Source: a virus. From it: a DNA stretch of 64,000 bases. Below the pieces are notes generated by a model that saw only the letters and a program-made list of their open reading frames with translations, ran no database searches and had not been told where the DNA came from. The stretch spans positions 27,511 through 91,510 of IMG/VR virus record IMGVR_UViG_3300045588_000033. The stretch is one strand, 5' to 3'. Positions 1 through 64,000 of the stretch are shown piece by piece. Within the stretch, counting starts at the first letter, position 1. Each line of letters begins with the position of its first letter. The position numbers were made by a program, and so were the translations under genes.

Positions 1-160
1 TTATTCTACATTTTTACAAAATATGGTATTTAATACATCAGTTCTTCTTTCTGATATTTCATTGTCAGCAGGAGATACTATAGATATTAAAGGATCATCA
101 ACCAATTCTGATAAAATATATTTAGGATTTGGAATATTTATACTTGATAAAATTAGCTAA
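1..160 (+). CDS. C-terminal end of a tail/fibre-associated protein (partial)
   Basis: An open frame enters from the left edge (frame 2) and ends at a TAA whose last base is the first base of the next ATG. The visible 52 residues are beta-strand-like, with a pattern of S-A-G-D-T-I-D-I-K and a final G-F-G-I-F-I-L-D, as in the last strands of a jelly-roll fibre domain. The TAATG overlap with the next gene and the fibre genes downstream suggest a virion appendage protein. The function of the missing N-terminus cannot be judged. Confidence 0.6.
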   Translation, partial: YSTFLQNMVFNTSVLLSDISLSAGDTIDIKGSSTNSDKIYLGFGIFILDKIS

Positions 161-405
161 TGGCGATGTGCGATGATTATTCGTTATTAGTTTGGGATAA
201 ACAATGCGAGTTTGGTAAAGCAACATTTAAATACATGCAGCAATTGCAGTTCGGCAATGCATGCTGCGAGACACTAGATAAATTAAAAAATAAGCGTAGA
301 GCTTTAGAAATTCTTAACTGCTACGATACTAGAGATATAGAAAATAATACTACTATATACAACACTTTAACTTACCAACAGATTAAAAACTTATTAAATT
401 CTTAA
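160..405 (+). CDS. small hypothetical protein in the fibre module
   Basis: An 81-residue protein with four cysteines and a charged middle part, translationally coupled to the gene before it (TAATG) and followed after 2 bases by the next ATG. No family is recognised. The sequence looks mainly helical, unlike the beta-rich fibre proteins around it, so it could be an adaptor or assembly factor, but that rests on position only. Confidence 0.55.
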   Translation: MAMCDDYSLLVWDKQCEFGKATFKYMQQLQFGNACCETLDKLKNKRRALEILNCYDTRDIENNTTIYNTLTYQQIKNLLNS

Positions 406-407
406 TT

Positions 408-803
408 ATGTCACAAAAAGAAGTAGCCATAGTAGGCCATAATAATACAAGAGCACAAGTAACAGGTCAAGAAGAATTACTTGTAAAAGTAAACTCTATA
501 GGGTCTACTACAGGTTTAGCTACAGAAGTTACATTACAACAAGTAGAAGTAAACACTTCTCCTTACGCAAGAGTACCAAGCATGATTAGAACATCTTTAT
601 CAGGTGCTTTAACTCCTAATATTTATAGTGCATCTGTAGCTAACGTAGGTACATTAGATGGATTATTTTTAGGAGCTATACTTAAGAGTGGTGAAATCAT
701 TAATATTTCAGCAGGAGATATAAACAATTACTTTGCAAGTAATGTCATTACATATAATGCAATTGGAACAGAGTTTATTATAACTTATATAACTGCGGTA
801 TAA
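408..803 (+). CDS. putative tail/appendage structural protein
   Basis: 131 residues. Near the N-terminus lies a G-Q-E-E-L-L-V-K-V-N-S-I-G segment, which I recall from small proteins encoded beside fibre genes in Bacteroidota phages. The rest is rich in S, T, N and V with short beta-strand patterns. It overlaps the following fibre gene by one base (TAATG). The structural assignment is inference from composition and position. Confidence 0.5.
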   Translation: MSQKEVAIVGHNNTRAQVTGQEELLVKVNSIGSTTGLATEVTLQQVEVNTSPYARVPSMIRTSLSGALTPNIYSASVANVGTLDGLFLGAILKSGEIINISAGDINNYFASNVITYNAIGTEFIITYITAV

Positions 804-2170
804 TGAATTCTAAAACAAGAATATTTAAGTTTGTACCTACAACTGTATCAGGGCCTTTTAAAGTAAGGGTAGTTGCTGACGGTGGTAGTGTTGAATCAGA
901 ATCTTGTTTAAATGCTCAGGCTAAAGTATTATCTGACTCAGGTATATTAAGAGAGTGTAGTTTATTTATTACTCCTAATGGATATAAGACAAGTAAACTA
1001 TATGCTCAAACTCCATCCAACGGCAACGGAGACTTAACATGGACACGAAATAGTGAAACAACAAGGGTAAATAGTGCGAGGTTAATTGAGAATGTACTAG
1101 CAAACGTACCACGCTTAGACTATTCTTTGGGCGGTTGTCCAAGTATTTTATTAGAACCTCAGAGGACTAATCTGGCACTAAACTCAGGCGATGCACTAAG
1201 TGGTGGTGGGACTGGAGGTGTGGTCGTTGCTGATCAGATTACGGCACCTGACGGCAGCTTGGCTGATTTCTTTAAAGAGGACACAAGTAATGGTGAGCAT
1301 TATGCGGGTGACAGAACTTTTTCCGTTACTGCTGGAACCACATATACATGGTCGTTTTATGCCAAGCTTGGGTTGACAGGGGAGGTCCGACGCGTGTGCG
1401 TGAGAACTGGTCTTCAAGGCCCAGCAAATGTTATTTTCGATCTTGAAACAGGTGACAGTACTGTAATTGGAGGTGCTATTTCTTTCGGCAGTAGTTCTGC
1501 TGGAAATGGATGGTGGCGTTGCTGGATTGTGTTCATAGCAACTGGCACTGGAGTAGCTGTGTTTCGTCAGCAATTAGCAAAAGGCGTTAGCACTGGTTAC
1601 ATAGGTAACGGCACCTCAGGTCTATTTCTCTGGGGCGCTCAACTGGAAGCAGGAGCCTACCCAACATCCTACATCCCAACAGTTGCAAGTACATTTACAA
1701 GGGTTGCGGATACATTTAGCCGAAACAACATATTTACAAATGGGCTAATTTCTGCAAGTGGTGGAACATGGTTTATTGAATTGAATAATAATTTATTATT
1801 GACAAGAGATGCAATAGGAAATGGTATTTGGATTGGAGATAACAATACATCAAGCACAACTGGAAATTCATTAAACATTAGACACAACGGATTGACTGCA
1901 AGATTAATTATAAATAAGTGTATTAATGGTACGTTAACACCGTTATACACCACTTTGACAAACACTATTAAAATAGCAATTGATTGGAATGGTACAACTG
2001 CAGATGTCTTTGTGAATGGTGTTAAGGTTGTAACAAATACTGCCTTTGCAGTTACTAATATGGAATTCTTAAATGGTAATGGTATAGACGTTACAAAATA
2101 CATCAAACAAATGTGGCTTGAAAATGTTCCAATGTCCGACACTAAATTAATAGCAGCAACAACATTATGA
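803..2170 (+). CDS. tail fibre / receptor-binding protein with carbohydrate-binding-like domains
   Basis: 455 residues in three parts. Residues 1-110 are an N-terminal anchor-like part (GPFKVRVVADGG, then a TRVNSARLIE stretch leading to PRLDYS). Residues about 115-295 form a beta-sandwich of the type common in phage tail fibres, opening with LLLEPQRTNLALNS and closing with LWGAQLEAGAYPTSYIPT. Residues about 300-455 look like a concanavalin/LamG-type sandwich. The likely role is binding of host surface glycans. The middle part has clearly more G+C-rich codons than its flanks (about 1020-1700), suggesting domain exchange. It overlaps the next ATG by 4 bases. Confidence 0.7.
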   Translation: MNSKTRIFKFVPTTVSGPFKVRVVADGGSVESESCLNAQAKVLSDSGILRECSLFITPNGYKTSKLYAQTPSNGNGDLTWTRNSETTRVNSARLIENVLANVPRLDYSLGGCPSILLEPQRTNLALNSGDALSGGGTGGVVVADQITAPDGSLADFFKEDTSNGEHYAGDRTFSVTAGTTYTWSFYAKLGLTGEVRRVCVRTGLQGPANVIFDLETGDSTVIGGAISFGSSSAGNGWWRCWIVFIATGTGVAVFRQQLAKGVSTGYIGNGTSGLFLWGAQLEAGAYPTSYIPTVASTFTRVADTFSRNNIFTNGLISASGGTWFIELNNNLLLTRDAIGNGIWIGDNNTSSTTGNSLNIRHNGLTARLIINKCINGTLTPLYTTLTNTIKIAIDWNGTTADVFVNGVKVVTNTAFAVTNMEFLNGNGIDVTKYIKQMWLENVPMSDTKLIAATTL

Positions 2171-2439
2171 TATACCAACTCAAATATCCAACAAAAGAAG
2201 TAGCAATAAAAGACTTGCTACAAAAAGGAGTGTATACCAAAGATATGCAGTTCGGAAATAACATTCAAGCGGTTGTAGAAATCGGTTTAATTGTAGATAC
2301 TCCAGCAGTAATGGAAGACATGGAAATAGTTACAGAAGCTATCTATTTTGATGGTTACCACTTTGATATAATGACTGATGAAGTACTTGAATTTGATTAT
2401 ATTGTAACACCAAAAAACCAAAGTCATAAATTCTTATAA
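2167..2439 (+). CDS. small hypothetical protein following the fibre gene
   Basis: 90 residues, acidic, starting inside the stop codon of the fibre gene (ATGATA overlap). It has no signal peptide or membrane segment. Small proteins at this position can be fibre-folding chaperones or adaptors, but no motif supports a specific role. Confidence 0.55.
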   Translation: MIYQLKYPTKEVAIKDLLQKGVYTKDMQFGNNIQAVVEIGLIVDTPAVMEDMEIVTEAIYFDGYHFDIMTDEVLEFDYIVTPKNQSHKFL

Positions 2440-2441
2440 TC

Positions 2442-2996
2442 ATGGCAACAGATATCCAAATAGTAAAACCGCAATTACCTCAGTATCAACCAGGATTATT
2501 TGCACAAACTGCATTAGGCACTGTAATAACTAATACTATTGCAGAAACTTCTCTTATAGGCCCAGGAGTGGGTACATTATCCGTTCCTGCAAATGGTTTT
2601 AAAGTAGGAGATAGTTTTTCACTTAAGATGTGTGGAAAGTTATCTTGTGCAAACAATGAAACAATACAGGTTAGAATTAAATCTAATGGAGTTGTTATTG
2701 GAGACTTTGGAGTATTTCCAATGAAGATTGCTACAAGTAAGTTTTTTGAACTAATAGCAGACTTCACAGTTACTAAAATTGGTGCAGCAGGTGTTGCAGA
2801 ATTATTTGTCAATGGTCAATATAGTTATAATCACAATGCAGCTGGTGTATTAGATGGAACTAACTTTGCATTAATATCTAATACCGTATTTGATACTACT
2901 ATAAATAATACTCTTACTATTACAGCACAATGGGGATTAGCAAATGCTGCTAATGCTATTCAATCACAAAACTTTGTATTATCTAAAACTTATTAA
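2442..2996 (+). CDS. putative fibre/appendage protein, jelly-roll-like
   Basis: 184 residues. It begins with (M)ATDIQIVKP, almost identical to the start of the next protein, which suggests a common virion-attachment peptide. The remainder alternates beta strands with S/N/T-rich turns and ends in a pattern (ITAQWGLANAANAIQSQNF) typical of small phage jelly-roll proteins. A structural virion protein is the best reading; host binding is possible. Confidence 0.55.
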   Translation: MATDIQIVKPQLPQYQPGLFAQTALGTVITNTIAETSLIGPGVGTLSVPANGFKVGDSFSLKMCGKLSCANNETIQVRIKSNGVVIGDFGVFPMKIATSKFFELIADFTVTKIGAAGVAELFVNGQYSYNHNAAGVLDGTNFALISNTVFDTTINNTLTITAQWGLANAANAIQSQNFVLSKTY

Positions 2997-2999
2997 AAT

Positions 3000-4487
3000 A
3001 TGCCTACTGATATTCAAATTGTAAAACCAGATTTAATAATAGAAGGAAATAATATTGCTACTCCTAAGAGGGCTGCATTAAATTTTATAAATGCTACAGT
3101 AACAGATGATGCTATTAATAATCAGACTAATGTTACTATACCACCATCAGGAATCACAATAGGCACAACACCAATCACTTCAGGAGTTGCAGGTCGTGTG
3201 TTGTTTGAGGGTAGTGGGAATGTAGTGCAGGAAGATGCTAACTTTACATACGATGAAACATTAAAAAGATTAACTTTAAAAGCAGTTGGCGCACTATCTA
3301 CCGACATAGCATTCCGCATTAGAAACTCAGCAGATACACTTGACATAATCCGTGCAAATGGAGCAGGGGATGTGTTTGTTGGGTTAGGTGCGGGAAGGGT
3401 TAGTACGGGAAGTGGTAATACAGCTATTGGATTTCAATCTCTTTTTTCAAATACTTCCAGTGGTAGTAACACTGCTATTGGTAATAATTCACTATTGAAT
3501 TCTACAGGCGCTAGTAATACAGCTCTTGGATTTCAATCACTTTATACAAATTCATCAGGAGGAGGAAATGTAGCAATTGGAGCAAACTCACTTTTAAGTA
3601 ATACGACAGGAAACAATAATGTTTCAAATGGTTTTGGATCACTTAATTTTAACACAACAGGGAGTAATAATGTTGCTGATGGTTTTTATGCAGGTCGCTT
3701 CATAGCAGACGGCACAACAGCAAACACTATTACAAATAACTCAATCTACCTAGGCAACAACACTAAAGCCCTTGCAAACAACCAAACAAACCAAATAGTT
3801 ATAGGAGATAGTGCTACGGGTTTAGGTTCAAACACAGCGGTACTTGGAAATGACTCAATTACATTAACTGGGTTAAAAGGTAACGTAGCTATTGGTGCAA
3901 CAAGTGCTAGTGCTAAACTAGACATCAAATCCCAAGGAGCGTTAAGTACGGATGTTGCGTTTAGAGTTAGGAATAGTGCGGATACTTCAAACTTAATGAG
4001 TGTTCAAGGTGATGGAAATGTTAACTTTTTAACTAGGACAAACTTAGGTTTTCAAGGAATGACAACAACGGGCGGAGCATTATTTGTCTACGCTGGTAAT
4101 TCTGCGGATTTCATGTCGAGATGGATAAATACAGTTGGAAATCCTTGTATTGATTTTAGAACAAATGCAGATGGTGGGCAAATAATTTTAAGAAATCATT
4201 TAGGAGTTACTTCACTTACTTTGGACGGTAGATTTTCTAACGCTGTTGATTTTGCAGATAGTAGAGATATCGGATTCGGAACGGGTGGAGGTACTCGAAT
4301 CGGTTACGCAACAAATCAAAAACTTGCATTTTGGAACGCAACACCAATAGTTCAGCCAACAACCGCAGTAACAGCAGCTACTTTAACAAGCAATTTAGGG
4401 ACAATATTAACAGACACAGATACATTTGATGGCTATACAATGAAACAAGTTGTAAAAGCATTAAGAAATATGGGTATATTAGCGTAA
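3000..4487 (+). CDS. tail fibre with adhesin-like beta-roll repeats
   Basis: 495 residues. The N-terminal TDIQIVKP peptide matches the preceding protein. Residues about 125-235 contain repeats of the form GNTAIGFQSL / SNTAIGNNSL / GNVAIGANSL, the pattern of the trimeric autotransporter adhesin head and of many phage fibres (left-handed parallel beta-roll, trimeric). A second internal repeat, ALSTD(I/V)AFR(I/V)RNSADT, occurs at residues 97 and 313. The C-terminus has the FDGYTMKQVVKALRNMGIL ending common in phage fibres. No S74 chaperone domain is visible. The likely role is a trimeric side or tail fibre. Confidence 0.7.
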   Translation: MPTDIQIVKPDLIIEGNNIATPKRAALNFINATVTDDAINNQTNVTIPPSGITIGTTPITSGVAGRVLFEGSGNVVQEDANFTYDETLKRLTLKAVGALSTDIAFRIRNSADTLDIIRANGAGDVFVGLGAGRVSTGSGNTAIGFQSLFSNTSSGSNTAIGNNSLLNSTGASNTALGFQSLYTNSSGGGNVAIGANSLLSNTTGNNNVSNGFGSLNFNTTGSNNVADGFYAGRFIADGTTANTITNNSIYLGNNTKALANNQTNQIVIGDSATGLGSNTAVLGNDSITLTGLKGNVAIGATSASAKLDIKSQGALSTDVAFRVRNSADTSNLMSVQGDGNVNFLTRTNLGFQGMTTTGGALFVYAGNSADFMSRWINTVGNPCIDFRTNADGGQIILRNHLGVTSLTLDGRFSNAVDFADSRDIGFGTGGGTRIGYATNQKLAFWNATPIVQPTTAVTAATLTSNLGTILTDTDTFDGYTMKQVVKALRNMGILA

Positions 4488-4512
4488 AATTTAACAATTA
4501 AAAACAAATAAA

Positions 4513-4824
4513 ATGGGTTTAAAAATCAAAGCAACAAAAGAAAAGACAATCAAGTACATGGATTTGTCGGGTGAAGTGCAAGAGTTAACAAGTGTTTACG
4601 CACGTGTAGAGTGGGCAGCTAGAGAAAATGGAACAAAAGTTGAGGCTGCGTTTCCTTACATCTTTGTAAGCAAAGAAGCGTTTAAGTTAGGAGCTTCAAT
4701 GATTCAAACAGACATTCCAACAAGTGCAAATGGAGAAGTTGTAATACAAGACAACCAAACTGTGCATGAACTTTGTAAAGTTGAACTTGAAAAGTTGGGT
4801 TACGAAGTTGAAATAGACTTGTAA
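4513..4824 (+). CDS. small hypothetical protein between fibre and lysis genes
   Basis: 103 residues with an alpha/beta pattern and no signal peptide. It is separated from the fibre gene by 25 A-rich bases and overlaps the spanin-like gene by one base (TAATG). No family is recognised. Confidence 0.55.
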   Translation: MGLKIKATKEKTIKYMDLSGEVQELTSVYARVEWAARENGTKVEAAFPYIFVSKEAFKLGASMIQTDIPTSANGEVVIQDNQTVHELCKVELEKLGYEVEIDL

Positions 4825-5369
4825 TGCAATTTGATGTAAGACATATAATTACTTTATTCTTTGCTACTTTAATTAGCATAGTAATGTTGTACATGTTATC
4901 TGGCTGTCACAATGCCAAATATCATTTAGATAAGTTCTATGCTAAAGGTGGAGTAATAACGTGTGACACCACTTATATCAAGACTACAGACACTATATAC
5001 ATTAAGGGAGTTGACGGAAAAGACTCCCTCATATATGTTGTCAAAAATATACCATGTCCAAAGGCTACTGTAGAAACAAGATGGATGACAAGATTTGATA
5101 ATAGAAGATTCAAAGACTCTTTAAAGATAATGGCAGGAATGTATTCTGATTCTTTAAGAGCAGCTATTAAAAACAATAGAATAGATTCCAGAGAAGAAAA
5201 AATTAAGAATTCACAAGAAGAGAAAACAAATAGAACTCAAATAAAAGAAGAAAATAGAAATTATCCTTGGTGGATGATATTTCTTTCAGTTATGGGTACT
5301 ATCTTTATAGTTATTATTTTAACCAAAGTATTGATAAGATATATCAAACTACAAGCACCATTAATATGA
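4824..5369 (+). CDS. u-spanin-like lipoprotein (lysis)
   Basis: 181 residues. The N-terminus has a hydrophobic signal segment ending in a lipobox, MLSGC, with the lipidated Cys at residue 28. A charged, probably coiled-coil central region (about 95-145) follows, and a C-terminal membrane helix lies at about residues 150-172, followed by basic residues. An outer-membrane lipid anchor plus an inner-membrane helix on one polypeptide is the layout of unimolecular spanins (T1 gp11 type), which disrupt the outer membrane at the last step of lysis. Holin and endolysin genes follow directly, which supports the call. The next ATG overlaps its TGA (ATGA). Confidence 0.7.
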   Translation: MQFDVRHIITLFFATLISIVMLYMLSGCHNAKYHLDKFYAKGGVITCDTTYIKTTDTIYIKGVDGKDSLIYVVKNIPCPKATVETRWMTRFDNRRFKDSLKIMAGMYSDSLRAAIKNNRIDSREEKIKNSQEEKTNRTQIKEENRNYPWWMIFLSVMGTIFIVIILTKVLIRYIKLQAPLI

Positions 5370-5863
5370 AAACGAATTTAATACTTATAGCTTTGTCAAT
5401 CTTTTCTTTTTTTGCTCCAATAGAGCTTTGTACAATTATCTTAATGGGTATTATATTATTAGACACAGTAATAAAATTAATATCTTTAAAAAAGATAGCG
5501 TGTGTAGAAGGTAGGAAATTCAGGGATCTATTTAAATCTAAAATGCTTAGAAGAGGATATATATTTAAAGCAGCAGGATACTACATCCTTGCAGGAGCTT
5601 TATTTCCTTTAGACTTCTACGCATTAACTCCATTTAGTTCTAGCCTACTAAGCGCATTGGGATATTCATTTGTAATACCTACACCAGCTTTGTTTACTAA
5701 TATGTTATTGTGTATATTTGCTTTAATGGAATTGTCTAGTATCAACGAAAATTGGTTCGATATTAGTGGTAATAACATTTTAAAAAGTACATTTAGTATT
5801 GTTAGAAAGATTAGAGCAACGATAACTAAAGTGTCAGACACTTGGAAAAACATTAAAAATTAA
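5366..5863 (+). CDS. holin
   Basis: 165 residues starting at the ATG that overlaps the previous TGA; an upstream in-frame start at 5267 would lie inside the spanin gene and is unlikely. There are at least three hydrophobic segments: residues about 4-35, 68-90 and 98-120. The first two are joined by a basic linker (KLISLKKIACVEGRKF), as in the phage_holin_4 (toxin secretion/phage lysis holin) family. Its position between spanin-like and endolysin genes fits a pore former that times lysis. Confidence 0.72.
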   Translation: MKTNLILIALSIFSFFAPIELCTIILMGIILLDTVIKLISLKKIACVEGRKFRDLFKSKMLRRGYIFKAAGYYILAGALFPLDFYALTPFSSSLLSALGYSFVIPTPALFTNMLLCIFALMELSSINENWFDISGNNILKSTFSIVRKIRATITKVSDTWKNIKN

Positions 5864-5866
5864 GAT

Positions 5867-6385
5867 ATGAGTTATAGTTTTTTAAATACTGAAAAATCAC
5901 CAAAGCTTTTAGTTGAAGCAGTAAAAATGCTTGGTACTAAAGAAATTGTAGGTAAGCAACATAATCCTGTTATTATGGGATGGGCTAAAGAAACTGGTTT
6001 AGAAAAAGTTTATACAGCCGATGAAATTCCTTGGTGTGGATTAGCTATTGCGTATGCTTGTCATAAAGCAGGTGTGGAAGTAGTAGATAAACCTCTTTGG
6101 GCACTTAACTGGGCTAAATATGGAACTAAAGTAAATGAACCTATGTTAGGTGATATTCTTACATTTAAAAGAGATGGTGGCGGGCATGTAGGAATTTATG
6201 TTGGAGAAGACAAAGATTGTTATCATGTACTTGGTGGAAACCAAGGAAACGCTATGAATGTAATAAGAATATTAAAATCAAGATTGCACCAAGCTAGAAG
6301 AACTAAATGGAAGGTTGCTCAACCTGCAAATGTTCGTAAAGTATTGTTAGATGCTAAAGGTATAATCAGTAAAAATGAAGCATAA
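5867..6385 (+). CDS. endolysin, CHAP/NlpC-P60-like (TIGR02594 type)
   Basis: 172 residues. The catalytic pattern IPWCGLAIAYACHKAG gives the nucleophile Cys57, and GGGHVGIYVGED gives His107. An LGGNQGN motif near residue 125 completes the papain-like site. The whole length corresponds to the TIGR02594 family of small phage peptidoglycan amidases/endopeptidases. There is no signal peptide, so export would depend on the adjacent holin. The TAATG junction couples it to the next small gene. Confidence 0.82.
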   Translation: MSYSFLNTEKSPKLLVEAVKMLGTKEIVGKQHNPVIMGWAKETGLEKVYTADEIPWCGLAIAYACHKAGVEVVDKPLWALNWAKYGTKVNEPMLGDILTFKRDGGGHVGIYVGEDKDCYHVLGGNQGNAMNVIRILKSRLHQARRTKWKVAQPANVRKVLLDAKGIISKNEA

Positions 6386-6543
6386 TGAAAATTAGAAACA
6401 ATTGGAGAAGCAGTAGAAGACAATGGGACAAATTGTCTTTAAGATTAAGAGTAGCATATTTTGATATATTTACTGTAGAAATAGATATCTCAAGAGAATT
6501 CTATATGTTGACAATTTTAAACATAACTATTAAAAATAGATAA
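6385..6543 (+). CDS. small basic hypothetical protein
   Basis: A 52-residue frame starting at the ATG that overlaps the endolysin stop (TAATG) and ending in TAA. The first half is very basic (RNNWRSSRRQWDKLSLRLRV); the second half is hydrophobic and beta-like. Tight coupling on both sides (next ATG after 2 bases) supports it being real. No function can be assigned. Confidence 0.5.
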   Translation: MKIRNNWRSSRRQWDKLSLRLRVAYFDIFTVEIDISREFYMLTILNITIKNR

Positions 6544-6545
6544 TT

Positions 6546-6686
6546 ATGGCTAAGATTAAAGACAGTGCTACAGGAAAGGAAACTACTACTAAAGTTTATA
6601 GACCAGGTGTACATGCTAAATCTAAAAGTTCTAAATTAAAGAGCTCACGTAACTACAAAAAAGCTAACGTAGGCCAAGGAAGATAA
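6546..6686 (+). CDS. small very basic protein
   Basis: 46 residues, rich in Lys, Ser and Arg (KSKSSKLKSSRNYKK), probably disordered. It could be a nucleic-acid- or virion-binding peptide, but the sequence gives no family. It follows the previous stop after two bases and ends just before a promoter-like box, so it closes the lysis transcription group. Confidence 0.5.
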   Translation: MAKIKDSATGKETTTKVYRPGVHAKSKSSKLKSSRNYKKANVGQGR

Positions 6687-6702
6687 TTTAAAAAATTAAT
6701 CG

Positions 6703-6710
6703 TATATTTG
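6703..6710 (+). promoter_or_regulatory. Bacteroidota-type -7 box before the tail operon
   Basis: TATATTTG matches the TAnnTTTG consensus used by Bacteroidota primary sigma factors. It lies only 5 bases before the ATG of the tail ring gene, so transcription would start at or near the ATG (leaderless or nearly so). No clear -33 TTTG is present 19-21 bases upstream. Confidence 0.4.
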
Positions 6711-6715
6711 CTATT

Positions 6716-7423
6716 ATGTTATCATTACAAGATTTACAGGCTCAGATAGATGAATCACTTGCGATTAACTCCGTAGAGTCATCCTTCTCGTATGAATTTT
6801 ATACAGATTTAATTAATGAGCAAAGATCATTGTGGTTACGCAATGAGTACAATAAAAACAGAAGCATCGATCCGTATGTAATACAGGATCTAAATTGCAT
6901 CGAACTAGAATTAGTAAACCCTATACAATGCTGTGTCGCAGTGCCTGCAGGTTGCAAAGTTTTACGAACTAAATTAAAGATTCCAAATACAATAGAGTTT
7001 TTCTTTACTAAAGGAATCGTTTCTGTAGGTTCTCCCGATATAATGAAGCCAAGAGCTTTATTGGTAGATTATTCTAGAGTGCCTTACGTAGGTAGCGGCA
7101 GAACTAATCAAAATGCTGTTTATGCTTTTTTATACGGAGGGTACATGTACATTACGTCTAAGAGTAGTAGCCATCTAATGATGAAGTACATCACCATCAG
7201 AGGAATATTTGAAGACCCTACTTCTTTGGGAGAATTTATCAATTGCTCTACTAATCAGACTTGTTGGACTCCAGCAGACCCTTATCCAATTAATCAATGG
7301 ATGTGGGCATATATTAAGCCACAGATATTACAACAATTACTACAGAAAGGTGCAGCACCATACGATGATGCTAACAATGCGCAAGATGCAAGAATAGATG
7401 TTCCCACTCAACCTGCTAGATAA
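6716..7423 (+). CDS. tail accessory / ring protein, P22 gp4-like
   Basis: 235 residues. The N-terminal region is helical (LQDLQAQIDESL, then INEQRSLWLRNEYNKN), followed by a beta-rich centre with a conserved-looking Cys-Cys (NPIQCCVAVPAG). The C-terminus is Trp/Pro-rich and helical, ending in a flexible tail. In crAss-like phages a protein of this size and gene position, directly before the IHF-like gene, is the P22 gp4-like ring protein that extends the portal. Assignment rests on gene order and overall pattern. It overlaps the next start by one base. Confidence 0.55.
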   Translation: MLSLQDLQAQIDESLAINSVESSFSYEFYTDLINEQRSLWLRNEYNKNRSIDPYVIQDLNCIELELVNPIQCCVAVPAGCKVLRTKLKIPNTIEFFFTKGIVSVGSPDIMKPRALLVDYSRVPYVGSGRTNQNAVYAFLYGGYMYITSKSSSHLMMKYITIRGIFEDPTSLGEFINCSTNQTCWTPADPYPINQWMWAYIKPQILQQLLQKGAAPYDDANNAQDARIDVPTQPAR

Positions 7424-7965
7424 TGGAAATGGCTAACATATATTTAAAAAGAGGCAAAGGGAAAATTGCTGGCAATATTAAGAAGGATGATTTCTTTTCT
7501 TATTATAAAAGCAATGCTAGAGAATCCCTATTGCCTAAAGATAAATATAATGCGTTTATTAAGGATTTACTAAATACCTTTAGTACAGCTATAGTTGATA
7601 ACAATCTAGAGTTAAAGATTACTAAAGTAGGAAAGTTAAGAATAAAGAGTAGTCATTTGAATTTCTTTAAAGCTAATGGGGAGAAATCCAAAAGCTTAAA
7701 ACCTAATTGGAAAGCTACTTGGGAATTTTGGCAAAGTAAATACCCAGGATTAACAAGAGACGAGATTGTAGAAATAAAAGATAAGAAAGTTATTTATCAC
7801 GAGAATGAGCATTCTAACCAAGAGTTTTATGAGCATTACTGGGATAAAGCAACAATTAATTTAAAGTATAAAAGTTTTTATGTATTTAAAGCATCAAGAC
7901 AATATTCTAGATTAATTGCTAAAATAGTTAAAGAACCGAATCGTAAAGTATTTTATTATGGATAA
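7423..7965 (+). CDS. IHF/HU-like DNA-bending family protein of the tail module
   Basis: 180 residues; the start may be the first Met (7423) or Met3 (7429). Residues about 20-70 have the HU/IHF layout: a helical dimerisation part (YNAFIKDLLNTFSTAI), then V-D-N-N-L-E-L-K-I-T-K-V-G-K-L-R-I, matching the start of the beta arm. The C-terminal 80 residues are an extra basic domain. IHF-subunit-like proteins encoded among tail genes are characteristic of crAss-like phages, where they occur in the virion-gene block. It may bind the leading DNA end or act as a ring component; which one is not decidable here. Confidence 0.65.
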   Translation: MEMANIYLKRGKGKIAGNIKKDDFFSYYKSNARESLLPKDKYNAFIKDLLNTFSTAIVDNNLELKITKVGKLRIKSSHLNFFKANGEKSKSLKPNWKATWEFWQSKYPGLTRDEIVEIKDKKVIYHENEHSNQEFYEHYWDKATINLKYKSFYVFKASRQYSRLIAKIVKEPNRKVFYYG

Positions 7966-8233
7966 CGAAACAATGGAAAACGAAGGCTCCTCTAAAAGTG
8001 TGGAGACTGTAGTAAAGACTACTAGAAAAGAATTTGAAGACGGAGGTTACGAAGAAACACGCGTTGAAGAAGTTGAAGGTGGATTTATTACAACCGTTTG
8101 TACTCGTAAAAAAGTAAACGGAGAGTGGGAATATAAAGATGAAAAATCAGTAAGCGTAGAAGATCCTACTAAAGATACTTCATCTGAAGGAATCGCAAGT
8201 AGACTAGAAAGCATACTTAAAGGTATAGTATAA
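7958..8233 (+). CDS. small acidic protein of the tail module
   Basis: 91 residues, strongly acidic, with a predicted beta hairpin region (TRVEEVEGGFITTVCTRKK) and a disordered N-terminus. It overlaps the IHF-like gene by 8 bases and the next ring gene by one base (TAATG), so the three are translationally coupled. A tail-assembly chaperone role is possible but unproven. Confidence 0.5.
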   Translation: MDNETMENEGSSKSVETVVKTTRKEFEDGGYEETRVEEVEGGFITTVCTRKKVNGEWEYKDEKSVSVEDPTKDTSSEGIASRLESILKGIV

Positions 8234-9057
8234 TGTACGCAGGAAAAACAGTTTCTTATAAAGCAATCCTTGATAAATGTATCAGGGATTTCGGCTTTAA
8301 CTATGATATCCACGAAGAAGAAGGAATAGAATGGTTAGCAGAATTTATGGCACACACTAATGTAGGCGTGACTATGGAGGAAAAGATTGCTTATGTTGAA
8401 TCTTGTGACGGTAGAGCAGACTTGCCATTTGACTTATATAAAATAGGCCAAGTAGCTCACATGGAAGGAATAACAACAATAGAAGAAGCTGAATGCGGGC
8501 ACGGTAGAATGTATCCAATGCGTTGGAAAACAGATTACTTCCACAAAAGATATCACAAAGATACTAGAGACTATACTACCGAAGGTAGAGAAACTTACAC
8601 TGTAGGTCAAGGATACATTTTCCCATCTTTTAATAAAGGTATTATGGCGATGAGTTATTCGGCTATACCTACAGACGATTGTGGCTATCCTACTATTCCT
8701 GCAGAACAACAATGGATGGAAGCAGGAGCTCACTATATTGCTCATAAAATAGCAAGAAAACTTTGGTTACGTAACGAATTATCGGGAGATAAATTCCAAA
8801 TTATAGAACGAGATAAAGAATGGTACTTTGCTCAAGCAGTAAACCATGCTAAACAATGGAACGGTGTTGATGAAGCAGAAAGTGTTAAGAACAGTGTAGT
8901 AAGAACTATACCTGATTTACAGGCGCATGCTTCTTTCTTTGCTAATATGCAATTGCCAGAACAAAGAAAGTTTAGACCGAAAGCAGGTACAGGTTTAGTA
9001 TCTACTATTAACGTATTAACTCAGAATGCACAAGGAAGTAACCCAGCTACTACATAA
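8233..9057 (+). CDS. tail ring / adaptor protein
   Basis: 274 residues. It has a helical N-terminus with a Trp-rich segment (EEEGIEWLAEFMAHTNVG), a central beta-region around GYIFPSFNKGIMAMSY, and a long C-terminal helix with WLRNEL. No enzyme motif is seen. Its place between the IHF-like gene and the giant tail hub gene matches the conserved ring proteins of crAss-like phages. It ends with a TAATG overlap onto the hub gene. Confidence 0.55.
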   Translation: MYAGKTVSYKAILDKCIRDFGFNYDIHEEEGIEWLAEFMAHTNVGVTMEEKIAYVESCDGRADLPFDLYKIGQVAHMEGITTIEEAECGHGRMYPMRWKTDYFHKRYHKDTRDYTTEGRETYTVGQGYIFPSFNKGIMAMSYSAIPTDDCGYPTIPAEQQWMEAGAHYIAHKIARKLWLRNELSGDKFQIIERDKEWYFAQAVNHAKQWNGVDEAESVKNSVVRTIPDLQAHASFFANMQLPEQRKFRPKAGTGLVSTINVLTQNAQGSNPATT

Positions 9058-12000
9058 TGGAAAGACACATAAATACATACCAAGGATTAAATAAAGATAC
9101 TGCTTATGATAGTATACAATCTGAATTATATATTGATGCCAAAGATATTAGGATAACTACTACTAATGGAGAATCTATGGGAGCCTTTACTAACATTAAA
9201 GGTAACCAAGAAGCTTTTACTATTCCTAATGCCTACGGAGCAGGTCTACCTTTTGGACCATGGGCAGCTGTAGGAATCCCTCAAATAATAGGATACACTA
9301 CTATAAGAAATAGGATAGTATTATTTGTAGCAGATGATTCAGAGGCAAACGGTTGGATTTATGTAGTTGAATATAATACAGCTACCAGAGAAATACTTCC
9401 TGGATTTCCAGTATTAAAATATTATAGTCCAATCTTAAACTTTAGTAAGAAATGGCCAATAGAAGCATTAGGTCTATATGAATCTAACTGCATTCAAAAA
9501 GTATATTGGACAGATTACAATAATTACTTTAGAAGTATTAATTTAGAAGATGCTAACTTACTTACATTCCCAGCTTCTTCTGTAGATATTTTTCCAGACA
9601 TTACTTATACTCAACCGCTTTTAAAAGTAATAGCAGGTGGGGGAATAGGTGTGTATGCGGGTGAGTACCAAGTAGCTTATAGATTAATTACATCTGATGG
9701 TAAAGAAACTTTAGTTTCTCCTCCAAGTAATTTAGTACATGTTGTTTCCGATTCGGAAACTACTCAATCTGCTTTTTACAACGGAGATTTAAATGCTACA
9801 ATAGATACAGGTAAAAGTTTAAGTTTCCAAGTAGATACAAGTAACTACGGAGATTTTAATGAAATAGAATTTATAGTAATATATCATTCTTCTCAAGTAT
9901 CATCGCCTGTAGTTAATAGTATAGAAAAGATAAGTATAAATAATCAAACTACTATTAGTTTTACTTATACAGGAAATGAAGGAGCTATAGTACCTATTGA
10001 ATTATTAACATTTACAGCTAAGAATAATCCATTTAAAACTCCTAAAACAATTACTCCTAAAGATAGTTCTTTAGTAATTGCTAATATTAAAAGTTCTACT
10101 GTATCTATAGCAAGTTTATTAGGGCCTAATGAAACTTTTGATTCTAGAACTAATAGATTCTTAAATGACGGAGTAACTTTGCCACATCCACTAACAGGTA
10201 ATCCAGAACAAATAGATGAAGCTAAAACTAAGAATGCTTTTAATGTATCTGTGGATCCTTCTTATAGTGCTAAACCATCTATAGGATTTAACTCAGATGC
10301 GCATTGGGATACTGAATGGCAAACTGCAAAGCAATTTAAATATAAAATTGATGGAGCTACTTTAGGAGGAGATGGTCCTAATATTTCTTATGAATTTCAT
10401 TTAGAAGCTTTTACTTTAGACTCCGCTGTCCCAGGATTCTCAGAAGGAATTCCTACTGTTCCAAATACTCCAGATTTTGTATTAACTCATAATCTTAATG
10501 ACGGTTATGGTACTTACGAGAATACTACTTACCCTAATTTTGCCTCTCCGTTTTTATCGGGGCTAATGCGGGGTTATAAACGGGGGGAAACTTATCGTTT
10601 TGGTATAGTACTGTATACTACTAAAGGAGAAGCTACTTTTGTAGAATACATTGGCGACATCAAGTTTCCAGATATTTCAGAAAGAAACAGCACTGAAACT
10701 ATTCCAGGGACTGGGATAAACTATTGGCCATTATCCTTATCTCCTGCGGATACGGCACAACCACGTACTGTCGGATACTCATTAGGAATAAAATTTAATA
10801 TAGATTTTTCTAGTTGTCCTTTATTAGAATCTCAAATAGAAAGTTATCAAATAGTAAGAGTACAAAGACAAGATGCCGATAAGCGCAGATATTCTCAAGG
10901 TTTAGTAAAAGGATTTTATTTTGCTCCTATTTTAGAAGGTGATGCAGAAGATTTTAATTTACAAATAAATGGCAGCAGCAATGCCTTACATTTATATCCT
11001 TATTATCCAGTAGATAGTGGGACTAATTTATCTAATGCTACTTTTGCCACTCTAGAAGATCAAGAATACGATCCTTCTCCTTATACTCCTGTATATGCAG
11101 ATTATAAAGTTAAAGGACAATACTTAGGGTTTTATTCCCCAGATTTATCATTTAAATTTGGAGATAGTAATACCGCAATGACAGCTTTAAGCAACAACCC
11201 TTGTATGCTAGTAACAGGAGCTTACTACGACTACATGAACTCTTATATTCCAATAGGTGGAAGAGATTTTTCTGCACAAGGTTTGGGACAACATTGTTTT
11301 GATCAAAGATTAACTTCCAGAAGTACTTATCCAACTAGTTTTAATAGTATAGAAAATATTAAACAATTTGCAGATTTAACTTATATGCAAATGCCTGATA
11401 CTGCTAGCTATGAAAACAGTGTTACTTCTGATTACGGAGGATCTTATATGCGCAATTATTACGCAATAGATGATTACAATAAAAAACCTGATGTAAATTT
11501 AAATAAACCACAGGATGGTGCTTCTAATACAGATGTGCCTACTATAAATAAAGCTGGAACAAGTATTATTGGAAGAATTAAAAGGATTACTATAGACCCT
11601 TTAATAGGTACATCCGTAACTCCTTCTGCTTTCGATTATTTTAAAGCCCCTTATACAAATTATATACACGTCAAGACTATAACTTCAGGTGCGCCTAATA
11701 TCGGTATATCAGATTCTACTTTTCCTATTATAGATTATGTACTTCCTAAAAGTGAGGTGTACGGAGGATATAATCAAAGTGCGTTAGAAACTAATATCTT
11801 CATAGGAGCTTCACCTGTAATAGCTAAAACAAATCTTAATCCTAAAGTATTTGGTGGAGATATTTTTGTAAACATGTTTACGCTACAGACACAGACTGTT
11901 GATTTTAATACAGACTTTTATGCTGATAATAAATATCACCAAGATAATACTGAGACACAAGCTTACCCAGTAGAAACACAATTAAATTTAGAATTAGCTG

Positions 12001-13451
12001 CAGGATCTACTTTAAGAACAGAAGTTAAATATACTTTTAGTGGCGAACAACAAACGCACTTTAGACAAGAAACAGAAAATTCTTTTACTAATTACGGTAA
12101 GACTAGTTCATTAATGTATGCTTATAATAATGTTTACTCTAGAGATAACTACGATGTAACTTTCTTTATAGAACCTGTCAACGGCAATAACTGTTCTATA
12201 AAAGTAAATGATGTTAGGGCTTATTTATCTAGTGTAAAAATTAATGGTGAGACTATAGATTCTTGGACAAAGTTTGGTGCTAATAATTATTATGATATAG
12301 ATGACTACGGTCCTATTAATAAAATAATTAACTGGAAAGACACTGTGCATTTTGTGCAAGATAGGGGGATAGGAATTTACGCTATTAATAGAGCTGCCGT
12401 AACTACTACTGCTGACGGAGTTCCTACTCAACTAGGTACAGGATTAGGTTTTGGTAAGCATCAATATTTTTCTAAAGAAAATGGATCTATTCACCAATGG
12501 GGAGTTAAGACTACTAATTCGGGTTTATACATATTTGATGCTATTAGAAGAAAATTACTAGTAGGTGTTGGCGGAGGGCAGTTAACTATGTTATCGGAGA
12601 TAACAGGTTTACATTCATTATTTCAACAATTGCCTGAAACTACTTTTTTACGTAAAGAAAATGATGGAGATAATCCTATATTAGGAAAAGGAATTACTAT
12701 TGGAAAAGACCCTATTAATGATGAGGTTATATTTACTTTCTTAGAAGAAGCTAACTATTTAACTTTAGGTTTAAATACTACTTACCTAGTAGGAAGTGTT
12801 ATTTATCTAGGAGAAGGTTACGGATATGTTGAAGTAACTACTCAATTTACTACAGGAAGTAATAAACTATTAAATATAGGAATTGCTTTAGCAAACTCCG
12901 TTGCTTATACTCCTAAAAATGTTTCTATAGTATACGATGAATTAGCACAAAAATTCTCTTCTATATATTCAGCAACTCCTACACTGTGGATAGACAACGG
13001 TGATATATTATTAAGTCCTAATCCAACAGCCAATAATGTAATCTATACTCACAATATAGGAAACTACGGAGAATTTTATGATAATGTAGAAGAAGCTTCT
13101 GTTACATTAGTAATTAATCCGCAGGCAGATATTAATAAAATACTAAGAACATTAGAATTTAATTCTATCGTCAGAGATGATGCTAAAGTAATTGACAGAA
13201 ATATCACTATTACAGCATTTAGAATACAAACACAAGTACAGGATACAGGTAAGGTATTATTTTCATCAGGTAGAATTAAACGTAAATTTGATAAATGGAG
13301 AGTTAAAATTCCTAGAGATATAAACACAACTAATCAAAAAGGACGTTTAAGAAGTTCACATTTTATTGTAACTTTATACTTTGACAATACGGCAAACAAA
13401 CAACTTATAATGAATCGTTTAATGTCTTACTTCGATTATCAGATATTCTAA
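9057..13451 (+). CDS. giant tail hub/tubular protein (P22 gp10 / T7 gp12-like)
   Basis: 1464 residues. The opening MERHINTYQGLNKDTAYDSI with the following DAKDIRI and GAFTNIKGN motifs is the hallmark start of P22 gp10/T7 gp12-type tail tubular (hub) proteins in Bacteroidota phages. The rest is overwhelmingly beta-strand with S/T/N/Y-rich turns, consistent with beta-propeller and Ig-like domains. In crAss-like virions the equivalent protein forms the large nozzle or muzzle below the ring proteins. It is coupled to its neighbours by one-base overlaps at both ends. A small segment at 10560-10590 is G-rich (CGGGGG) without disturbing the frame. Confidence 0.68.
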   Translation: MERHINTYQGLNKDTAYDSIQSELYIDAKDIRITTTNGESMGAFTNIKGNQEAFTIPNAYGAGLPFGPWAAVGIPQIIGYTTIRNRIVLFVADDSEANGWIYVVEYNTATREILPGFPVLKYYSPILNFSKKWPIEALGLYESNCIQKVYWTDYNNYFRSINLEDANLLTFPASSVDIFPDITYTQPLLKVIAGGGIGVYAGEYQVAYRLITSDGKETLVSPPSNLVHVVSDSETTQSAFYNGDLNATIDTGKSLSFQVDTSNYGDFNEIEFIVIYHSSQVSSPVVNSIEKISINNQTTISFTYTGNEGAIVPIELLTFTAKNNPFKTPKTITPKDSSLVIANIKSSTVSIASLLGPNETFDSRTNRFLNDGVTLPHPLTGNPEQIDEAKTKNAFNVSVDPSYSAKPSIGFNSDAHWDTEWQTAKQFKYKIDGATLGGDGPNISYEFHLEAFTLDSAVPGFSEGIPTVPNTPDFVLTHNLNDGYGTYENTTYPNFASPFLSGLMRGYKRGETYRFGIVLYTTKGEATFVEYIGDIKFPDISERNSTETIPGTGINYWPLSLSPADTAQPRTVGYSLGIKFNIDFSSCPLLESQIESYQIVRVQRQDADKRRYSQGLVKGFYFAPILEGDAEDFNLQINGSSNALHLYPYYPVDSGTNLSNATFATLEDQEYDPSPYTPVYADYKVKGQYLGFYSPDLSFKFGDSNTAMTALSNNPCMLVTGAYYDYMNSYIPIGGRDFSAQGLGQHCFDQRLTSRSTYPTSFNSIENIKQFADLTYMQMPDTASYENSVTSDYGGSYMRNYYAIDDYNKKPDVNLNKPQDGASNTDVPTINKAGTSIIGRIKRITIDPLIGTSVTPSAFDYFKAPYTNYIHVKTITSGAPNIGISDSTFPIIDYVLPKSEVYGGYNQSALETNIFIGASPVIAKTNLNPKVFGGDIFVNMFTLQTQTVDFNTDFYADNKYHQDNTETQAYPVETQLNLELAAGSTLRTEVKYTFSGEQQTHFRQETENSFTNYGKTSSLMYAYNNVYSRDNYDVTFFIEPVNGNNCSIKVNDVRAYLSSVKINGETIDSWTKFGANNYYDIDDYGPINKIINWKDTVHFVQDRGIGIYAINRAAVTTTADGVPTQLGTGLGFGKHQYFSKENGSIHQWGVKTTNSGLYIFDAIRRKLLVGVGGGQLTMLSEITGLHSLFQQLPETTFLRKENDGDNPILGKGITIGKDPINDEVIFTFLEEANYLTLGLNTTYLVGSVIYLGEGYGYVEVTTQFTTGSNKLLNIGIALANSVAYTPKNVSIVYDELAQKFSSIYSATPTLWIDNGDILLSPNPTANNVIYTHNIGNYGEFYDNVEEASVTLVINPQADINKILRTLEFNSIVRDDAKVIDRNITITAFRIQTQVQDTGKVLFSSGRIKRKFDKWRVKIPRDINTTNQKGRLRSSHFIVTLYFDNTANKQLIMNRLMSYFDYQIF

Positions 13452-14293
13452 TGAAAAAAACTCCTAAAAATATACCAAGCCCTTATAAGTTCCCAGGTAC
13501 ACCTATCTTTAGAGATACTACTGCTTTACCTTTTGCTGACGGAGGCCCATTAAACGATAGGACTAATCATGGTGAAATATTAAACAGTGTTTATGCATCT
13601 GCTTTAGGTAATTACTATGCAAATGGAGGAATGCTTAAAAGAGCAGATGGTTCTTATTCTCCTCGTGGATTATGGGATAATATTAGAGCTAATGCTGGGT
13701 CTGGAAAAGCGCCTACTAAAGAAATGTTAGCGCAAGAAAAAAAGATTAGTAGAAACTATAAAGACGGAGGACAATTTCAAGGTAATTATTCTTTACCTGA
13801 AGATAGTTTTAGACAAGGAGGAAATAATTTACACGATAGTATTTATGCATCTTCTCCTCAACAGTACCCAGGGATTTATAATTTAGGAGGTAATTTAGAT
13901 GATAGACAACAAATGTATATGCCACTTGACCATGTTACTCGTAACGGTGGAAGTATACTATCAATGTCTAATACTCCACAAATGGAAGGAGAAGGAAAAG
14001 ATTTGACTTATCCTGAAGATTCTTATACTTATGCTGATGGAGGACCTTTATATACTTATGCAGGCAGACCTGGAGCTAAGTATCAAAAAGATACTCAAGG
14101 AAATTGGTTAATAAATACAAGTGGAGAAGAATTTACTCCTATAAAAGACCCGACAGGAAAGAGAAGTGCAATCTTAAATAAGAATGCTACTATTTATACA
14201 AATCCTGCTAAGTTTAAAAGAGAGTATGATCCTTTGTTAGATATTCCTGCTGCTTTATCAAATCCTGAACAAGAAAAACCTAAAGGATTATAA
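13451..14293 (+). CDS. virion-associated protein with repeated [FY]A[DN]GG motifs
   Basis: 280 residues. Short motifs of the form PFADGGPL, YYANGGML, NYKDGGQF, YADGGPLY recur through an otherwise low-complexity, Gly/Asn/Tyr-rich chain. The same motif family recurs in the next, much larger protein. The C-terminus includes a compact YTNPAKFKREYDPLLDIP segment. There is no enzyme signature. It is probably a capsid-interior cargo or tail-plug component made with the ejection proteins. Confidence 0.55.
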   Translation: MKKTPKNIPSPYKFPGTPIFRDTTALPFADGGPLNDRTNHGEILNSVYASALGNYYANGGMLKRADGSYSPRGLWDNIRANAGSGKAPTKEMLAQEKKISRNYKDGGQFQGNYSLPEDSFRQGGNNLHDSIYASSPQQYPGIYNLGGNLDDRQQMYMPLDHVTRNGGSILSMSNTPQMEGEGKDLTYPEDSYTYADGGPLYTYAGRPGAKYQKDTQGNWLINTSGEEFTPIKDPTGKRSAILNKNATIYTNPAKFKREYDPLLDIPAALSNPEQEKPKGL

Positions 14294-14318
14294 TATTAAA
14301 AAAATAAATAAAAAATTG

Positions 14319-14326
14319 TATCTTTA
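14319..14326 (+). promoter_or_regulatory. weak -7-like box before the ejection protein operon
   Basis: TATCTTTA (7 of 8 to TAnnTTTG) lies 17 bases before the ATG at 14344, in the longest intergenic space (50 bases) of this part. No clear -33 box is seen; the flanks are A-rich. Confidence 0.3.
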
Positions 14327-14343
14327 CACATAAAATTGCGTAT

Positions 14344-17300
14344 ATGTCTGATAATTTAACTTACGGTGATATTCCTCCTCAAATACAGCAGTATTTGGCT
14401 AGGCCTGGTGTTAATAAACAAAAGGCTTTAGAATGGTTTAATTTAGGTATATCTGAACCACAGACATATAACCAAGCTAAGTTATTAGCAGAAGCTGTTG
14501 GTAATTCTCCTGAGCAAGCAAAAGTAGTTGCAGGACAATGGCAATTAGAATCAGGAGGCGGTGCTAGCGTAGGTGCTAATTATAATTATTTTGGTATTAA
14601 ATCACACGATAAAGCTACAAGAGATAAGTTAAGTGCGAGAGGTATAGCAGTAACTGCAGGAGCAGAAACAGGAACAGGTGAAGTTTTTGGCGGTAAGAAA
14701 GTAAAACAACAATCTAGTTTCATGGAGTTTCCTAGTTCTTTTGATGCTTTTCAAGCTCATAGAGTATTCTTAGAAACAAATCCTAGATATGAAGGAGCCT
14801 TAGCAGCAGAGACTGCTAAAGATTTTGCCCTAGGTTTAGAAGCAGCTGGCTATGCTACTGCTCCTAATTATGGCAGCACTTTGTATAATAGTTATGTAGC
14901 ACCTAAAGAAAAAAGACCTGCTTCAGGTGATGTACGCCCAGCAAGTTTAGGTAAAACTAAATCTAAGTTAGGAACTTCTTTACCTAATCAGCAGCCTATA
15001 GTACTTCCAAGTATGCAAACTAAATCTCCTGAACTTATTACAGATACTTTAGGAGTTAGACCAGAAATTTCTACTAGCCCTTCTCAAGCTAATTATATTC
15101 CAGAAAACTCTGCACCAATAGTAATGCCTGAAAGTCAAGCTATGAAGTTGACTACTCCCGCAGGATGGTTCGGTAGTGGTAAAAGTATTTTTGCAAATGG
15201 AGGACATTTATATCCAGATGGAGGAAAAGTAGGTTCTTCAAGTGGCTATGCTGCATCTAGAAATCCTAATGCATGGAGAGCAGAGTATGCTCCTCTAAGT
15301 TATAATTATAATGACTATTTAAATTCTGTAGGATATAGAGTAGGAGTAAGTACTCCTAATGTTTTTCCTAATATATCAGGTAAAAAGTCTAGTAAAATAG
15401 ATGCTAAATTTCCAGCATCTATAGACGTATATCAAGATTATCACGATAGTAGTAGAGCTTTTGAAAAAGATCCTACTAAATATAATATACCTGGAGAATA
15501 CGAAGGTATTAATACACCCACAGCTATTAATCCTCTTGATATAAGCCATATTCCCTATGAACGTGGAGTACGGCCTGCTAATTTAGGTATTGAAGGTAGA
15601 TTTGGCGTACATGGTTTACCTGGTTCTGCTAATGCAGAAGGCAGTAGAGTTAATGCAAGACTAGAGGCTATAGCAGGCTATAGTAAACATAAAAAAGGAT
15701 ACGCAGGATTTGAACCAGGAGTAGATTGGAAATATAGTAAAAAAGATCCAGGAAATCTAAACGGTATGCTAAATACCAAAATAGGTGCAGGATGGCCTTT
15801 ACAAGTTACTGGTAAAGCTCCTTATAGTTATGTAGACACTTATGCACCTAATGTGCCTGAAAATACAGCGCCAACTGATGTAGGCAAGTATGAAGAAATA
15901 TTAGGAAAGGGAGCTCCTAGTAGAATGCAGATGGGGCCTAAATTTACAGCTCAAGCAGATTTTACTGCTAGTAAAGGCCCGTTAAGAGGTGCTCAAATTG
16001 GTGCTAGAGGTAGTGCATTATTTGATTATAATTCAGGTGAAAATACTTATCATAGTGTAAACACTTTAAATTCCGATTCAACAGCAGTTCTAGGACAGGC
16101 AGGTAATGTAGATTTTGCAAGAAAGCAACCTATTTTAAATGCTGAGATATTTGGAAGTTACCCTATAAAAGCTGCTGCACAAAAATTAAATATACAAGAT
16201 AAAATAGCGGCAGCTAAAGAAAAAGACGATAGAATATTTAATGATGTTACTATAAGCGGCCCTAGTGGAAATATGGGGATGCCTAGTTTTAATAAAACAA
16301 TACCAACAAATAATAATCCAGTTGGCGCTATGCCAGGATTCTCGCCAGAAACAAACTCACCTGTTTCTGAAGAATTTACACAAGAAAGATATAATACAAA
16401 TCCTATGATGGAATATGCAAAAGGCGGCAACATGTACGCTAACGGAGGTTCTTTTAACAACAAAGGTTTTAGATCACTGCCTACTAATGTGCAGAATAAA
16501 ATTAAATCTAACTCATTTGCTGATGGCGGTCCTATGGGACAGTTAACAGAATTTAATGGTGGAGGAACTCACGAAGAGAATCCATTAGGAGGAATACCTC
16601 AAGGTACAGCTCCTGACGGTGCTGTAAATTTAGTAGAGTCTGGTGAGACTAAATTAAATGCTGAGAATTATATTTTCTCTGACCAAATTAAAATAACAAA
16701 AGAAATTGCTAAAGAATTTAATCTTCCTGAGAAATTAGTAGGAAGAACTTACGCAGAAGCATCTAAGAAAGTTAACTATTCTGACTCTAGAAGAGAACCA
16801 GGATACGATACTATTCAAGATAATAGTAGCAAGAAGAATTTAGATACATTAATGCGAGGACAAGAACTTCAAAAACAAATGGAAGTTCAAAAAAAATTAG
16901 GAGAAATTCAATCTTTAGACCCTAATGCATTAGCACAAATAGCACAATCTTACCAACCACAAGGAATGCCTCCACAAGGAGGAGCTCCTCAAGGTATGGA
17001 ACAAGAAATGCCTCAAGGACAACCATCTCCTGAAGAAATGGCGATGATGCAACAAGGTCAAGGACAACCTCCTATGGATCCAGCAATGATGGAACAAATG
17101 ATGGCTCAACAAGGAGGACAACCTATGACAATGCAATACGGAGGACCAATGTCCTATAAGTGTGGCGGTAATATGTATGACTTTGGTGGTACTATGCGTA
17201 CTATTGGTTCAGGTGCTTACGGTGTTGGTGAAGGTCTTTTAGATACTTTAACTATGGGAGCAACTGATGCTTTAACAGATAAAGGATACGAAGCTTTAAA

Positions 17301-18522
17301 TAATATGGGCAATCTTTCCGATACAGAAAAAGAAAAAAATGCTTCTGTTAGAGGATTTAGTAATGCTGCTGGCGCTATAGGTGGAGCAGTTTTAACTGGT
17401 GGGGCTACTACAGGAGCTGCAATTTCTGAAGGTTCAGAAGGACTAGCTACGGGATTAACTGGTCTAAAAGGTACTAACGAAAAGTTTGACAATATTGCAA
17501 ACTCACTTGGACAAGTAGGTTCGATAGCAGGAGGTTTTGTAGGAGGAAATCCTAGTGAAGCTATGGGAGCAATGGCTGGAAGTAAAGGAGCAAATGCTTT
17601 AATGCAGTTAGGAAGTAATCCAATGGCAGGAAATATTGCTAATATGGGACAAATGGCTAGTAATTTTGCTGATGGCGGGCACTTATATCCTGGCAATTAC
17701 CCAACCTATAAAGACAATGCTGGCCCAATGGGACAACCATTAACTAATATGTACGCAGGTGGTGGATATAAAGAAGAGGATATCTATAGTCCTGACCCTA
17801 ATTCAATAGTTACAGATGATACCTTAGCGCAGGAAGCTTATGATGCAAAAAATTATTTAGCAGGATTACCGAATCCTGATGGATCTTATAGTCCTATTTC
17901 AGGATTTAAAACTGATCAATCTACTACAAATATGCCTTCTGGATATACAGAAAATCTAGGAACTTATGCTGCAGGCATGGCTCCTATTATCTATAATGCT
18001 TATCAAGGATTCTTAGCTAAAAAATCACCTTTGCCGAGTATTGAATCCATGACTGCTAGTTATGATCCTTACCGACAAAATATAGCACCACAGTTAACAG
18101 CTGCAGATAGAGCTTTAGCAACTAGTCAACGTGCTGCTAAAGATGTTGCATCTGGAGGTGGGAGTTATATGGCTAACATGCAAAATTCTGCTAATCAATA
18201 TAGAGATTATATTGATGAAGTAACTACAGGGAGAGAAAATGCTTACGGCCTTGCTAAACAAGAAGCTGACAAGTATAAAAATAAAAACAAAGTAGATGCT
18301 ACTATGGCTAGATGGCAATTAGAAGCGCAGATGAAAGCTGCTAGACAAGAACATCAAAAAGAAGCATTATCGGGTATTAAATCTTATAGTGACGCACAAA
18401 AACAAAATGCTTTAGCAAGTGATTTTAATACAATGGCTGGTGAAGGTAATTATAGTTATGTTTACACTCCTTATTTAAAATCTTTGCAAGAAAAAAATAA
18501 AGGAAAGAAATCTAATAAATAA
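14344..18522 (+). CDS. multidomain ejection/cargo protein with glucosaminidase domain
   Basis: 1392 residues. Residues about 1-190 resemble a GH73/FlgJ-type glucosaminidase: QWQLESGGG gives the likely catalytic Glu69, followed by NYNYFGIK and a C-terminal YNSYV. The middle is low in complexity and carries FANGG, YANGG and FADGG motifs. A conserved-looking block follows at about 740-790 (HEENPLGGIPQG, NLVESGETKLN). A Met/Gln/Pro-rich segment (about 870-935) and a Gly/Ala-rich hydrophobic region (about 950-1050) suggest membrane interaction. The C-terminus is helical and basic. Likely role: local opening of peptidoglycan and channel formation during DNA ejection. Confidence 0.6.
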   Translation: MSDNLTYGDIPPQIQQYLARPGVNKQKALEWFNLGISEPQTYNQAKLLAEAVGNSPEQAKVVAGQWQLESGGGASVGANYNYFGIKSHDKATRDKLSARGIAVTAGAETGTGEVFGGKKVKQQSSFMEFPSSFDAFQAHRVFLETNPRYEGALAAETAKDFALGLEAAGYATAPNYGSTLYNSYVAPKEKRPASGDVRPASLGKTKSKLGTSLPNQQPIVLPSMQTKSPELITDTLGVRPEISTSPSQANYIPENSAPIVMPESQAMKLTTPAGWFGSGKSIFANGGHLYPDGGKVGSSSGYAASRNPNAWRAEYAPLSYNYNDYLNSVGYRVGVSTPNVFPNISGKKSSKIDAKFPASIDVYQDYHDSSRAFEKDPTKYNIPGEYEGINTPTAINPLDISHIPYERGVRPANLGIEGRFGVHGLPGSANAEGSRVNARLEAIAGYSKHKKGYAGFEPGVDWKYSKKDPGNLNGMLNTKIGAGWPLQVTGKAPYSYVDTYAPNVPENTAPTDVGKYEEILGKGAPSRMQMGPKFTAQADFTASKGPLRGAQIGARGSALFDYNSGENTYHSVNTLNSDSTAVLGQAGNVDFARKQPILNAEIFGSYPIKAAAQKLNIQDKIAAAKEKDDRIFNDVTISGPSGNMGMPSFNKTIPTNNNPVGAMPGFSPETNSPVSEEFTQERYNTNPMMEYAKGGNMYANGGSFNNKGFRSLPTNVQNKIKSNSFADGGPMGQLTEFNGGGTHEENPLGGIPQGTAPDGAVNLVESGETKLNAENYIFSDQIKITKEIAKEFNLPEKLVGRTYAEASKKVNYSDSRREPGYDTIQDNSSKKNLDTLMRGQELQKQMEVQKKLGEIQSLDPNALAQIAQSYQPQGMPPQGGAPQGMEQEMPQGQPSPEEMAMMQQGQGQPPMDPAMMEQMMAQQGGQPMTMQYGGPMSYKCGGNMYDFGGTMRTIGSGAYGVGEGLLDTLTMGATDALTDKGYEALNNMGNLSDTEKEKNASVRGFSNAAGAIGGAVLTGGATTGAAISEGSEGLATGLTGLKGTNEKFDNIANSLGQVGSIAGGFVGGNPSEAMGAMAGSKGANALMQLGSNPMAGNIANMGQMASNFADGGHLYPGNYPTYKDNAGPMGQPLTNMYAGGGYKEEDIYSPDPNSIVTDDTLAQEAYDAKNYLAGLPNPDGSYSPISGFKTDQSTTNMPSGYTENLGTYAAGMAPIIYNAYQGFLAKKSPLPSIESMTASYDPYRQNIAPQLTAADRALATSQRAAKDVASGGGSYMANMQNSANQYRDYIDEVTTGRENAYGLAKQEADKYKNKNKVDATMARWQLEAQMKAARQEHQKEALSGIKSYSDAQKQNALASDFNTMAGEGNYSYVYTPYLKSLQEKNKGKKSNK

Positions 18523-18530
18523 GATTAATT

Positions 18531-21347
18531 ATGATAACTCCATATTCTACTCCATTAAAAACTGAATATAAACCTTTAGGTTTAGAAGCATTTGCTCAAC
18601 CTTTATCCCAAATGTCTGAAAAATTAGAAACTGCTAAAAGTTTAGCAGCTAATGCAGACTTCGAGATGAGCAGATTAAATCAAGATGACCCTAGAAGTAA
18701 GGAGTTAATGGAATTGTTGAATCAAAAAAGTTCTGAAATAGCTTCTAACTTAAATACTTCAAAGAATTACCGCCAAGCTACACAGCAAATAATGGATTTA
18801 AACAAAATGTTTACTAAAGATCCAGAATTGCAATCTATTAAAAGTAACTATGAAGGTTATAAAAAAATGGAGCAAGAGCATAAAGATATGGTTGCTAAAG
18901 GAACTATAACTCAAAGAGATCTTGATACTTGGAAAATGAAAACTTTAGGAGAGTTTAAAGGCACTGGATTTAATCAAAAAGGTGGAGATTATACTACTAT
19001 AAGCTTACAACCTCGTATGAAGAATATGGAGGAGGAAATGCGTAAAGAATCTTTAGAATTAGCTAGAATGGCTGTAACACAGCATTATCAAAATCCAGGA
19101 GTAGATACACAAGTAGAAATATCTCCTGGAGTTACACAACGTATTGAAACTAAAATAGATTATAGAGACTTAAATCAAGTAGCAGGAGAAATTCAACGTA
19201 TGCTAGCTACTTCTGATAAATACAAAGATTGGGTACAAGAAGATGCTGATTATACTTTCTATGCAAATTCTCAAGGAGAAAAAGGAGAAGAATTTAGAGA
19301 TAATATTATTGACGGAACTGTAGGAATTTTACAAACTCAACTTGCAGCAGCTGTTAAAAGCAAAAATCCTGAACAAGTTACTGCTCTTACTCAGGAATTA
19401 AACAGTACTTTACAAGAAATAGAAGAAGCTAAACTTAATAGCAATGAAGTAGAATTAGCTAAAAAGTATTATAAGCAAGCAGCTAATAATAGATTTGCGC
19501 AATTAGGTGTTGCTGCTGCAGATTTAGTAGATTTTAAAGATGTAAGTAAGGACATTATTGAAAAAGTTGATGCAGGTGTTAAAGCAAAATTAGATGCAAG
19601 CACAGCCTTACTTAAAGATTTTAAATCTATAGATACAGATATAGCTACTGCAGATCTAGATAAGAAAAATATGCCTTTCTCAGGTGGAAGTAGTACAAGT
19701 TCTGTGGAAGAAGAAGTACTTATTTTAAATAATAAAAATACTTATGAAAGAATTAGAGATACTAAAGTAGAAACGGTTCCTACTTTAAAACAATTTGTAG
19801 GAGGTAATAACTTAGATCCTAATTATAATGAAATATTAGAAACTGCTAAAGATATTTATGTAGTAAATAACGGATTAGAGAAATTTGAGCCAGCTATTAA
19901 AGATGTTGATGCTAAAATAGCAGCTGAAAACTTAAAATTAAACAAAGCGGTAACGCCTGAAGAAAAAGCAGAACAAGCAGCAAAAATAAAGGTATTAAAT
20001 CAAGATAGAAATCAATTACAATTAGCTCGTGCTGATACGGGAATAGTTCTAGAAAATCTTATTGTAAGAAATATAGCAGGCGATGAAGAATTAACTTCTT
20101 TGTGGAAAGAAGCTGGTAGAGATACTCCAACATTCTTAGGAATGTTACAAGAAGCTAATATTAAATATCTTGAAAAAGTTAAAAGTAATATAATAGATCC
20201 AAATGCTAAAATAGATCCTTTATCCAAAGAAGGACAATTACAGGCTGAAGCAGCTGCCAAAGGATTAGTAATTGACTACCAATTACCGTCAATTCCAGGA
20301 ATAGGAGTTAAAAAAGGTAAATTAGTGGATTTCTCTGAAACATTAATGGCCAATTATAAAGAAAATATATCTAATAAATTACCTTCAGGAGTTACTCCAT
20401 TAGAAGCAATAGGTAATGAAAATTTAGATAACTACACTGGAGGAGTAGTAGAAAACCTAAAGAAGAATATATTAGCCAATCAAGGGGGTGCTTCCAAAGT
20501 TGATCGAGTATCTTTCAATAAAACAAAAGGTACTACAGAACCGATGGTAGGAAAAAATAACTACGATTTAAATGCTTACGAGCAAGAATTCCATTATGTA
20601 GGAAACAATCAAGATGGTACTCAAGTTCTTAGATACGTATTAAAAAGAGAATTCCAAAATGCAGAAACTGCTAAGAGTGCAGTAGCTTCGGCAATTAGAA
20701 CTCAAAAACAATTGCCTGAAAATACTATTGTATCGGATAAAGAAATTAATGCTTGGAAAGCAGCTAACCCTACTGACATTTATATTACACCTACGGGGCA
20801 ATCAAAGAGTCTAGATATCGCAGCAGCGGCAAAAGAAAGCTATGTTGAATATGCTAATGCGATGCTAGATGTAGGAAGTGAAAAAATGTTTGATAATGTA
20901 AATAACTTTGCATCAATACATTTGATATCTGATCCAGCTAGAAGAATAGCATATACAGAAATGGCAGGAAGATTGCAAGATGCTGTAGAAAATAAATATA
21001 CATCAACCGAATTAATTCAAGCACCTGCTGCATATAGTCAAAATCAAGATGGAACTCAATCAGGGTTTGTAATAAGATACAAAGTAGAATCTGGAGAAGT
21101 AGTAGCTAGTATCAATAGAGTAACTATTCCTAAAGGGGGTGGCCAAGCTATATACAGTGATGTTATTGCTAGAAAAACTTTAGATGCTGCTGGTAATTTA
21201 CCTACGCAATTAGTAGCAATGGATTTAATGTACGGTACAGGTGCTGAAAGAGATTTAATACAAGAGACTACAGGTTGGCAACAATCTACTTTTGTTCCTG
21301 CATTTAAATCTTCTAAGTTTACTACTGTATACAACGCATCGTACTAG
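18531..21347 (+). CDS. large helical virion/cargo protein
   Basis: 938 residues with long helical, heptad-like stretches (about 20-330 and 440-520) rich in E, K, Q and A, and a beta-rich C-terminal quarter. There is no signal peptide and no enzyme motif. Size, composition and position between the glucosaminidase protein and the next hydrophobic giant match the internal cargo (ejection) proteins of crAss-like podoviruses. It is followed by a 65-base gap with a good promoter-like element. Confidence 0.5.
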   Translation: MITPYSTPLKTEYKPLGLEAFAQPLSQMSEKLETAKSLAANADFEMSRLNQDDPRSKELMELLNQKSSEIASNLNTSKNYRQATQQIMDLNKMFTKDPELQSIKSNYEGYKKMEQEHKDMVAKGTITQRDLDTWKMKTLGEFKGTGFNQKGGDYTTISLQPRMKNMEEEMRKESLELARMAVTQHYQNPGVDTQVEISPGVTQRIETKIDYRDLNQVAGEIQRMLATSDKYKDWVQEDADYTFYANSQGEKGEEFRDNIIDGTVGILQTQLAAAVKSKNPEQVTALTQELNSTLQEIEEAKLNSNEVELAKKYYKQAANNRFAQLGVAAADLVDFKDVSKDIIEKVDAGVKAKLDASTALLKDFKSIDTDIATADLDKKNMPFSGGSSTSSVEEEVLILNNKNTYERIRDTKVETVPTLKQFVGGNNLDPNYNEILETAKDIYVVNNGLEKFEPAIKDVDAKIAAENLKLNKAVTPEEKAEQAAKIKVLNQDRNQLQLARADTGIVLENLIVRNIAGDEELTSLWKEAGRDTPTFLGMLQEANIKYLEKVKSNIIDPNAKIDPLSKEGQLQAEAAAKGLVIDYQLPSIPGIGVKKGKLVDFSETLMANYKENISNKLPSGVTPLEAIGNENLDNYTGGVVENLKKNILANQGGASKVDRVSFNKTKGTTEPMVGKNNYDLNAYEQEFHYVGNNQDGTQVLRYVLKREFQNAETAKSAVASAIRTQKQLPENTIVSDKEINAWKAANPTDIYITPTGQSKSLDIAAAAKESYVEYANAMLDVGSEKMFDNVNNFASIHLISDPARRIAYTEMAGRLQDAVENKYTSTELIQAPAAYSQNQDGTQSGFVIRYKVESGEVVASINRVTIPKGGGQAIYSDVIARKTLDAAGNLPTQLVAMDLMYGTGAERDLIQETTGWQQSTFVPAFKSSKFTTVYNASY

Positions 21348-21364
21348 GAAGTACTTATTAAGAA

Positions 21365-21396
21365 TTTCTAAATAACAATAATTTTATTTATCTTTG
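21365..21396 (+). promoter_or_regulatory. Bacteroidota-type promoter (TTTC-N20-TATCTTTG)
   Basis: A -33-like TTTC at 21365-21368 is separated by 20 bases from a perfect TAnnTTTG box at 21389-21396. The ATG of the next giant gene follows 16 bases later. Spacing matches the TTTG-N19-21-TAnnTTTG consensus of Bacteroidota housekeeping promoters, so host polymerase could start here. Confidence 0.5.
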
Positions 21397-21412
21397 ATTA
21401 ATATAAACATTC

Positions 21413-24400
21413 ATGGAAGAAGATATAGATAAGCCAGTTAAGGTAAAAGGAGTAGACACTGGTAAAGAAGGTGGGACCTATTCTTCTGTATTGCCTAAAA
21501 CTAAATCTTCCGATGCTTACCGAGAAGCTAAAACTTCTGAAGAAGATTTTATACAGAAGTTAGGAAATATTGCTGAGACTTCTTCTAAAACTACTATTGC
21601 AGGGACTGACTTCAATGTTGACGTAAGAGCTAGAGCTCTATATACTCCTATGAATTTGGCTAGCGGTATACGTGACCCAAATGAACGTGCTAAATTCTTA
21701 AACGAGCACGGGAACAAAATGGTTAAATTAATGGGCCAAGATGAATATGGCATCAGATTTAATCGTGAAATAAAAGATGTTGCAGCTTATAAAGAAAAAT
21801 TATATGATAAACATGTAGATAAATTTCTAGATGATTTAGATGAAAATCAAGGATTTCTGGCAGAAGCTGCTAATACTGCAGTAAAACTTGTAGGAGGAAC
21901 TGCTGTAGCTGTAGGAGGATTAATACCTTTAGTATATGGTTTAGGAAAAGGATTAATTACTTGGGACGCTAAGAATATTTTCAATAACGGAATGTTTGAT
22001 GCATGGGAAACCGTGGATCAAGGGATAAGTAATAAGTTTGCAGTATATGGAGGATCAGATTATGATTTAGACGAAACAGGAGCTCAAAAAGGTTTCTTCT
22101 CTAGATTTATATCTCATCCAATGAAATCTCTTAATGCAGATATAGCACCTGCAGTTTCTTTTGTAGCTAGTGCAGTTATTACTGAATTATTAGCAGGAGC
22201 AGCAGCACCATTTACAGGCGGGGGGTCAGTGATAGCAGCAAATGCTATGTTGGCTGCAAGAGCTACTAGATTATTTGGAGGAGGAGCAAAAGCAGCACTA
22301 CAAGTAGGAATAAAAGGTACTAACCTACTACTTCCTAAGGGTATGAAGGCTATTCGAGGTTTGGAAACTTTGAGTGACTATCAACAAGCTAAAAAGTTAG
22401 TAGTACTTTCTAAAAAATATAGAGAAACTTTAGGCACAGCAACTTCTATGGTAAGAAGTGCTGGTTATGAGTCTTCTTTAATTGCCAGAGATACTTATGA
22501 AAGTACTTTGGAAAGTATGCTAAGTAAGCATGCAGAATTAAATGTAGATGCACAAGGTAACTCTATACAGCCTACAGAAGCAGAAATGGCATTATATACT
22601 CAAAAAGCAGAAGATGCTTCTGAGTATGCTTGGTTTACTAATATTCCATTAGTAGGCTTTTCTAATATGATGCAATTTCCTAAGATTTTTGCAGGAGGGT
22701 ATAAAGTAAATAAAGCATTATCTAAATTAAATCCAATAAAAGCTTCAGGAACTGTAATTAACAAAGAAGGTGTTAGAGTTGCTCGTTCAGAAGTATTAGG
22801 TAAATGGGGACGTACTGCCGTTGTAGGCGGTGCAATGGTAAAGTCAGGTATTACTGAAGGATTTGAAGAATTCTCTCAAGGAGTACTTGAGCATGGTTTA
22901 GCTGATTATTATACTGCAAAATATACTAAAAATTCTAGAGATACTTCTATTGGCTTAGTGTCAGCAATGAATACTGCTGCTAGAAATTATGCAGGATCAA
23001 CTGAGGGACAAGATTCTATGGCTATAGGATTCCTAATGGGGATGTTGGGAATACGTTTACCTATGAGGGTTAATAAAGACACAGGTAAATTAGAAAAAGG
23101 TTGGGAAGTTTATGGTGGAGCATTCCAAGCTCGTAGAGATGTTAAAGAAAAATGGGCTAAAGATAAGATTAATGCTGATTACCTTAATGCGCATTCTACC
23201 CAAGATGCATTAAAAGCCAATTATAACAACATGGCTCGTGCGGTTACTACTCAGGAAGAACAAGATCTTGCAGAAAGTAGTGGAGATTTATTTACTTATA
23301 AGAATAAGGAACATGAGCAAATGCACTCATTTGTTTCTACAAGAATAGAACTAGGATTAGAAGATACTATTTTTCAAGATTTAGATGCATACGAAGCATT
23401 ACCTCTTGATGTATTTAACGAACAATTTAGTACTAAAGAAGTTAAAGAATTTACTGAAGAATCTAGAAAAGAAGTACTAGACAAAGCTAGACAAGATACA
23501 AAGAGTGTTATAAAAGCAACTGAAGAAATAGATGCGTTATTTAATGATAACACTACTTTTGTAGATTTCTTAACTAGAAAAGATTATAAAGGTTTACAAG
23601 ATCCTAAAAATATTACACAGGCTCTAAAAGAACAAATGATTTACTTACATTCTGCTAATAGTAATCTAGAAGGAAGAGAAGTTAAATTAGGTGAGGATGT
23701 GCAGAAGCTGACTAACGGTGAGATTTTACCTATGTTATTTAATAATATAGTAGGAAGAATAGCAGGTATTAAGAAGGACGACGGTAGTGCAGAAATGATT
23801 ACATCGGCAGCAGAGTTATACAAAGCTGCTATGCAAGAATGGCAATCAAAAGACCCTAACGGTTATAATTTTCATGCAAAAGAAGTTGGGCCTATTCTAC
23901 AAGACATAGTAAAAATTAAAGTAAAAAGAGAGCAGTTAAGTAATTTATACAAAGTATTATTTACTAAATCAGGTGCTAAAAACTTTGCACAATTCTATGA
24001 ATTATTAGAAAGCCACTACATTGATGAGGCGAATAAAAAGGTTTTAGAAAAAATAGCTGAAGATGCTAAGACTGCTAAAACTTCTCAAAAAGTCGATAAA
24101 TTAAATAGAGATGAAAAATCTGTATCTGGAGAAACTCCAATTATGGATGCAAAAACTAAAGCAGAATTAGAGCAAGCTGACCAAGAATTAAATTCACTTT
24201 TTACAGAAACTATTCCTGAAGATGTTATTAAGAACTCGGATTTAGAAACATTAATACCTTCAGCATCTGCTAATACTATATTAGAGATACTAGCAACTAA
24301 ACCTGCTATTTTTAGATTACTAAAAAAGAGTCTATTAAACAAAGGAATTATATTAGGAGACACTGTTGATGAAGCTTTGCAGAATCTAACAATGGACCCA

Positions 24401-25348
24401 AAATTAGGATTTAACATTGTAGCTGAATATAATAATATTAGAGCATCACTTTTGGCTAATGCCCCAGCAGTTAATGTAATATTAAACTTTGCGGATTCTA
24501 AAGACAGCAGTCAACCTAATCCTGGTGCAGAGAAAGTATTAACTCCTGAAGAAGAATTAGCAATAGAATTGGGTAGATTACAAGCTAAGTTTAACCCTGG
24601 GGATACGGTAACAGCTTCGGCAATTATAGGGGTAACTCACCATAAAGAAATAAAAAATAAGAAACTTACAAGAGACCCTAAAACAGGTAAATTTATTAAA
24701 AAAGAAACTGATCAGCCTGTAGATAATGCTTTACTAAACTCTACTGAATTTTTATCTAATAAAGAATTAGAAGAGAAGTTTAAATATGCAGAATTTAAAA
24801 TAGAAAAAACTATTCCTTGGAAAGATCGTAAAGGCAACACAGTAGAAATTACTGATGATAATATTAGAATAGGTGTTTATCACGAAGGAGTATTCTTAAT
24901 GGATTTACCTGCTTTTCAAGAAGGTATGCCTGCAAATTTCTTAGCACTTCGTAAAGCTATTATAGCTCAAGAAACTGGAGTAGCAGCACCAAGTACTACT
25001 ACTGCGACGGAAACAATTACAAAACAAAAAGTTCGTTTAAAAAATGTTATTAATGATTTTTCTATAGACGCACAAGCATTATTAAATAATCCTAATCCTA
25101 CTATAGAAGAATATAATGCCGTAATAAGTAACTATGAATTTGATTTATCTGCAGATTTACCTAGTAAAAAATTACGAGCTAATATAGAATCCCAATTAAA
25201 AGATATTAAAAATACTTTTAAAATTACAATTCCAACTGCTACACCAAGAAGATCGGAAATAGATGAAAATTTTGATAATATAATAGAACAATTACTTAAA
25301 TCAAAAGTTAATGTGTTCTTTAAAGAAGAATTTAAAAAAGAATGTTAA
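21413..25348 (+). CDS. giant ejection/cargo protein with membrane-active segments
   Basis: 1311 residues. After a charged N-terminus there are hydrophobic Gly/Ala-rich segments at about 150-190 (VKLVGGTAVAVGGLIPLVYG) and 240-290 (AVSFVASAVITELLAGAAAP), followed by a long soluble helical region and a Lys/Glu-rich C-terminus. Proteins of this kind are packed in podovirus capsids or tails and are thought to insert into the host envelope to conduct DNA. No catalytic motif is recognised. The last 7 bases overlap an ATG of the ferritin-like gene, whose more likely start is 25351. Confidence 0.5.
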   Translation: MEEDIDKPVKVKGVDTGKEGGTYSSVLPKTKSSDAYREAKTSEEDFIQKLGNIAETSSKTTIAGTDFNVDVRARALYTPMNLASGIRDPNERAKFLNEHGNKMVKLMGQDEYGIRFNREIKDVAAYKEKLYDKHVDKFLDDLDENQGFLAEAANTAVKLVGGTAVAVGGLIPLVYGLGKGLITWDAKNIFNNGMFDAWETVDQGISNKFAVYGGSDYDLDETGAQKGFFSRFISHPMKSLNADIAPAVSFVASAVITELLAGAAAPFTGGGSVIAANAMLAARATRLFGGGAKAALQVGIKGTNLLLPKGMKAIRGLETLSDYQQAKKLVVLSKKYRETLGTATSMVRSAGYESSLIARDTYESTLESMLSKHAELNVDAQGNSIQPTEAEMALYTQKAEDASEYAWFTNIPLVGFSNMMQFPKIFAGGYKVNKALSKLNPIKASGTVINKEGVRVARSEVLGKWGRTAVVGGAMVKSGITEGFEEFSQGVLEHGLADYYTAKYTKNSRDTSIGLVSAMNTAARNYAGSTEGQDSMAIGFLMGMLGIRLPMRVNKDTGKLEKGWEVYGGAFQARRDVKEKWAKDKINADYLNAHSTQDALKANYNNMARAVTTQEEQDLAESSGDLFTYKNKEHEQMHSFVSTRIELGLEDTIFQDLDAYEALPLDVFNEQFSTKEVKEFTEESRKEVLDKARQDTKSVIKATEEIDALFNDNTTFVDFLTRKDYKGLQDPKNITQALKEQMIYLHSANSNLEGREVKLGEDVQKLTNGEILPMLFNNIVGRIAGIKKDDGSAEMITSAAELYKAAMQEWQSKDPNGYNFHAKEVGPILQDIVKIKVKREQLSNLYKVLFTKSGAKNFAQFYELLESHYIDEANKKVLEKIAEDAKTAKTSQKVDKLNRDEKSVSGETPIMDAKTKAELEQADQELNSLFTETIPEDVIKNSDLETLIPSASANTILEILATKPAIFRLLKKSLLNKGIILGDTVDEALQNLTMDPKLGFNIVAEYNNIRASLLANAPAVNVILNFADSKDSSQPNPGAEKVLTPEEELAIELGRLQAKFNPGDTVTASAIIGVTHHKEIKNKKLTRDPKTGKFIKKETDQPVDNALLNSTEFLSNKELEEKFKYAEFKIEKTIPWKDRKGNTVEITDDNIRIGVYHEGVFLMDLPAFQEGMPANFLALRKAIIAQETGVAAPSTTTATETITKQKVRLKNVINDFSIDAQALLNNPNPTIEEYNAVISNYEFDLSADLPSKKLRANIESQLKDIKNTFKITIPTATPRRSEIDENFDNIIEQLLKSKVNVFFKEEFKKEC

Positions 25349-25350
25349 TT

Positions 25351-25824
25351 ATGGAAAATTTATTAAGTGAAATAGAACAAAAAGAACTAAACAAGTTTGG
25401 TTTACTAGAACTAACTGCTTCTCAGAATTACTTACATCTTAGTAATAGGATGAAAACTTTAGGCTATTTCGGTGCTGAAAAGTTTTTCTTAAGTGAATCT
25501 AATAGTGAAAGAGATCACTATGGTAAAATTGAAAAATTTGCTAATGATTTAGGCGGAGAAGTATCAGTAGAATCTTTGGTAAAAGTAACTAGCACTGTAA
25601 GTAATATTAAAGAAGCCTTAGAACATGCTTACCAAATGGAAAAAGATTTGATGATGGAGTACGAGAAAGCAGCAATACGCACCGACTTATCATTAAAAGT
25701 TGTACTTTTGTTGCAAGACTTCACAACGCATCAAGTAGGAGCAGTAGGTGAATATGGAGATTTACTTGCTAGGTTAGCTCTTACAGATAATATGTTGTTG
25801 TTCGATCAAGAACTTGGTAATTAA
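25351..25824 (+). CDS. ferritin-like protein
   Basis: 157 residues, counted from the second in-frame ATG, just downstream of the previous stop. The sequence follows the four-helix ferritin pattern. Helix A has ASQNYLHLSNRMKTLGYFGA and Glu20 in LLELTAS; helix B has SERDHYGKIEKF (Glu53-x-x-His56); helix C has YQMEKD (a Glu); helix D has LLQDFTTHQVGAVGEYGDLL (a Gln). These match the ferroxidase positions E17, E50, H53, E94 and Q127 of E. coli FtnA, while the later Glu positions of helix D are replaced by Ala/Val. A role in iron binding/oxidation or protection is inferred. Its place among virion cargo genes is unusual. Confidence 0.65.
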   Translation: MENLLSEIEQKELNKFGLLELTASQNYLHLSNRMKTLGYFGAEKFFLSESNSERDHYGKIEKFANDLGGEVSVESLVKVTSTVSNIKEALEHAYQMEKDLMMEYEKAAIRTDLSLKVVLLLQDFTTHQVGAVGEYGDLLARLALTDNMLLFDQELGN

Positions 25825-25835
25825 AAAATTAAATT

Positions 25836-28800
25836 ATGGCTTGTCAATACTGGTATAATAATGCTTGGCGTTCTGAAGAAGAATTTAAGAATATTTTAGA
25901 TAGTGGATTATTAGACAATTTAATCAAGGATAAGAAAGTATCTATCCCAGGGTTAAAAGCTGATGCCAAAAAAGCTAGAGAATTTGCTAAGGCTGGTATT
26001 AAAAAACAACCATTAAGATTACGTATTATAAATAAAATACAAGCACGTATTAATAATGAGAGAGAGCCTATAACAGGTGCTTTTGTTAATAATAATCCTG
26101 TAAAAGTTTTAGCTCAGGCAACTGCTGAGAAAAAACAAAAAAATCCTAAAGCGGCTCAAATTCCTTTTTTAATTGTAATTAAGGTTAAAGGAGAGCTGAA
26201 AGTAGGTAAAGAAACTAAGAATACTGAAAAACTTAGAAACGAGATATTAAATTCAAAAATATCTGGAACTATTGTTGAGAATCTAAAAGAAGGTATTCCT
26301 TATATGATGGTTCCCTCTGCATACGGATTATACCCTATACAGATGAAATCTCACGCTGTTAAAGATACAACAGCATTTACGGGATTAAAAACTGCAGTTA
26401 AGGCCCTACAAACAGCCAATCCTCAAGATTTCTTCCTTACTAAAAAGAACATTGAGAAAATGTTATACCAGACTACTATTGACATAGAAGCTGGTAAATA
26501 TAAAGTAGTAAGACAAGACCCTACAACTAAATTAGCAGTTACTAAGTTATTTAGCACTGCTGAGGAAACTAGTGCTTATTTAGGCAATTTATTATATCGT
26601 TGTGACTATACCAAGATTAACTCAGTAGTAGGAGGAACAGACTATAATACACAATTAGCTAATATTGGAGCAGTCTCTACAGATTTATTTTCTGAAGACG
26701 GCAACTTCTTTAACTCTAGTTCTTTTGTAATAGAAGCTTACCAAATATCTCCTGAAGATAAAGCAACTTTAGAATTACTTATAGAATCTAAAGTAGGGCC
26801 TAATCCTGCTTCTGTATCTTTTTCTAATGCAGTAGCACAACAAAATACTACAGCTCCTGCAGCAAGTATTAATAAAGCAGACGAAAGTCCTATCTTTAAT
26901 ACTCCTATAGACCAAGTAAATGCTGCTATTGCAGCTTCTACTGGAGAAATTATACGTGATTATACAATTGCCCCAAATACTAATTTTCCTATTGCTAGAG
27001 TTATTGCTTCTGTAAAAGATGGAGTAGTTACGGTACAATCTATCCAGTTAATTTCTAAATCTAAGCAAGTAAATCAAAGTGATAAAATTACAATTTCTCC
27101 TAAAAAACCTACATCCAAGCAACAACAAGCTGCTACTAAAGCATTTTTTGAATCTAAAGATATTATTGCTATAAAAGAAAAAGCTACCAAAACTCCTGCA
27201 CCGACAGGTGTTGTAGATTGGTTAAATTTAATATCTAAAGCAACTTCTTCAAAAGAATTAGATGCTATTGTCGATCAGATAGACAAAGCAGATGCTATGA
27301 CGCAAGCTTTGATGGAAGACATAGCTACTACAAGACTTATATTACCTGAAACTTCTCCTACTACAAAAAGTCCTTCTGCAATTACTGCAGCACTGCAGCA
27401 GATGGTGGATCAAGAGTTAACTGATTTAGCGCCAGAAGTAGAAGAAGAAGGAATGGATACTTTAGAAGGGATGATAGCTCGTTCTAAAGAAACAGTTGCT
27501 GAAGAACCTATAGCTGAAGAATCTATGGATTTTGGATCTTTATTTGACGATGAAGTAGATATTGAGGGTAAAACTTTAGAAGAAGTTCCTAATGCTGTTA
27601 AAACAAGATTAAGACAAACTCCTAAAACAGACGGAACTAAGTGGTCTAAAAAAGAAGAGATTACCAAATTAAGAGAAATGATTGGTAATCGTAGTAAAAA
27701 AAATAATGGTAAAGTAAGAATATTTAAATCTTTAGAAGCTTTAGAAGAATATTTACCTGCAGAGACTTACGAAATGCTTCTTGAAGCAAGAAAACATGGA
27801 AAACAACTTCACGGTGTATTTACAGAAGCAGCGTTGTATTTAAGTGAAAATGCAGCAGCAGGAACTACTTATCACGAAGCTTTCCACGTAATATTTAATT
27901 TAGCCCTACCTCTAGAAACAAGAGTTAAGATTCTAAATGAAGCATTAGAAAAATATCCAGAAGAATTACCCCTAGTAAAAGTAGTAGATGCATCAGGTAA
28001 GGAAACTTTCAGAATGCCTACTTTTATTGAAATAGAAGAATTACTTGCTGATAAATTTATGGACTACGTTATGTCCAAAGAAGAAGATAAATTTGGAGAT
28101 AAAGACTTTGAATTTACTACTTTAGGTAAGACTTTTAGAGGTATGTATAGAATGTTGGAAGTATTCTTCCACCCTTCTAGAAAAATAGATATAGACCAAT
28201 TATTTGAAGATATAAATTGGGGAGTATATAAGTACTCTGTCAATTTTAGAAATACAGTATTGCCATTCCAAGTTAAACTTAAACAAACTGATCCCGATCA
28301 TAAATATGATAACGGTGAGGAAGAGCGTCAAGCTTTTGTTTACATGCAATCTAGAATGGATGATATTTTTGATGTTTATAGAAGTATCAGCATTGAAAAC
28401 GAGAATAAGACTGAAAGAGAGATTATTAATACCATGGGAGTAGATAAATTCTACACACAGTTATTAAGTAATATCTTTGCAGATGCTAAATTAAACAGAA
28501 ATAATAGTGCAGGACAATACATAATGAAATTGTACTCTGTGTTAACTAACGGAGGTACTGCTGCATCAACTGTTGAAATAGAAGGTAAATTATTTAAACA
28601 ATTTAATAAACCTACAGACTTACTACAAAGATTTAATCAATCTTTAGTACTAAGAGGTTTACACATGAGCTACAAAGGTGCAGTCGCTGCCAAGGATAAT
28701 TTAATTGGCGATAGTGCTAATCCTATAGAAACTAACGAAGAAAATACAAAATCGGAAGCATGGATGAAAGGGAACATAGAAATGGACCCTAGAGACAGCA

Positions 28801-31800
28801 TGAGTCAGAAACTCAAAAGTTTCTTTGCTACTATTCCTAAATTTGTTTCCAATAGAAAGGACGCTAGGCCTCTACTAAACGTATTTAATGTACAAGAAAA
28901 AGAAGAAGGCGGTAAAGTATTTGGTTACCTATTATCTCGTATTTCTGATAGTTATTCTGTAGAAAATATGATGGAAAAGCTTCAAGCTATTAAAACTGAG
29001 AAGCCCTACATTGTGCACATTATAGAAAAAATGGAACAAGATTCCACATTGAAAACAGAATTGTGGCTAGCAATAGGACAAAAGCATTTTGCTACTTTCT
29101 CATTTGCTTATGATGATAATGGTGAATACAAAATAATTAAATCTAATAGAAAGAATTTTGGAAATATAGTTAGAGACGAAATTATTGGTGGATTCTTAAT
29201 ACAAGGTAATCCATTGTTTGAAAAAGATGCAAAAGGCCGAACTAATTTTGAAGATATTAATTTAGAAAAAGTAGATGCTTTATTAGAAGCTCTTACAAAT
29301 ATTAAGTTAAGTGCTTCTACAATAAATAAAGCAGAAGGAAATACTAAAAAAGCTGCTGAATTATTATTTAAAGTGCTTTCTAATACAATTACTAAAGTCA
29401 ATATTAATATTTCTCCTGAAGATATTTACACAGTGTGGAATCCTGAAACAGGAAAAGCTTCTTGGAAAAATATTGAAAATTTAATAAATACCTTAATAGA
29501 TATCACTACTGAGTTAAGCAATAATAAAAATCCATTCTTAGGTTTAAAACCAGACGAGTTAATAGTAGATAGGAAAGTAAAGGGAGATAAGAATTCTATA
29601 GAAAAATTAGGTAGAATTTTACAACCTGCTTTAGAAAAAGAAGTAGTTTCTGCATTTAGAAATATAGAGGGAAATACTGTGTACAATTTAATTTTATCTA
29701 ATTTCTTAAATAAACAATTAGATAAGTTTAAAAATGAAGAATCTTTTCAAGAGTATTTAGAACAAATATCTAAAGATTCTTTACTAAGCAATCTTCCATT
29801 TATAAAAGATTTAAATGACCCAGACTCTGGAGTTATGAAGGCTCTAAATGTAATTATATTAGACGGTCTAGCTAGAAAAGGTAAGAAGAAGTCGGTAACT
29901 TACGAGAAGATGTCGGATATAGAAATGATGGCTACAGAGTTAGCAATGTTTCAGAATTCAAATTCTCAATCAAAAGCAAAATACAAATTACCAATTCCTT
30001 CAGATGCGCCAACAATTCCATTCTTGGAATCAAGTAAGTTTACAAAAGAAGAATTAGTAGATAAGTTAACTGCTACAGCTAAGGCAGAATTTTCTAGAAT
30101 TACTAAATTACGAAGTAATACTAATAAAGACCTTGCATTAATACCTAATTATTTAGAAAAAGGTGTAGACTTTCAAATATTATCTTTTTTAAATAGTAAG
30201 ATTGATAAAACTAAGGTATTTAATGAAAAGCAAGTTAGAGCTCTAATAGAGGAATTCTTAAATAATAAATTTATACAAGACCATATTGCATATTACAAGA
30301 AAAAAGGTATTATAACTGCAGTAAATCCAACTACAGGAGAAATTGCTTTTGCTGACGGTTTAATAAGTAAGAGTGTAAAAAACAAAACTGAGTTCTTTAA
30401 AGACTTTTTGTATAACACTTATTATATGAATACTCAGTTAACTACAGTATTTGGGGGAGATCCTGCTTTTTATAAGAGCACTGTAGATTATCAGAAAAGA
30501 TATAAGCAAATTATGAGTCCAGGTATCTACACAGATACTGCAAATTTACCTGATACTTATAATGCTATTATTCTTAATGATGAAGAAGCTCCTACAGCTA
30601 AAGAAACTGTAGAAGTTATAGTAGAATTAATTAAAAATTCTGATTTAAATAAAGAAGAAAAAGCAGAATTAACAGCTTTATGGAAAACGGCTAAGCACAA
30701 TCTTACAGATGCTGCTACTTTTATTAGTCCTTTACGTAAGAAGCAACAATTGCAAGGATTAAAAAGATGGACTCCTCCACACGAAGATGCTTATCAACGG
30801 GAAATTAAAGGCTTGCCTTCTTTGCCTGAAGATTTAAATTTATTCCAACCAGAAAAACCTTTCTTCTTTACGCAAAGAATAGTTAATGGGACAGTTGTTC
30901 CTACGCAAATTAAAAACTCTGAGATAGTTCTTACAAGAGAATTAGCTTATAAAAAAGATACAGACGGTAATTTTAAATTTCCTAAGTTAGTTGCTATTTA
31001 TAATACTTTAATGAATGGTATAGAAACTGAAGAAGGAGTTACTAGAATAGATACTGCTATTTTTGAATCAGCTGTTAAAGTAGGCGCTTTAGGTAATTCT
31101 ACTAATGCTAAAGGCAAAGTAAGATTTACTTCTTACGAATTACAAGAAGACGGTACTTACGCTTTACCTGCAGATACTCAAGTAATAACTCTTAAAAGTG
31201 AAGAATGGAGATTACAGCAAGAAACTCCTGAACACTACATAGACTCAGAAGGTAACTTTGGTACCCAGTTGAGAAACCTTGCTATTGGAGATATGGACCT
31301 TACAGGTACGTATAATATTAACGGCAAAAGTATGACAGGCGAAGACGTTGCTAAGTTATACCAAGAATTAATTGCTGAAGATTTAAAATCTTCTTTTGAA
31401 GAATTAAAAGAAGTATTTGAAAACAAGGATGGCTCAATAGATTACGAGCGTCTAGCAGAAATGCTTAGAAAAGAGGTTATAAGTAGAGACATGGGTCAAG
31501 AATATTTAGATGCATTAGCACCTATTAAAGATGCCATGGGGAATACTACTACTACTCTTCCTTTGTACCATCCTTTGATTTCTTACAAAATGATGGCAGT
31601 AATGAACTCTTTCTTTCAGAATAGAGTTACTAAGCAAAAAATTGCAGGAGGTGCAGTAATTAATGCTTCTTCTTACGGTGTAAATGAAGACTTAAAGTTT
31701 AAAGTAGATAAAAAACTAGGTAAAATTACTCTTCAAGCAATGATGCCTTGGACATCCAGAAAGTATTTCCCATTAGATGCTAATGGAGAAGTAGATATGG

Positions 31801-34800
31801 CTGCTATTAAAGCAAATGCTCCAGAATTATTAAGAATTATTGGATATAGAATTCCTAACGAAGATAAGTACTCAACATTTAATATTGAGATAGTAGGATT
31901 TACTCCACCAAATATGGGGGGATTAATGATGCTGCCTGTAGAGGTAACCACTTTAGCGGGGCTTGACTTTGATATTGACAAAATGTATATGATGGCTAGG
32001 TCATTCTATGTCAATAAGAGAGGTAATCCTGTTTATATTAAATACGTAGATAAAGTAGAATCTGAAGAAGATGCACAGACTTTAGCTAAAAATATATTCT
32101 CTAATTTTAAAGATTATAAAAGATTTGTTCTTAAGAATGTTGAAGCCAAGAACGTCGATAAGATGTTAGAAGGACGAACAGATTTATTAGACAAGTTAGC
32201 TCTTGACCCTGCTATAATGGCGGATAAAGAGGATATCAGCAAATCTATTAAAGAATTAAAAGAAGAGAAAAAAGCTGCTATCTTACTACACGGCCCAGAT
32301 AGTAGATTTGTAAAGTATATTCAAGATAGTTTAGATGATTTATACCTAGCTATTTCCGATGCTGTCCCTTTTAATGAAACACAAACTCCTTTAACAGCTA
32401 AACACGAAGAAGCAATTAACTTTATTGCTAAGAAATTATTAGACAAAGATTTTAATGCTGTAGAATTTAATTCATCATTAGCAAGAGATAATAAAAAATT
32501 AGAGATTATTCAAGGTATTTTTGAGAATAAGAACACTGCATTGTCTATACTTAACCCTGGAAACTTTGACTCTCTTAAAGAAAATGCTGCTAGAATTAGA
32601 TTGCTACAAGCAGGAAAAGAAGTAGAAGGATTAACTAGAGCACAACTTATTAAAGAAACAGAAGCACTAGATAACGAAGAAGATTTTAATATTAACTATC
32701 CTTCTACGCAACTAGAGCTATTCAGAAGAAATATGACGGGTAAGCAGTTGATTGGTATTTTTGCTAATCACAATACTCACCATGCTAAAGCGCAATATAC
32801 TGACTTGCAATTAAAAACTCCAATTGTTATAAACGGAGTTTCTTATTCTATGTTGAATCAAGTTAAGAATGAACAAGGATCTCGTATTTCAAAATCACTA
32901 GCAACTGACTTAGCAGCTGTAGTGGATACTGCAAAAGATCCAATTGCATCTTTCTTAAATATGAATACGTTTACTGCTAATACACAAGCACTGTTGCAGC
33001 GATTAGGAGTAAATGATAGAACAGTTTTTGCTCTATTGAACCAGCCTATTATTTTGGAATTAACTCAAAAGTATTTTAACGATAAAGGGTCGCTATCTGA
33101 GGAAAAGCACTTAATGGAAATTAAAGCAAAGTGGCTAAAAACTTTAACAGAAAAGCTAGAAGGAGCAGATATAGATTTAAAAGAATATAAAGATAATTTA
33201 GAATTAAATTTAGAAACTCTAGAAAATAATATCTATCCTAGTAAGACCTTAGAATATTATGCTGAACAATATAGAGCTATTAATGCTTTTGAAGTTTACT
33301 ATAAATATGCTACTGAATTAGGCACAGGTGTACAAGCTGCTAAAGTTGATACAACTGGAGTAGGCCCTACAAGTGCTACTAACTTCATCATAGTTAATAA
33401 GCAAAATAGATTACTAGAAAAAATAAAAGGAAATTCTAATACTATAATTGGATTAGACGAAGTATTTAAAACAGGTACTCGTCAAATAATGATTCCTGCA
33501 TTTAATAAATGGGGTATAGAAGGTCCTATTAATATTCTTAATAAAATATTTGCATCTATTGGTAATTTTAATGCTCAAGGAGAATTAAATTTCTCTTCTC
33601 TTGGAGAATTAAAAAATTGGTTCGACAAGCAAAAAGGTGATTTTTCTTCTTTAACTGAAAAAGAAGCAGGAATGATTGACATAAATTACATCAATTTCTT
33701 GGCAAGTAAATTTCCTTTCTTTGACTACAGCAAAAGTGCTAATATTCTAAATAATTTACCCGATGCTTTAGTCGCTTTTAAAAAGGAAATGCCTACTAAT
33801 TCTCCTTATAGTTCATTGCTGAATTCTTTGTATGTAGTAGCTCCCGACGGTAGTTCTAATATCAAAAGAATTGACTTTTACACTACAGGTAAAAATTCTC
33901 TAGATACTCAGAGAAGTAGAGAAGCTTGGGAAAGAATGTTAATAGATGAGAATCCTGCAGTAAAAGAATTGGCACTTAAATTAGTTCAATATACTTTCTT
34001 CTCTGCAGGTTACGGATTTGGACCATTTACTTTTGCTAATATAGTTCCAGTTAAGTTTTGGACAAATAAATATCAAATAGAAAATAATATTGTAGATTCT
34101 AAGGGAAGACCATTTAATCTTTTCTTATCGTCTGCTTTAGAGTCTGATTTCTTGAAAAATGATCCAGTAGTTGCGGATAGATTTAAGAAACAATTTATTC
34201 AAAATTACGCAGATAAAGAGCAGTTTACTAAAACTGTTAAAGTAGACAAGGTATTTACACCAGGTGCAGGAAAAACTAAAGAACAATTAGATTTCGATAC
34301 TACAATGGCTGCCAAAGAAGCTCCACAAGGAGTTATTATGACTGCTAAAGGTAATTTAATTGTTAATAGAGATAAGAATCCTCAATTGCTTCCTTTTGGT
34401 CTTAAAGCTGCTCCTGTAAAATATATTAAAGTTTATAATAAAAAAGGAGGATTTACTTTATACGAATATAAAGAAACTGCTTTTGACCAAAAAAACAATG
34501 ATATTTATGAAGGAAAAACTAAAATAGACACTGTAACATATTTCCCTATAAATACTTTAGGTACTTCAAACTTTGCTTTAGAATTTAATTATAATGATGA
34601 TATTTCAAAGTCAATACTTGAGGGTACTAAAAAAGTGGCAACTGCTAGTCCTATATCACAAATGGACGCAGAAATGGACAGAATAACTCAAGAATCACTA
34701 GCAGGCATAGAACAAGATGCCTTACAAGATATTAGATCTCTAAGTCCTACTACTGCTCCAACTACTAGCACTAGCCCTTTAGATCTTTTAGGACAAATGG

Positions 34801-35039
34801 CAGATAGAAATTTAGAACCTGAAAAAGAAACTCCTGCAGCTACTAAATCTCCATTAGATTTACTCGGGCAGATGGCAGATACAAGTAGAAACGCTGAGGG
34901 ATTGTTTGAAAAATTAGGAGGAGATTCTTATAAAGAATATACAGATGCAGGCGGTACTGAGATAAGTAAAAAAGATTTCTTATCTTTAAGCCAACAATCT
35001 CAGGATAATGCAATATTTCAAGCTAAAAATTGTAAATAA
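25836..35039 (+). CDS. virion RNA polymerase polyprotein with zincin motif
   Basis: 3067 residues. The key signature is TLAGLDFDIDKMYMMA, an Asp2044-x-Asp2046-x-Asp2048 metal-binding motif of two-barrel RNA polymerases, preceded by IIGYRIPNEDKYS, which aligns with the bacterial beta-prime RxP segment. The crAss-like phage virion RNA polymerase (phi14:2 gp66) has the same arrangement. Around residue 680 an H-E-A-F-H motif (TTYHEAFHVIFN) marks a zincin metallopeptidase domain, also known in crAss-like polymerase proteins. The N-terminal 600 and C-terminal 900 residues have no known enzyme motif. Near the C-terminus SPLDLLGQMAD is repeated. It is probably packaged and injected to transcribe early genes. 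Confidence 0.85.
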   Translation: MACQYWYNNAWRSEEEFKNILDSGLLDNLIKDKKVSIPGLKADAKKAREFAKAGIKKQPLRLRIINKIQARINNEREPITGAFVNNNPVKVLAQATAEKKQKNPKAAQIPFLIVIKVKGELKVGKETKNTEKLRNEILNSKISGTIVENLKEGIPYMMVPSAYGLYPIQMKSHAVKDTTAFTGLKTAVKALQTANPQDFFLTKKNIEKMLYQTTIDIEAGKYKVVRQDPTTKLAVTKLFSTAEETSAYLGNLLYRCDYTKINSVVGGTDYNTQLANIGAVSTDLFSEDGNFFNSSSFVIEAYQISPEDKATLELLIESKVGPNPASVSFSNAVAQQNTTAPAASINKADESPIFNTPIDQVNAAIAASTGEIIRDYTIAPNTNFPIARVIASVKDGVVTVQSIQLISKSKQVNQSDKITISPKKPTSKQQQAATKAFFESKDIIAIKEKATKTPAPTGVVDWLNLISKATSSKELDAIVDQIDKADAMTQALMEDIATTRLILPETSPTTKSPSAITAALQQMVDQELTDLAPEVEEEGMDTLEGMIARSKETVAEEPIAEESMDFGSLFDDEVDIEGKTLEEVPNAVKTRLRQTPKTDGTKWSKKEEITKLREMIGNRSKKNNGKVRIFKSLEALEEYLPAETYEMLLEARKHGKQLHGVFTEAALYLSENAAAGTTYHEAFHVIFNLALPLETRVKILNEALEKYPEELPLVKVVDASGKETFRMPTFIEIEELLADKFMDYVMSKEEDKFGDKDFEFTTLGKTFRGMYRMLEVFFHPSRKIDIDQLFEDINWGVYKYSVNFRNTVLPFQVKLKQTDPDHKYDNGEEERQAFVYMQSRMDDIFDVYRSISIENENKTEREIINTMGVDKFYTQLLSNIFADAKLNRNNSAGQYIMKLYSVLTNGGTAASTVEIEGKLFKQFNKPTDLLQRFNQSLVLRGLHMSYKGAVAAKDNLIGDSANPIETNEENTKSEAWMKGNIEMDPRDSMSQKLKSFFATIPKFVSNRKDARPLLNVFNVQEKEEGGKVFGYLLSRISDSYSVENMMEKLQAIKTEKPYIVHIIEKMEQDSTLKTELWLAIGQKHFATFSFAYDDNGEYKIIKSNRKNFGNIVRDEIIGGFLIQGNPLFEKDAKGRTNFEDINLEKVDALLEALTNIKLSASTINKAEGNTKKAAELLFKVLSNTITKVNINISPEDIYTVWNPETGKASWKNIENLINTLIDITTELSNNKNPFLGLKPDELIVDRKVKGDKNSIEKLGRILQPALEKEVVSAFRNIEGNTVYNLILSNFLNKQLDKFKNEESFQEYLEQISKDSLLSNLPFIKDLNDPDSGVMKALNVIILDGLARKGKKKSVTYEKMSDIEMMATELAMFQNSNSQSKAKYKLPIPSDAPTIPFLESSKFTKEELVDKLTATAKAEFSRITKLRSNTNKDLALIPNYLEKGVDFQILSFLNSKIDKTKVFNEKQVRALIEEFLNNKFIQDHIAYYKKKGIITAVNPTTGEIAFADGLISKSVKNKTEFFKDFLYNTYYMNTQLTTVFGGDPAFYKSTVDYQKRYKQIMSPGIYTDTANLPDTYNAIILNDEEAPTAKETVEVIVELIKNSDLNKEEKAELTALWKTAKHNLTDAATFISPLRKKQQLQGLKRWTPPHEDAYQREIKGLPSLPEDLNLFQPEKPFFFTQRIVNGTVVPTQIKNSEIVLTRELAYKKDTDGNFKFPKLVAIYNTLMNGIETEEGVTRIDTAIFESAVKVGALGNSTNAKGKVRFTSYELQEDGTYALPADTQVITLKSEEWRLQQETPEHYIDSEGNFGTQLRNLAIGDMDLTGTYNINGKSMTGEDVAKLYQELIAEDLKSSFEELKEVFENKDGSIDYERLAEMLRKEVISRDMGQEYLDALAPIKDAMGNTTTTLPLYHPLISYKMMAVMNSFFQNRVTKQKIAGGAVINASSYGVNEDLKFKVDKKLGKITLQAMMPWTSRKYFPLDANGEVDMAAIKANAPELLRIIGYRIPNEDKYSTFNIEIVGFTPPNMGGLMMLPVEVTTLAGLDFDIDKMYMMARSFYVNKRGNPVYIKYVDKVESEEDAQTLAKNIFSNFKDYKRFVLKNVEAKNVDKMLEGRTDLLDKLALDPAIMADKEDISKSIKELKEEKKAAILLHGPDSRFVKYIQDSLDDLYLAISDAVPFNETQTPLTAKHEEAINFIAKKLLDKDFNAVEFNSSLARDNKKLEIIQGIFENKNTALSILNPGNFDSLKENAARIRLLQAGKEVEGLTRAQLIKETEALDNEEDFNINYPSTQLELFRRNMTGKQLIGIFANHNTHHAKAQYTDLQLKTPIVINGVSYSMLNQVKNEQGSRISKSLATDLAAVVDTAKDPIASFLNMNTFTANTQALLQRLGVNDRTVFALLNQPIILELTQKYFNDKGSLSEEKHLMEIKAKWLKTLTEKLEGADIDLKEYKDNLELNLETLENNIYPSKTLEYYAEQYRAINAFEVYYKYATELGTGVQAAKVDTTGVGPTSATNFIIVNKQNRLLEKIKGNSNTIIGLDEVFKTGTRQIMIPAFNKWGIEGPINILNKIFASIGNFNAQGELNFSSLGELKNWFDKQKGDFSSLTEKEAGMIDINYINFLASKFPFFDYSKSANILNNLPDALVAFKKEMPTNSPYSSLLNSLYVVAPDGSSNIKRIDFYTTGKNSLDTQRSREAWERMLIDENPAVKELALKLVQYTFFSAGYGFGPFTFANIVPVKFWTNKYQIENNIVDSKGRPFNLFLSSALESDFLKNDPVVADRFKKQFIQNYADKEQFTKTVKVDKVFTPGAGKTKEQLDFDTTMAAKEAPQGVIMTAKGNLIVNRDKNPQLLPFGLKAAPVKYIKVYNKKGGFTLYEYKETAFDQKNNDIYEGKTKIDTVTYFPINTLGTSNFALEFNYNDDISKSILEGTKKVATASPISQMDAEMDRITQESLAGIEQDALQDIRSLSPTTAPTTSTSPLDLLGQMADRNLEPEKETPAATKSPLDLLGQMADTSRNAEGLFEKLGGDSYKEYTDAGGTEISKKDFLSLSQQSQDNAIFQAKNCK

Positions 35040-35048
35040 ATTTATTTT

Positions 35049-38000
35049 ATGTCACATTGTATAAATACTTCACATCCAGAATATTTAGAGTTATTACTTC
35101 AAACTGAATTAAGTCCAGGTGTTTTAAAAGCTAAAATAGCTACTTGGATGGATAATAATACTGCGGATAGATTTCCTACAGTCTCTGATATATTAGATGC
35201 TACAGATGATGTTTTATACAATATAGAAAAAGAAACGCATGCTTCCGCAAAAGCTAAAATACTTAAAAAAGTAAATGCTAATAAAGAAGGTTATGTTTCT
35301 CCCTTTAAATATCCAGAACTACTTACATTAGTAGGAATGTATAATAGGAGTCAGCCTAAAAAATCTTTAGAATTACTTAAAGCAGCTTCAGGAAATTATT
35401 ATATTAATGTTATAGGCACTGCATTACAACTAACTTCTAAAACTAACGAACAACCTATAAAGGAATTAGAAACTAAATTAAGAAGTTGGGCAAGAACCCA
35501 TGGTATCGCTATTGAAGCGATGGAAGATTTAATGAGAAGATTTGATGGTCGCTATAAAGACGGAGCATTAGGATTAGCAGATTTTACTAAACAATTAATA
35601 GGATTAGCAGACGGTGCTAAAATGGATACTCTGCCTGAAGAAATTGCTCACTTTGCAGTTAGAATCTTAAAAGATAGAGGAGATATAGCGGTACTAAGAG
35701 CATTGGAAGTAGTTAATTTAACTACTGAATATGCAGAAGTATTAGAAGAATACGAAGGTGTTTATACTACCGAAGAGCAATTTAGGGAAGAAGCATTGGG
35801 TAAAATACTAGCCAAAGAAATAGTAGGTCAATATACTAAGCCAGAGGTTGCAAGACCAGAAACCAAAGGATTCCTTGCATATTTAAATGCTATAAAGGAA
35901 AGATTTTTAAAGTGGGTAAAAACTAATTTCAGCAAAGGCACACCTGCTAGAACAGATTTAGAGAATTTTATACAACCATTAGCGCAATCTATATTGCAAA
36001 ATGAGCGATTGGGAGAAATACAAGTGCAAAGAGAATTAGATGTGCTATATCAATTGCCTAAAGAGGAAGAAGAAGAAATTCCCGAAGCAGAACAGCCTGT
36101 AGATTTAGCAATGGAAAGAAAACAAAAATTCTTACAAGAAGCTAAATTACAGATGATAAATCGTATGACGCAATTAGAGCGTGGTGCTAAAAGTCAGTTA
36201 GCTATAGACAGATTAAAATCAGAAATAACAATATTAGAATATCAAATAAGCACTGGACAATTAGATGCAGCTATAAGTAGTTTTGTTATATTGGCTCAAA
36301 AAGAATTAGGTCAAATTTATAATGTATTAGAAAAAGGAATAGATAGCAGCACTATGAATCCTGGAGTAATTGTAATGTCCAAAGGATTTATAGATATGTA
36401 TTCTAATTTATTTAATACTTTCCTAGCAGATATCTACGATTGGAGAGTTCCTAAAGAAGTTCGACAAGACTTAATAAATACTATCCAAACTACAGGTTCT
36501 CTTATCTCAGCTATGAATCCGATGATTTATACATTATCTAGACGAGAAGGAATTAAAGCTGTAATAGAGGGCAATACTGATCATAATGGTGATAAAATAG
36601 ACCCAGATTTTGATGAAGCAGCTGCTTTTGATGATACTCATGAGGACATGAGTGCCTACAGACTACAAGTAGGTATTTATAAAAATGCTAGTTCTTTTCT
36701 TATTAAAGCTGCAACTAAAATAATATTCGATTCTATAAGTAGAGTAAAAAGATTTGCAACACAAACAGGCAATGAACTATTAACTGCTCAAACAGCTATG
36801 TTAGCTTCTGGAGCAAAAATAATGGACCTAGTAGAAAAAGATGAAAAAGGTAATCCTACTCATTATTTTATACGAGAATACCATTGGGATCGATATTATA
36901 AAAATATAAATGCTACTAAAGACGAAATTGTTGCAGCATTAGGAGTAGATAACTACGGCCAAATAGTAAAAGATTACCTTAATCCCGCAGATAAAAAAGT
37001 TTTTAACGATATTTGGAAAGAATTTTTTGCTAATAATACTAAATTAGTAAAAATGACTGAAGAAATAGATGGAAAATTAGTAACCATAGAAACTAGTGTT
37101 CCAAATGATTCTTACAAAAATTCAAGTTTTGCCGAAGTAATGGCGAATCCTGCTACTAAAAATTACTATGACTTACTAATTGCTAAGAAGAAAGAAGCCA
37201 TAATGAAGCTTCCTATTCAATATAGAAAAGAGCGTGCTGTTTACATGGTGCCTCCTGTTATTAAAAGCACACTAGATAGATTAACTAATTCTAATGAGAG
37301 TATCTTAAATAGAGTAGGCAAACTTACAAGAGATTCTTTATTCTTAGACCCAGATGATACACAGTTTGGTCAGATATCAGAATTAAATAATAAGATGGTT
37401 CCTATTTTCTTTACAGGAGCCTTAAAAGACACTAATGACCTAGCATTTGATGTTGCTCGTACAGTTACGTTATTTGCAGAAATGGCTGAGAATTTCCAAG
37501 AAATGAATAAGATTTCGGGAGATTTAGGCGTTATTCAATTATCTATGGCGGAACGTAATTACTTTAAAGGTAAGATACGTAAAACAGGTAAAGAAGGCAC
37601 TAACGAATATAAAGCATTGGAAATTCTTTTAGATACTCACGTATTTGGCGTAGAGAGACAAGCTTTGCTTTCTAAGCCCGTTCCTTCTAATATTGTAACA
37701 GAAAAATTAGGTATTGCAGGTAAGCAATTTTCAGGTACTAAATTTTCTCAAGTATTTAGTAATTTTATTAAAGATAATAACCTTGCTTTCGGGTTTACTA
37801 CTGCAATCTCCGCATTTTTAAAAGGATCTGGGGATTCTATTATAGAAGACCAAGTAGGTATTTATACTACTAATGAAAGTAAAATGTGGGCTCGAGGCGA
37901 GTTTATGAAAAACATTGCACATGTAAGTACTGAGATAGGCAAAGCTAAACAAACTAATAAAATGCATCTTATACTACAACAAACACAAGTTGTAAATTTA

Positions 38001-39242
38001 GATAAGATGCTGCGAGATACATCTAAAAATAGAGTTGTAAGACAATTAGCAACTAAGGATATGTTGTATATTCCTTTTGCTACAGGTGACTACGGCTTAA
38101 AAGGCAGAGTTGCTTTAGCTATTTATGATAATTATAGATTACACAATGGCCAGTTTATGACTAGAGCTAAGTTCTATGAAAAAACTGCTAAAAATGCAGG
38201 AGTAGCTAATGATAGTGCTCACCAAAAAAATGTAGGTAAAGATTGGGAAGCTCTAAGAGAAAAAAGTTTATACAATGCTTATGAAGTTATTGATGGTAAT
38301 TTGCAAATTAGATCCGAATTCCAGCAATTTGTAACTCCTGGATTATTAGCTTCAGTTGACGGTAAAGTAGATCACGTAACTCATAAAATAGATGGTACTT
38401 TAAGTGCTACAGATAAAGGAGCACTTGCAAGAACTATCTTAGGCGATTATCTATTAATGCACAGAGGATGGTTTATAGGAATGGTAGATGCTAAATTTAA
38501 AGTTGAAGGTAAAAGCCTTATAACAGAAGAAGATGAAATAGGTGACTATAGAGCTTCTTTAGATTTTATGTGGAACGGAATTGGCAAAGCTATTGTTAAA
38601 GATAGAGCAGGTTTACAAGGAGCTTACGCTAGTTGGAAAACTTTAAGTCCTGCAAAAAAACGAGGAGTTAAAAAAACTATTTTAGATTTATTCTACTTAA
38701 ACATCGTATCCGTACTTGCAGCAATGGCAAATATAGCAGCTGATGCAGATGATGACGATAAAGATTGGACAACTCAATATACCGCTTATCAGTTAAACAG
38801 GCTACTACTTGAACAAGGTGCTGCTTGGTCTCCTGCAGAACTTGCAAATATGATCGATGAGCCAGTTGTAGGAGCAAGAATGATTAAAGATTTATTAGAT
38901 ATTTCTGAGTCATTTAATTTTACAGAAACTTACGAAGGCGGTATGTATAAAGATGAGTCACATGCTAGTAAATGGTGGTTCCGTAAATTGCCTATTAAGA
39001 ATCTTTACGAGATGCAATTTCCAGAAATGAAGAATCAATTTATTAAGCAGATGGTAGATTCTAAAGTATATCAAATGATGACTCCTGAACAACAAATTAA
39101 TGTTGGATTATTAGGAACTTTTAAAAATATGTTTATACCTACAGGTATTTTAAGAGATGAAAATGCTAGCCAATTTGACCCAGTTCCAGACTTAATAGAA
39201 GAATTGGAAGAAGATCAAGAGGTAGATAACGGATTCAATTAA
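35049..39242 (+). CDS. giant virion-associated protein downstream of the virion RNA polymerase
   Basis: 1397 residues. Residues about 195-205 read LPEEIAHFAVRIL, an E-E-x-x-H variant of the zincin HExxH that is frequent in phage ejected proteins. A long helical central region follows, then a predicted membrane segment near residue 1215 (LFYLNIVSVLAAMANIAADA) followed by an acidic patch. The last gene of the late block, it starts 9 bases after the polymerase. It is a probable partner in the injected complex; whether it forms part of the polymerase cannot be told from sequence. Confidence 0.55.
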   Translation: MSHCINTSHPEYLELLLQTELSPGVLKAKIATWMDNNTADRFPTVSDILDATDDVLYNIEKETHASAKAKILKKVNANKEGYVSPFKYPELLTLVGMYNRSQPKKSLELLKAASGNYYINVIGTALQLTSKTNEQPIKELETKLRSWARTHGIAIEAMEDLMRRFDGRYKDGALGLADFTKQLIGLADGAKMDTLPEEIAHFAVRILKDRGDIAVLRALEVVNLTTEYAEVLEEYEGVYTTEEQFREEALGKILAKEIVGQYTKPEVARPETKGFLAYLNAIKERFLKWVKTNFSKGTPARTDLENFIQPLAQSILQNERLGEIQVQRELDVLYQLPKEEEEEIPEAEQPVDLAMERKQKFLQEAKLQMINRMTQLERGAKSQLAIDRLKSEITILEYQISTGQLDAAISSFVILAQKELGQIYNVLEKGIDSSTMNPGVIVMSKGFIDMYSNLFNTFLADIYDWRVPKEVRQDLINTIQTTGSLISAMNPMIYTLSRREGIKAVIEGNTDHNGDKIDPDFDEAAAFDDTHEDMSAYRLQVGIYKNASSFLIKAATKIIFDSISRVKRFATQTGNELLTAQTAMLASGAKIMDLVEKDEKGNPTHYFIREYHWDRYYKNINATKDEIVAALGVDNYGQIVKDYLNPADKKVFNDIWKEFFANNTKLVKMTEEIDGKLVTIETSVPNDSYKNSSFAEVMANPATKNYYDLLIAKKKEAIMKLPIQYRKERAVYMVPPVIKSTLDRLTNSNESILNRVGKLTRDSLFLDPDDTQFGQISELNNKMVPIFFTGALKDTNDLAFDVARTVTLFAEMAENFQEMNKISGDLGVIQLSMAERNYFKGKIRKTGKEGTNEYKALEILLDTHVFGVERQALLSKPVPSNIVTEKLGIAGKQFSGTKFSQVFSNFIKDNNLAFGFTTAISAFLKGSGDSIIEDQVGIYTTNESKMWARGEFMKNIAHVSTEIGKAKQTNKMHLILQQTQVVNLDKMLRDTSKNRVVRQLATKDMLYIPFATGDYGLKGRVALAIYDNYRLHNGQFMTRAKFYEKTAKNAGVANDSAHQKNVGKDWEALREKSLYNAYEVIDGNLQIRSEFQQFVTPGLLASVDGKVDHVTHKIDGTLSATDKGALARTILGDYLLMHRGWFIGMVDAKFKVEGKSLITEEDEIGDYRASLDFMWNGIGKAIVKDRAGLQGAYASWKTLSPAKKRGVKKTILDLFYLNIVSVLAAMANIAADADDDDKDWTTQYTAYQLNRLLLEQGAAWSPAELANMIDEPVVGARMIKDLLDISESFNFTETYEGGMYKDESHASKWWFRKLPIKNLYEMQFPEMKNQFIKQMVDSKVYQMMTPEQQINVGLLGTFKNMFIPTGILRDENASQFDPVPDLIEELEEDQEVDNGFN

Positions 39243-39273
39243 CGAAACGTCAAATTTTTTTTAAAGCCCGTAA

Positions 39274-39301
39274 AGAGCAATGAGTATTAACTCACTGCTC
39301 T
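39274..39301. terminator. bidirectional hairpin terminator between converging blocks
   Basis: AGAGCAATGAGT and ACTCACTGCTCT form a 12-bp stem with one A-C mismatch around an ATTA loop, extendable by one A-T pair. It lies between the converging late and early blocks, and the stop codon of the last minus-strand gene is inside the stem. Neither side has a long uninterrupted U-run next to the stem, so strength is uncertain. Confidence 0.55.
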
Positions 39302-39642
39302 TCGTGCTCTACTAATTTATACTTAGAAAAATCCATACCCTCTTGAAGTAAATTATCTATCACGGATAACCCTATTCTATCAGATTTAGCTATTAATTCA
39401 GCTATTCTAGAAATAGATTTAGTCATTGTCATAGTTTGTATTTCATCTGCGGCCCAAATTCTATCTCTATTCTTGGCATTGCTAAGATTTAATACATTTA
39501 CTGCTTCTCTGACTTTTTGAGTAATTTTCTTGTCTTGCTCATAAATAGTACCTTTTAGCTCCAATTGGCAATCTAGTACTACTTGAAATGCTGAAAGTAT
39601 TATTACATAAGTTTTGACTTCGTCAGCCATTCCTTCCATCAT
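39292..39642 (-). CDS. hypothetical protein, last gene of the early block
   Basis: 116 residues from the first ATG; Met2 or Met5 are equally possible starts. Mostly helical and Lys/Glu-rich, with an N-terminal hydrophobic patch (VIILSAFQVVLD) that is too short for a secure membrane helix. Its stop codon lies in the terminator hairpin. No family is recognised. Confidence 0.5.
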   Translation of the reverse strand: MMEGMADEVKTYVIILSAFQVVLDCQLELKGTIYEQDKKITQKVREAVNVLNLSNAKNRDRIWAADEIQTMTMTKSISRIAELIAKSDRIGLSVIDNLLQEGMDFSKYKLVEHEEQ

Positions 39643-39656
39643 GTTTTTAATTTAAT

Positions 39657-39992
39657 CTAGTTTATTATTAACTCTTCAATATCGATACTTTCTAATATTG
39701 TTTCTTTATCTTCTTCCGTTTCTTCTAACTTATCGTATGATGTTAGTTCTCGAAAACGAGTAGTAGCAAACATAGGCTCGGACCAGTCATCAATAAGATG
39801 TATGTAAATAGCTCCGTTAACTACTTCTTGTAATAAAATTCCTGTAACAATATCTTTATTATTAAAAATTCCTCTAATTGTATAAACATTATTAACTTTT
39901 ACCCAATTCTTGTAAGCTTTAGCAACAAAACCTTCTTGCCCGCTTTTAATAGAATCATCTATACATATTACTTTTGTACCTACTTTAAACAT
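39657..39992 (-). CDS. hypothetical protein, SH3-like N-terminus
   Basis: 111 residues. The first 45 residues (FKVGTKVICIDDS, GQEGFVAKAYKNWVKV) have the beta-barrel pattern of small SH3/KOW-like domains common in phage proteins; the end is very acidic. It overlaps the preceding gene by 8 bases, so it is translationally coupled. Function unknown. Confidence 0.5.
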   Translation of the reverse strand: MFKVGTKVICIDDSIKSGQEGFVAKAYKNWVKVNNVYTIRGIFNNKDIVTGILLQEVVNGAIYIHLIDDWSEPMFATTRFRELTSYDKLEETEEDKETILESIDIEELIIN

Positions 39993-40371
39993 TTTTGATT
40001 AGTTTTTTATTCTTTTTTTCTTTTCTCCCGTATTCTAAATAAAATTGTTGTTCTTCTGCCCCTAAATCTTCCCATTTATAATTAGGAATTCCTGCTATTA
40101 ATTCTTCTTCTGAGTAATATTCTACGTCTTTATTGCCTAATCGATGTATCTTATAAGATACACTCTTAAAAGTACCCCTAGTGCTATAATACAATCGTTG
40201 AATGTCTAATATTACTCTGCGGGAAGTTTTATATTGCAAGGATAATTGCATAATAGTAGTGCCATTGATGAGATCATTAACTATTTTAAACAATTGGTCT
40301 ATTGTAAATTCTAATTTAACTTTGCCCGCATAGTGCCTAGCATAGCTACCATTGAATTTGATTTTCTCCAT
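39985..40371 (-). CDS. putative HTH DNA-binding protein
   Basis: 128 residues. Residues about 28-60 (IVNDLINGTTIMQLSLQYKTSRRVILDIQRL) have the length and pattern of a helix-turn-helix, with the second helix at SRRVILDIQRL. The C-terminus is Lys-rich. It overlaps the uracil-glycosylase-like gene by 26 bases. A regulatory role is inferred, with no target site identified. Confidence 0.5.
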   Translation of the reverse strand: MEKIKFNGSYARHYAGKVKLEFTIDQLFKIVNDLINGTTIMQLSLQYKTSRRVILDIQRLYYSTRGTFKSVSYKIHRLGNKDVEYYSEEELIAGIPNYKWEDLGAEEQQFYLEYGRKEKKNKKLIKNV

Positions 40372-41029
40372 ATAAGCTTATCATTAATTTATCTGCTTGT
40401 TTAAAATTAGGGCATTTCCAATCTCTCCTTTCTATAGAAGCAACGTGTGGGCATTCCCAACTAAAGACATGTTGATTGTTTAATTTATCTGCATGCTCTT
40501 GTGCCTCTTCTCCCCATAAAAAGAAAATAGTTCCTGGTTTATATTCCACTATAGATGCTATTACAGCATCGTGAAACTTTTTCCAAGGCGCTAAATGGGA
40601 CCCTGATTCACCACTCCGCACTGTCAAGGCCTTGCTTAAAAATAGCACACCTTGCTTATTCCATGAGGACAAAGAAAGATCAAAATCTAGATTTAACCCA
40701 TTGTAATATTCTCGTTCTACACATCTTGCTATATTATACAGAGAACCATTGTGGATACTATCTATATAACTATCCGAATGTAACTCAGGGAAAATACCTA
40801 CATTAAAACCAGGCTCCTTTCCTATGATTACTACTTTTACATCATCCCAAGGACACTCCTTAAAAGTATTAAAAATAGTAGTAAGGTTGGAAGGGTATAT
40901 TGTTTTTAGGGCATATTCAATGTTGATATAATTTATTAACTTTTCCATATAAGGAGTATTTAGTACACTTTTAAGATTCAGTGCCCATTTTTCTCCCAAT
41001 TGTTCTATCCAATATTGTTTGCCTAACAT
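40346..41029 (-). CDS. uracil-DNA glycosylase family 1-like, active-site motifs degenerate
   Basis: 227 residues. The family 1 fold is clear from GVLFLSKALTVRSGESGSH, FFLWGEEAQEHADKL and the surrounding order of segments. The catalytic motif GQDPY is replaced by GKEPGF (Glu72 where the catalytic Asp stands). The HPSPLS loop is replaced by CPHVAS, so the usual His is not in place. Uracil-DNA glycosylases are common in crAss-like phages and normally remove uracil from DNA. This one may be weak, altered in specificity, or a structural replication factor. It lies next to nuclease and replication genes. Confidence 0.72.
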   Translation of the reverse strand: MLGKQYWIEQLGEKWALNLKSVLNTPYMEKLINYINIEYALKTIYPSNLTTIFNTFKECPWDDVKVVIIGKEPGFNVGIFPELHSDSYIDSIHNGSLYNIARCVEREYYNGLNLDFDLSLSSWNKQGVLFLSKALTVRSGESGSHLAPWKKFHDAVIASIVEYKPGTIFFLWGEEAQEHADKLNNQHVFSWECPHVASIERRDWKCPNFKQADKLMISLYGENQIQW

Positions 41030-41065
41030 GTTAATTGTTTTAGTGATTAATCAAGAGGGGAACTC

Positions 41066-41683
41066 TTAATTGAATTCCCCACTTGGCTCTAGTTTGCTAT
41101 CGGTATAAGCAAATTCTTTAAGCATATTATTGTCTAACTTTTCCACATCTCTATCTATAATAGGCCAAACTTCTTGGTCATATAAATACGCAGGAGCTGT
41201 AGGAGAAGATAATCTATCTTCCCAACTATCTTTTAGAGACTCAGATTTATTTAATATCAATGGCAGCGTAAATGCTTTACCAGAAAAGAAGTGATTACTA
41301 AGAATTAATTTCTTAGCAACAGCACTTATCTCTGAATATTTGCCATTTAATATTAAAGTATAATCGGGTAACATTTCTTCGGACACTGCATACACCATAA
41401 TAAGATAATTATTCTTCTCATAGGAATCCCTATAATTAGGAAATGCTCTCATTGTGGTGTAAAATGTTTCAAAATCTACATCTCGGTAATTCTTAATCAA
41501 TAAAAATATACAATTTTCTCTATACAAAGCAACGTTCTCATCAAATAAATAAGAGTTTATAAATCTTAGAGTAAACATTTGTTTACCTAAAATAGTTTTA
41601 ACATTGCAAGTAAATAGTGCTTTAGGAATTTCTAATAATGGAAACAAAAAGGTAGAAGTTTTAGTATATTTAACTAAACTCAT
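41066..41683 (-). CDS. hypothetical protein coupled to the nuclease gene
   Basis: 205 residues, mixed alpha/beta, aromatic-rich (FFSGKAFTLPLILN, DQEVWPIIDRD), with no signal peptide and no recognised motif. Its ATG overlaps the stop of the PD-(D/E)XK gene by 4 bases. Position suggests a role in replication or recombination, but this is a guess from context. Confidence 0.5.
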   Translation of the reverse strand: MSLVKYTKTSTFLFPLLEIPKALFTCNVKTILGKQMFTLRFINSYLFDENVALYRENCIFLLIKNYRDVDFETFYTTMRAFPNYRDSYEKNNYLIMVYAVSEEMLPDYTLILNGKYSEISAVAKKLILSNHFFSGKAFTLPLILNKSESLKDSWEDRLSSPTAPAYLYDQEVWPIIDRDVEKLDNNMLKEFAYTDSKLEPSGEFN

Positions 41684-42693
41684 ACTTCAATATTTAGTTT
41701 GCCTCCATTTTTATAATACTCCATGGGAAATTTCCAAGCATTATTATCTAATGCATATTGCAGTCTGTCTAAAGCATCAATAAAACCTTCTAGTTTTCTG
41801 CCGTTGCTTAAAGTCCCACCGTGAAATCCTATCTCCATTACGTCTGCATCTACTTCAAAAATCATAGGATCATTGTGCAAATTAGTTTCAACTACAATAT
41901 ACAGAAAATCTGCAACTGTGTAACCGTTATCCCATAATTCTTTTACTTTAGGATGTTGTAGTAAGCCCCAAGAGTACACAGTAGCTTGGAAATCATAGCG
42001 GTAAGTAAAGAATTCATATTGAAACCCAGTAATAGGTTTACCCGTAGTTTTAAAGTCAATCGGAGTTATAATTTTATCAGTGTGATTTACACAAACTCTG
42101 TCTAACTCTCCTTTTAAATCAAATCCTTTAAAGTTAAATTCTATAATAAACTTATCCCAGAATTCTACGTTTTTATCATGTTTTCTATCTACATACGGCT
42201 TAGTAAATTCATCAGACTTAAGAGCCATTACACAACTTAAAGCTTTAGCATACTCAGTTTCTGTAATAGTAGTCTTGCCTTGAGTAGTCTTTAATAGCTC
42301 AAAATAATCTTTACCGTCTACTAGAATTTTATCTATTCTAGTATCATCTTTCCAATTATTATAATAGCCTACATTGTTGCAATGTTTAAGAATTACATTT
42401 CTATCTACACTTACAGTTCCTCCTAATGCTGCCATCTCTGCAAAAACTCCATCTACGATAGCCTTTACTGCCTCACTACACTTAGACTCATCAGGTATTT
42501 TAACAAACTTCTCCTCAAACTCGTCCTTAGATCCTACCAACATTATATCTACAACACTGCCAAACACAAAATGAGGAGCGATAGACTGCTCCCCATTTTC
42601 TTGTTTTTCTTTTGCTTTTAGATATTCTTTAGGGCTTGTAAGTATCTTTTTAAGGATACTTTGATTCAACTTTTTAATATCTCTATACTCCAT
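41680..42693 (-). CDS. PD-(D/E)XK nuclease (RecE/Cas4-like exonuclease)
   Basis: 337 residues. The N-terminus has the LNQSILKKILTSPKEYL start and HFVFGSVVDIML pattern (conserved helix before the core). The catalytic core is DLKGELDRV, followed after a loop by PIDFKTTGKP (Asp and D-x-K). Further on, QATVYSWGL is the Q-x-x-x-Y motif of RecB/Cas4/RecE-type nucleases. It probably resects DNA ends in phage recombination with the neighbouring RusA-like resolvase, Sak4-like ATPase and SSB. Confidence 0.75.
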   Translation of the reverse strand: MEYRDIKKLNQSILKKILTSPKEYLKAKEKQENGEQSIAPHFVFGSVVDIMLVGSKDEFEEKFVKIPDESKCSEAVKAIVDGVFAEMAALGGTVSVDRNVILKHCNNVGYYNNWKDDTRIDKILVDGKDYFELLKTTQGKTTITETEYAKALSCVMALKSDEFTKPYVDRKHDKNVEFWDKFIIEFNFKGFDLKGELDRVCVNHTDKIITPIDFKTTGKPITGFQYEFFTYRYDFQATVYSWGLLQHPKVKELWDNGYTVADFLYIVVETNLHNDPMIFEVDADVMEIGFHGGTLSNGRKLEGFIDALDRLQYALDNNAWKFPMEYYKNGGKLNIEV

Positions 42694-42695
42694 AT

Positions 42696-43226
42696 TTATT
42701 TTTTTATTAATCCTCGTACTAAATCTTCAAGAGTTAATTCTAGTGTTTTAATTTCATACACTAACTTTCTATCTTTAAAATTTAATACAGGGATGAATTC
42801 GTAACTAGTTTTTCTTAGATGTTTAATATTATCTTCGGGAATAATTCCTTTCTTGATTAATACATCATCTAAGCACTTAAGCCAAATTAATGCTAAGTTT
42901 CCTATATCCCAATTTGGTTCATAGTCCGCTGCAGCAGGTTTCCAGCTTACTTTTCTTTTTCCCGTGACCTTGTCAATAATCATTTTCATTCCTCCAAAAT
43001 TTATTGGAGCATACACCGTAAGACGAGTTTCTACTGGGCCTTGTATTGTTAAATTTTCTGGAATATGTTTTTCTATATAACCGTGCATAGCCGCAACTAA
43101 GGCGGCTCTTGTTGAAAAATGCACGGATGCATGGATTTTATTATAACCAATTTTAACCCATACTTTCTTATTTTGTGGTATATGCGTAATAAATTCTGGG
43201 AACTCTAATTTAAGTTCACTAACCAT
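42696..43226 (-). CDS. RusA-like Holliday junction resolvase
   Basis: 176 residues. The C-terminal half carries the RusA pattern: PNWDIGNLALIWLKCLDDVL followed by GIIPEDNIKHL, corresponding to the P-D-x-D-N...D...D-D acidic cluster that binds Mg, with a Lys between. The N-terminal half (NKIHASVHFSTRAALVAAM) and VETRLTVYAPIN give the beta-sheet. It would cut branched recombination intermediates before packaging. It lies 2 bases upstream of the exonuclease gene in the same operon. Confidence 0.68.
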   Translation of the reverse strand: MVSELKLEFPEFITHIPQNKKVWVKIGYNKIHASVHFSTRAALVAAMHGYIEKHIPENLTIQGPVETRLTVYAPINFGGMKMIIDKVTGKRKVSWKPAAADYEPNWDIGNLALIWLKCLDDVLIKKGIIPEDNIKHLRKTSYEFIPVLNFKDRKLVYEIKTLELTLEDLVRGLIKK

Positions 43227-43236
43227 ATTTGTGTTT

Positions 43237-44409
43237 TTATAACCATTGAAGGTCCGATTCGCTAATAGCAGGAATATCCCCTATTACTGTTTCTTCCGCT
43301 ATTACTATTGGAATAAAATCAGGCATTGTAGTGTAATTGTAATTGCTATTGACAATCTGTAAAACTTGATCAATTGCAGTAACACTTTTAACTCTGAAGT
43401 ATCTAGAACTTCCGTGATTTACTATTTGTTTAGAATACTTAGTCATTAGAATATTTAACATATCTTCAGTTAATACTCCTTTAAGAATTAAACTATCTAC
43501 AATAGTATCTAGTTTACTTTCTAATGAGTAATTATCTTTGCCTAAATAAGACAATAATGCTTTGAAATTAACGTGATTTTTAGTATGACTTTCTGCAATT
43601 GCATTATAATGTTCTTTAAACAGCAAGTGAATATAAAGTAAACTTTCCTTATACTTACTATTTGCCATAATTTCCATTGCAATTACTGTGTTATCTAAAT
43701 CGCTACTTTTAAACATTTGTGCTAACTGCTCATAAACTACTTCATCTATTACAACAGCATCGTCACCATTTAAATTAGAAACTAAACTGCCGTCACTGTA
43801 AATAGATTTTGATAATACAAATTCTAAAACTTTAGCTTCTGCAGTTGAAATAATTTCTACACAAGAAGAACTTCTTGCTGCATGCGCCAAACTTGCTTGA
43901 TTAACAATATCAGATTTATAGATTTTTAAATCTTCATTAGTAATTAAACTCAATGACTGCCAATCTAAATATACTATATCTTCAGTATAAAATTCTAAAG
44001 CTGTTTCCACTGCTGCTACTTGTTTTATATCTAAAGAAGATTTAAGAATTTCAAAACAACTTTTAAAATTTACTAAAGGTATAGTATAAAACCATTTAGA
44101 TTCTAACATTTTGCCTAAAGAATGCTTATTAGCAAATATTGCTGTAGCATCTTCTATATTCTTAACTACTTTGATATTATAATCTAAAATAAGATTTTTT
44201 AACTTAACTCTAGGAATATTTACATTAGGCATAAAATATAATTTATCGCCTATTTTAGGAGTATAATCTGCACCAGAATGATAATCAAAGTTTTCTTGCT
44301 CTTCGTTATCTACAACAATAATTGTCTCTACATCCAAATACAATCTTTTAATGCTGTTATCAGGATTTACTTCCGAACCTTCTGTACTAAATACTAAAAT
44401 ATTTTTCAT
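43237..44409 (-). CDS. hypothetical protein linked to the MoxR-VWA pair
   Basis: 390 residues. The N-terminal 100 residues are beta-rich with YTPKIGDKLYFMP; the middle and C-terminus are helical. No enzyme motif is seen. It follows the MoxR-type ATPase after 5 bases and is therefore likely co-translated with it. It could be a substrate or adaptor of the ATPase, an inference from context alone. Confidence 0.5.
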   Translation of the reverse strand: MKNILVFSTEGSEVNPDNSIKRLYLDVETIIVVDNEEQENFDYHSGADYTPKIGDKLYFMPNVNIPRVKLKNLILDYNIKVVKNIEDATAIFANKHSLGKMLESKWFYTIPLVNFKSCFEILKSSLDIKQVAAVETALEFYTEDIVYLDWQSLSLITNEDLKIYKSDIVNQASLAHAARSSSCVEIISTAEAKVLEFVLSKSIYSDGSLVSNLNGDDAVVIDEVVYEQLAQMFKSSDLDNTVIAMEIMANSKYKESLLYIHLLFKEHYNAIAESHTKNHVNFKALLSYLGKDNYSLESKLDTIVDSLILKGVLTEDMLNILMTKYSKQIVNHGSSRYFRVKSVTAIDQVLQIVNSNYNYTTMPDFIPIVIAEETVIGDIPAISESDLQWL

Positions 44410-44414
44410 AATCT

Positions 44415-45365
44415 TTATTTTATGGCCATATTAGCGACCTTTGCGTTTAACATTATTTTACTAAATTTAGGCTTATTACCATTTAACAGCTCCTTAATGA
44501 TATAATACTTCAAATCGTCTGTGAAAGACTCACAATCGGTAGTTATAGCCACTAATCTTTGGATTATAGGGTCAGCAATACTGCTGGTTGCAGCTTTAGT
44601 TATAGAATAATTAATAATTCTAGTAGCTACTACACTTGAGATATCTGCTCTAAACTCATCACCTTCACCAATCATATCTTTTAAAGAGCCAAATACATAG
44701 CCTGCATCTTTTGTTAAGATATCTTCAGGGCTTATAATTTTATCTAACTTATTATTGATAAACATAGTAAACATAGAACTAAAGTCTGTTCCAACGGAAC
44801 CTTCACCAATCATTTGAATCATTGGTAACTCATCATCAAACTTTTGAATAGAACTAATAGAGTTAAAGAATGTAGTTACAGATCTTGGATTAACTCTTTG
44901 AGTTACTAATTCAGGATTCATCAACATAAAGTTGATACATCTACCATCTATTCCTACATTTTCTGCCCATTTAGCCCATACGTTAACATCATACTTTAGC
45001 TCAACAGAAATAAATCTAGTTTGCTGCGCAACATCTAATGAAGTTACATTGTAATCACCATTGTCAGGATTAGAAGAAAGGATAACGTGCCAGTTCTTAG
45101 GCAATTTCCAAGAAATATACTCTTGACGGTCACATATTTCCATTACAGCTTGCTGAAATCTATGGTCAGCTCTTGAGAAATCATCTAATAATAAGAATCC
45201 ACCTTCACCTTTACCTTGAATCCATTCTGGTGCAGCATGTGTCATTCTTTTATCTACAACTCTATAGCCTTTCTCACCTGCAGTAGCAATCTCTTGCTCA
45301 GTAATCCATAAAGTTTTACCTTCTGCATTCTTAACTTTATATTCTTTAACAGGGAAACCAATTAA
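44415..45365 (-). CDS. MoxR-type AAA+ ATPase, exon 2
   Basis: 316 codons of coding sequence plus stop, joined to exon 1 at 46422-46640 to give a 389-residue protein. It contains Walker B (GGFLLLDDFSRAD), sensor 1 (VILSSNPDNGDYNV) and the arginine-finger-like DVAQQTRFI. Together with the Walker A of exon 1 this is a complete MoxR/RavA-class AAA+ module. Such ATPases remodel targets with a VWA protein, here the upstream metallopeptidase/VWA gene. An ATG at 45368-45366 precedes the exon, but its G is the last intron base; the exon itself starts with TTA (Leu) continuing exon 1 (ELGD-LIGFPV). Confidence 0.8.
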   Translation of the reverse strand, partial: LIGFPVKEYKVKNAEGKTLWITEQEIATAGEKGYRVVDKRMTHAAPEWIQGKGEGGFLLLDDFSRADHRFQQAVMEICDRQEYISWKLPKNWHVILSSNPDNGDYNVTSLDVAQQTRFISVELKYDVNVWAKWAENVGIDGRCINFMLMNPELVTQRVNPRSVTTFFNSISSIQKFDDELPMIQMIGEGSVGTDFSSMFTMFINNKLDKIISPEDILTKDAGYVFGSLKDMIGEGDEFRADISSVVATRIINYSITKAATSSIADPIIQRLVAITTDCESFTDDLKYYIIKELLNGNKPKFSKIMLNAKVANMAIK

Positions 45366-45631
45366 CATTATTTGTTATCTCTAAGGCTCTTTATCCTTAG
45401 ATTCTGCATCTTTATATATACATGCAGTTCAGACTATATCATCACATTTCTATTATAGCTATTCTTGGTAGAATATCAAAATGTGTTCTGCGCTCGTGGA
45501 TAATTTACCTCCATCACCACATGGTAAGGTTACTATATCTAGTCGTTGCTCCTTACTTATATTTCTATAAGTCTTGGGTCAGTATTGTCCATTTCAGGAT
45601 GTTCACTGAGTTCACAGAATTTAAAGGGGAC

Positions 45632-46381
45632 CTAATTGGTTTTTAATTTTATTTCAATATTAAAATTTGTTTTTCCAGATACTATCATCTTAGAGAAAAA
45701 TTCCCATGCATTTTTTACATTATTAAAAGCAAATTCGCCTTCAGAATAAAAATTAAAATGTTTACCCAAATAATTTGGATTTACATCGAATTTTTTTATA
45801 GAAGTTTTGCTATTAGAATATCTTAATCTTATTCCGTCTTTACTTATACCCTTAATATAACCTCCAGTTAATCTTTGTACGTCTTTTTTAGTAATATTTA
45901 ATTTTTCAGAAGCTTCTTCTTTGTCTTTAAAAGACTTTAAATAATTTCCAAAATAATCATATACTTCGACTGTACAAAAATCAAATTTAGTTTTATACTT
46001 TCCAGCCGCTCTACCATCAATAATTGATTTTGATAATTTTTGCTTACTATATATTGATAAAGTTTTAAGAACAGGATCTAATTGTAAATTAAAATTAGGT
46101 TTTAATGCATCTATGTAATATTTTTCTCTTAAAATTCTAGATTCTGGTGAACAAAATTCTAATATTTCGTATTTAAAACTGTTTATACCGTATTTATTAA
46201 AAGCTTTTTGCATAAAATCATTTGAATGTTTGTTATTCAAAAGTTTTTGCCTATGTTCTAATAATCTATCGTATAAAGTTTTAGAACTACCTACGTATGT
46301 TCTAGAATTACATGTTATCATGTATATCCCAGATTTTTGTCTTAGTTCTTTTGCACTCAATTGAAGAATTGATGTTTTCAT
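45632..46381 (-). CDS. GIY-YIG homing endonuclease (intron-encoded)
   Basis: 249 residues from the ATG at 46381; a TTG two codons upstream also opens the frame but is less likely. The GIY-YIG core is GIYMITCNSRTYVGSS followed by LYDRLLEHR, with Glu in the LREKYYIDALKP segment. The C-terminal half has NUMOD-like DNA-binding repeats (VEVYDYFGNYLKSF, FDVNPNYLGKHF). It would cut intronless alleles of the ATPase gene and promote intron spread. The stop codon TAG directly precedes the P1 guide sequence. Confidence 0.85.
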   Translation of the reverse strand: MKTSILQLSAKELRQKSGIYMITCNSRTYVGSSKTLYDRLLEHRQKLLNNKHSNDFMQKAFNKYGINSFKYEILEFCSPESRILREKYYIDALKPNFNLQLDPVLKTLSIYSKQKLSKSIIDGRAAGKYKTKFDFCTVEVYDYFGNYLKSFKDKEEASEKLNITKKDVQRLTGGYIKGISKDGIRLRYSNSKTSIKKFDVNPNYLGKHFNFYSEGEFAFNNVKNAWEFFSKMIVSGKTNFNIEIKLKTN

Positions 46382-46384
46382 ATA

Positions 46385-46416
46385 CAAATATAATTAAATA
46401 TTTGCTAAAAACTAAA
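46385..46416 (-). promoter_or_regulatory. promoter-like element for the GIY-YIG ORF
   Basis: On the minus strand TTTA, 20 bases, then TATATTTG, 3 bases before the endonuclease ATG. The -7 box is a perfect TAnnTTTG. The same TTTA-N20-TATATTTG arrangement precedes the HNH ORF of the other intron. It would allow expression of the endonuclease without transcription of the host gene. Confidence 0.5.
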
Positions 46417-46421
46417 TATTA

Positions 46422-46640
46422 ATCCCCTAATTCTTCTAATTGTGATAGATTTAATTTAACTACCTCTAGACCTAATTCAGAACCCGACTGCAATATTGCA
46501 GAAGTTTTTCCTAGACCAGCATCACCTACTACATTAATAGTAACAGGTACTTTACCTTGAGTTTGGATAAACTGATTATTATTCACAATATGCTTGATAA
46601 ATGATTTTAACTCATCTACATTTAATTTTACTTGACTCAT
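46422..46640 (-). CDS. MoxR-type AAA+ ATPase, exon 1
   Basis: 73 codons ending in GGG-GAT at the 5' splice site; without splicing the frame would stop at the next codon (TAA). It contains the Walker A motif VVGDAGLGKTSA. The following exon 2 starts at 45365. The intron sits about 27 residues after the Walker A lysine, in a conserved part of the ATPase, as expected for a homing site. The ATG follows the VWA gene stop after 10 bases. Confidence 0.8.
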
Positions 46641-46650
46641 ATTTAATTTT

Positions 46651-47832
46651 TTAAAGTTCTAATTTTATTACTTTCCCAGGAAGGGCTTCATTCATACTTG
46701 ATTGTTCAGACAATACCCATAATACTTTCTTTGAAGGCTTTTTATTAGTATAACATTCACCATCAGTGAAATATATTAAACTAGTAAATTGTGTATTTTT
46801 TTCAAAATAATCTAATACGGGGTCAAATTCTGTCCCACCTCTACCAGATATTTTTAATTCAAACTTGCCTTTGTAATCTTCAATACTGTGAATTTCAGTA
46901 TCACATTGAACAATAGTAATCTCTACACCTGCTTTGTAAATATGATATATTTCATTCATAAATTCTCCAAGCTCTTGAGTACTAACAGATCCAGAGGTAT
47001 CAATAGCTAATAGCATCTTTTGTCTCATTTTAATTTTAAGACCAGGATTACCTTCGTATCTTTTATTCTCTTTTCTGCGTATCTTCTTAGTAAATACCTT
47101 TGTGCTAATTCCAGTAAATCTTCTAATATATCCCTTCCAATCAAATTTTGGAGGTAATATTACATCTAATTGAATTAGATCGTTCATCTCACCAGGAACA
47201 ATACCTTGCTTCTTTAAAGTCTGTTCTTTAGCGGTGCCTAAGAGCCTTTGCGTTTGCTTGTCTATTAGCTTTTGCTCTGCCTCAGATAAATCTTCGAACT
47301 CGTCCCATGTGCTATGGTCAGGCAGACCTTCACCGTCACCGTCCATTTGGTCACATAATTTATCAAATGCATCACTGCCACTAGTACCAGTTTGATCTTT
47401 TTTATCCTTAGCTTGCTTAAGCTTGTCATAGTAATATCTACAACCTGCTTTTCTATCTAAATTTAATTCTGGATATTTGTCAATATCAATGCCTCCTGTA
47501 GGTAACCATTCAGGAATAATATATTGATTAATCTCCATATCCATAGCTACATTAGCTAATTGTCTATCACTAAATTTAAATACAGCACTCAAATGGCCAA
47601 AAGCAATATGCAAAAGCTCATGTTTTAGAAGACCTAATCTATGGTCTTCCGATAACTCTTCCCAAAAAGTAGGATTAATGACTAGCTGATAATTTATTCC
47701 TTGTTTACCAACGCCAGCCGTGGGTACTCTTGTGTACCATAATTTATTTAATAAAATGAGAAAGAACCCGTAATAGGGCTCTTTCATCATTAAATCTTTA
47801 CTAGTTTTACTTAATGTGTCCGCTCTATTCAT
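46651..47832 (-). CDS. metallopeptidase-like / VWA protein (DUF2201 type)
   Basis: 393 residues. The N-terminal domain has a zincin-type motif LLKHELLHIAFGH (H-E-x-x-H) in the DUF2201_N pattern. After an acidic linker (about 150-190), the C-terminal domain has LLAIDTSGSVS, a D-x-S-x-S MIDAS of a von Willebrand A-like fold, and later GRGGTEFDPVLDY and FTDGE. VWA proteins of this kind are the usual partners of MoxR AAA+ ATPases, and the ATPase gene follows directly. Their joint role in a phage is not known; modification of host or phage complexes is plausible. It overlaps the primase gene by 8 bases. Confidence 0.75.
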   Translation of the reverse strand: MNRADTLSKTSKDLMMKEPYYGFFLILLNKLWYTRVPTAGVGKQGINYQLVINPTFWEELSEDHRLGLLKHELLHIAFGHLSAVFKFSDRQLANVAMDMEINQYIIPEWLPTGGIDIDKYPELNLDRKAGCRYYYDKLKQAKDKKDQTGTSGSDAFDKLCDQMDGDGEGLPDHSTWDEFEDLSEAEQKLIDKQTQRLLGTAKEQTLKKQGIVPGEMNDLIQLDVILPPKFDWKGYIRRFTGISTKVFTKKIRRKENKRYEGNPGLKIKMRQKMLLAIDTSGSVSTQELGEFMNEIYHIYKAGVEITIVQCDTEIHSIEDYKGKFELKISGRGGTEFDPVLDYFEKNTQFTSLIYFTDGECYTNKKPSKKVLWVLSEQSSMNEALPGKVIKLEL

Positions 47833-48829
47833 ACTTCTTAATTTTTAATTTTACAATATCCACAGCTTCTTGCTTACCTACTACTCTAACTAAGTCACTA
47901 AAGTCTGTAACTTTAGGCATTTCAGGCACAAAGAAATATGGAATATCATACTTTTCTGTGAAGCTCTTGGACAATTTCTTACCCGCTTCATCATTGTCAA
48001 ATAGACAAATTACTTTTTTAAATCTAGATTTATATTCATCCATTACTGAATCTTTCATCATTACACTTTCAGATTGTAGGCCTATGGCAGGTATATCTAA
48101 ACAATCGTGAATACTCATAACATCTTTTAAAGACTTAGTAATAATTAACATATCACCAGATTTAGGCAATTGTGTATAACCTTGGTGTACAGAATAATCT
48201 GCATTATTAATCCATTTTTTAATTTTAATCTCTGTTGGTTGATAGATTTTATAACTTACTCTATTATCTTTTATTTCCACATAAGCATAAGCTTGTTCAT
48301 GGGCCTTAACGGCAGTGTCGTTATAAAACACATAACTAATAGGATGTACATTAAATTTTAATAATGTAGCTTTACAAATACCAAAAGAATTCCAAAATTC
48401 TTTATCTCTATAATTCCAGGGCCTTGTTTTAATTCCCAATTTAATTTTATCCTTATGAATAATTCTTGTATAAGATATCACTTGCTTAGTAAGATCTACA
48501 CTAAAATTGGATAGTCCTAAATCAAAAGTAATTTTCTTTAAAGCTTCAGGATAATCAACATTAAACATTCTCATAACTAATACTACAAAGTCACCACAAT
48601 CTTTTGTGGCAAAGTCATAAAACATTAGAATGTTTCTATTTACCTTGTGAAAATACAAGGCAAACGATGGAATATTATCTTCCCGTAAAGGACTATGAAA
48701 TATTCCTAAATGTGTAATATCTTCTCCCAAATAAAACGAATAGATTTCTTCTTGCGTAACATGCTTAAGAATGTCCTCCCTCGTAATCTGACTATTAAAT
48801 ACTATTGAATTTAGATTGATTTCTTTCAT
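47825..48829 (-). CDS. DnaG-like primase (TOPRIM)
   Basis: 334 residues. Residues about 40-90 (FHSPLREDNIPSFALYF, FYDFATKDCGDFVVLVM) match the zinc-finger-region fold of CHC2-type primases, although the metal-binding cysteines are mostly lost. The TOPRIM core follows: MLIITKSLKDVMSIHDC, IPAIGLQSES, then VICLFDNDEAGKKL with the D-x-D pair. It would make primers for the adjacent DnaB-like helicase and polymerase A. The start codon directly abuts the T-run of an intrinsic terminator. Confidence 0.8.
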   Translation of the reverse strand: MKEINLNSIVFNSQITREDILKHVTQEEIYSFYLGEDITHLGIFHSPLREDNIPSFALYFHKVNRNILMFYDFATKDCGDFVVLVMRMFNVDYPEALKKITFDLGLSNFSVDLTKQVISYTRIIHKDKIKLGIKTRPWNYRDKEFWNSFGICKATLLKFNVHPISYVFYNDTAVKAHEQAYAYVEIKDNRVSYKIYQPTEIKIKKWINNADYSVHQGYTQLPKSGDMLIITKSLKDVMSIHDCLDIPAIGLQSESVMMKDSVMDEYKSRFKKVICLFDNDEAGKKLSKSFTEKYDIPYFFVPEMPKVTDFSDLVRVVGKQEAVDIVKLKIKKYE

Positions 48830-48862
48830 AAAAAAATGAGGAGGACATTAGTGTCCCCCTCA
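48830..48862 (-). terminator. intrinsic terminator abutting the primase start
   Basis: On the minus strand TGAGGGGGACA and TGTCCTCCTCA form an 11-bp stem with one mismatch around a 4-base loop, followed directly by T7 and then the ATG of the primase. Stem plus T-tract is a classic Rho-independent terminator. It separates the SSB-like gene from the primase operon. Confidence 0.7.
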
Positions 48863-48883
48863 GTAAAATTAATTATTTTTTTC

Positions 48884-49477
48884 TCACCACTCGTCTCCAG
48901 CAACAATATCATTTGCATTAGCAGTTCCGCTAGCAACAAATGAATCTTTTTGGATACGTGCCATTGCATCGATATTACCTGCTTTTAAGCGAGTATCAGC
49001 GATAGCAACAGACATTGGCTCCAAGAAAGGCACCCAACTTCTTGGCTGAATATAATCCTTAATTCCTTGAGTAGAACCATAATTAGCAAATACTCGGAAT
49101 TTAAGACCTGTACCTAATCCAGTACGGATAAGTTGCATACAACCGTCTAACAATTCTTTAGCGCTGTTAAATCCTGTAGGAAATTGGTAAGCATCTCCAT
49201 AAATTGCATGAATAACATGCTTAAGAACTTTACCTTGCTTTTGGATTAGCTCAGCAACTGTAGAGTAATCTGTAGCTTTTTCTACATACCAAAAACTTGT
49301 GTTACAAGTTCCACCATCTGCATCGGTAAATGATAACTTGTAGTCAGGAGAATTAGGCTTATCATCAGCCTTTTTCTTTTCTACTGTCATCATAACATTT
49401 TCTGCTACACCTGCATTTCCGCCATTGAAAATTGCTTTACCCTCTGCATCAAATGATGCGTCATTTAAATTGATCAT
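48884..49477 (-). CDS. putative single-stranded DNA-binding protein
   Basis: 197 residues. It has an OB-like beta pattern (YKLSFTDADGGTCNTSFWYVE; LKFRVFANYGS) and a C-terminus ending in acidic/aromatic DIVAGDEW, as SSB tails do. It sits between the acidic protein/Sak4-like ATPase and the primase, and a terminator follows it, as expected for a product needed in high amount. The assignment is based on pattern and position, not on a clear motif. Confidence 0.5.
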   Translation of the reverse strand: MINLNDASFDAEGKAIFNGGNAGVAENVMMTVEKKKADDKPNSPDYKLSFTDADGGTCNTSFWYVEKATDYSTVAELIQKQGKVLKHVIHAIYGDAYQFPTGFNSAKELLDGCMQLIRTGLGTGLKFRVFANYGSTQGIKDYIQPRSWVPFLEPMSVAIADTRLKAGNIDAMARIQKDSFVASGTANANDIVAGDEW

Positions 49478-49525
49478 ATTGTTTATTATTTAAAATTGTT
49501 AATTATTTACTTACTTAATTACTTC

Positions 49526-50149
49526 TTACCAAACTCCTTCTTCGTCGTTCTCTTCTTCGTCTTCTTCTAGTTCAAGCATTTCATCGACTTCATCTTCGAT
49601 AGTCTCTTCCACTAAAGCATCTTCTACTTCCCTAGTGTGGTCTGCCATTTCGTAAAGAGCTCCTCCTTCAGGTGTTCCAGGAATAGTAGATAGATCGGCA
49701 TCCATATCTTCTTCGTCAGATACTTCACCTAAATCTACAGTATTAAATTCCATTACTTCTTCAGCAACTGCTGTTCTAAGAACTAATTCAGAATATCCTG
49801 CTAAAGGGAGAACATCAAAATGATTCTCTACTTCAGTATTTAATCCTAATCTTTTAGCAATAAACTCGTAAGTTTTCTTATCACTAATAGTACATGATTG
49901 AGTTAAACCGAATCCTTCGATTTCTCCAAATACTTTACGAATAAAGATTTGCGCACCATCAGCTGTAAAACCGAAAGAAACTCTTTCTCCTCCATCGATT
50001 CCTAAAGAAACTTGCGCTGCTTTATTAAAACTAAACTTTCTACCTGCTCCTACTTTAGCGATTGCAGACATTGTCATTGTTGGTAATGAGAAAGACTCTT
50101 CTTTCTTCTTTCTCTGTGTCGGAACTGCGTCCCAAATTAAATCTTGCAT
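49526..50149 (-). CDS. hypothetical protein with a long acidic tail, replication module
   Basis: 207 residues. Residues 1-135 form a compact domain (SFNKAAQVSLGIDGGERVSFGF, then FIAKRLGL); the last 65 residues are almost entirely Asp/Glu. Acidic tails occur in ssDNA-binding and recombination partner proteins. It lies between the RecA-like ATPase and the SSB-like protein. No family is recognised with certainty. Confidence 0.5.
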   Translation of the reverse strand: MQDLIWDAVPTQRKKKEESFSLPTMTMSAIAKVGAGRKFSFNKAAQVSLGIDGGERVSFGFTADGAQIFIRKVFGEIEGFGLTQSCTISDKKTYEFIAKRLGLNTEVENHFDVLPLAGYSELVLRTAVAEEVMEFNTVDLGEVSDEEDMDADLSTIPGTPEGGALYEMADHTREVEDALVEETIEDEVDEMLELEEDEEENDEEGVW

Positions 50150-50174
50150 TGTTTTACTTTTTATTGGTTATTTA

Positions 50175-50849
50175 TTAAATTGAATAATATTCTCTTATGA
50201 CTGCGTTTACCTCTACTAGATCATTATCTACTAGAGCTTCTTCAAACATTTCAATAGGAGTTTTGCACGTATCTGTACCAGAATTTAAGGTTCTAAATAC
50301 GTGACGATTTGGTGCCCCAGGTGTCTTTACAATTTCTGCATAAAACACAATAGAACTAAAGCTTTCAGGCACAAAGCGCTCAAGCATCCGTCCCTGTACA
50401 CCGATTCTTTCTGTAGAGAAACCACCATCATCATAGTGAGTTTCTGGATGAGCAAATAAATATACAATGATATCTTCTCTTAATTTATCATTAATGATAT
50501 TAATTAAGTCATATTGATTAGCGGCAAATTTGCCATACTTATCAAAACCTTTTTCTGCTCGAAAAGAAGGATTCATTACTGCATCTGTCATTATACGACT
50601 CCATGTGTCGATGATAACAGTTTTGATTTTTTTATTACCATGTGCCCGCTTTAAGGTACCAATTACTACTTGCACATCAGAAGTCTTGACATAATTGTCA
50701 TTCTCTTCATTGTACTTTAAGTTAAATTGTTTAAACGGAAGCGCTTTTTGATCCGTATTAATGATAATTGTTTCCTCTGGATTTAGGTTCCGTAATGAGG
50801 TAGATTTTCCTGTGCCGCTTTTTCCAACGACAAACACGAGTTGACCCAT
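50175..50849 (-). CDS. RecA-fold ATPase, Sak4/AAA_24-like
   Basis: 224 residues. Walker A is FVVGKSGTGKSTSL at the very N-terminus; Walker B is VKTVIIDTWSR-like (KTVIIDTWSRIM), and a later HPETHYDDGG segment corresponds to the loop before sensor residues. Short RecA-core ATPases with this layout (Sak4, AAA_24) act in phage single-strand annealing with an SSB. Gene order with SSB-like, exonuclease and resolvase genes fits. A TATCTTTA box lies 31 bases upstream on the minus strand, a weak promoter candidate. Confidence 0.75.
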   Translation of the reverse strand: MGQLVFVVGKSGTGKSTSLRNLNPEETIIINTDQKALPFKQFNLKYNEENDNYVKTSDVQVVIGTLKRAHGNKKIKTVIIDTWSRIMTDAVMNPSFRAEKGFDKYGKFAANQYDLINIINDKLREDIIVYLFAHPETHYDDGGFSTERIGVQGRMLERFVPESFSSIVFYAEIVKTPGAPNRHVFRTLNSGTDTCKTPIEMFEEALVDNDLVEVNAVIREYYSI

Positions 50850-50895
50850 AAATTGTTGATTTTTAGATTGTTTACTTTATTAAAGATAAGGATTT

Positions 50896-51192
50896 TTAAG
50901 TTAAATCCCTAATTTCTTGGCGTATTTCTGCCTCTTTTACTGTCTTTCTTTTCTGCCAAGTAGCGCCTCTTAGATGAGGATGTTCCTCTTGTACTTTACG
51001 AGAAGCTCTGCCAAAAGAATCCATATAAGGTATAACTCTTTTCTCCATATCTTTTAGAAACTCCTTAGTTGGCTTATTAATATCGTATCCTATCTCTTGT
51101 AGATAGTTATAATATAACCTCTCATTAGAATCTCGTAAAGCTGGATGAGCAGTTAACTTAGCTTTTACCCAAATATACTTGTCTTTTATCAT
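50896..51192 (-). CDS. small conserved phage protein (R-A-S-R-K-V-Q-E-E-H-P family)
   Basis: 98 residues. It contains ALRDSNERLYYNYLQEIGYD followed by SFGRASRKVQEEHPHLRG, a pattern I recall from small proteins in many phage replication modules (ESIRRxRQKxQE-type). Highly charged and helical. It overlaps the helicase stop by 4 bases (ATGA), suggesting stoichiometric coupling, perhaps as a helicase-associated factor. Function not established. Confidence 0.55.
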   Translation of the reverse strand: MIKDKYIWVKAKLTAHPALRDSNERLYYNYLQEIGYDINKPTKEFLKDMEKRVIPYMDSFGRASRKVQEEHPHLRGATWQKRKTVKEAEIRQEIRDLT

Positions 51193-52262
51193 AAGTTCTT
51201 GTTTTTATAATATTCATCAATCTTTTTAAGCTCTTCGGGCTTTCCGTTTAACTCGTCCGCTTTGGGTAATTGATAATATCCTCCATACTCGCCAATAAAC
51301 AGGAAGCTAATATTTAGTTGTGCTTGTCCATCCCGATTTTTCAGAATCTTAGCTAACCTATATCTGTCCCTAAATTTACCGATGTCGTATCCAAGACATT
51401 TCTCTACTCCTAAATAAAAAGGACTTGCTAGACCTATAATAGTATTTGAATCCTCTGCTACATTGCCTGTATTTTTAATATCGCTGAGCATTGGCATCCA
51501 ACTATCTCCATCTCTTCTGTCCATTTGTTCAGAGCCCCTATTTATTTGGGATATTACTACTGGACTAAAGTTAAATTTATTCCTAAAGAACACTAAAGTC
51601 TTAGAGATTTTGTCAATAGCTTCTTTTAAACTAGAGTATTTACCAAGATCTACTAAACCAATATGATCAATAATTATTAAGGTAATTAAAGAAGGATTAT
51701 TAGGAATATAATCAATGATAAAATCATTGTCATCACGTATTACTGTACCTCTTTTTTCAGCATACCCCATTAAGTCTTTATATAAGAAATCAGGATTTAA
51801 ATTACTTCTATAAAATAGATACTTATCCTGAATCTCATTCATTTTTACCTCATATTCCCCTATTAACAACTCTACTTCAGGTGATATTTCCATGTCACCC
51901 TTAGATTTAATTTCATCAATAGAAGTTAGTATCCCATGGTTCTTCCAGATTAAAGAAGCAATATGCTTAGCAATCTGATCTTGCGGAGGAATCTCTAAAG
52001 AATAATAGATAATCTCTAAATCGTGCACATACCCAGGATTATTCTGAAGATATTCTATAGCACCATAAACATAAGTGCTATTTACAAATGCAGTTTTACC
52101 GATAGAAGTACCTGCAAAGATTAGATCATATCTACCTTGTTGAATATTTTTAATATGCTTACTAAGAGTAGTAAATCCACTAAAGGGAATACCCGTGTTT
52201 AGTCCTAACTTACCCCTGGCAATCTCTTCCTTGAGTTTATCCCAATATTTTATTTTTGCCAT
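51189..52262 (-). CDS. replicative DnaB-like helicase (SF4)
   Basis: 357 residues, lacking the N-terminal domain of cellular DnaB. Walker A is IFAGTSIGKTAFV; Walker B is ITLIIIDHIGLVDLG; VVISQINRGSEQ is the sensor segment (motif H3) with Q; KILKNRDGQAQ is the arginine-finger region. Order and spacing are those of the RecA core of DnaB/gp4-type helicases. It would unwind DNA ahead of polymerase A together with the primase. Confidence 0.85.
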   Translation of the reverse strand: MAKIKYWDKLKEEIARGKLGLNTGIPFSGFTTLSKHIKNIQQGRYDLIFAGTSIGKTAFVNSTYVYGAIEYLQNNPGYVHDLEIIYYSLEIPPQDQIAKHIASLIWKNHGILTSIDEIKSKGDMEISPEVELLIGEYEVKMNEIQDKYLFYRSNLNPDFLYKDLMGYAEKRGTVIRDDNDFIIDYIPNNPSLITLIIIDHIGLVDLGKYSSLKEAIDKISKTLVFFRNKFNFSPVVISQINRGSEQMDRRDGDSWMPMLSDIKNTGNVAEDSNTIIGLASPFYLGVEKCLGYDIGKFRDRYRLAKILKNRDGQAQLNISFLFIGEYGGYYQLPKADELNGKPEELKKIDEYYKNKNL

Positions 52263-52281
52263 AATTTTTATTTGTTTAAAT

Positions 52282-52860
52282 TTAAATAGTTGTGCTATTC
52301 CACTCCTCTTCCTCCTTTCCGCTTTCTTGAATAAATACTTCCCATTGTTCCCAAGAACTGTTGTTTAATACAGTTTCCATATTCTGCAAAAATTCTAACT
52401 TACCACTAGACTTCTGTTTAGCCACATAAGCACTAATACTTGCTATAGCCTTAAGATGACTCTCATTAGTTTTAACACGCATTAGATATTTCTTCTCATG
52501 CTTTAATGCTAACTGTGAAGTAGGGCCCGATGCACGCAATACTCTAGAGCCAACTTTTACAGGATAACAATTATAAAATTCCCAGAAATTAATATTAGCA
52601 TCCGTTTTAATTCCCAATAAATCTGCAACATTTTCTCTGCTAATAAGAGTTTCCATGAATTTTATATTGCTACCTGTAGTATTTAATATGTACGGAGTAC
52701 CTACTAAACTATCTCTAATAATAATTGCTTCCTTTATGCCGAATAAACTCTTAATCTCATCAAACTTTTGGTTATACATTAACAGCAATAATATTACCTG
52801 ATTAGGTAATAATTGCTTTTCAACCATTTTCTCAATTGTAAGCTCTATCTTCATATCCAT
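52282..52860 (-). CDS. hypothetical replication-module protein
   Basis: 192 residues; Met3, which overlaps the helicase stop as ATGA, is an alternative start. Helical N-terminus with a run of Leu/Val (LLPNQVILLLLMYNQ), later a region LKAIASISAYVAKQKSSG, and an acidic C-terminus. It lies between the SF2 and DnaB-like helicases, where a helicase loader could be expected, but no motif supports that. Confidence 0.5.
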   Translation of the reverse strand: MDMKIELTIEKMVEKQLLPNQVILLLLMYNQKFDEIKSLFGIKEAIIIRDSLVGTPYILNTTGSNIKFMETLISRENVADLLGIKTDANINFWEFYNCYPVKVGSRVLRASGPTSQLALKHEKKYLMRVKTNESHLKAIASISAYVAKQKSSGKLEFLQNMETVLNNSSWEQWEVFIQESGKEEEEWNSTTI

Positions 52861-53939
52861 TTAATTTTAGTTTTTTCAAATCCTTGTAATGCAGAATTCA
52901 TCCATACTTCGTCTTGAGTGCCTTTAAGATATAGTATATATATCTTGGCTTTAGATTTACCTTGAAGATTCATAGCACGCATTGTTTGCTGAATACAAAG
53001 ACTCTCTACACTTTTCAATTGATTGAACACTGCTATCTTTAAATTAGGAATAGTAATGCCCATAGAAATCATAGAAATAACAGATAATTTATTAATCTTG
53101 CCAGTCTTAAAATCTTCTAAAGAAGACTTATCAGCTTTACTGTGAAAGCATCCATCGCCTATTTGATTGGCAATTTCTTGCCTACCTGTAAATATCAAGC
53201 ACCTACCTTTTATCGAACCTACTATTCCTACAGTAGCATCTAATTTAGCCTTAGAATTATAAATAATTCCTGTTCTTTTAGACATTAAGAATCTTAGATT
53301 TTTGTACCTACCCTTGTGTACAGCCGTTTTATAAGCAGTATCCCAATAATTATAAGCATCTCTTTCTGTTTGATAAAAAGGCGCAGCCTCTGACCCTCCT
53401 AATACATATTTTTCAGTATTATCCAAGTCTACAGCGACACAAATTATTTCATAATCTGCAATAATTTTGTCCTTGATAGCTTGCTCGAAAGTATATGTGA
53501 AGAAGGGAGCTAAGGTAAGAATATTATTTAAATTAAACTCATCTTGTTGTGTTAAAGTTCCAGTTAATCCTAAAATTCTACTACCTTTTATTTGATGTAG
53601 GCGCAATTGTGCAAGTACCTTTAGATTATAACTATGACACTCATCAGCAATAATTAGATGATAAGCACCAGCATTCATTTTCTTCAAGCTATTGCTCCAT
53701 ACATATTCTACATCAATGTTATCTACAAGATTCCATTTAACAACTTCTACCTTCCAATCCTCTAAAATAGACAATTGAGGTGCCACAATTAACACCTTAA
53801 TTGCCTTATCCACAGTATTTAAAGCATCAATCGTTATTTTGCATTTACCTACCCTGGGACTAACAAAAAGAATACCATTGAATTTATTCTTTACTGCCTC
53901 TAAAGTAGCTTCTTTTTGTATTTTTTCCCTTTTCGTCAT
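52851..53939 (-). CDS. SF2 helicase/translocase (UvsW/SNF2-like)
   Basis: 362 residues. Motif I is LFVSPRVGKCKITID (Walker A variant with P-R-V-G-K), motif Ia VLIVAPQLSILEDW, motif II LIIADECHS (DExH), motif III GLTGTLTQ, motif IV-V region CLIFTGRQEIANQI, and motif VI VESLCIQQTMRAMN. This is a compact two-RecA-domain SF2 enzyme, as used by phages for branch migration or replication restart. The start overlaps the preceding gene by 56 bases; no later Met precedes motif I, so this start is kept. Confidence 0.82.
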   Translation of the reverse strand: MTKREKIQKEATLEAVKNKFNGILFVSPRVGKCKITIDALNTVDKAIKVLIVAPQLSILEDWKVEVVKWNLVDNIDVEYVWSNSLKKMNAGAYHLIIADECHSYNLKVLAQLRLHQIKGSRILGLTGTLTQQDEFNLNNILTLAPFFTYTFEQAIKDKIIADYEIICVAVDLDNTEKYVLGGSEAAPFYQTERDAYNYWDTAYKTAVHKGRYKNLRFLMSKRTGIIYNSKAKLDATVGIVGSIKGRCLIFTGRQEIANQIGDGCFHSKADKSSLEDFKTGKINKLSVISMISMGITIPNLKIAVFNQLKSVESLCIQQTMRAMNLQGKSKAKIYILYLKGTQDEVWMNSALQGFEKTKIKWI

Positions 53940-54339
53940 CTTTTAATTCTTTTAATTCATACATAATTATACTCTTCCAACCGTCTTTATGATCTGCAGA
54001 AGGTACTCTTTTTGTATAAGTAATAGGATATAAACCTTTTTCTATCCATTCAAGATAATTAGCTTTAACTTCTAAATGCACACTAGTATGACTATCTAAA
54101 TCTAGTAAGCTAAGTATGCTACTATGGTCTCTAGATAATACTCTACCAACTTCTGAATAAGAAATTCCTTTAGCTATTAATTCTAATGCTACTATTCTAC
54201 GTAATTCTACTATATAACTATTCTTATGCAATTTGCAATGTTCAAAATAATCATGTAAATAACTAACACTTTCTAGTAATACTATCTCTGCTTTCAATTT
54301 TACTAATCTTTCTTTAAAAGAAATTTTATCTTTCTTCAT
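53884..54339 (-). CDS. DnaA domain IV-like DNA-binding protein
   Basis: 151 residues. Residues about 45-80 read RRIVALELIAKGISYSEVGR followed by VLSRDHSSILSLL, close to the DnaA-box-binding signature (IGxxFxxRDHSTV). The RDHSS core, the preceding alanine-rich helix and the spacing are preserved. There is no AAA+ domain, so it is a stand-alone DNA binder, likely recognising DnaA-box-like sites at the phage origin or acting as a regulator. Encoded directly after the DNA polymerase gene and overlapping the SF2 helicase gene. Confidence 0.65.
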   Translation of the reverse strand: MKKDKISFKERLVKLKAEIVLLESVSYLHDYFEHCKLHKNSYIVELRRIVALELIAKGISYSEVGRVLSRDHSSILSLLDLDSHTSVHLEVKANYLEWIEKGLYPITYTKRVPSADHKDGWKSIIMYELKELKDDEKGKNTKRSYFRGSKE

Positions 54340-54340
54340 C

Positions 54341-54586
54341 TTAATGTTTCCAAGTTTTAGTTATCATCGGTTCTGCTTTTAACTTTACTGTCTTACAAAA
54401 TACTTCACCTGCTTTCTCCATACAATCTTGTAGGACATCAGCCATATCTTGTGCCATCTCTTCTGGACATTCTACTAACCATTCATCATGAACTACATTA
54501 GGTAGTTTTACTTTAAATACTAAATCTTTCTCTACCAAATATCTAAAGAAATAAATACCAGCCAATTTAGTAATGTCTGCACTCGT
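54341..54586 (-). CDS. DNA polymerase A, exon 2
   Basis: 81 codons plus stop, starting ACG-AGT (TSADITKLAG) and joined to exon 1 (55543-57306) to make NYPVQG-TSADITKLA, the continuous family A motif. It carries polymerase motif C, NVVHDEW, with Asp622 of the joined protein, without which exon 1 cannot be active. An ATG at 54589-54587 lies just before it, but its G is the final base of the intron. Confidence 0.88.
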   Translation of the reverse strand, partial: TSADITKLAGIYFFRYLVEKDLVFKVKLPNVVHDEWLVECPEEMAQDMADVLQDCMEKAGEVFCKTVKLKAEPMITKTWKH

Positions 54587-54663
54587 CATTTTGTTATCAT
54601 AAGAGCTCTTTATCTCCTATTTCTATAGATTTTTATTCTCTATAGTTCAGACTATATCTTAAT

Positions 54664-55344
54664 CTATTTATAATTTTTTAATATCCAATCCGCAAATAGT
54701 ATTAATTCTTCAGACGTTGCTGAATTTTTCATACTATTAGCCTTTTTTGTAATAATTTGTACATTACTTTTTGTGTATCCTAAATTGTTATCAATTCTAT
54801 CCAAGGAAGGAGTGTGCTCATAATTTCCTTTAATTCCTGATATAAAAGGAATTTTAAGAATAGGACACAAATCAGGAACAACAATATCTTCTTTAGTTAG
54901 AGTAAAAGCTAGATTTTTTTTAACCGCTCTACGTTTAGCATTTGCTAACATAACATTTTTAAAATGTATCCTACTATTTAATTTTTTTTGTTCATTGATT
55001 TTTTTCCTATACTCGAAGTCTACACTCATTCTTTCTTTTTTATTTTGATTAGATTGAACATAATACTTTTTTTGAACTCTAGTAGAATTAGAACATTCTT
55101 TGCACCATGTATGCAGTCCTCCTATATGTCTAGGATTTTTAGCAAAATCTTCAGAATTTTTTATTTTCTTACAATGATTGCATTTTTTTTCTAATAAAGC
55201 GACTTCATACCTTACACTTAGTCTTTTTTCTTTTTCACACATTTTACAATGACCTGTACGGCCATCTAAAGTTTGAGTATGTTTAGGAAATTCTGTTAAT
55301 TCTTTTTGTAATTTACATTTTGTACAAATTTTCATATTGTGCAT
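54664..55344 (-). CDS. HNH homing endonuclease (intron-encoded)
   Basis: 226 residues from the ATG at 55344 (55335 is an alternative); the longer open frame upstream runs through the intron core and is unlikely to be used. Two zinc-binding C-x2-C pairs occur in each of two N-terminal repeats (CTKCKLQ...CKMCEK and CNHCKKI...CKECSN). The HNH core is LCPILKIPF, then HTPSLDRIDNNLGYTKSNVQ with the catalytic His and the following Asn, and ITKKANSMKNSAT. It would cleave intronless polymerase genes and spread the intron. Confidence 0.85.
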   Translation of the reverse strand: MHNMKICTKCKLQKELTEFPKHTQTLDGRTGHCKMCEKEKRLSVRYEVALLEKKCNHCKKIKNSEDFAKNPRHIGGLHTWCKECSNSTRVQKKYYVQSNQNKKERMSVDFEYRKKINEQKKLNSRIHFKNVMLANAKRRAVKKNLAFTLTKEDIVVPDLCPILKIPFISGIKGNYEHTPSLDRIDNNLGYTKSNVQIITKKANSMKNSATSEELILFADWILKNYK

Positions 55345-55360
55345 TTTAGTTATTTCTGCA

Positions 55361-55392
55361 CAAATATAATAAAAGTTATTGATATTAATAAA
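55361..55392 (-). promoter_or_regulatory. promoter-like element for the HNH ORF
   Basis: On the minus strand TTTA, 20 bases, TATATTTG, then 16 bases to the first ATG of the HNH ORF. The box and spacing are the same as those before the GIY-YIG ORF in the other intron, while the sequence between differs, which argues for function rather than shared descent alone. Confidence 0.5.
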
Positions 55393-55542
55393 TAGATTTC
55401 CCGCTTTCGTGGAAGAATTATTGTCCGTTCTGGACTCACTTCTAGTCGTTGCACCGCTCCTCAAAATTCCTTATGAGGCTTGGCTCAGTATTCCCATTCC
55501 AGGGTTCACTGAATTAACGGGATTTAATCAGGGCAAAAGTTC

Positions 55543-57306
55543 ACCCTGAACAGGATAATTTAAAGACATTCTTTCGATATCTCCCTTTTTCATAAAGTAT
55601 TCTCGTACTTTAGGTTTATAATAATTAAGGAAAGTATGAGAGTTTTTACTCTTTTCTAACTTATAATCATCCCAAAATCCATCTGTTTCGTATATCTCAC
55701 CATGAAGTTTCTTAAATTCCTCAAAGAAAGGAATAAAACATTTTCTACCGCTTATATTATTAAATTGAATATAACCTAATTCTAATGCTCTTTTCTTTTC
55801 TACTTTAAAATAATTAGCTAATCCAGGAAATGCTTTAAAGTAAGCTTTATAAACTTCCTCGCCTTCAGTCATAGATATATTTAGATTCTGCGCAATAGTC
55901 ATTCCTGTTCCACCATAGTTAATAGCAAAACCTGCACCCTTAGCAATCTGTCTTTTACCTTTATGATTATCTTTTATCTCATCTAGACTTAAATCTCCTA
56001 ATTCTGGAAATATCTTCGATGCTATAAAACTATGCATGTCCCCAAGACCTTTAGCATAAAACTCAAGTAAATCCTTATCTAAGGACTTGTTGGCTAATAC
56101 TATTTGTTCTTGACCTGCATAATCACTTACTACTAACATATTACCTTTCTCTGCTTGAAAGCAGCCTCTAGTTCTATTATCACTTGGTATATTCTGCATA
56201 TTAGGCATTTGAGCTATTCCTTTCTTAGGCATGCCCTTTTGACCACTAGATAGTCTGCCAGTGTTCATAATTTGATTATAATTAGTATGCACTCTTCCAG
56301 TTGCACTATTAATATAATTAAACCAGTTTTCACCATAAGTACTAACTTCTTTCTGCGATTCAGTATACTCTATATATGTAGAAATAATAGGATGCTTTTT
56401 CTTTTGCGGGCCTAAAACTTTCTTGTCTATAGAATCTTTCATCAAGCCTGTTTCTTTGTCCTTAGTCAACGTGTCTACACCCAAAGATTGCATAAATGGA
56501 ATAACTTGCTTAGACGATGCCCAATTAAGTTTACATTTAATACCAGAATCAAATAGAGATAATTGATTATCAATAAATTTAGGATAAGTAGCAGAATTAT
56601 CTAGGATAAAATTATCCAAAGTTTCTTGTACCGCTAATAAATCTTTTAAATCATCATCGCATTTACTTCTCCAATCTGTAGGATTCATATACATACCACA
56701 AAACTCGATATATGCCAAGCATACTACGAATTCATTATCTAAAGAAGCAGTTCTTGTTAGGAAATTATTCTCAAGAGCTACTTCTTGCTTTCTTTTAACT
56801 TGATGTAAATACTTAACATCATCGGCAGCATATTTAATAACTCTTGTAGATAAACCTTCTCTATGAATATTACCTCGTATAGTCTTATCTAATTCTATTT
56901 TACAATATCTATATACTACTGCATCTAGAGATCTTCTTACTGTGTCTAAACCTGTTGTTAGAATTCTTTCTACTAAGAAAGTATCGAATATCTTAGTAGA
57001 TACAATGCCATAATACAGCAAGAATCTAAGGTCAAACTTAGCATTATGCATTATTAAAACTTTACGCTCTAGTAAGTCTTTATACAGCACTGGGCTAACA
57101 GTTAAACAATCTACTACATATTGACGTTGTTCGTCGCCTAATTGCATACTTAGTAAATCTTTTGTGAATGGATCCATTCCTCTAGTTTCTGTATCAAAGC
57201 CTATTACATCTAGTGTCTCTAGATACTCCAAAGATTCTTCAACAGTAGCCATAGAATAACCAGCAGCCGTAAATAACGACTGCTGATTAGTTACTAAATA
57301 AATCAT
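55543..57306 (-). CDS. DNA polymerase A, exon 1 (3'-5' exonuclease and most of the polymerase)
   Basis: 588 codons; joined with exon 2 the enzyme has 669 residues. The 3'-5' exonuclease is intact: VIGFDTETRGMDPF (Exo I), IMHNAKFDLRFL (Exo II), YAADDVKYLHQ (Exo III). Polymerase motif A is VVSDYAGQEQIVLA (Asp395), motif B KRQIAKGAGFAINYGG around residue 450, and motif C is in exon 2. There is no 5' nuclease domain, as usual for phage replicases. Without splicing the frame ends four codons into the intron (ELLP-stop). Acts with the DnaB-like helicase and primase. Confidence 0.9.
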
Positions 57307-57315
57307 TAAAGAATA

Positions 57316-57504
57316 TTAAATTTTGCCCTGTAAAGTAATATATGCCTTTGCAAAACGCAAACGACCATATACACAAAGACTGCCATTCTTTTGAACAGCT
57401 ACTTGATAAGTTTGTTTAGCCCAGAATTTCCAAGCAGGATTTTTAGTACTTACCAACACGATAAATTTACCGTTTTCTTCTACAATTTTAAATAATTTGT
57501 TCAT
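57316..57504 (-). CDS. small hypothetical protein upstream of the polymerase
   Basis: 62 residues with a beta-rich pattern (GKFIVLVSTKNPAWKFWAKQ), basic. Ends 9 bases before the polymerase start. No family is recognised; a tight operon position makes it likely real. Confidence 0.5.
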   Translation of the reverse strand: MNKLFKIVEENGKFIVLVSTKNPAWKFWAKQTYQVAVQKNGSLCVYGRLRFAKAYITLQGKI

Positions 57505-57519
57505 GTTTTTGATTTTTGT

Positions 57520-57720
57520 TTATTGATTATTTACTACACTTTTTGTGCTTATAATTAATCCCTCGTGGATTATTTTATTTAATACTTGAGTTTGTGAATC
57601 TATAATAGTAGATTCTATACCTCCGCTTTTAGACATCATAGCTAGTGCTGCTCTGTCTAAATCATCTTCAGGTGTTAAAACAATCTGAAGAGTTCCATTT
57701 TTTATTATTTCTGCTTTCAT
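57520..57720 (-). CDS. small hypothetical protein
   Basis: 66 residues, with an N-terminal beta hairpin (EIIKNGTLQIVLTPEDD) and a helical segment, like a small ribbon-helix protein, though no motif is certain. Lies in the early run of small genes. Confidence 0.45.
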   Translation of the reverse strand: MKAEIIKNGTLQIVLTPEDDLDRAALAMMSKSGGIESTIIDSQTQVLNKIIHEGLIISTKSVVNNQ

Positions 57721-57729
57721 AATTTTTAA

Positions 57730-57834
57730 TTAAAATTCATTTTTATCTAAATCGTCATAGATGCTTTTTGCAAAGCCAATTAAAATAACTCCACAAATTA
57801 AAATGCAGAGTATGCTGATTACTATTAATGCCAT
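57730..57834 (-). CDS. 34-residue membrane peptide
   Basis: An ATG at 57834 opens 34 codons: one hydrophobic helix (ALIVISILCILICGVILIGF) followed by a charged tail (AKSIYDDLDKNEF). It fills the otherwise empty gap between two small genes. Single-helix phage peptides of this kind often act on host membrane functions, but nothing specific can be said. Confidence 0.45.
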   Translation of the reverse strand: MALIVISILCILICGVILIGFAKSIYDDLDKNEF

Positions 57835-57836
57835 GT

Positions 57837-58052
57837 TTAACTATTTAAAGATTTTAAATCATGTTCCTTCATAGAACACACTAACTCTACTTCTGTATCA
57901 GCGGGTAAATGAAATATCTCTCCTTTATCATCTTCACACACAGAATACATTCCGTCTGTATAAAAAAAGTTAAATTCACCTACAGGTTTATCATTCATTT
58001 CTAAACCTTCAATTTTTACTCTAGAATATCTAGGTATATCGTATAATTTCAT
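57837..58052 (-). CDS. small hypothetical protein
   Basis: 71 residues, beta-rich with a SH3-like pattern (YSRVKIEGLEM, GEFNFFYTDGMYSV, FHLPADTEVELV), acidic. No known family; ends 2 bases before the start of the membrane peptide. Confidence 0.5.
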   Translation of the reverse strand: MKLYDIPRYSRVKIEGLEMNDKPVGEFNFFYTDGMYSVCEDDKGEIFHLPADTEVELVCSMKEHDLKSLNS

Positions 58053-58077
58053 ACTTTATTTTTAATAAATTAATAAC

Positions 58078-58443
58078 TTATTCGAAGTAATACTTAACAC
58101 AAAAAAGATCGTAAACTACTACAAATATATTGTCTTCATCTTCATTATACTTTATGATTATAGCACACTCTTCCCCTTCATCATCAGTTGCACTCCATAT
58201 ACCTTCTTTACTATCACTACTTTCTAGTTTAATTATTTCATATACAGAATTATTTTTATCTGTAGAGAAAATATAACCATTTTGAATAGTAAAGGTAATA
58301 TCAGCTTTTACAGCTGTTTCCCAATTGTATTTAGCTGTGCCTTCATTCCAGTAACCTATTTGTGCTGCATAAGTGTTTATAACACTTTGAGAAAAACTGT
58401 TTACAGTAAACAATAAAACCACTATTAATAATAACTTCTTCAT
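58078..58443 (-). CDS. exported hypothetical protein with signal peptide
   Basis: 121 residues. The first 19 residues (MKKLLLIVVLLFTVNSFSQ) form a Sec signal peptide with the NSFSQ end typical of flavobacterial proteins. The mature part is a small beta-rich domain. It is the only clearly secreted protein of the early block, so a periplasmic or surface role such as superinfection exclusion is possible. It overlaps its upstream neighbour's stop by 4 bases. Confidence 0.6.
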   Translation of the reverse strand: MKKLLLIVVLLFTVNSFSQSVINTYAAQIGYWNEGTAKYNWETAVKADITFTIQNGYIFSTDKNNSVYEIIKLESSDSKEGIWSATDDEGEECAIIIKYNEDEDNIFVVVYDLFCVKYYFE

Positions 58444-58655
58444 AATTTTTCTTCTATTTCTGTTTGTACTTCTAGCCAGTAAGTCCTAGCATTATAATCT
58501 TCTGGATCTAGTACTTCCAATACATATTTAACTACAACCAGTGCACATAACTTAGCTGTTGGATATTCAATCCATGTATAATCGTTCATCTTATCACTTT
58601 GCAAGCCATAAAACTCATCCACTAATGCGACAGCTTGTTCTTTTATACTCATCAT
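58440..58655 (-). CDS. small protein paralogous to the upstream gene
   Basis: 71 residues from the ATG overlapping the previous TGA (ATGATG; the second Met is equally possible). The core TAKLCALVVVKYVLEVL and final YWLEVQTEIEEKL match TAKQCALIAIDEILGYM and FWLEVRSELKKL of the adjacent gene, so the two are tandem paralogs. Small helical family common in Bacteroidota phages; function unknown. Confidence 0.55.
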   Translation of the reverse strand: MMSIKEQAVALVDEFYGLQSDKMNDYTWIEYPTAKLCALVVVKYVLEVLDPEDYNARTYWLEVQTEIEEKL

Positions 58656-58834
58656 AACTTTTTTAGTTCTGATCTTACTTCCAACCAAAACTCAGTACCT
58701 CTATCCGCACCCATGTAGCCTAATATTTCATCTATTGCAATTAGTGCGCATTGTTTAGCTGTATCAGGGTCAATATCCCATCTTACATTTGTGTACTTTT
58801 CTACTAACTCAAATGCTTTTGAATATGCTGTCAT
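58652..58834 (-). CDS. small helical protein, tandem paralog
   Basis: 60 residues (YSKAFELVEKYTN, TAKQCALIAIDEIL, FWLEVRSELKKL). It resembles the following gene over its last 40 residues. Coupled to both neighbours by 4-base overlaps. No function known. Confidence 0.55.
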   Translation of the reverse strand: MTAYSKAFELVEKYTNVRWDIDPDTAKQCALIAIDEILGYMGADRGTEFWLEVRSELKKL

Positions 58835-59307
58835 AACTTATGTTCTTTTAAATAAAGTTCAATAACTCTTATGGTCTTAGCTAAATCCTCATGGAAATAT
58901 CCTTTCTTCCTGCATCTTACGAGCCTTTTAATGCAATCAAATTCCCATGAATTAAGATCATGTTGTTCTGCAAATAGATAAAGACTACCGTTAGAATTAT
59001 CGTAATGATTATCTTTTTTAGCAACATTTTGAGCCTCTTCTTTAAGTCTATATCCATCTTTCAACATCATATAATTTTTAGCTCTTTCTTTTTGCCCTGC
59101 CTTTATTTTAGATATAGTAGCGTCATCTGCAAAATCTTTCTTTGGTACAGCAAGCTCATTACCGTAACCATCAAATACTAAATAATCCCCATCAAATTCT
59201 CTAATAAGATTATAGTATGTTCCATAGTTTAATGAGCCAAAGGCTTTGCCCACATACAATACTTTATCTGTTAAGTATAGTTTTTCTATTTGTTTTCCTG
59301 TTTCCAT
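58831..59307 (-). CDS. hypothetical protein, C-terminal DUF3310-like segment
   Basis: 158 residues. The N-terminal part is beta-rich (YLTDKVLYVGKAFGS, YYNLIREFDGDYLVF). The last 45 residues (FDCIKRLVRCRKKGYFHEDL, then TIRVIELYLKEHKL) resemble the G-N-A-I-K-Y-x-x-R-x-x-K-K...D-L-x-K-A pattern of DUF3310, a helical domain found in many phage proteins of nucleotide or regulatory context. The match is partial, so function stays open. Confidence 0.5.
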   Translation of the reverse strand: METGKQIEKLYLTDKVLYVGKAFGSLNYGTYYNLIREFDGDYLVFDGYGNELAVPKKDFADDATISKIKAGQKERAKNYMMLKDGYRLKEEAQNVAKKDNHYDNSNGSLYLFAEQHDLNSWEFDCIKRLVRCRKKGYFHEDLAKTIRVIELYLKEHKL

Positions 59308-59312
59308 TTTAT

Positions 59313-60347
59313 TTATTTTTTTCTTGTAACTGTTAATACTCCATCATCCAATGTCCAATCATAATCAGTATTTAAAAAGAATGAACTTTTATACTTATCT
59401 GTAGAAGGTAATCCAATAAAAGAGTCATATCCTGATTTATTACTTTCTCCAAATACAGAAATTCCATCAACTTTAAAATTAATATCATCTGACTTAAAAT
59501 TTAATTCTTCAGCCTGTTTACCAAATATATTTGCAAGTACTGCTGTCTGACTAAGACTAGCTGCTTTAAACATTTCACTTACTTCTGTTTGAGTAAACTC
59601 AATAGTATTTCCAAATGGATTTCTTCTTGAATATTTAAGAATTGTTTCTTTCCATTCACTACATGCTACATCATAAATCTTTTGTAATTGTTCTCTTGTA
59701 ATTGTGTAATTTTTCATTGTTTCTTTTGTTTTAGTTTCTGTTCCATTTACTATTTCATCCCATTCTTCTAGTGATAAGATTGTGTCAAAAGCATCTTCAG
59801 AAGAATAATTATTTAATTCTTCATATATACTAATACCATAATATGGCCAATCTAAAGACTTACCAACAACACTCGCATTAAATTTTTTATTCAACCATTT
59901 AATATACTTGTCCCATAACTCTTGATTAGTATTTGTACAAGCAAAGGACTTTGGTAGTTTTTTTACTAATATTAGATCACATTCATATACACCCCGATCA
60001 TCTTTAGGGAAATATATATGCTCACACTTACCTTTCTGAATGAAATCCACTATAAATTTTTTACCTGGTTTATATCCAAGGGCATGTGATTTGATTGCTG
60101 CTCCATTTTCAACACATTGTACTCTATCTCCTATTTTAAATTTTTTCATAACTTCTTTAACTAAGTGTTTCTCAATTTGATCTACTGGATAGTTCCAAGA
60201 AGCAGTAGCAAATTCAATTCTAACTCTTTTTAATACTGCACTTACACTAATAATTTCTCCTATTTCACCAATATGTTTATCCATTGATTCATTATAGTCA
60301 CCTTCAAACTTAAAACCTCTTACTTTTTTTCCTACTAAATCTTCCAT
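59313..60347 (-). CDS. multimodular hypothetical protein with SH3/KOW-like repeats
   Basis: 344 residues from the ATG overlapping the upstream stop (TAATG); a longer frame upstream lies within the previous gene. Two SH3-like beta-barrel segments (LVGKKVRGFKFEGDYN and FKIGDRVQCVENGAAI) are followed by a helical Trp-rich module (LWDKYIKWLNKKFN), then a TREQLQKIYDVACSEW module and a C-terminal beta part (SSFFLNTDYDWTLDDG). These modules recur in different combinations in Bacteroidota phages, so the gene looks like a mosaic. No enzymatic motif. Confidence 0.5.
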   Translation of the reverse strand: MEDLVGKKVRGFKFEGDYNESMDKHIGEIGEIISVSAVLKRVRIEFATASWNYPVDQIEKHLVKEVMKKFKIGDRVQCVENGAAIKSHALGYKPGKKFIVDFIQKGKCEHIYFPKDDRGVYECDLILVKKLPKSFACTNTNQELWDKYIKWLNKKFNASVVGKSLDWPYYGISIYEELNNYSSEDAFDTILSLEEWDEIVNGTETKTKETMKNYTITREQLQKIYDVACSEWKETILKYSRRNPFGNTIEFTQTEVSEMFKAASLSQTAVLANIFGKQAEELNFKSDDINFKVDGISVFGESNKSGYDSFIGLPSTDKYKSSFFLNTDYDWTLDDGVLTVTRKK

Positions 60348-60775
60348 TACTTTTCTTTTACAATTTCTATTAATTTCTTTAAACAAGCAAGTTCTGCTTC
60401 TTCGTAAGTATTATGTTTATCAAAATATTTAGGAATATGATAAGGAACTATTTTATTCTGTCTTGAATCATGTCTATTTTCCTCTAAAATTACATTACTT
60501 CCAAAAAATTCAAAACCTTTATTTATTACATGATGTAAATTATAATTATCCCTAAACCATCTAAAGCATTGTGTGAATGTTGGTGCAGTAAAACAATCGT
60601 TATTAAAAACTTTAACAATGTTTGAATTGTTACAAGGTTTAGATGTCCATTTTTTGTAAGTTTCTGGAGCTATCTGTAAGTCTTTTGTTTCGGCAAACCA
60701 AGCAATACAAGGTTCATCAAATCCAAGTTCTTTAAGCTCTAATGCTTCTGTGTAATCTACAAATTCTTTTTCCAT
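60347..60775 (-). CDS. conserved hypothetical phage protein (LKELGFDEPC type)
   Basis: 142 residues. It opens EFVDYTEALELKELGFDEPCIAWF and continues with PTFTQCFRWFRDNYNLHHVI, ending in a YEEAELACLKKLIEIVKE helix. I recall this layout from many Bacteroidota phage and prophage genomes, without known function. Coupled to both neighbours by TAATG overlaps. Confidence 0.6.
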   Translation of the reverse strand: MEKEFVDYTEALELKELGFDEPCIAWFAETKDLQIAPETYKKWTSKPCNNSNIVKVFNNDCFTAPTFTQCFRWFRDNYNLHHVINKGFEFFGSNVILEENRHDSRQNKIVPYHIPKYFDKHNTYEEAELACLKKLIEIVKEK

Positions 60776-61044
60776 TACTTTTGTTTTAATTGTTCTCCTG
60801 TTAGTATAAAATACAGATTCTGTAACTGGTGTACATATCTAAATAATTCTATGTCAGGTGCTATACCTATATCATCTTCATGTCCCATAATACCAATTGA
60901 GAAGTCATCGCAATATGCCAATAAGAAGTCTTTATGCTTTAACTTATAGTCTACCCCAAAACAATCTTCTGAGTTGTATACTATTTTCTCAAATCCAAAA
61001 CTCAAGAGTAACTCTTCAGTTAAGGGAATATTTTCTTGTTCCAT
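60775..61044 (-). CDS. conserved hypothetical phage protein
   Basis: 89 residues: N-terminal LTEELLLSFGFEKIVYN, C-terminal FRYVHQLQNLYFILTGEQL. The latter motif is frequent in small proteins of Flavobacterium phages. Start preceded by the recurrent junction (CAGAATAAG-ATG). No function known. Confidence 0.55.
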   Translation of the reverse strand: MEQENIPLTEELLLSFGFEKIVYNSEDCFGVDYKLKHKDFLLAYCDDFSIGIMGHEDDIGIAPDIELFRYVHQLQNLYFILTGEQLKQK

Positions 61045-61045
61045 C

Positions 61046-61246
61046 TTATTCTGATTTAATTTTTTCGTTGTAATATTGTTCTGCTTTATTTTCTTTGCTT
61101 TTATCCCATTGGTCGGTCACAAATCCTTTATTAAAAGCATCAATTATCTGTTGCTTCTCCATTGCTTTGGCATGTTCATATTCCGATATTGTAATATTTC
61201 CCTTGTGTTCGTACATTTTATTGTACAACCATTCTATTGCTGTCAT
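61046..61246 (-). CDS. AVEWL-family small protein (copy 1)
   Basis: 66 residues; the start is the Met of MTAIEWLYNKMYEH, because this aligns with the starts of the paralogs (MEQTAVEWL). Continues YEHAKAMEKQQIIDAFNKG and ends AEQYYNEKIKSE. Same domain as copies at 61788, 62011, 62859 and the C-terminus at 63079. All-helical, acidic; function unknown. Confidence 0.55.
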   Translation of the reverse strand: MTAIEWLYNKMYEHKGNITISEYEHAKAMEKQQIIDAFNKGFVTDQWDKSKENKAEQYYNEKIKSE

Positions 61247-61253
61247 GTTGTCT

Positions 61254-61433
61254 TTATTCAGATTCATTTGTACAAGCTAAAACAGCCATGCCTAACACGA
61301 TACCTATAAAAGATGATATAAGCTTACTTGCAACAGTTTGGTGATCAAATCCCCCCATTATGTACATAGAACATATATGTACTGCTAAAAATGTAACTAA
61401 GAAAGCTACTATATTTTTTGTTAATCTATTCAT
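61254..61433 (-). CDS. small membrane protein (two TM segments)
   Basis: 59 residues starting at the ATG after the recurrent junction. TM helices at about residues 8-27 (VAFLVTFLAVHICSMYI) and 36-54 (ASKLISSFIGIVLGMAVLAC). Ends TNESE, again the junction-type C-terminus. Function unknown. Confidence 0.5.
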   Translation of the reverse strand: MNRLTKNIVAFLVTFLAVHICSMYIMGGFDHQTVASKLISSFIGIVLGMAVLACTNESE

Positions 61434-61434
61434 C

Positions 61435-61572
61435 TTATTCTGATTTAGGTGGAAAATATGTTCCACATTCATTACATAAAAACTCTTCTACTGGTTTTTC
61501 TTTTTTACTCCAATCTAAATTAGCATGAATGTTTTCACACTCACCACAATTAGGACAACATTTTGCTTCCAT
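61435..61572 (-). CDS. 45-residue zinc-ribbon protein
   Basis: ATG at 61572, stop at 61435. Two knuckles, CCPNCGECEN and LCNECGTYF, give a four-cysteine (C-x2-C ... C-x2-C) zinc ribbon. It ends PPKSE at the recurrent junction. Small zinc ribbons of this type may bind nucleic acid or RNA polymerase. It fits exactly between its neighbours, one base from each. Confidence 0.6.
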   Translation of the reverse strand: MEAKCCPNCGECENIHANLDWSKKEKPVEEFLCNECGTYFPPKSE

Positions 61573-61573
61573 T

Positions 61574-61786
61574 TTATTCTGTTTTAAAAGTTTGTTGTTT
61601 ATCTGCTAAATATTTTTCATGACATCCTTCAATTAGAATGCATACACCTATGCCGATTCCAAAAATACAAGCATATACAATTCCTTGTTTACCTTCATCT
61701 TTATCTAATCTAAAAGATAATATAAGTCCTATACATAATCCTAACATTATTTCACTTACCAAAAATAAAAATTCATAATTTTTCAT
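61574..61786 (-). CDS. small membrane protein
   Basis: 70 residues from the ATG after the recurrent junction. TM segments at about residues 6-24 (LFLVSEIMLGLCIGLILSF) and 36-52 (GIVYACIFGIGIGVCILIE); ends QQTFKTE. Function unknown. Confidence 0.5.
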   Translation of the reverse strand: MKNYEFLFLVSEIMLGLCIGLILSFRLDKDEGKQGIVYACIFGIGIGVCILIEGCHEKYLADKQQTFKTE

Positions 61787-61787
61787 C

Positions 61788-62009
61788 TTATTCTGATTTA
61801 AAGGTTTCTTCCCAATGTGATTCAAATGTTTGCCAATTATCTTCAGCAATACCCTTACCCTCAAACCTACCTGCTTGATGTGCAGTGTTCCATGTTGTAA
61901 CTATCTGCTCCTTTTCCATTTCTTTGACTTGTTTAAATACTTCTGATAAACTAAATTCTTTATCATCGTAAATAATTTCTTCTAACCACTCTACTGCTGT
62001 TTGTTTCAT
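61788..62009 (-). CDS. AVEWL-family small protein (copy 2)
   Basis: 73 residues: MKQTAVEWLEEIIYDD, then EVFKQVKEMEKEQIVTTW and a Trp-containing end with TFKSE. Clear paralog of the neighbouring copies; the N-terminal seven residues and the KEMEKEQI helix are the conserved parts. Function unknown. Confidence 0.6.
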   Translation of the reverse strand: MKQTAVEWLEEIIYDDKEFSLSEVFKQVKEMEKEQIVTTWNTAHQAGRFEGKGIAEDNWQTFESHWEETFKSE

Positions 62010-62010
62010 G

Positions 62011-62226
62011 TTACTCTGTTTTAAATGTTTCGTTATAATATTGTTCTGCTAATTTTTTATTGGTATCACTAAAAGATTGTGAATCGAATTCAGACTGCCC
62101 ATTTATATGCGAAATAATTATTTGTTGCTCAAACATTTGTTTAGATTTTTCAATAGCGTGCAAATCTTTAAGCCCAATGCTTTCTTTTAATTCATTTACT
62201 AACCATTCCACTGCTGTTTGTTCCAT
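62011..62226 (-). CDS. AVEWL-family small protein (copy 3)
   Basis: 71 residues: MEQTAVEWLVNELKE, then FEQQIIISHINGQ and AEQYYNETFKTE. Upstream, the junction sequence is present although here it is not part of a coding region. Function unknown. Confidence 0.6.
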   Translation of the reverse strand: MEQTAVEWLVNELKESIGLKDLHAIEKSKQMFEQQIIISHINGQSEFDSQSFSDTNKKLAEQYYNETFKTE

Positions 62227-62227
62227 G

Positions 62228-62247
62228 TTATTTTGTTTTAAAGGTTA
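62228..62247. repeat. direct repeat, right end in transcription sense (20 bp)
   Basis: TAACCTTTAAAACAAAATAA on the minus strand, identical to 62633-62652. The two copies lie 405 bases apart and bracket the NUMOD-like ORF, whose stop codon is inside this copy. Confidence 0.8.
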
Positions 62248-62631
62248 GTTAGCATATTTCCATTCAAATCCACCTGCTGTACCTTTTTCTTGTTTTAAAA
62301 TAGTAGACATGTTATTTTTTGTAACTCCATTTTTTTCACAAGCGGTTATAATATTTTCATAACTACATATATAAGAGCCATTATAATATTTAGAGACAGG
62401 TTTACAAAATGATTTACTTGGAATCACAGTTACATCACCAATTCTATTAACAATTCTAGCTCCATCAGAATATCTCCTAAATTGTTTATTTATTGATGTT
62501 AAAGTATGTCCAATAATTGTACTGTTGATAGAACCTCTTGGTGCTTTTAATTGTATTTCTAATTCTCTAACTGTATTTACATCAAATACTTCTAATAAGT
62601 GACCTTCAAGGTCATACATTGCTATTTTCAT
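62245..62631 (-). CDS. NUMOD-like DNA-binding protein without nuclease domain
   Basis: 128 residues with two NUMOD-type segments: MKIAMYDLEGHLLEVFD with HTLTSINKQFRRY, and VSKYYNGSYICSYENIITACE with MSTILKQEKGTAGGFEWKY. These are the DNA-binding repeats of HNH and GIY-YIG homing endonucleases; the nuclease domain is absent. It is either a remnant of a free-standing endonuclease or a stand-alone DNA binder. It is exactly flanked by two perfect 20-bp direct repeats. Confidence 0.65.
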   Translation of the reverse strand: MKIAMYDLEGHLLEVFDVNTVRELEIQLKAPRGSINSTIIGHTLTSINKQFRRYSDGARIVNRIGDVTVIPSKSFCKPVSKYYNGSYICSYENIITACEKNGVTKNNMSTILKQEKGTAGGFEWKYAN

Positions 62632-62632
62632 T

Positions 62633-62652
62633 TTATTTTGTTTTAAAGGTTA
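62633..62652. repeat. direct repeat, left end in transcription sense (20 bp)
   Basis: Identical to 62228-62247. Here it encodes the C-terminus (LTFKTK-stop) of the coiled-coil gene and the junction before the NUMOD-like start. Confidence 0.8.
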
Positions 62653-62857
62653 ATTCTTCTGTTAAAATAGCGTTCATTTCTTTTTGTGATTCAAGTTCGG
62701 CTTCAAGTTGAATGATTCTATCAATATTAAATTCTTTGATTCTTTTTTCATACACTTGAATTTGTGCTTGTTTAGATACTATTATTCGTTTTAAAGCAAA
62801 AAATTGAATTTTCAAGCCTTCATAAGTTGCGTGGGGTTTTGCATTTTCTAATTCCAT
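62633..62857 (-). CDS. small coiled-coil protein
   Basis: 74 residues; residues about 20-70 form an uninterrupted heptad-like helix (IIVSKQAQIQVYEKRIKEF, then IQLEAELESQKEMNAIL). Ends TFKTK at the recurrent junction. Function unknown. Confidence 0.5.
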   Translation of the reverse strand: MELENAKPHATYEGLKIQFFALKRIIVSKQAQIQVYEKRIKEFNIDRIIQLEAELESQKEMNAILTEELTFKTK

Positions 62858-62858
62858 A

Positions 62859-63077
62859 TTATTTTGATTTAAAATCCTTATTCATGTGTTTAATCAAATA
62901 AAATTCACAATTCCAATCCTTATGTTTGTTCCCATGCCACCCTGCTCTAAAATCATTTTTTCTTTGCTCATCTTCCATTTCTTTGGCTTGTTTAAACAAC
63001 TCTTTAAACTTTTGATTAGTTATTAATTGACCACCTTTGATTTCACCCGCAAACCATTCTACTGCTGTTTGTTCCAT
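62859..63077 (-). CDS. AVEWL-family small protein (copy 4)
   Basis: 72 residues, counted from the ATG one base after the previous stop; the longer frame upstream is not used by the paralogs. MEQTAVEWFAGEIKGG, then FKQAKEMEDEQRKNDFRAGW, ending DFKSK. Function unknown. Confidence 0.55.
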   Translation of the reverse strand: MEQTAVEWFAGEIKGGQLITNQKFKELFKQAKEMEDEQRKNDFRAGWHGNKHKDWNCEFYLIKHMNKDFKSK

Positions 63078-63078
63078 C

Positions 63079-63540
63079 TTATTTTTTATTAAATTTTTCG
63101 TTGTAGTATTGTTCTGATGTATTATATTCACCATCCATACCATCAAGATATGCTGTACGTATTATTTCCTTCTCCATTTCTTTGGCTTGTTCATATACTT
63201 TACTTATTTTATCCCATTCGCTTGGGTACAATTCAAGAATGTTATCTAATTCTTCATATAATAATTCTACTGCTGTTTGTTCCAATCCTTTCGTTTCAAT
63301 TTCTTTGCCGTTAAAACCATTATACCACCCACGCATATATTCCGAGTGATTTTGTAGTTTTTCTAATTCTAAAAGATTAATTAATTCTTGCTTAAAACTA
63401 ACCAATCCAATCTTCATTCCATGATGCCTACTCGTTGAAGTTTCATCCCTAACTTTTGATGCTTCAATTCTACACGCTTGAGCAATTTCTATTTGCTCAT
63501 CTATTTTTTCAATTGCTTTTTGTATTACTGTCTTTTCCAT
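63079..63540 (-). CDS. coiled-coil protein fused to an AVEWL-family domain (copy 5)
   Basis: 153 residues. The N-terminal half is helical (IQKAIEKIDEQIEIAQACRI) with a YMRGWYNGF segment. From about residue 86 the sequence is the small-paralog domain: LEQTAVELLYEELDN, YEQAKEMEKEIIRTAYLDG, SEQYYNEKF. This is the only copy fused to an extra N-terminal domain. Function unknown. Confidence 0.6.
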   Translation of the reverse strand: MEKTVIQKAIEKIDEQIEIAQACRIEASKVRDETSTSRHHGMKIGLVSFKQELINLLELEKLQNHSEYMRGWYNGFNGKEIETKGLEQTAVELLYEELDNILELYPSEWDKISKVYEQAKEMEKEIIRTAYLDGMDGEYNTSEQYYNEKFNKK

Positions 63541-63541
63541 C

Positions 63542-63769
63542 TTATTCTGGTTTAGCGTATTGAAGATATTGATAAAATTGATGCTGCTCCCTGGTTAAAT
63601 TTTCATTGTTCCAGTCTTTTGGTTCTACAAAATTATATTGTTTTTTCAAAAATATAATTTGTTTTTCCGAATCTTTTTGTAGTTTCTCTTTTAAAAGAAA
63701 ATACCCTACCGCCCCATAAGATACCATAAGGGCGGTAAGAATAAAATTGATTATTGTTTTATTTGACAT
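63542..63769 (-). CDS. small single-TM protein
   Basis: 75 residues from the ATG that follows the upstream stop by one base; a Met eight codons earlier would lie inside the upstream gene. One N-terminal membrane helix (TIINFILTALMVSYGAVGYFLL) is followed by a charged helical tail. Topology would place the C-terminus in the periplasm or cytoplasm; undecided. Confidence 0.5.
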   Translation of the reverse strand: MSNKTIINFILTALMVSYGAVGYFLLKEKLQKDSEKQIIFLKKQYNFVEPKDWNNENLTREQHQFYQYLQYAKPE

Positions 63770-63770
63770 A

Positions 63771-64000
63771 TTATTTCTTTTTAAATTGTTCAAACCATTG
63801 CTTTGTTGTATCTCCTAAATTAGAAGTTTTATTAGAAGATAAATCATATCTATATTGTTGTAAAAATTTTATAACTTCTTCCTCACTATACATTTTTTCT
63901 TGTTGGTATTTAGCGCCTTGAATAAAAATCTGTCTGTCGTCTTCATTAGAATCTTCCATTGGATTGTAAGAGTCATTAATAAGCCTTGGATACAACCTCA
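63771..64000 (-). CDS. small hypothetical protein (possibly partial at window edge)
   Basis: The frame runs off the right edge without a stop; inside the window a TTG at 63995 or an ATG at 63959 could start it. Acidic and helical (DSNEDDRQIFIQGAKYQQ, MYSEEEVIKFLQQYRYD), ending QWFEQFKKK. Such short proteins are common in early regions of flavobacterial phages. Confidence 0.5.
   Translation of the reverse strand, partial: RLYPRLINDSYNPMEDSNEDDRQIFIQGAKYQQEKMYSEEEVIKFLQQYRYDLSSNKTSNLGDTTKQWFEQFKKK

Follow-up and report, generated by a model that had tools for sequence, protein, structure and literature searches.

A short sequence that recurs just upstream of small-gene start codons in a 91.5-kb virus contig is likely to combine two functions, a leader that stops translation in three frames and restarts it and a homology patch for the exchange of gene cassettes between phages. 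The window, the whole stretch of DNA that was analyzed, comprises 64,000 nt of this contig, and because its right end is the contig end the patch array may continue past it. Variants of TTTAAAWCARARTAA-N-ATG lie upstream of nine small-gene starts on the minus strand. The original prediction had named these starts (61044, 61433, 61572, 61786, 62009, 62226, 62631, 62857, and 63540), and AAA(T/A/C)CA(G/A)A(A/G)TAA-N-ATG indeed precedes all nine; scored against AAAWCAGARTAANATG, five have no mismatch and four have one. The copies are as follows.

61042–61060, minus strand: patch copy ..TTAAATCAGAATAAG followed by ATG, before gene 60775–61044.
61431–61449, minus strand: AAATCAGAATAAG followed by ATG, before gene 61254–61433; the protein upstream ends in PPKSE.
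61570–61588, minus strand: TTTAAAACAGAATAAA followed by ATG, before the zinc-ribbon-like gene 61435–61572.
61784–61804, minus strand: ACCTTTAAATCAGAATAAG followed by ATG, the full consensus, before gene 61574–61786.
62007–62026, minus strand: TTTAAAACAGAGTAAC followed by ATG, before the TAVEWL gene 61788–62009.
62224–62247, minus strand: TAACCTTTAAAACAAAATAAC followed by ATG, non-coding, past the stop of the upstream gene and before the TAVEWL gene 62011–62226.
62629–62652, minus strand: TAACCTTTAAAACAAAATAAA followed by ATG, with 20 bases identical to the 62226 copy.
62855–62873, minus strand: TTTAAATCAAAATAAT followed by ATG, before gene 62633–62857.
63538–63553, minus strand: AAACCAGAATAAG followed by ATG, before gene 63079–63540.

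At start 62226 the bases TAACCTTTAAAACAAAATAA are kept although the upstream gene (62245–62631) has already ended, as had been claimed, and they are identical to those preceding 62631, such that gene 62245–62631 is flanked by direct repeats, the identical 20-base patches at 62226 and 62631. Exact matches to AAAWCARARTAANATG number eight in the whole contig, every one inside the small-gene block; with one mismatch tolerated, 63540 and a single site outside the block also match. The reversed AAAWCARARTAANATG pattern, used as a control, gives three matches. The patch variants are essentially confined to the small-gene block of the contig.

The patch is usually carried by genes of the TAVEWL family, the products of which often terminate in EQYYNETFKSE. 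About five genes of the window are TAVEWL paralogues, including the 3′ part of gene 63079–63540, and the description of the encoded proteins as unrelated fails for these but holds for the other block genes, which are unrelated to them. The genes relevant here are listed below.

61788–62009, minus strand: TAVEWL gene, ending in EETFKSE.
62011–62226, minus strand: TAVEWL gene, ending in YYNETFKTE; PF22266/DUF6953-like (E 0.003, below the curated cut-off), the one paralogue in the window that was scanned against Pfam.
62859–63078, minus strand: TAVEWL gene, ending in KDFKSK.
About 61046–61246, minus strand: TAVEWL-type gene, beginning MTAIEWL and ending in YYNEKIKSE; the junction at its own start is degenerate.
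62245–62631, minus strand: cassette gene between two identical patches; its C-terminal part resembles phrog_20162 (HNH endonuclease family, E 3.5e-6).

A Pfam scan of gene 62245–62631 gave no match, and its product is probably a DNA-binding NUMOD-like protein.

The position of the patch is nearly invariant: ACCTTTAAATCAGAATAA lies within −1 to +2 nt of an ATG in 131 of 132 copies, and a core one base shorter is found at an ATG in 150 of 151. The stop codon of the upstream gene is the terminal TAA (154 cases), the TAA inside TTTAAA (32), or the TAA of TAACC (17), and the patch is thus read in three frames, with a separate TAA for each, by genes that are unrelated. This bears on the reading that the patch is inherited as codons, as nothing but the C-terminal YYNETFKSE that duplicated TAVEWL genes have conserved. 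In its favor are the TAVEWL paralogues of the window and the 96 of 245 copies that are TAVEWL 3′ ends; however, use in three frames, and as a non-coding leader behind unrelated genes, largely refutes it, and we regard it as very improbable. In an unbiased TAVEWL sample, serine is encoded by TCA in 32 of 33 cases at the patch versus 18 of 67 in gene bodies (Fisher p 6e-12), synonymous variants are rare, and FKSE ends adjoin the ATG in 33 of 33 cases, whereas other ends lie at 1 nt in 18 of 94. The patch does not behave as the conserved C-terminal peptide of one family under one-frame codon constraint; as originally proposed, the constraint acts on nucleotides, not codons. A contrasting junction, ACAATTTAAAAAGAAATAA (proteins ending in WFEQFKKK*), does look codon-level, with variable ATG spacing and a stop that is always the same codon, and this third candidate was set aside as being of another kind.

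The patch carries A at −3, −6, −12, and −13 in 95–97% of copies. The same four adenines are positive initiation determinants in the Kozak-like context of Flavobacterium johnsoniae (PMC6847099), although that context is a loose preference across all genes, whereas only a subset of genes uses the patch, whose 20-nt sequence is exact. Position and adenines together lend indirect support to the proposed role in translation and suggest that the patch may give strong initiation or coupling. In the mRNA, it would end the upstream gene in any arriving frame, with three TAA codons, one per frame, and would place the next AUG one base past the last stop, in an adenine context that favors initiation by Bacteroidota ribosomes. 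RNA structure at the window's patch starts is slightly weaker than at other starts (mean −1.9 versus −3.0 kcal/mol, 7 versus 58 starts), a difference that does not decide the matter. A promoter reading was rejected, as sigma-70-like sites in 57–64 kb are rarer than in shuffles. Near-perfect 1-nt placement and the four adenines could also be explained if the patch were a translation-initiation leader and nothing more, a strong Bacteroidota start context being selected and gene turnover being incidental; other A-rich starts with these adenines, outside the patch, are common in the same contigs. We consider this unlikely: T−10, C−9, and G−7, which have no known initiation role, are kept (30 perfect cores versus 19 with one mismatch at loci not fetched by the patch), most genes of the patch-bearing genome start without the patch, and gene neighbors are unlinked exactly at it.

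The evidence for this unlinking, which supports the preferred reading that the patch is both leader and homology patch, comes from comparisons between genomes: as anticipated, differences in gene content fall precisely between one motif and the next. Of the homologous junction pairs, 967 share only the upstream gene, 177 share only the downstream gene, and 17 span the junction, and alignment ends between genomes accumulate at patch edges. For small genes, 0 of 19 homologous pairs span the patch, versus 117 of 234 for all controls and 47 of 91 at ordinary junctions within 1 kb of a patch, where the pairs are not independent of each other and most loci were fetched via the patch itself. Gene neighbors across the patch are therefore unlinked. 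Homologues of the zinc-ribbon-like gene 61435–61572 in L009, L177, and L358 also stand behind the patch, with other genes upstream.

Close relatives provide base-exact pairs of empty and occupied sites (L205/L515, L114/L479, and L479/L114), which differ by whole genes from patch to patch. Five indels (about three distinct) have both ends at patches, against about 0.3 expected, whereas those with a single patch end (12 of 220, versus 8.6 expected at random) are not significantly enriched. The base-exact insertions and deletions, together with the differences in gene content between motifs, strongly support the suggested role as a homology patch. On the other side, identity between non-TAVEWL copies extends over 20–24 nt only, below the minimum homology quoted for Red and RecA, roughly 30 bp (PMC2327257), which counts against homologous exchange at the patch. 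A tree of TAVEWL proteins, itself weak, shows no signal for patch state. As no close relative of the window was found, gene exchange within its own array is suggested by analogy and by the 20-nt direct repeat around 62245–62631.

Exchange probably proceeds by homologous recombination or annealing enzymes, for which the window encodes two candidates.

50175–50849, minus strand: candidate recombinase, a Sak4-like single-strand annealing protein (phrog_2872, 4e-65; PF13479).
41680–42693, minus strand: candidate partner, an exonuclease VIII/RecE-like PD-(D/E)XK exonuclease (phrog_412, 1.6e-25; PF12684).

Some relatives have ERF and an exonuclease instead. At the DNA level, the patch would provide a short stretch of common homology where small cassettes are gained, lost, or traded among phages, most likely via single-strand annealing by the respective pair of enzymes; both neighbors would stay expressible afterwards because the patch stops all frames and brings its own start context. 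We infer the responsible recombinase, as well as selection keeping the patch for exchange. The base-exact indels, the NUMOD/HNH-like gene between two identical patches, and the HNH endonuclease families among patch-following genes might instead point to the recognition site of a dedicated cassette-moving enzyme, a site-specific recombinase or homing endonuclease. This seems highly improbable given that the patch lacks att-site symmetry, the cassettes share no common enzyme gene, two different patches act alike, and direct-repeat annealing accounts for the same footprints.

The second of the two patches, a sister patch, reads AAACAACAAGAACA followed by ATGA. Together the two precede 200 protein families (clusters), 22 of which follow both, and homologues of gene 61574–61786 follow the patch in L111 but its sister in L424 and L430. 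An exact, non-palindromic sequence in a single orientation, limited to arrays of small accessory genes, could be the binding site of a regulator (a phage protein or small RNA), an idea once raised for the start-associated sequences (SAS) of the cluster K mycobacteriophages. However, the quite different right halves of the two patches, TCAGAATAAG and CAACAAGAACA, are found before the same 22 families, and an Rfam search of 57–64 kb found no RNA family, which makes a regulator site a rather poor prospect.

The consensus patch, (T)AACCTTTAAATCAGAATAAG followed by ATG, has at least 120 matches in viral contigs, recurring in arrays, so the motif is not absent elsewhere. Within each of 25 long records, which together contain 72 copies, every copy lies on the same strand; the copies often form arrays with a spacing of 100–500 bp, and the reversed-pattern control gives none. 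Among 84,980 bacterial and archaeal genomes, the exact 21-base patch has no match, and TAVEWL relatives are found in three MAG contigs (titled Bacteroidetes, Sphingobacteriales, and “bacterium”) in which patch matches are one-mismatch only and chance-like, so that the host is only indicated. INPHARED phage records yielded neither a TAVEWL homologue nor a convincing patch copy; the two weak matches come from huge metagenomic phages, and LR756502, one of the pair, does not contain the patch. The patch-bearing viruses are uncultivated and apparently infect Bacteroidota. A description of the patch was not found in the openly accessible literature.

A close parallel is the cluster K SAS, GGGATAGGAGCCC, which contains a Shine-Dalgarno core (PMC3203893). 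Both elements are short, asymmetric, and exact, occur in many copies in one orientation a few bases before the ATG of small genes that encode no structural proteins and belong to many families, in some cases include the stop of the upstream gene, are missing or almost missing from host genomes, and have a suspected role in initiation. The patch is thus of the same functional kind, near start codons in one orientation and with genes of many families, and is suspected to promote translation initiation, which is likewise unproven for SAS. It is not a member of the cluster K family, however: its consensus AACCTTTAAATCAGAATAAG is unrelated in sequence and lacks a Shine-Dalgarno core, and the patch adjoins the ATG, ends translation in three frames, is accompanied by a sister patch, is spread over very diverse uncultivated phages, and shows gene exchange at its edges.

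Since shared boundary sequences are seldom seen, illegitimate recombination is the usual explanation for phage mosaicism. In lambdoid phages, for which Clark et al. reportedly originated the boundary-sequence proposal in 2001, each boundary, as far as is known, has its own sequence. Integron gene cassettes are small genes without promoters that move as whole units into and out of a standard site; patch cassettes are likewise small genes swapped as units, but at a 20-nt linear sequence carrying stop and start signals, without integrase-attC anatomy. Conserved boundary sequences have been proposed as homologous recombination sites that promote mosaicism and modular exchange (as cited in PMC3029335). 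The patch resembles these as a short conserved sequence at gene boundaries, and homology starts and ends at it, with empty and occupied sites in relatives; it differs in that one consensus stands at hundreds of unrelated junctions in many phages, where any cassette fits anywhere.

Here, a common boundary sequence exists and recurs in many phages, exchange leaves frames safe and genes startable, and the boundary-sequence model becomes directly testable. More tentatively, at least two interchangeable connectors, each a three-frame stop with a strong start, might constitute a standardized gene-exchange format of uncultivated Bacteroidota phages, kept by selection across distant relatives because they would render every small accessory gene plug-and-play, much as a standard connector does for components. 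The patch is a marker for small accessory cassettes, candidate host-takeover or anti-defense genes, in metagenomes, and it could serve as a compact start leader when genes are expressed in Flavobacterium.

The window (bases 27511–91510) comes from a linear viral contig of 91,510 bases, the end of which forms its right edge. Genes for terminase, portal and major head protein lie on the plus strand, and the minus strand carries genes for replication and recombination (DNA polymerase, primase, helicases, a Sak4-like annealing protein, an exonuclease VIII-like protein and endonuclease VII) and, at the right end, a tightly packed run of small genes whose junctions bear the motif. We refer to this ∼20-nt junction sequence, which precedes the ATG, as the patch. 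Individual features of the window are as follows.

45632–46381, minus strand: homing-endonuclease-like gene amid the replication genes (phrog_314, 1.3e-15; GIY-YIG match weak)
46651–47832, minus strand: VWA-like and putative metallopeptidase protein (PF09967/PF13203), inside the replication block
62011–62226, minus strand: small gene of the TAVEWL family (P0001)
62245–62631, minus strand: HNH/NUMOD-like gene (phrog_20162)
63766–63789, minus strand: second recurrent junction sequence, GAACAATTTAAAAAGAAATAA, encoding the protein end WFEQFKKK and present in 120 or more stretches of viral contigs

As originally predicted, the motif precedes all nine minus-strand starts (61044, 61433, 61572, 61786, 62009, 62226, 62631, 62857 and 63540), matching AAAWCAGARTAANATG with no mismatch at five and one mismatch at four. 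Across the whole contig it is limited to this gene block plus one one-mismatch site elsewhere, compared to three sites for a reversed control pattern. At 62226 the bases are indeed kept though the upstream gene has already stopped: the 20-base TAACCTTTAAAACAAAATAA is present and identical to the bases before 62631, so that gene 62245–62631 lies between two identical 20-base patch copies in direct orientation. Its product may be a homing-endonuclease relative that has lost its nuclease part. The prediction that the motif-linked genes are unrelated failed for about five, which all belong to TAVEWL, and held for the rest, which are unrelated to those five. GAACAATTTAAAAAGAAATAA was rejected as a nucleotide patch; since the gap between it and the following ATG is not constant, a conserved C-terminal peptide seems the better description.

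Stop usage, codon choice and core exactness all show a constraint on nucleotides rather than codons, as had been proposed. Among 245 distinct junctions, the upstream gene (counted if open for at least 30 codons) stops at the last TAA in 154, at the TAA inside TTTAAA in 32 and at the TAA of TAACC in 17. These TAAs lie in three different frames, and (T)AACCTTTAAATCAGAATAAG therefore carries one stop per frame, each used by different genes. The TAVEWL family, named after its N-terminus and distantly resembling PF22266/DUF6953, is very common in viral contigs (at least 538 confirmed relatives among the matches listed), nearly missing from cellular genomes (3 contigs; 84,980 genomes searched), and had no homologues in INPHARED phage records. 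In a TAVEWL sample fetched by protein similarity, without use of the patch, 33/127 genes end in FKSE; the serine codon there is TCA in 32/33 (18/67 in gene bodies, p = 6e-12), with GAA in 32/33 (230/322) and AAA in 33/33 (163/202). An ATG adjoins 33/33 FKSE-ending genes, versus 18/94 of the others at 1 nt. Finally, at 10,105 ORF starts from loci not fetched by the patch, the 12-base core occurred perfectly 30 times, where none was expected, and with one mismatch 19 times; these cores are a set of exact copies and not just the extreme end of a loosely kept preference.

The patch is widespread and viral. Each of two consensus scans of viral contigs returned at least 120 matches, and the exact 21-base patch was not found in 84,980 bacterial/archaeal genomes. 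Twenty-five long records hold 72 copies, all on the same strand within each record and often arrayed 100–500 bp apart, and the reversed pattern had no match in these records. An ATG lies at −1 to +2 nt after 131/132 distinct copies of ACCTTTAAATCAGAATAA, which itself lacks the start codon, although this figure, like the 150/151 for a one-base-shorter core, is somewhat favored by loci from a scan whose pattern included ATG. The TAA-N-ATG form accounts for 120/132, N being mostly G.

Gene content changes at the motif, consistent with the predicted homology-patch role. Junction pairs from different contigs have only the upstream gene in common in 967 cases, only the downstream gene in 177 and both in 17, and alignment ends concentrate at patch edges. 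With both flanking genes limited to ≤130 aa and 70–97% identity, homology spanned 0/19 patch pairs, compared to 117/234 ordinary junctions and 47/91 of those within 1 kb of a patch (p = 1e-5 for the latter, the pairs not being independent). The 434 patch-following genes form 200 clusters, including 147 singletons. Close relatives directly display gain or loss of genes between patch copies: loci L205 and L515 match as far as ..ATACTACAACGAAACCTTTAAATCAGAATAAGATGA, at which point L515 has two additional TAVEWL genes that end in those same bases. Indels with a single patch end were not significantly enriched (12/220 versus 8.6 expected), whereas double-ended indels were (5 pairs, about 3 distinct, versus 0.3 expected). 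These comparisons of sequence show that linkage between neighboring genes breaks precisely at the patch. In two further loci (L035 and L097), frames of just two codons (MK) come after some of the patches, possibly remains of deleted cassettes.

A sister patch, (CTTT/CT)AAACAACAAGAACA|ATGA, has its left part in common with the first, likewise stops three frames (offsets +1, −15 and −19 from the ATG) and carries A at −3, −6, −12 and −13; an ATG adjoins 74/114 exact copies. Three or four extra genes lie between its copies in reciprocal comparisons of L114 and L479. Twenty-two gene families, including homologues of window genes 61574–61786 and 60775–61044, occur behind both patch types in different phages. 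In L135 (near 320–335, plus strand), the first patch and its ATG are followed immediately by the sister patch and its ATG, and a tiny MKQQEQ frame is left; this arrangement resembles a cassette that is empty or nested.

We found no published description of the patch in open-access papers. In its manner of working it resembles the start-associated sequences of cluster K mycobacteriophages, but falls outside their sequence definition; it also resembles the boundary sequences suggested to promote mosaicism, but, unlike these, has one consensus common to hundreds of junctions. MAG titles and base composition suggest a Bacteroidota host, and the patch contains no Shine-Dalgarno sequence, as expected for Bacteroidota. 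Ribosome profiling and reporters identified A at −3, −6, −12 and −13 as positive initiation determinants in F. johnsoniae (PMC6847099). These adenines are present in 95–97% of patch copies, the 1-nt spacing being what preserves A at −3 and −6, and would favor initiation of the next gene. The phage's Sak4-like annealing protein and exonuclease VIII-like protein would exchange cassettes at the patch. Its 20–24 bp of identity is short given the ∼30 bp minimum quoted for Red and RecA (PMC2327257); copies carried by TAVEWL genes reach about 36 bp, and annealing proteins of this class tolerate divergence (PMC5928155). In other phages (L075 and L176), genes for an ERF-type annealing protein (PF04404) and a phage exonuclease (phrog_5715) themselves sit behind patch-type junctions, suggesting that recombination genes may travel as cassettes.
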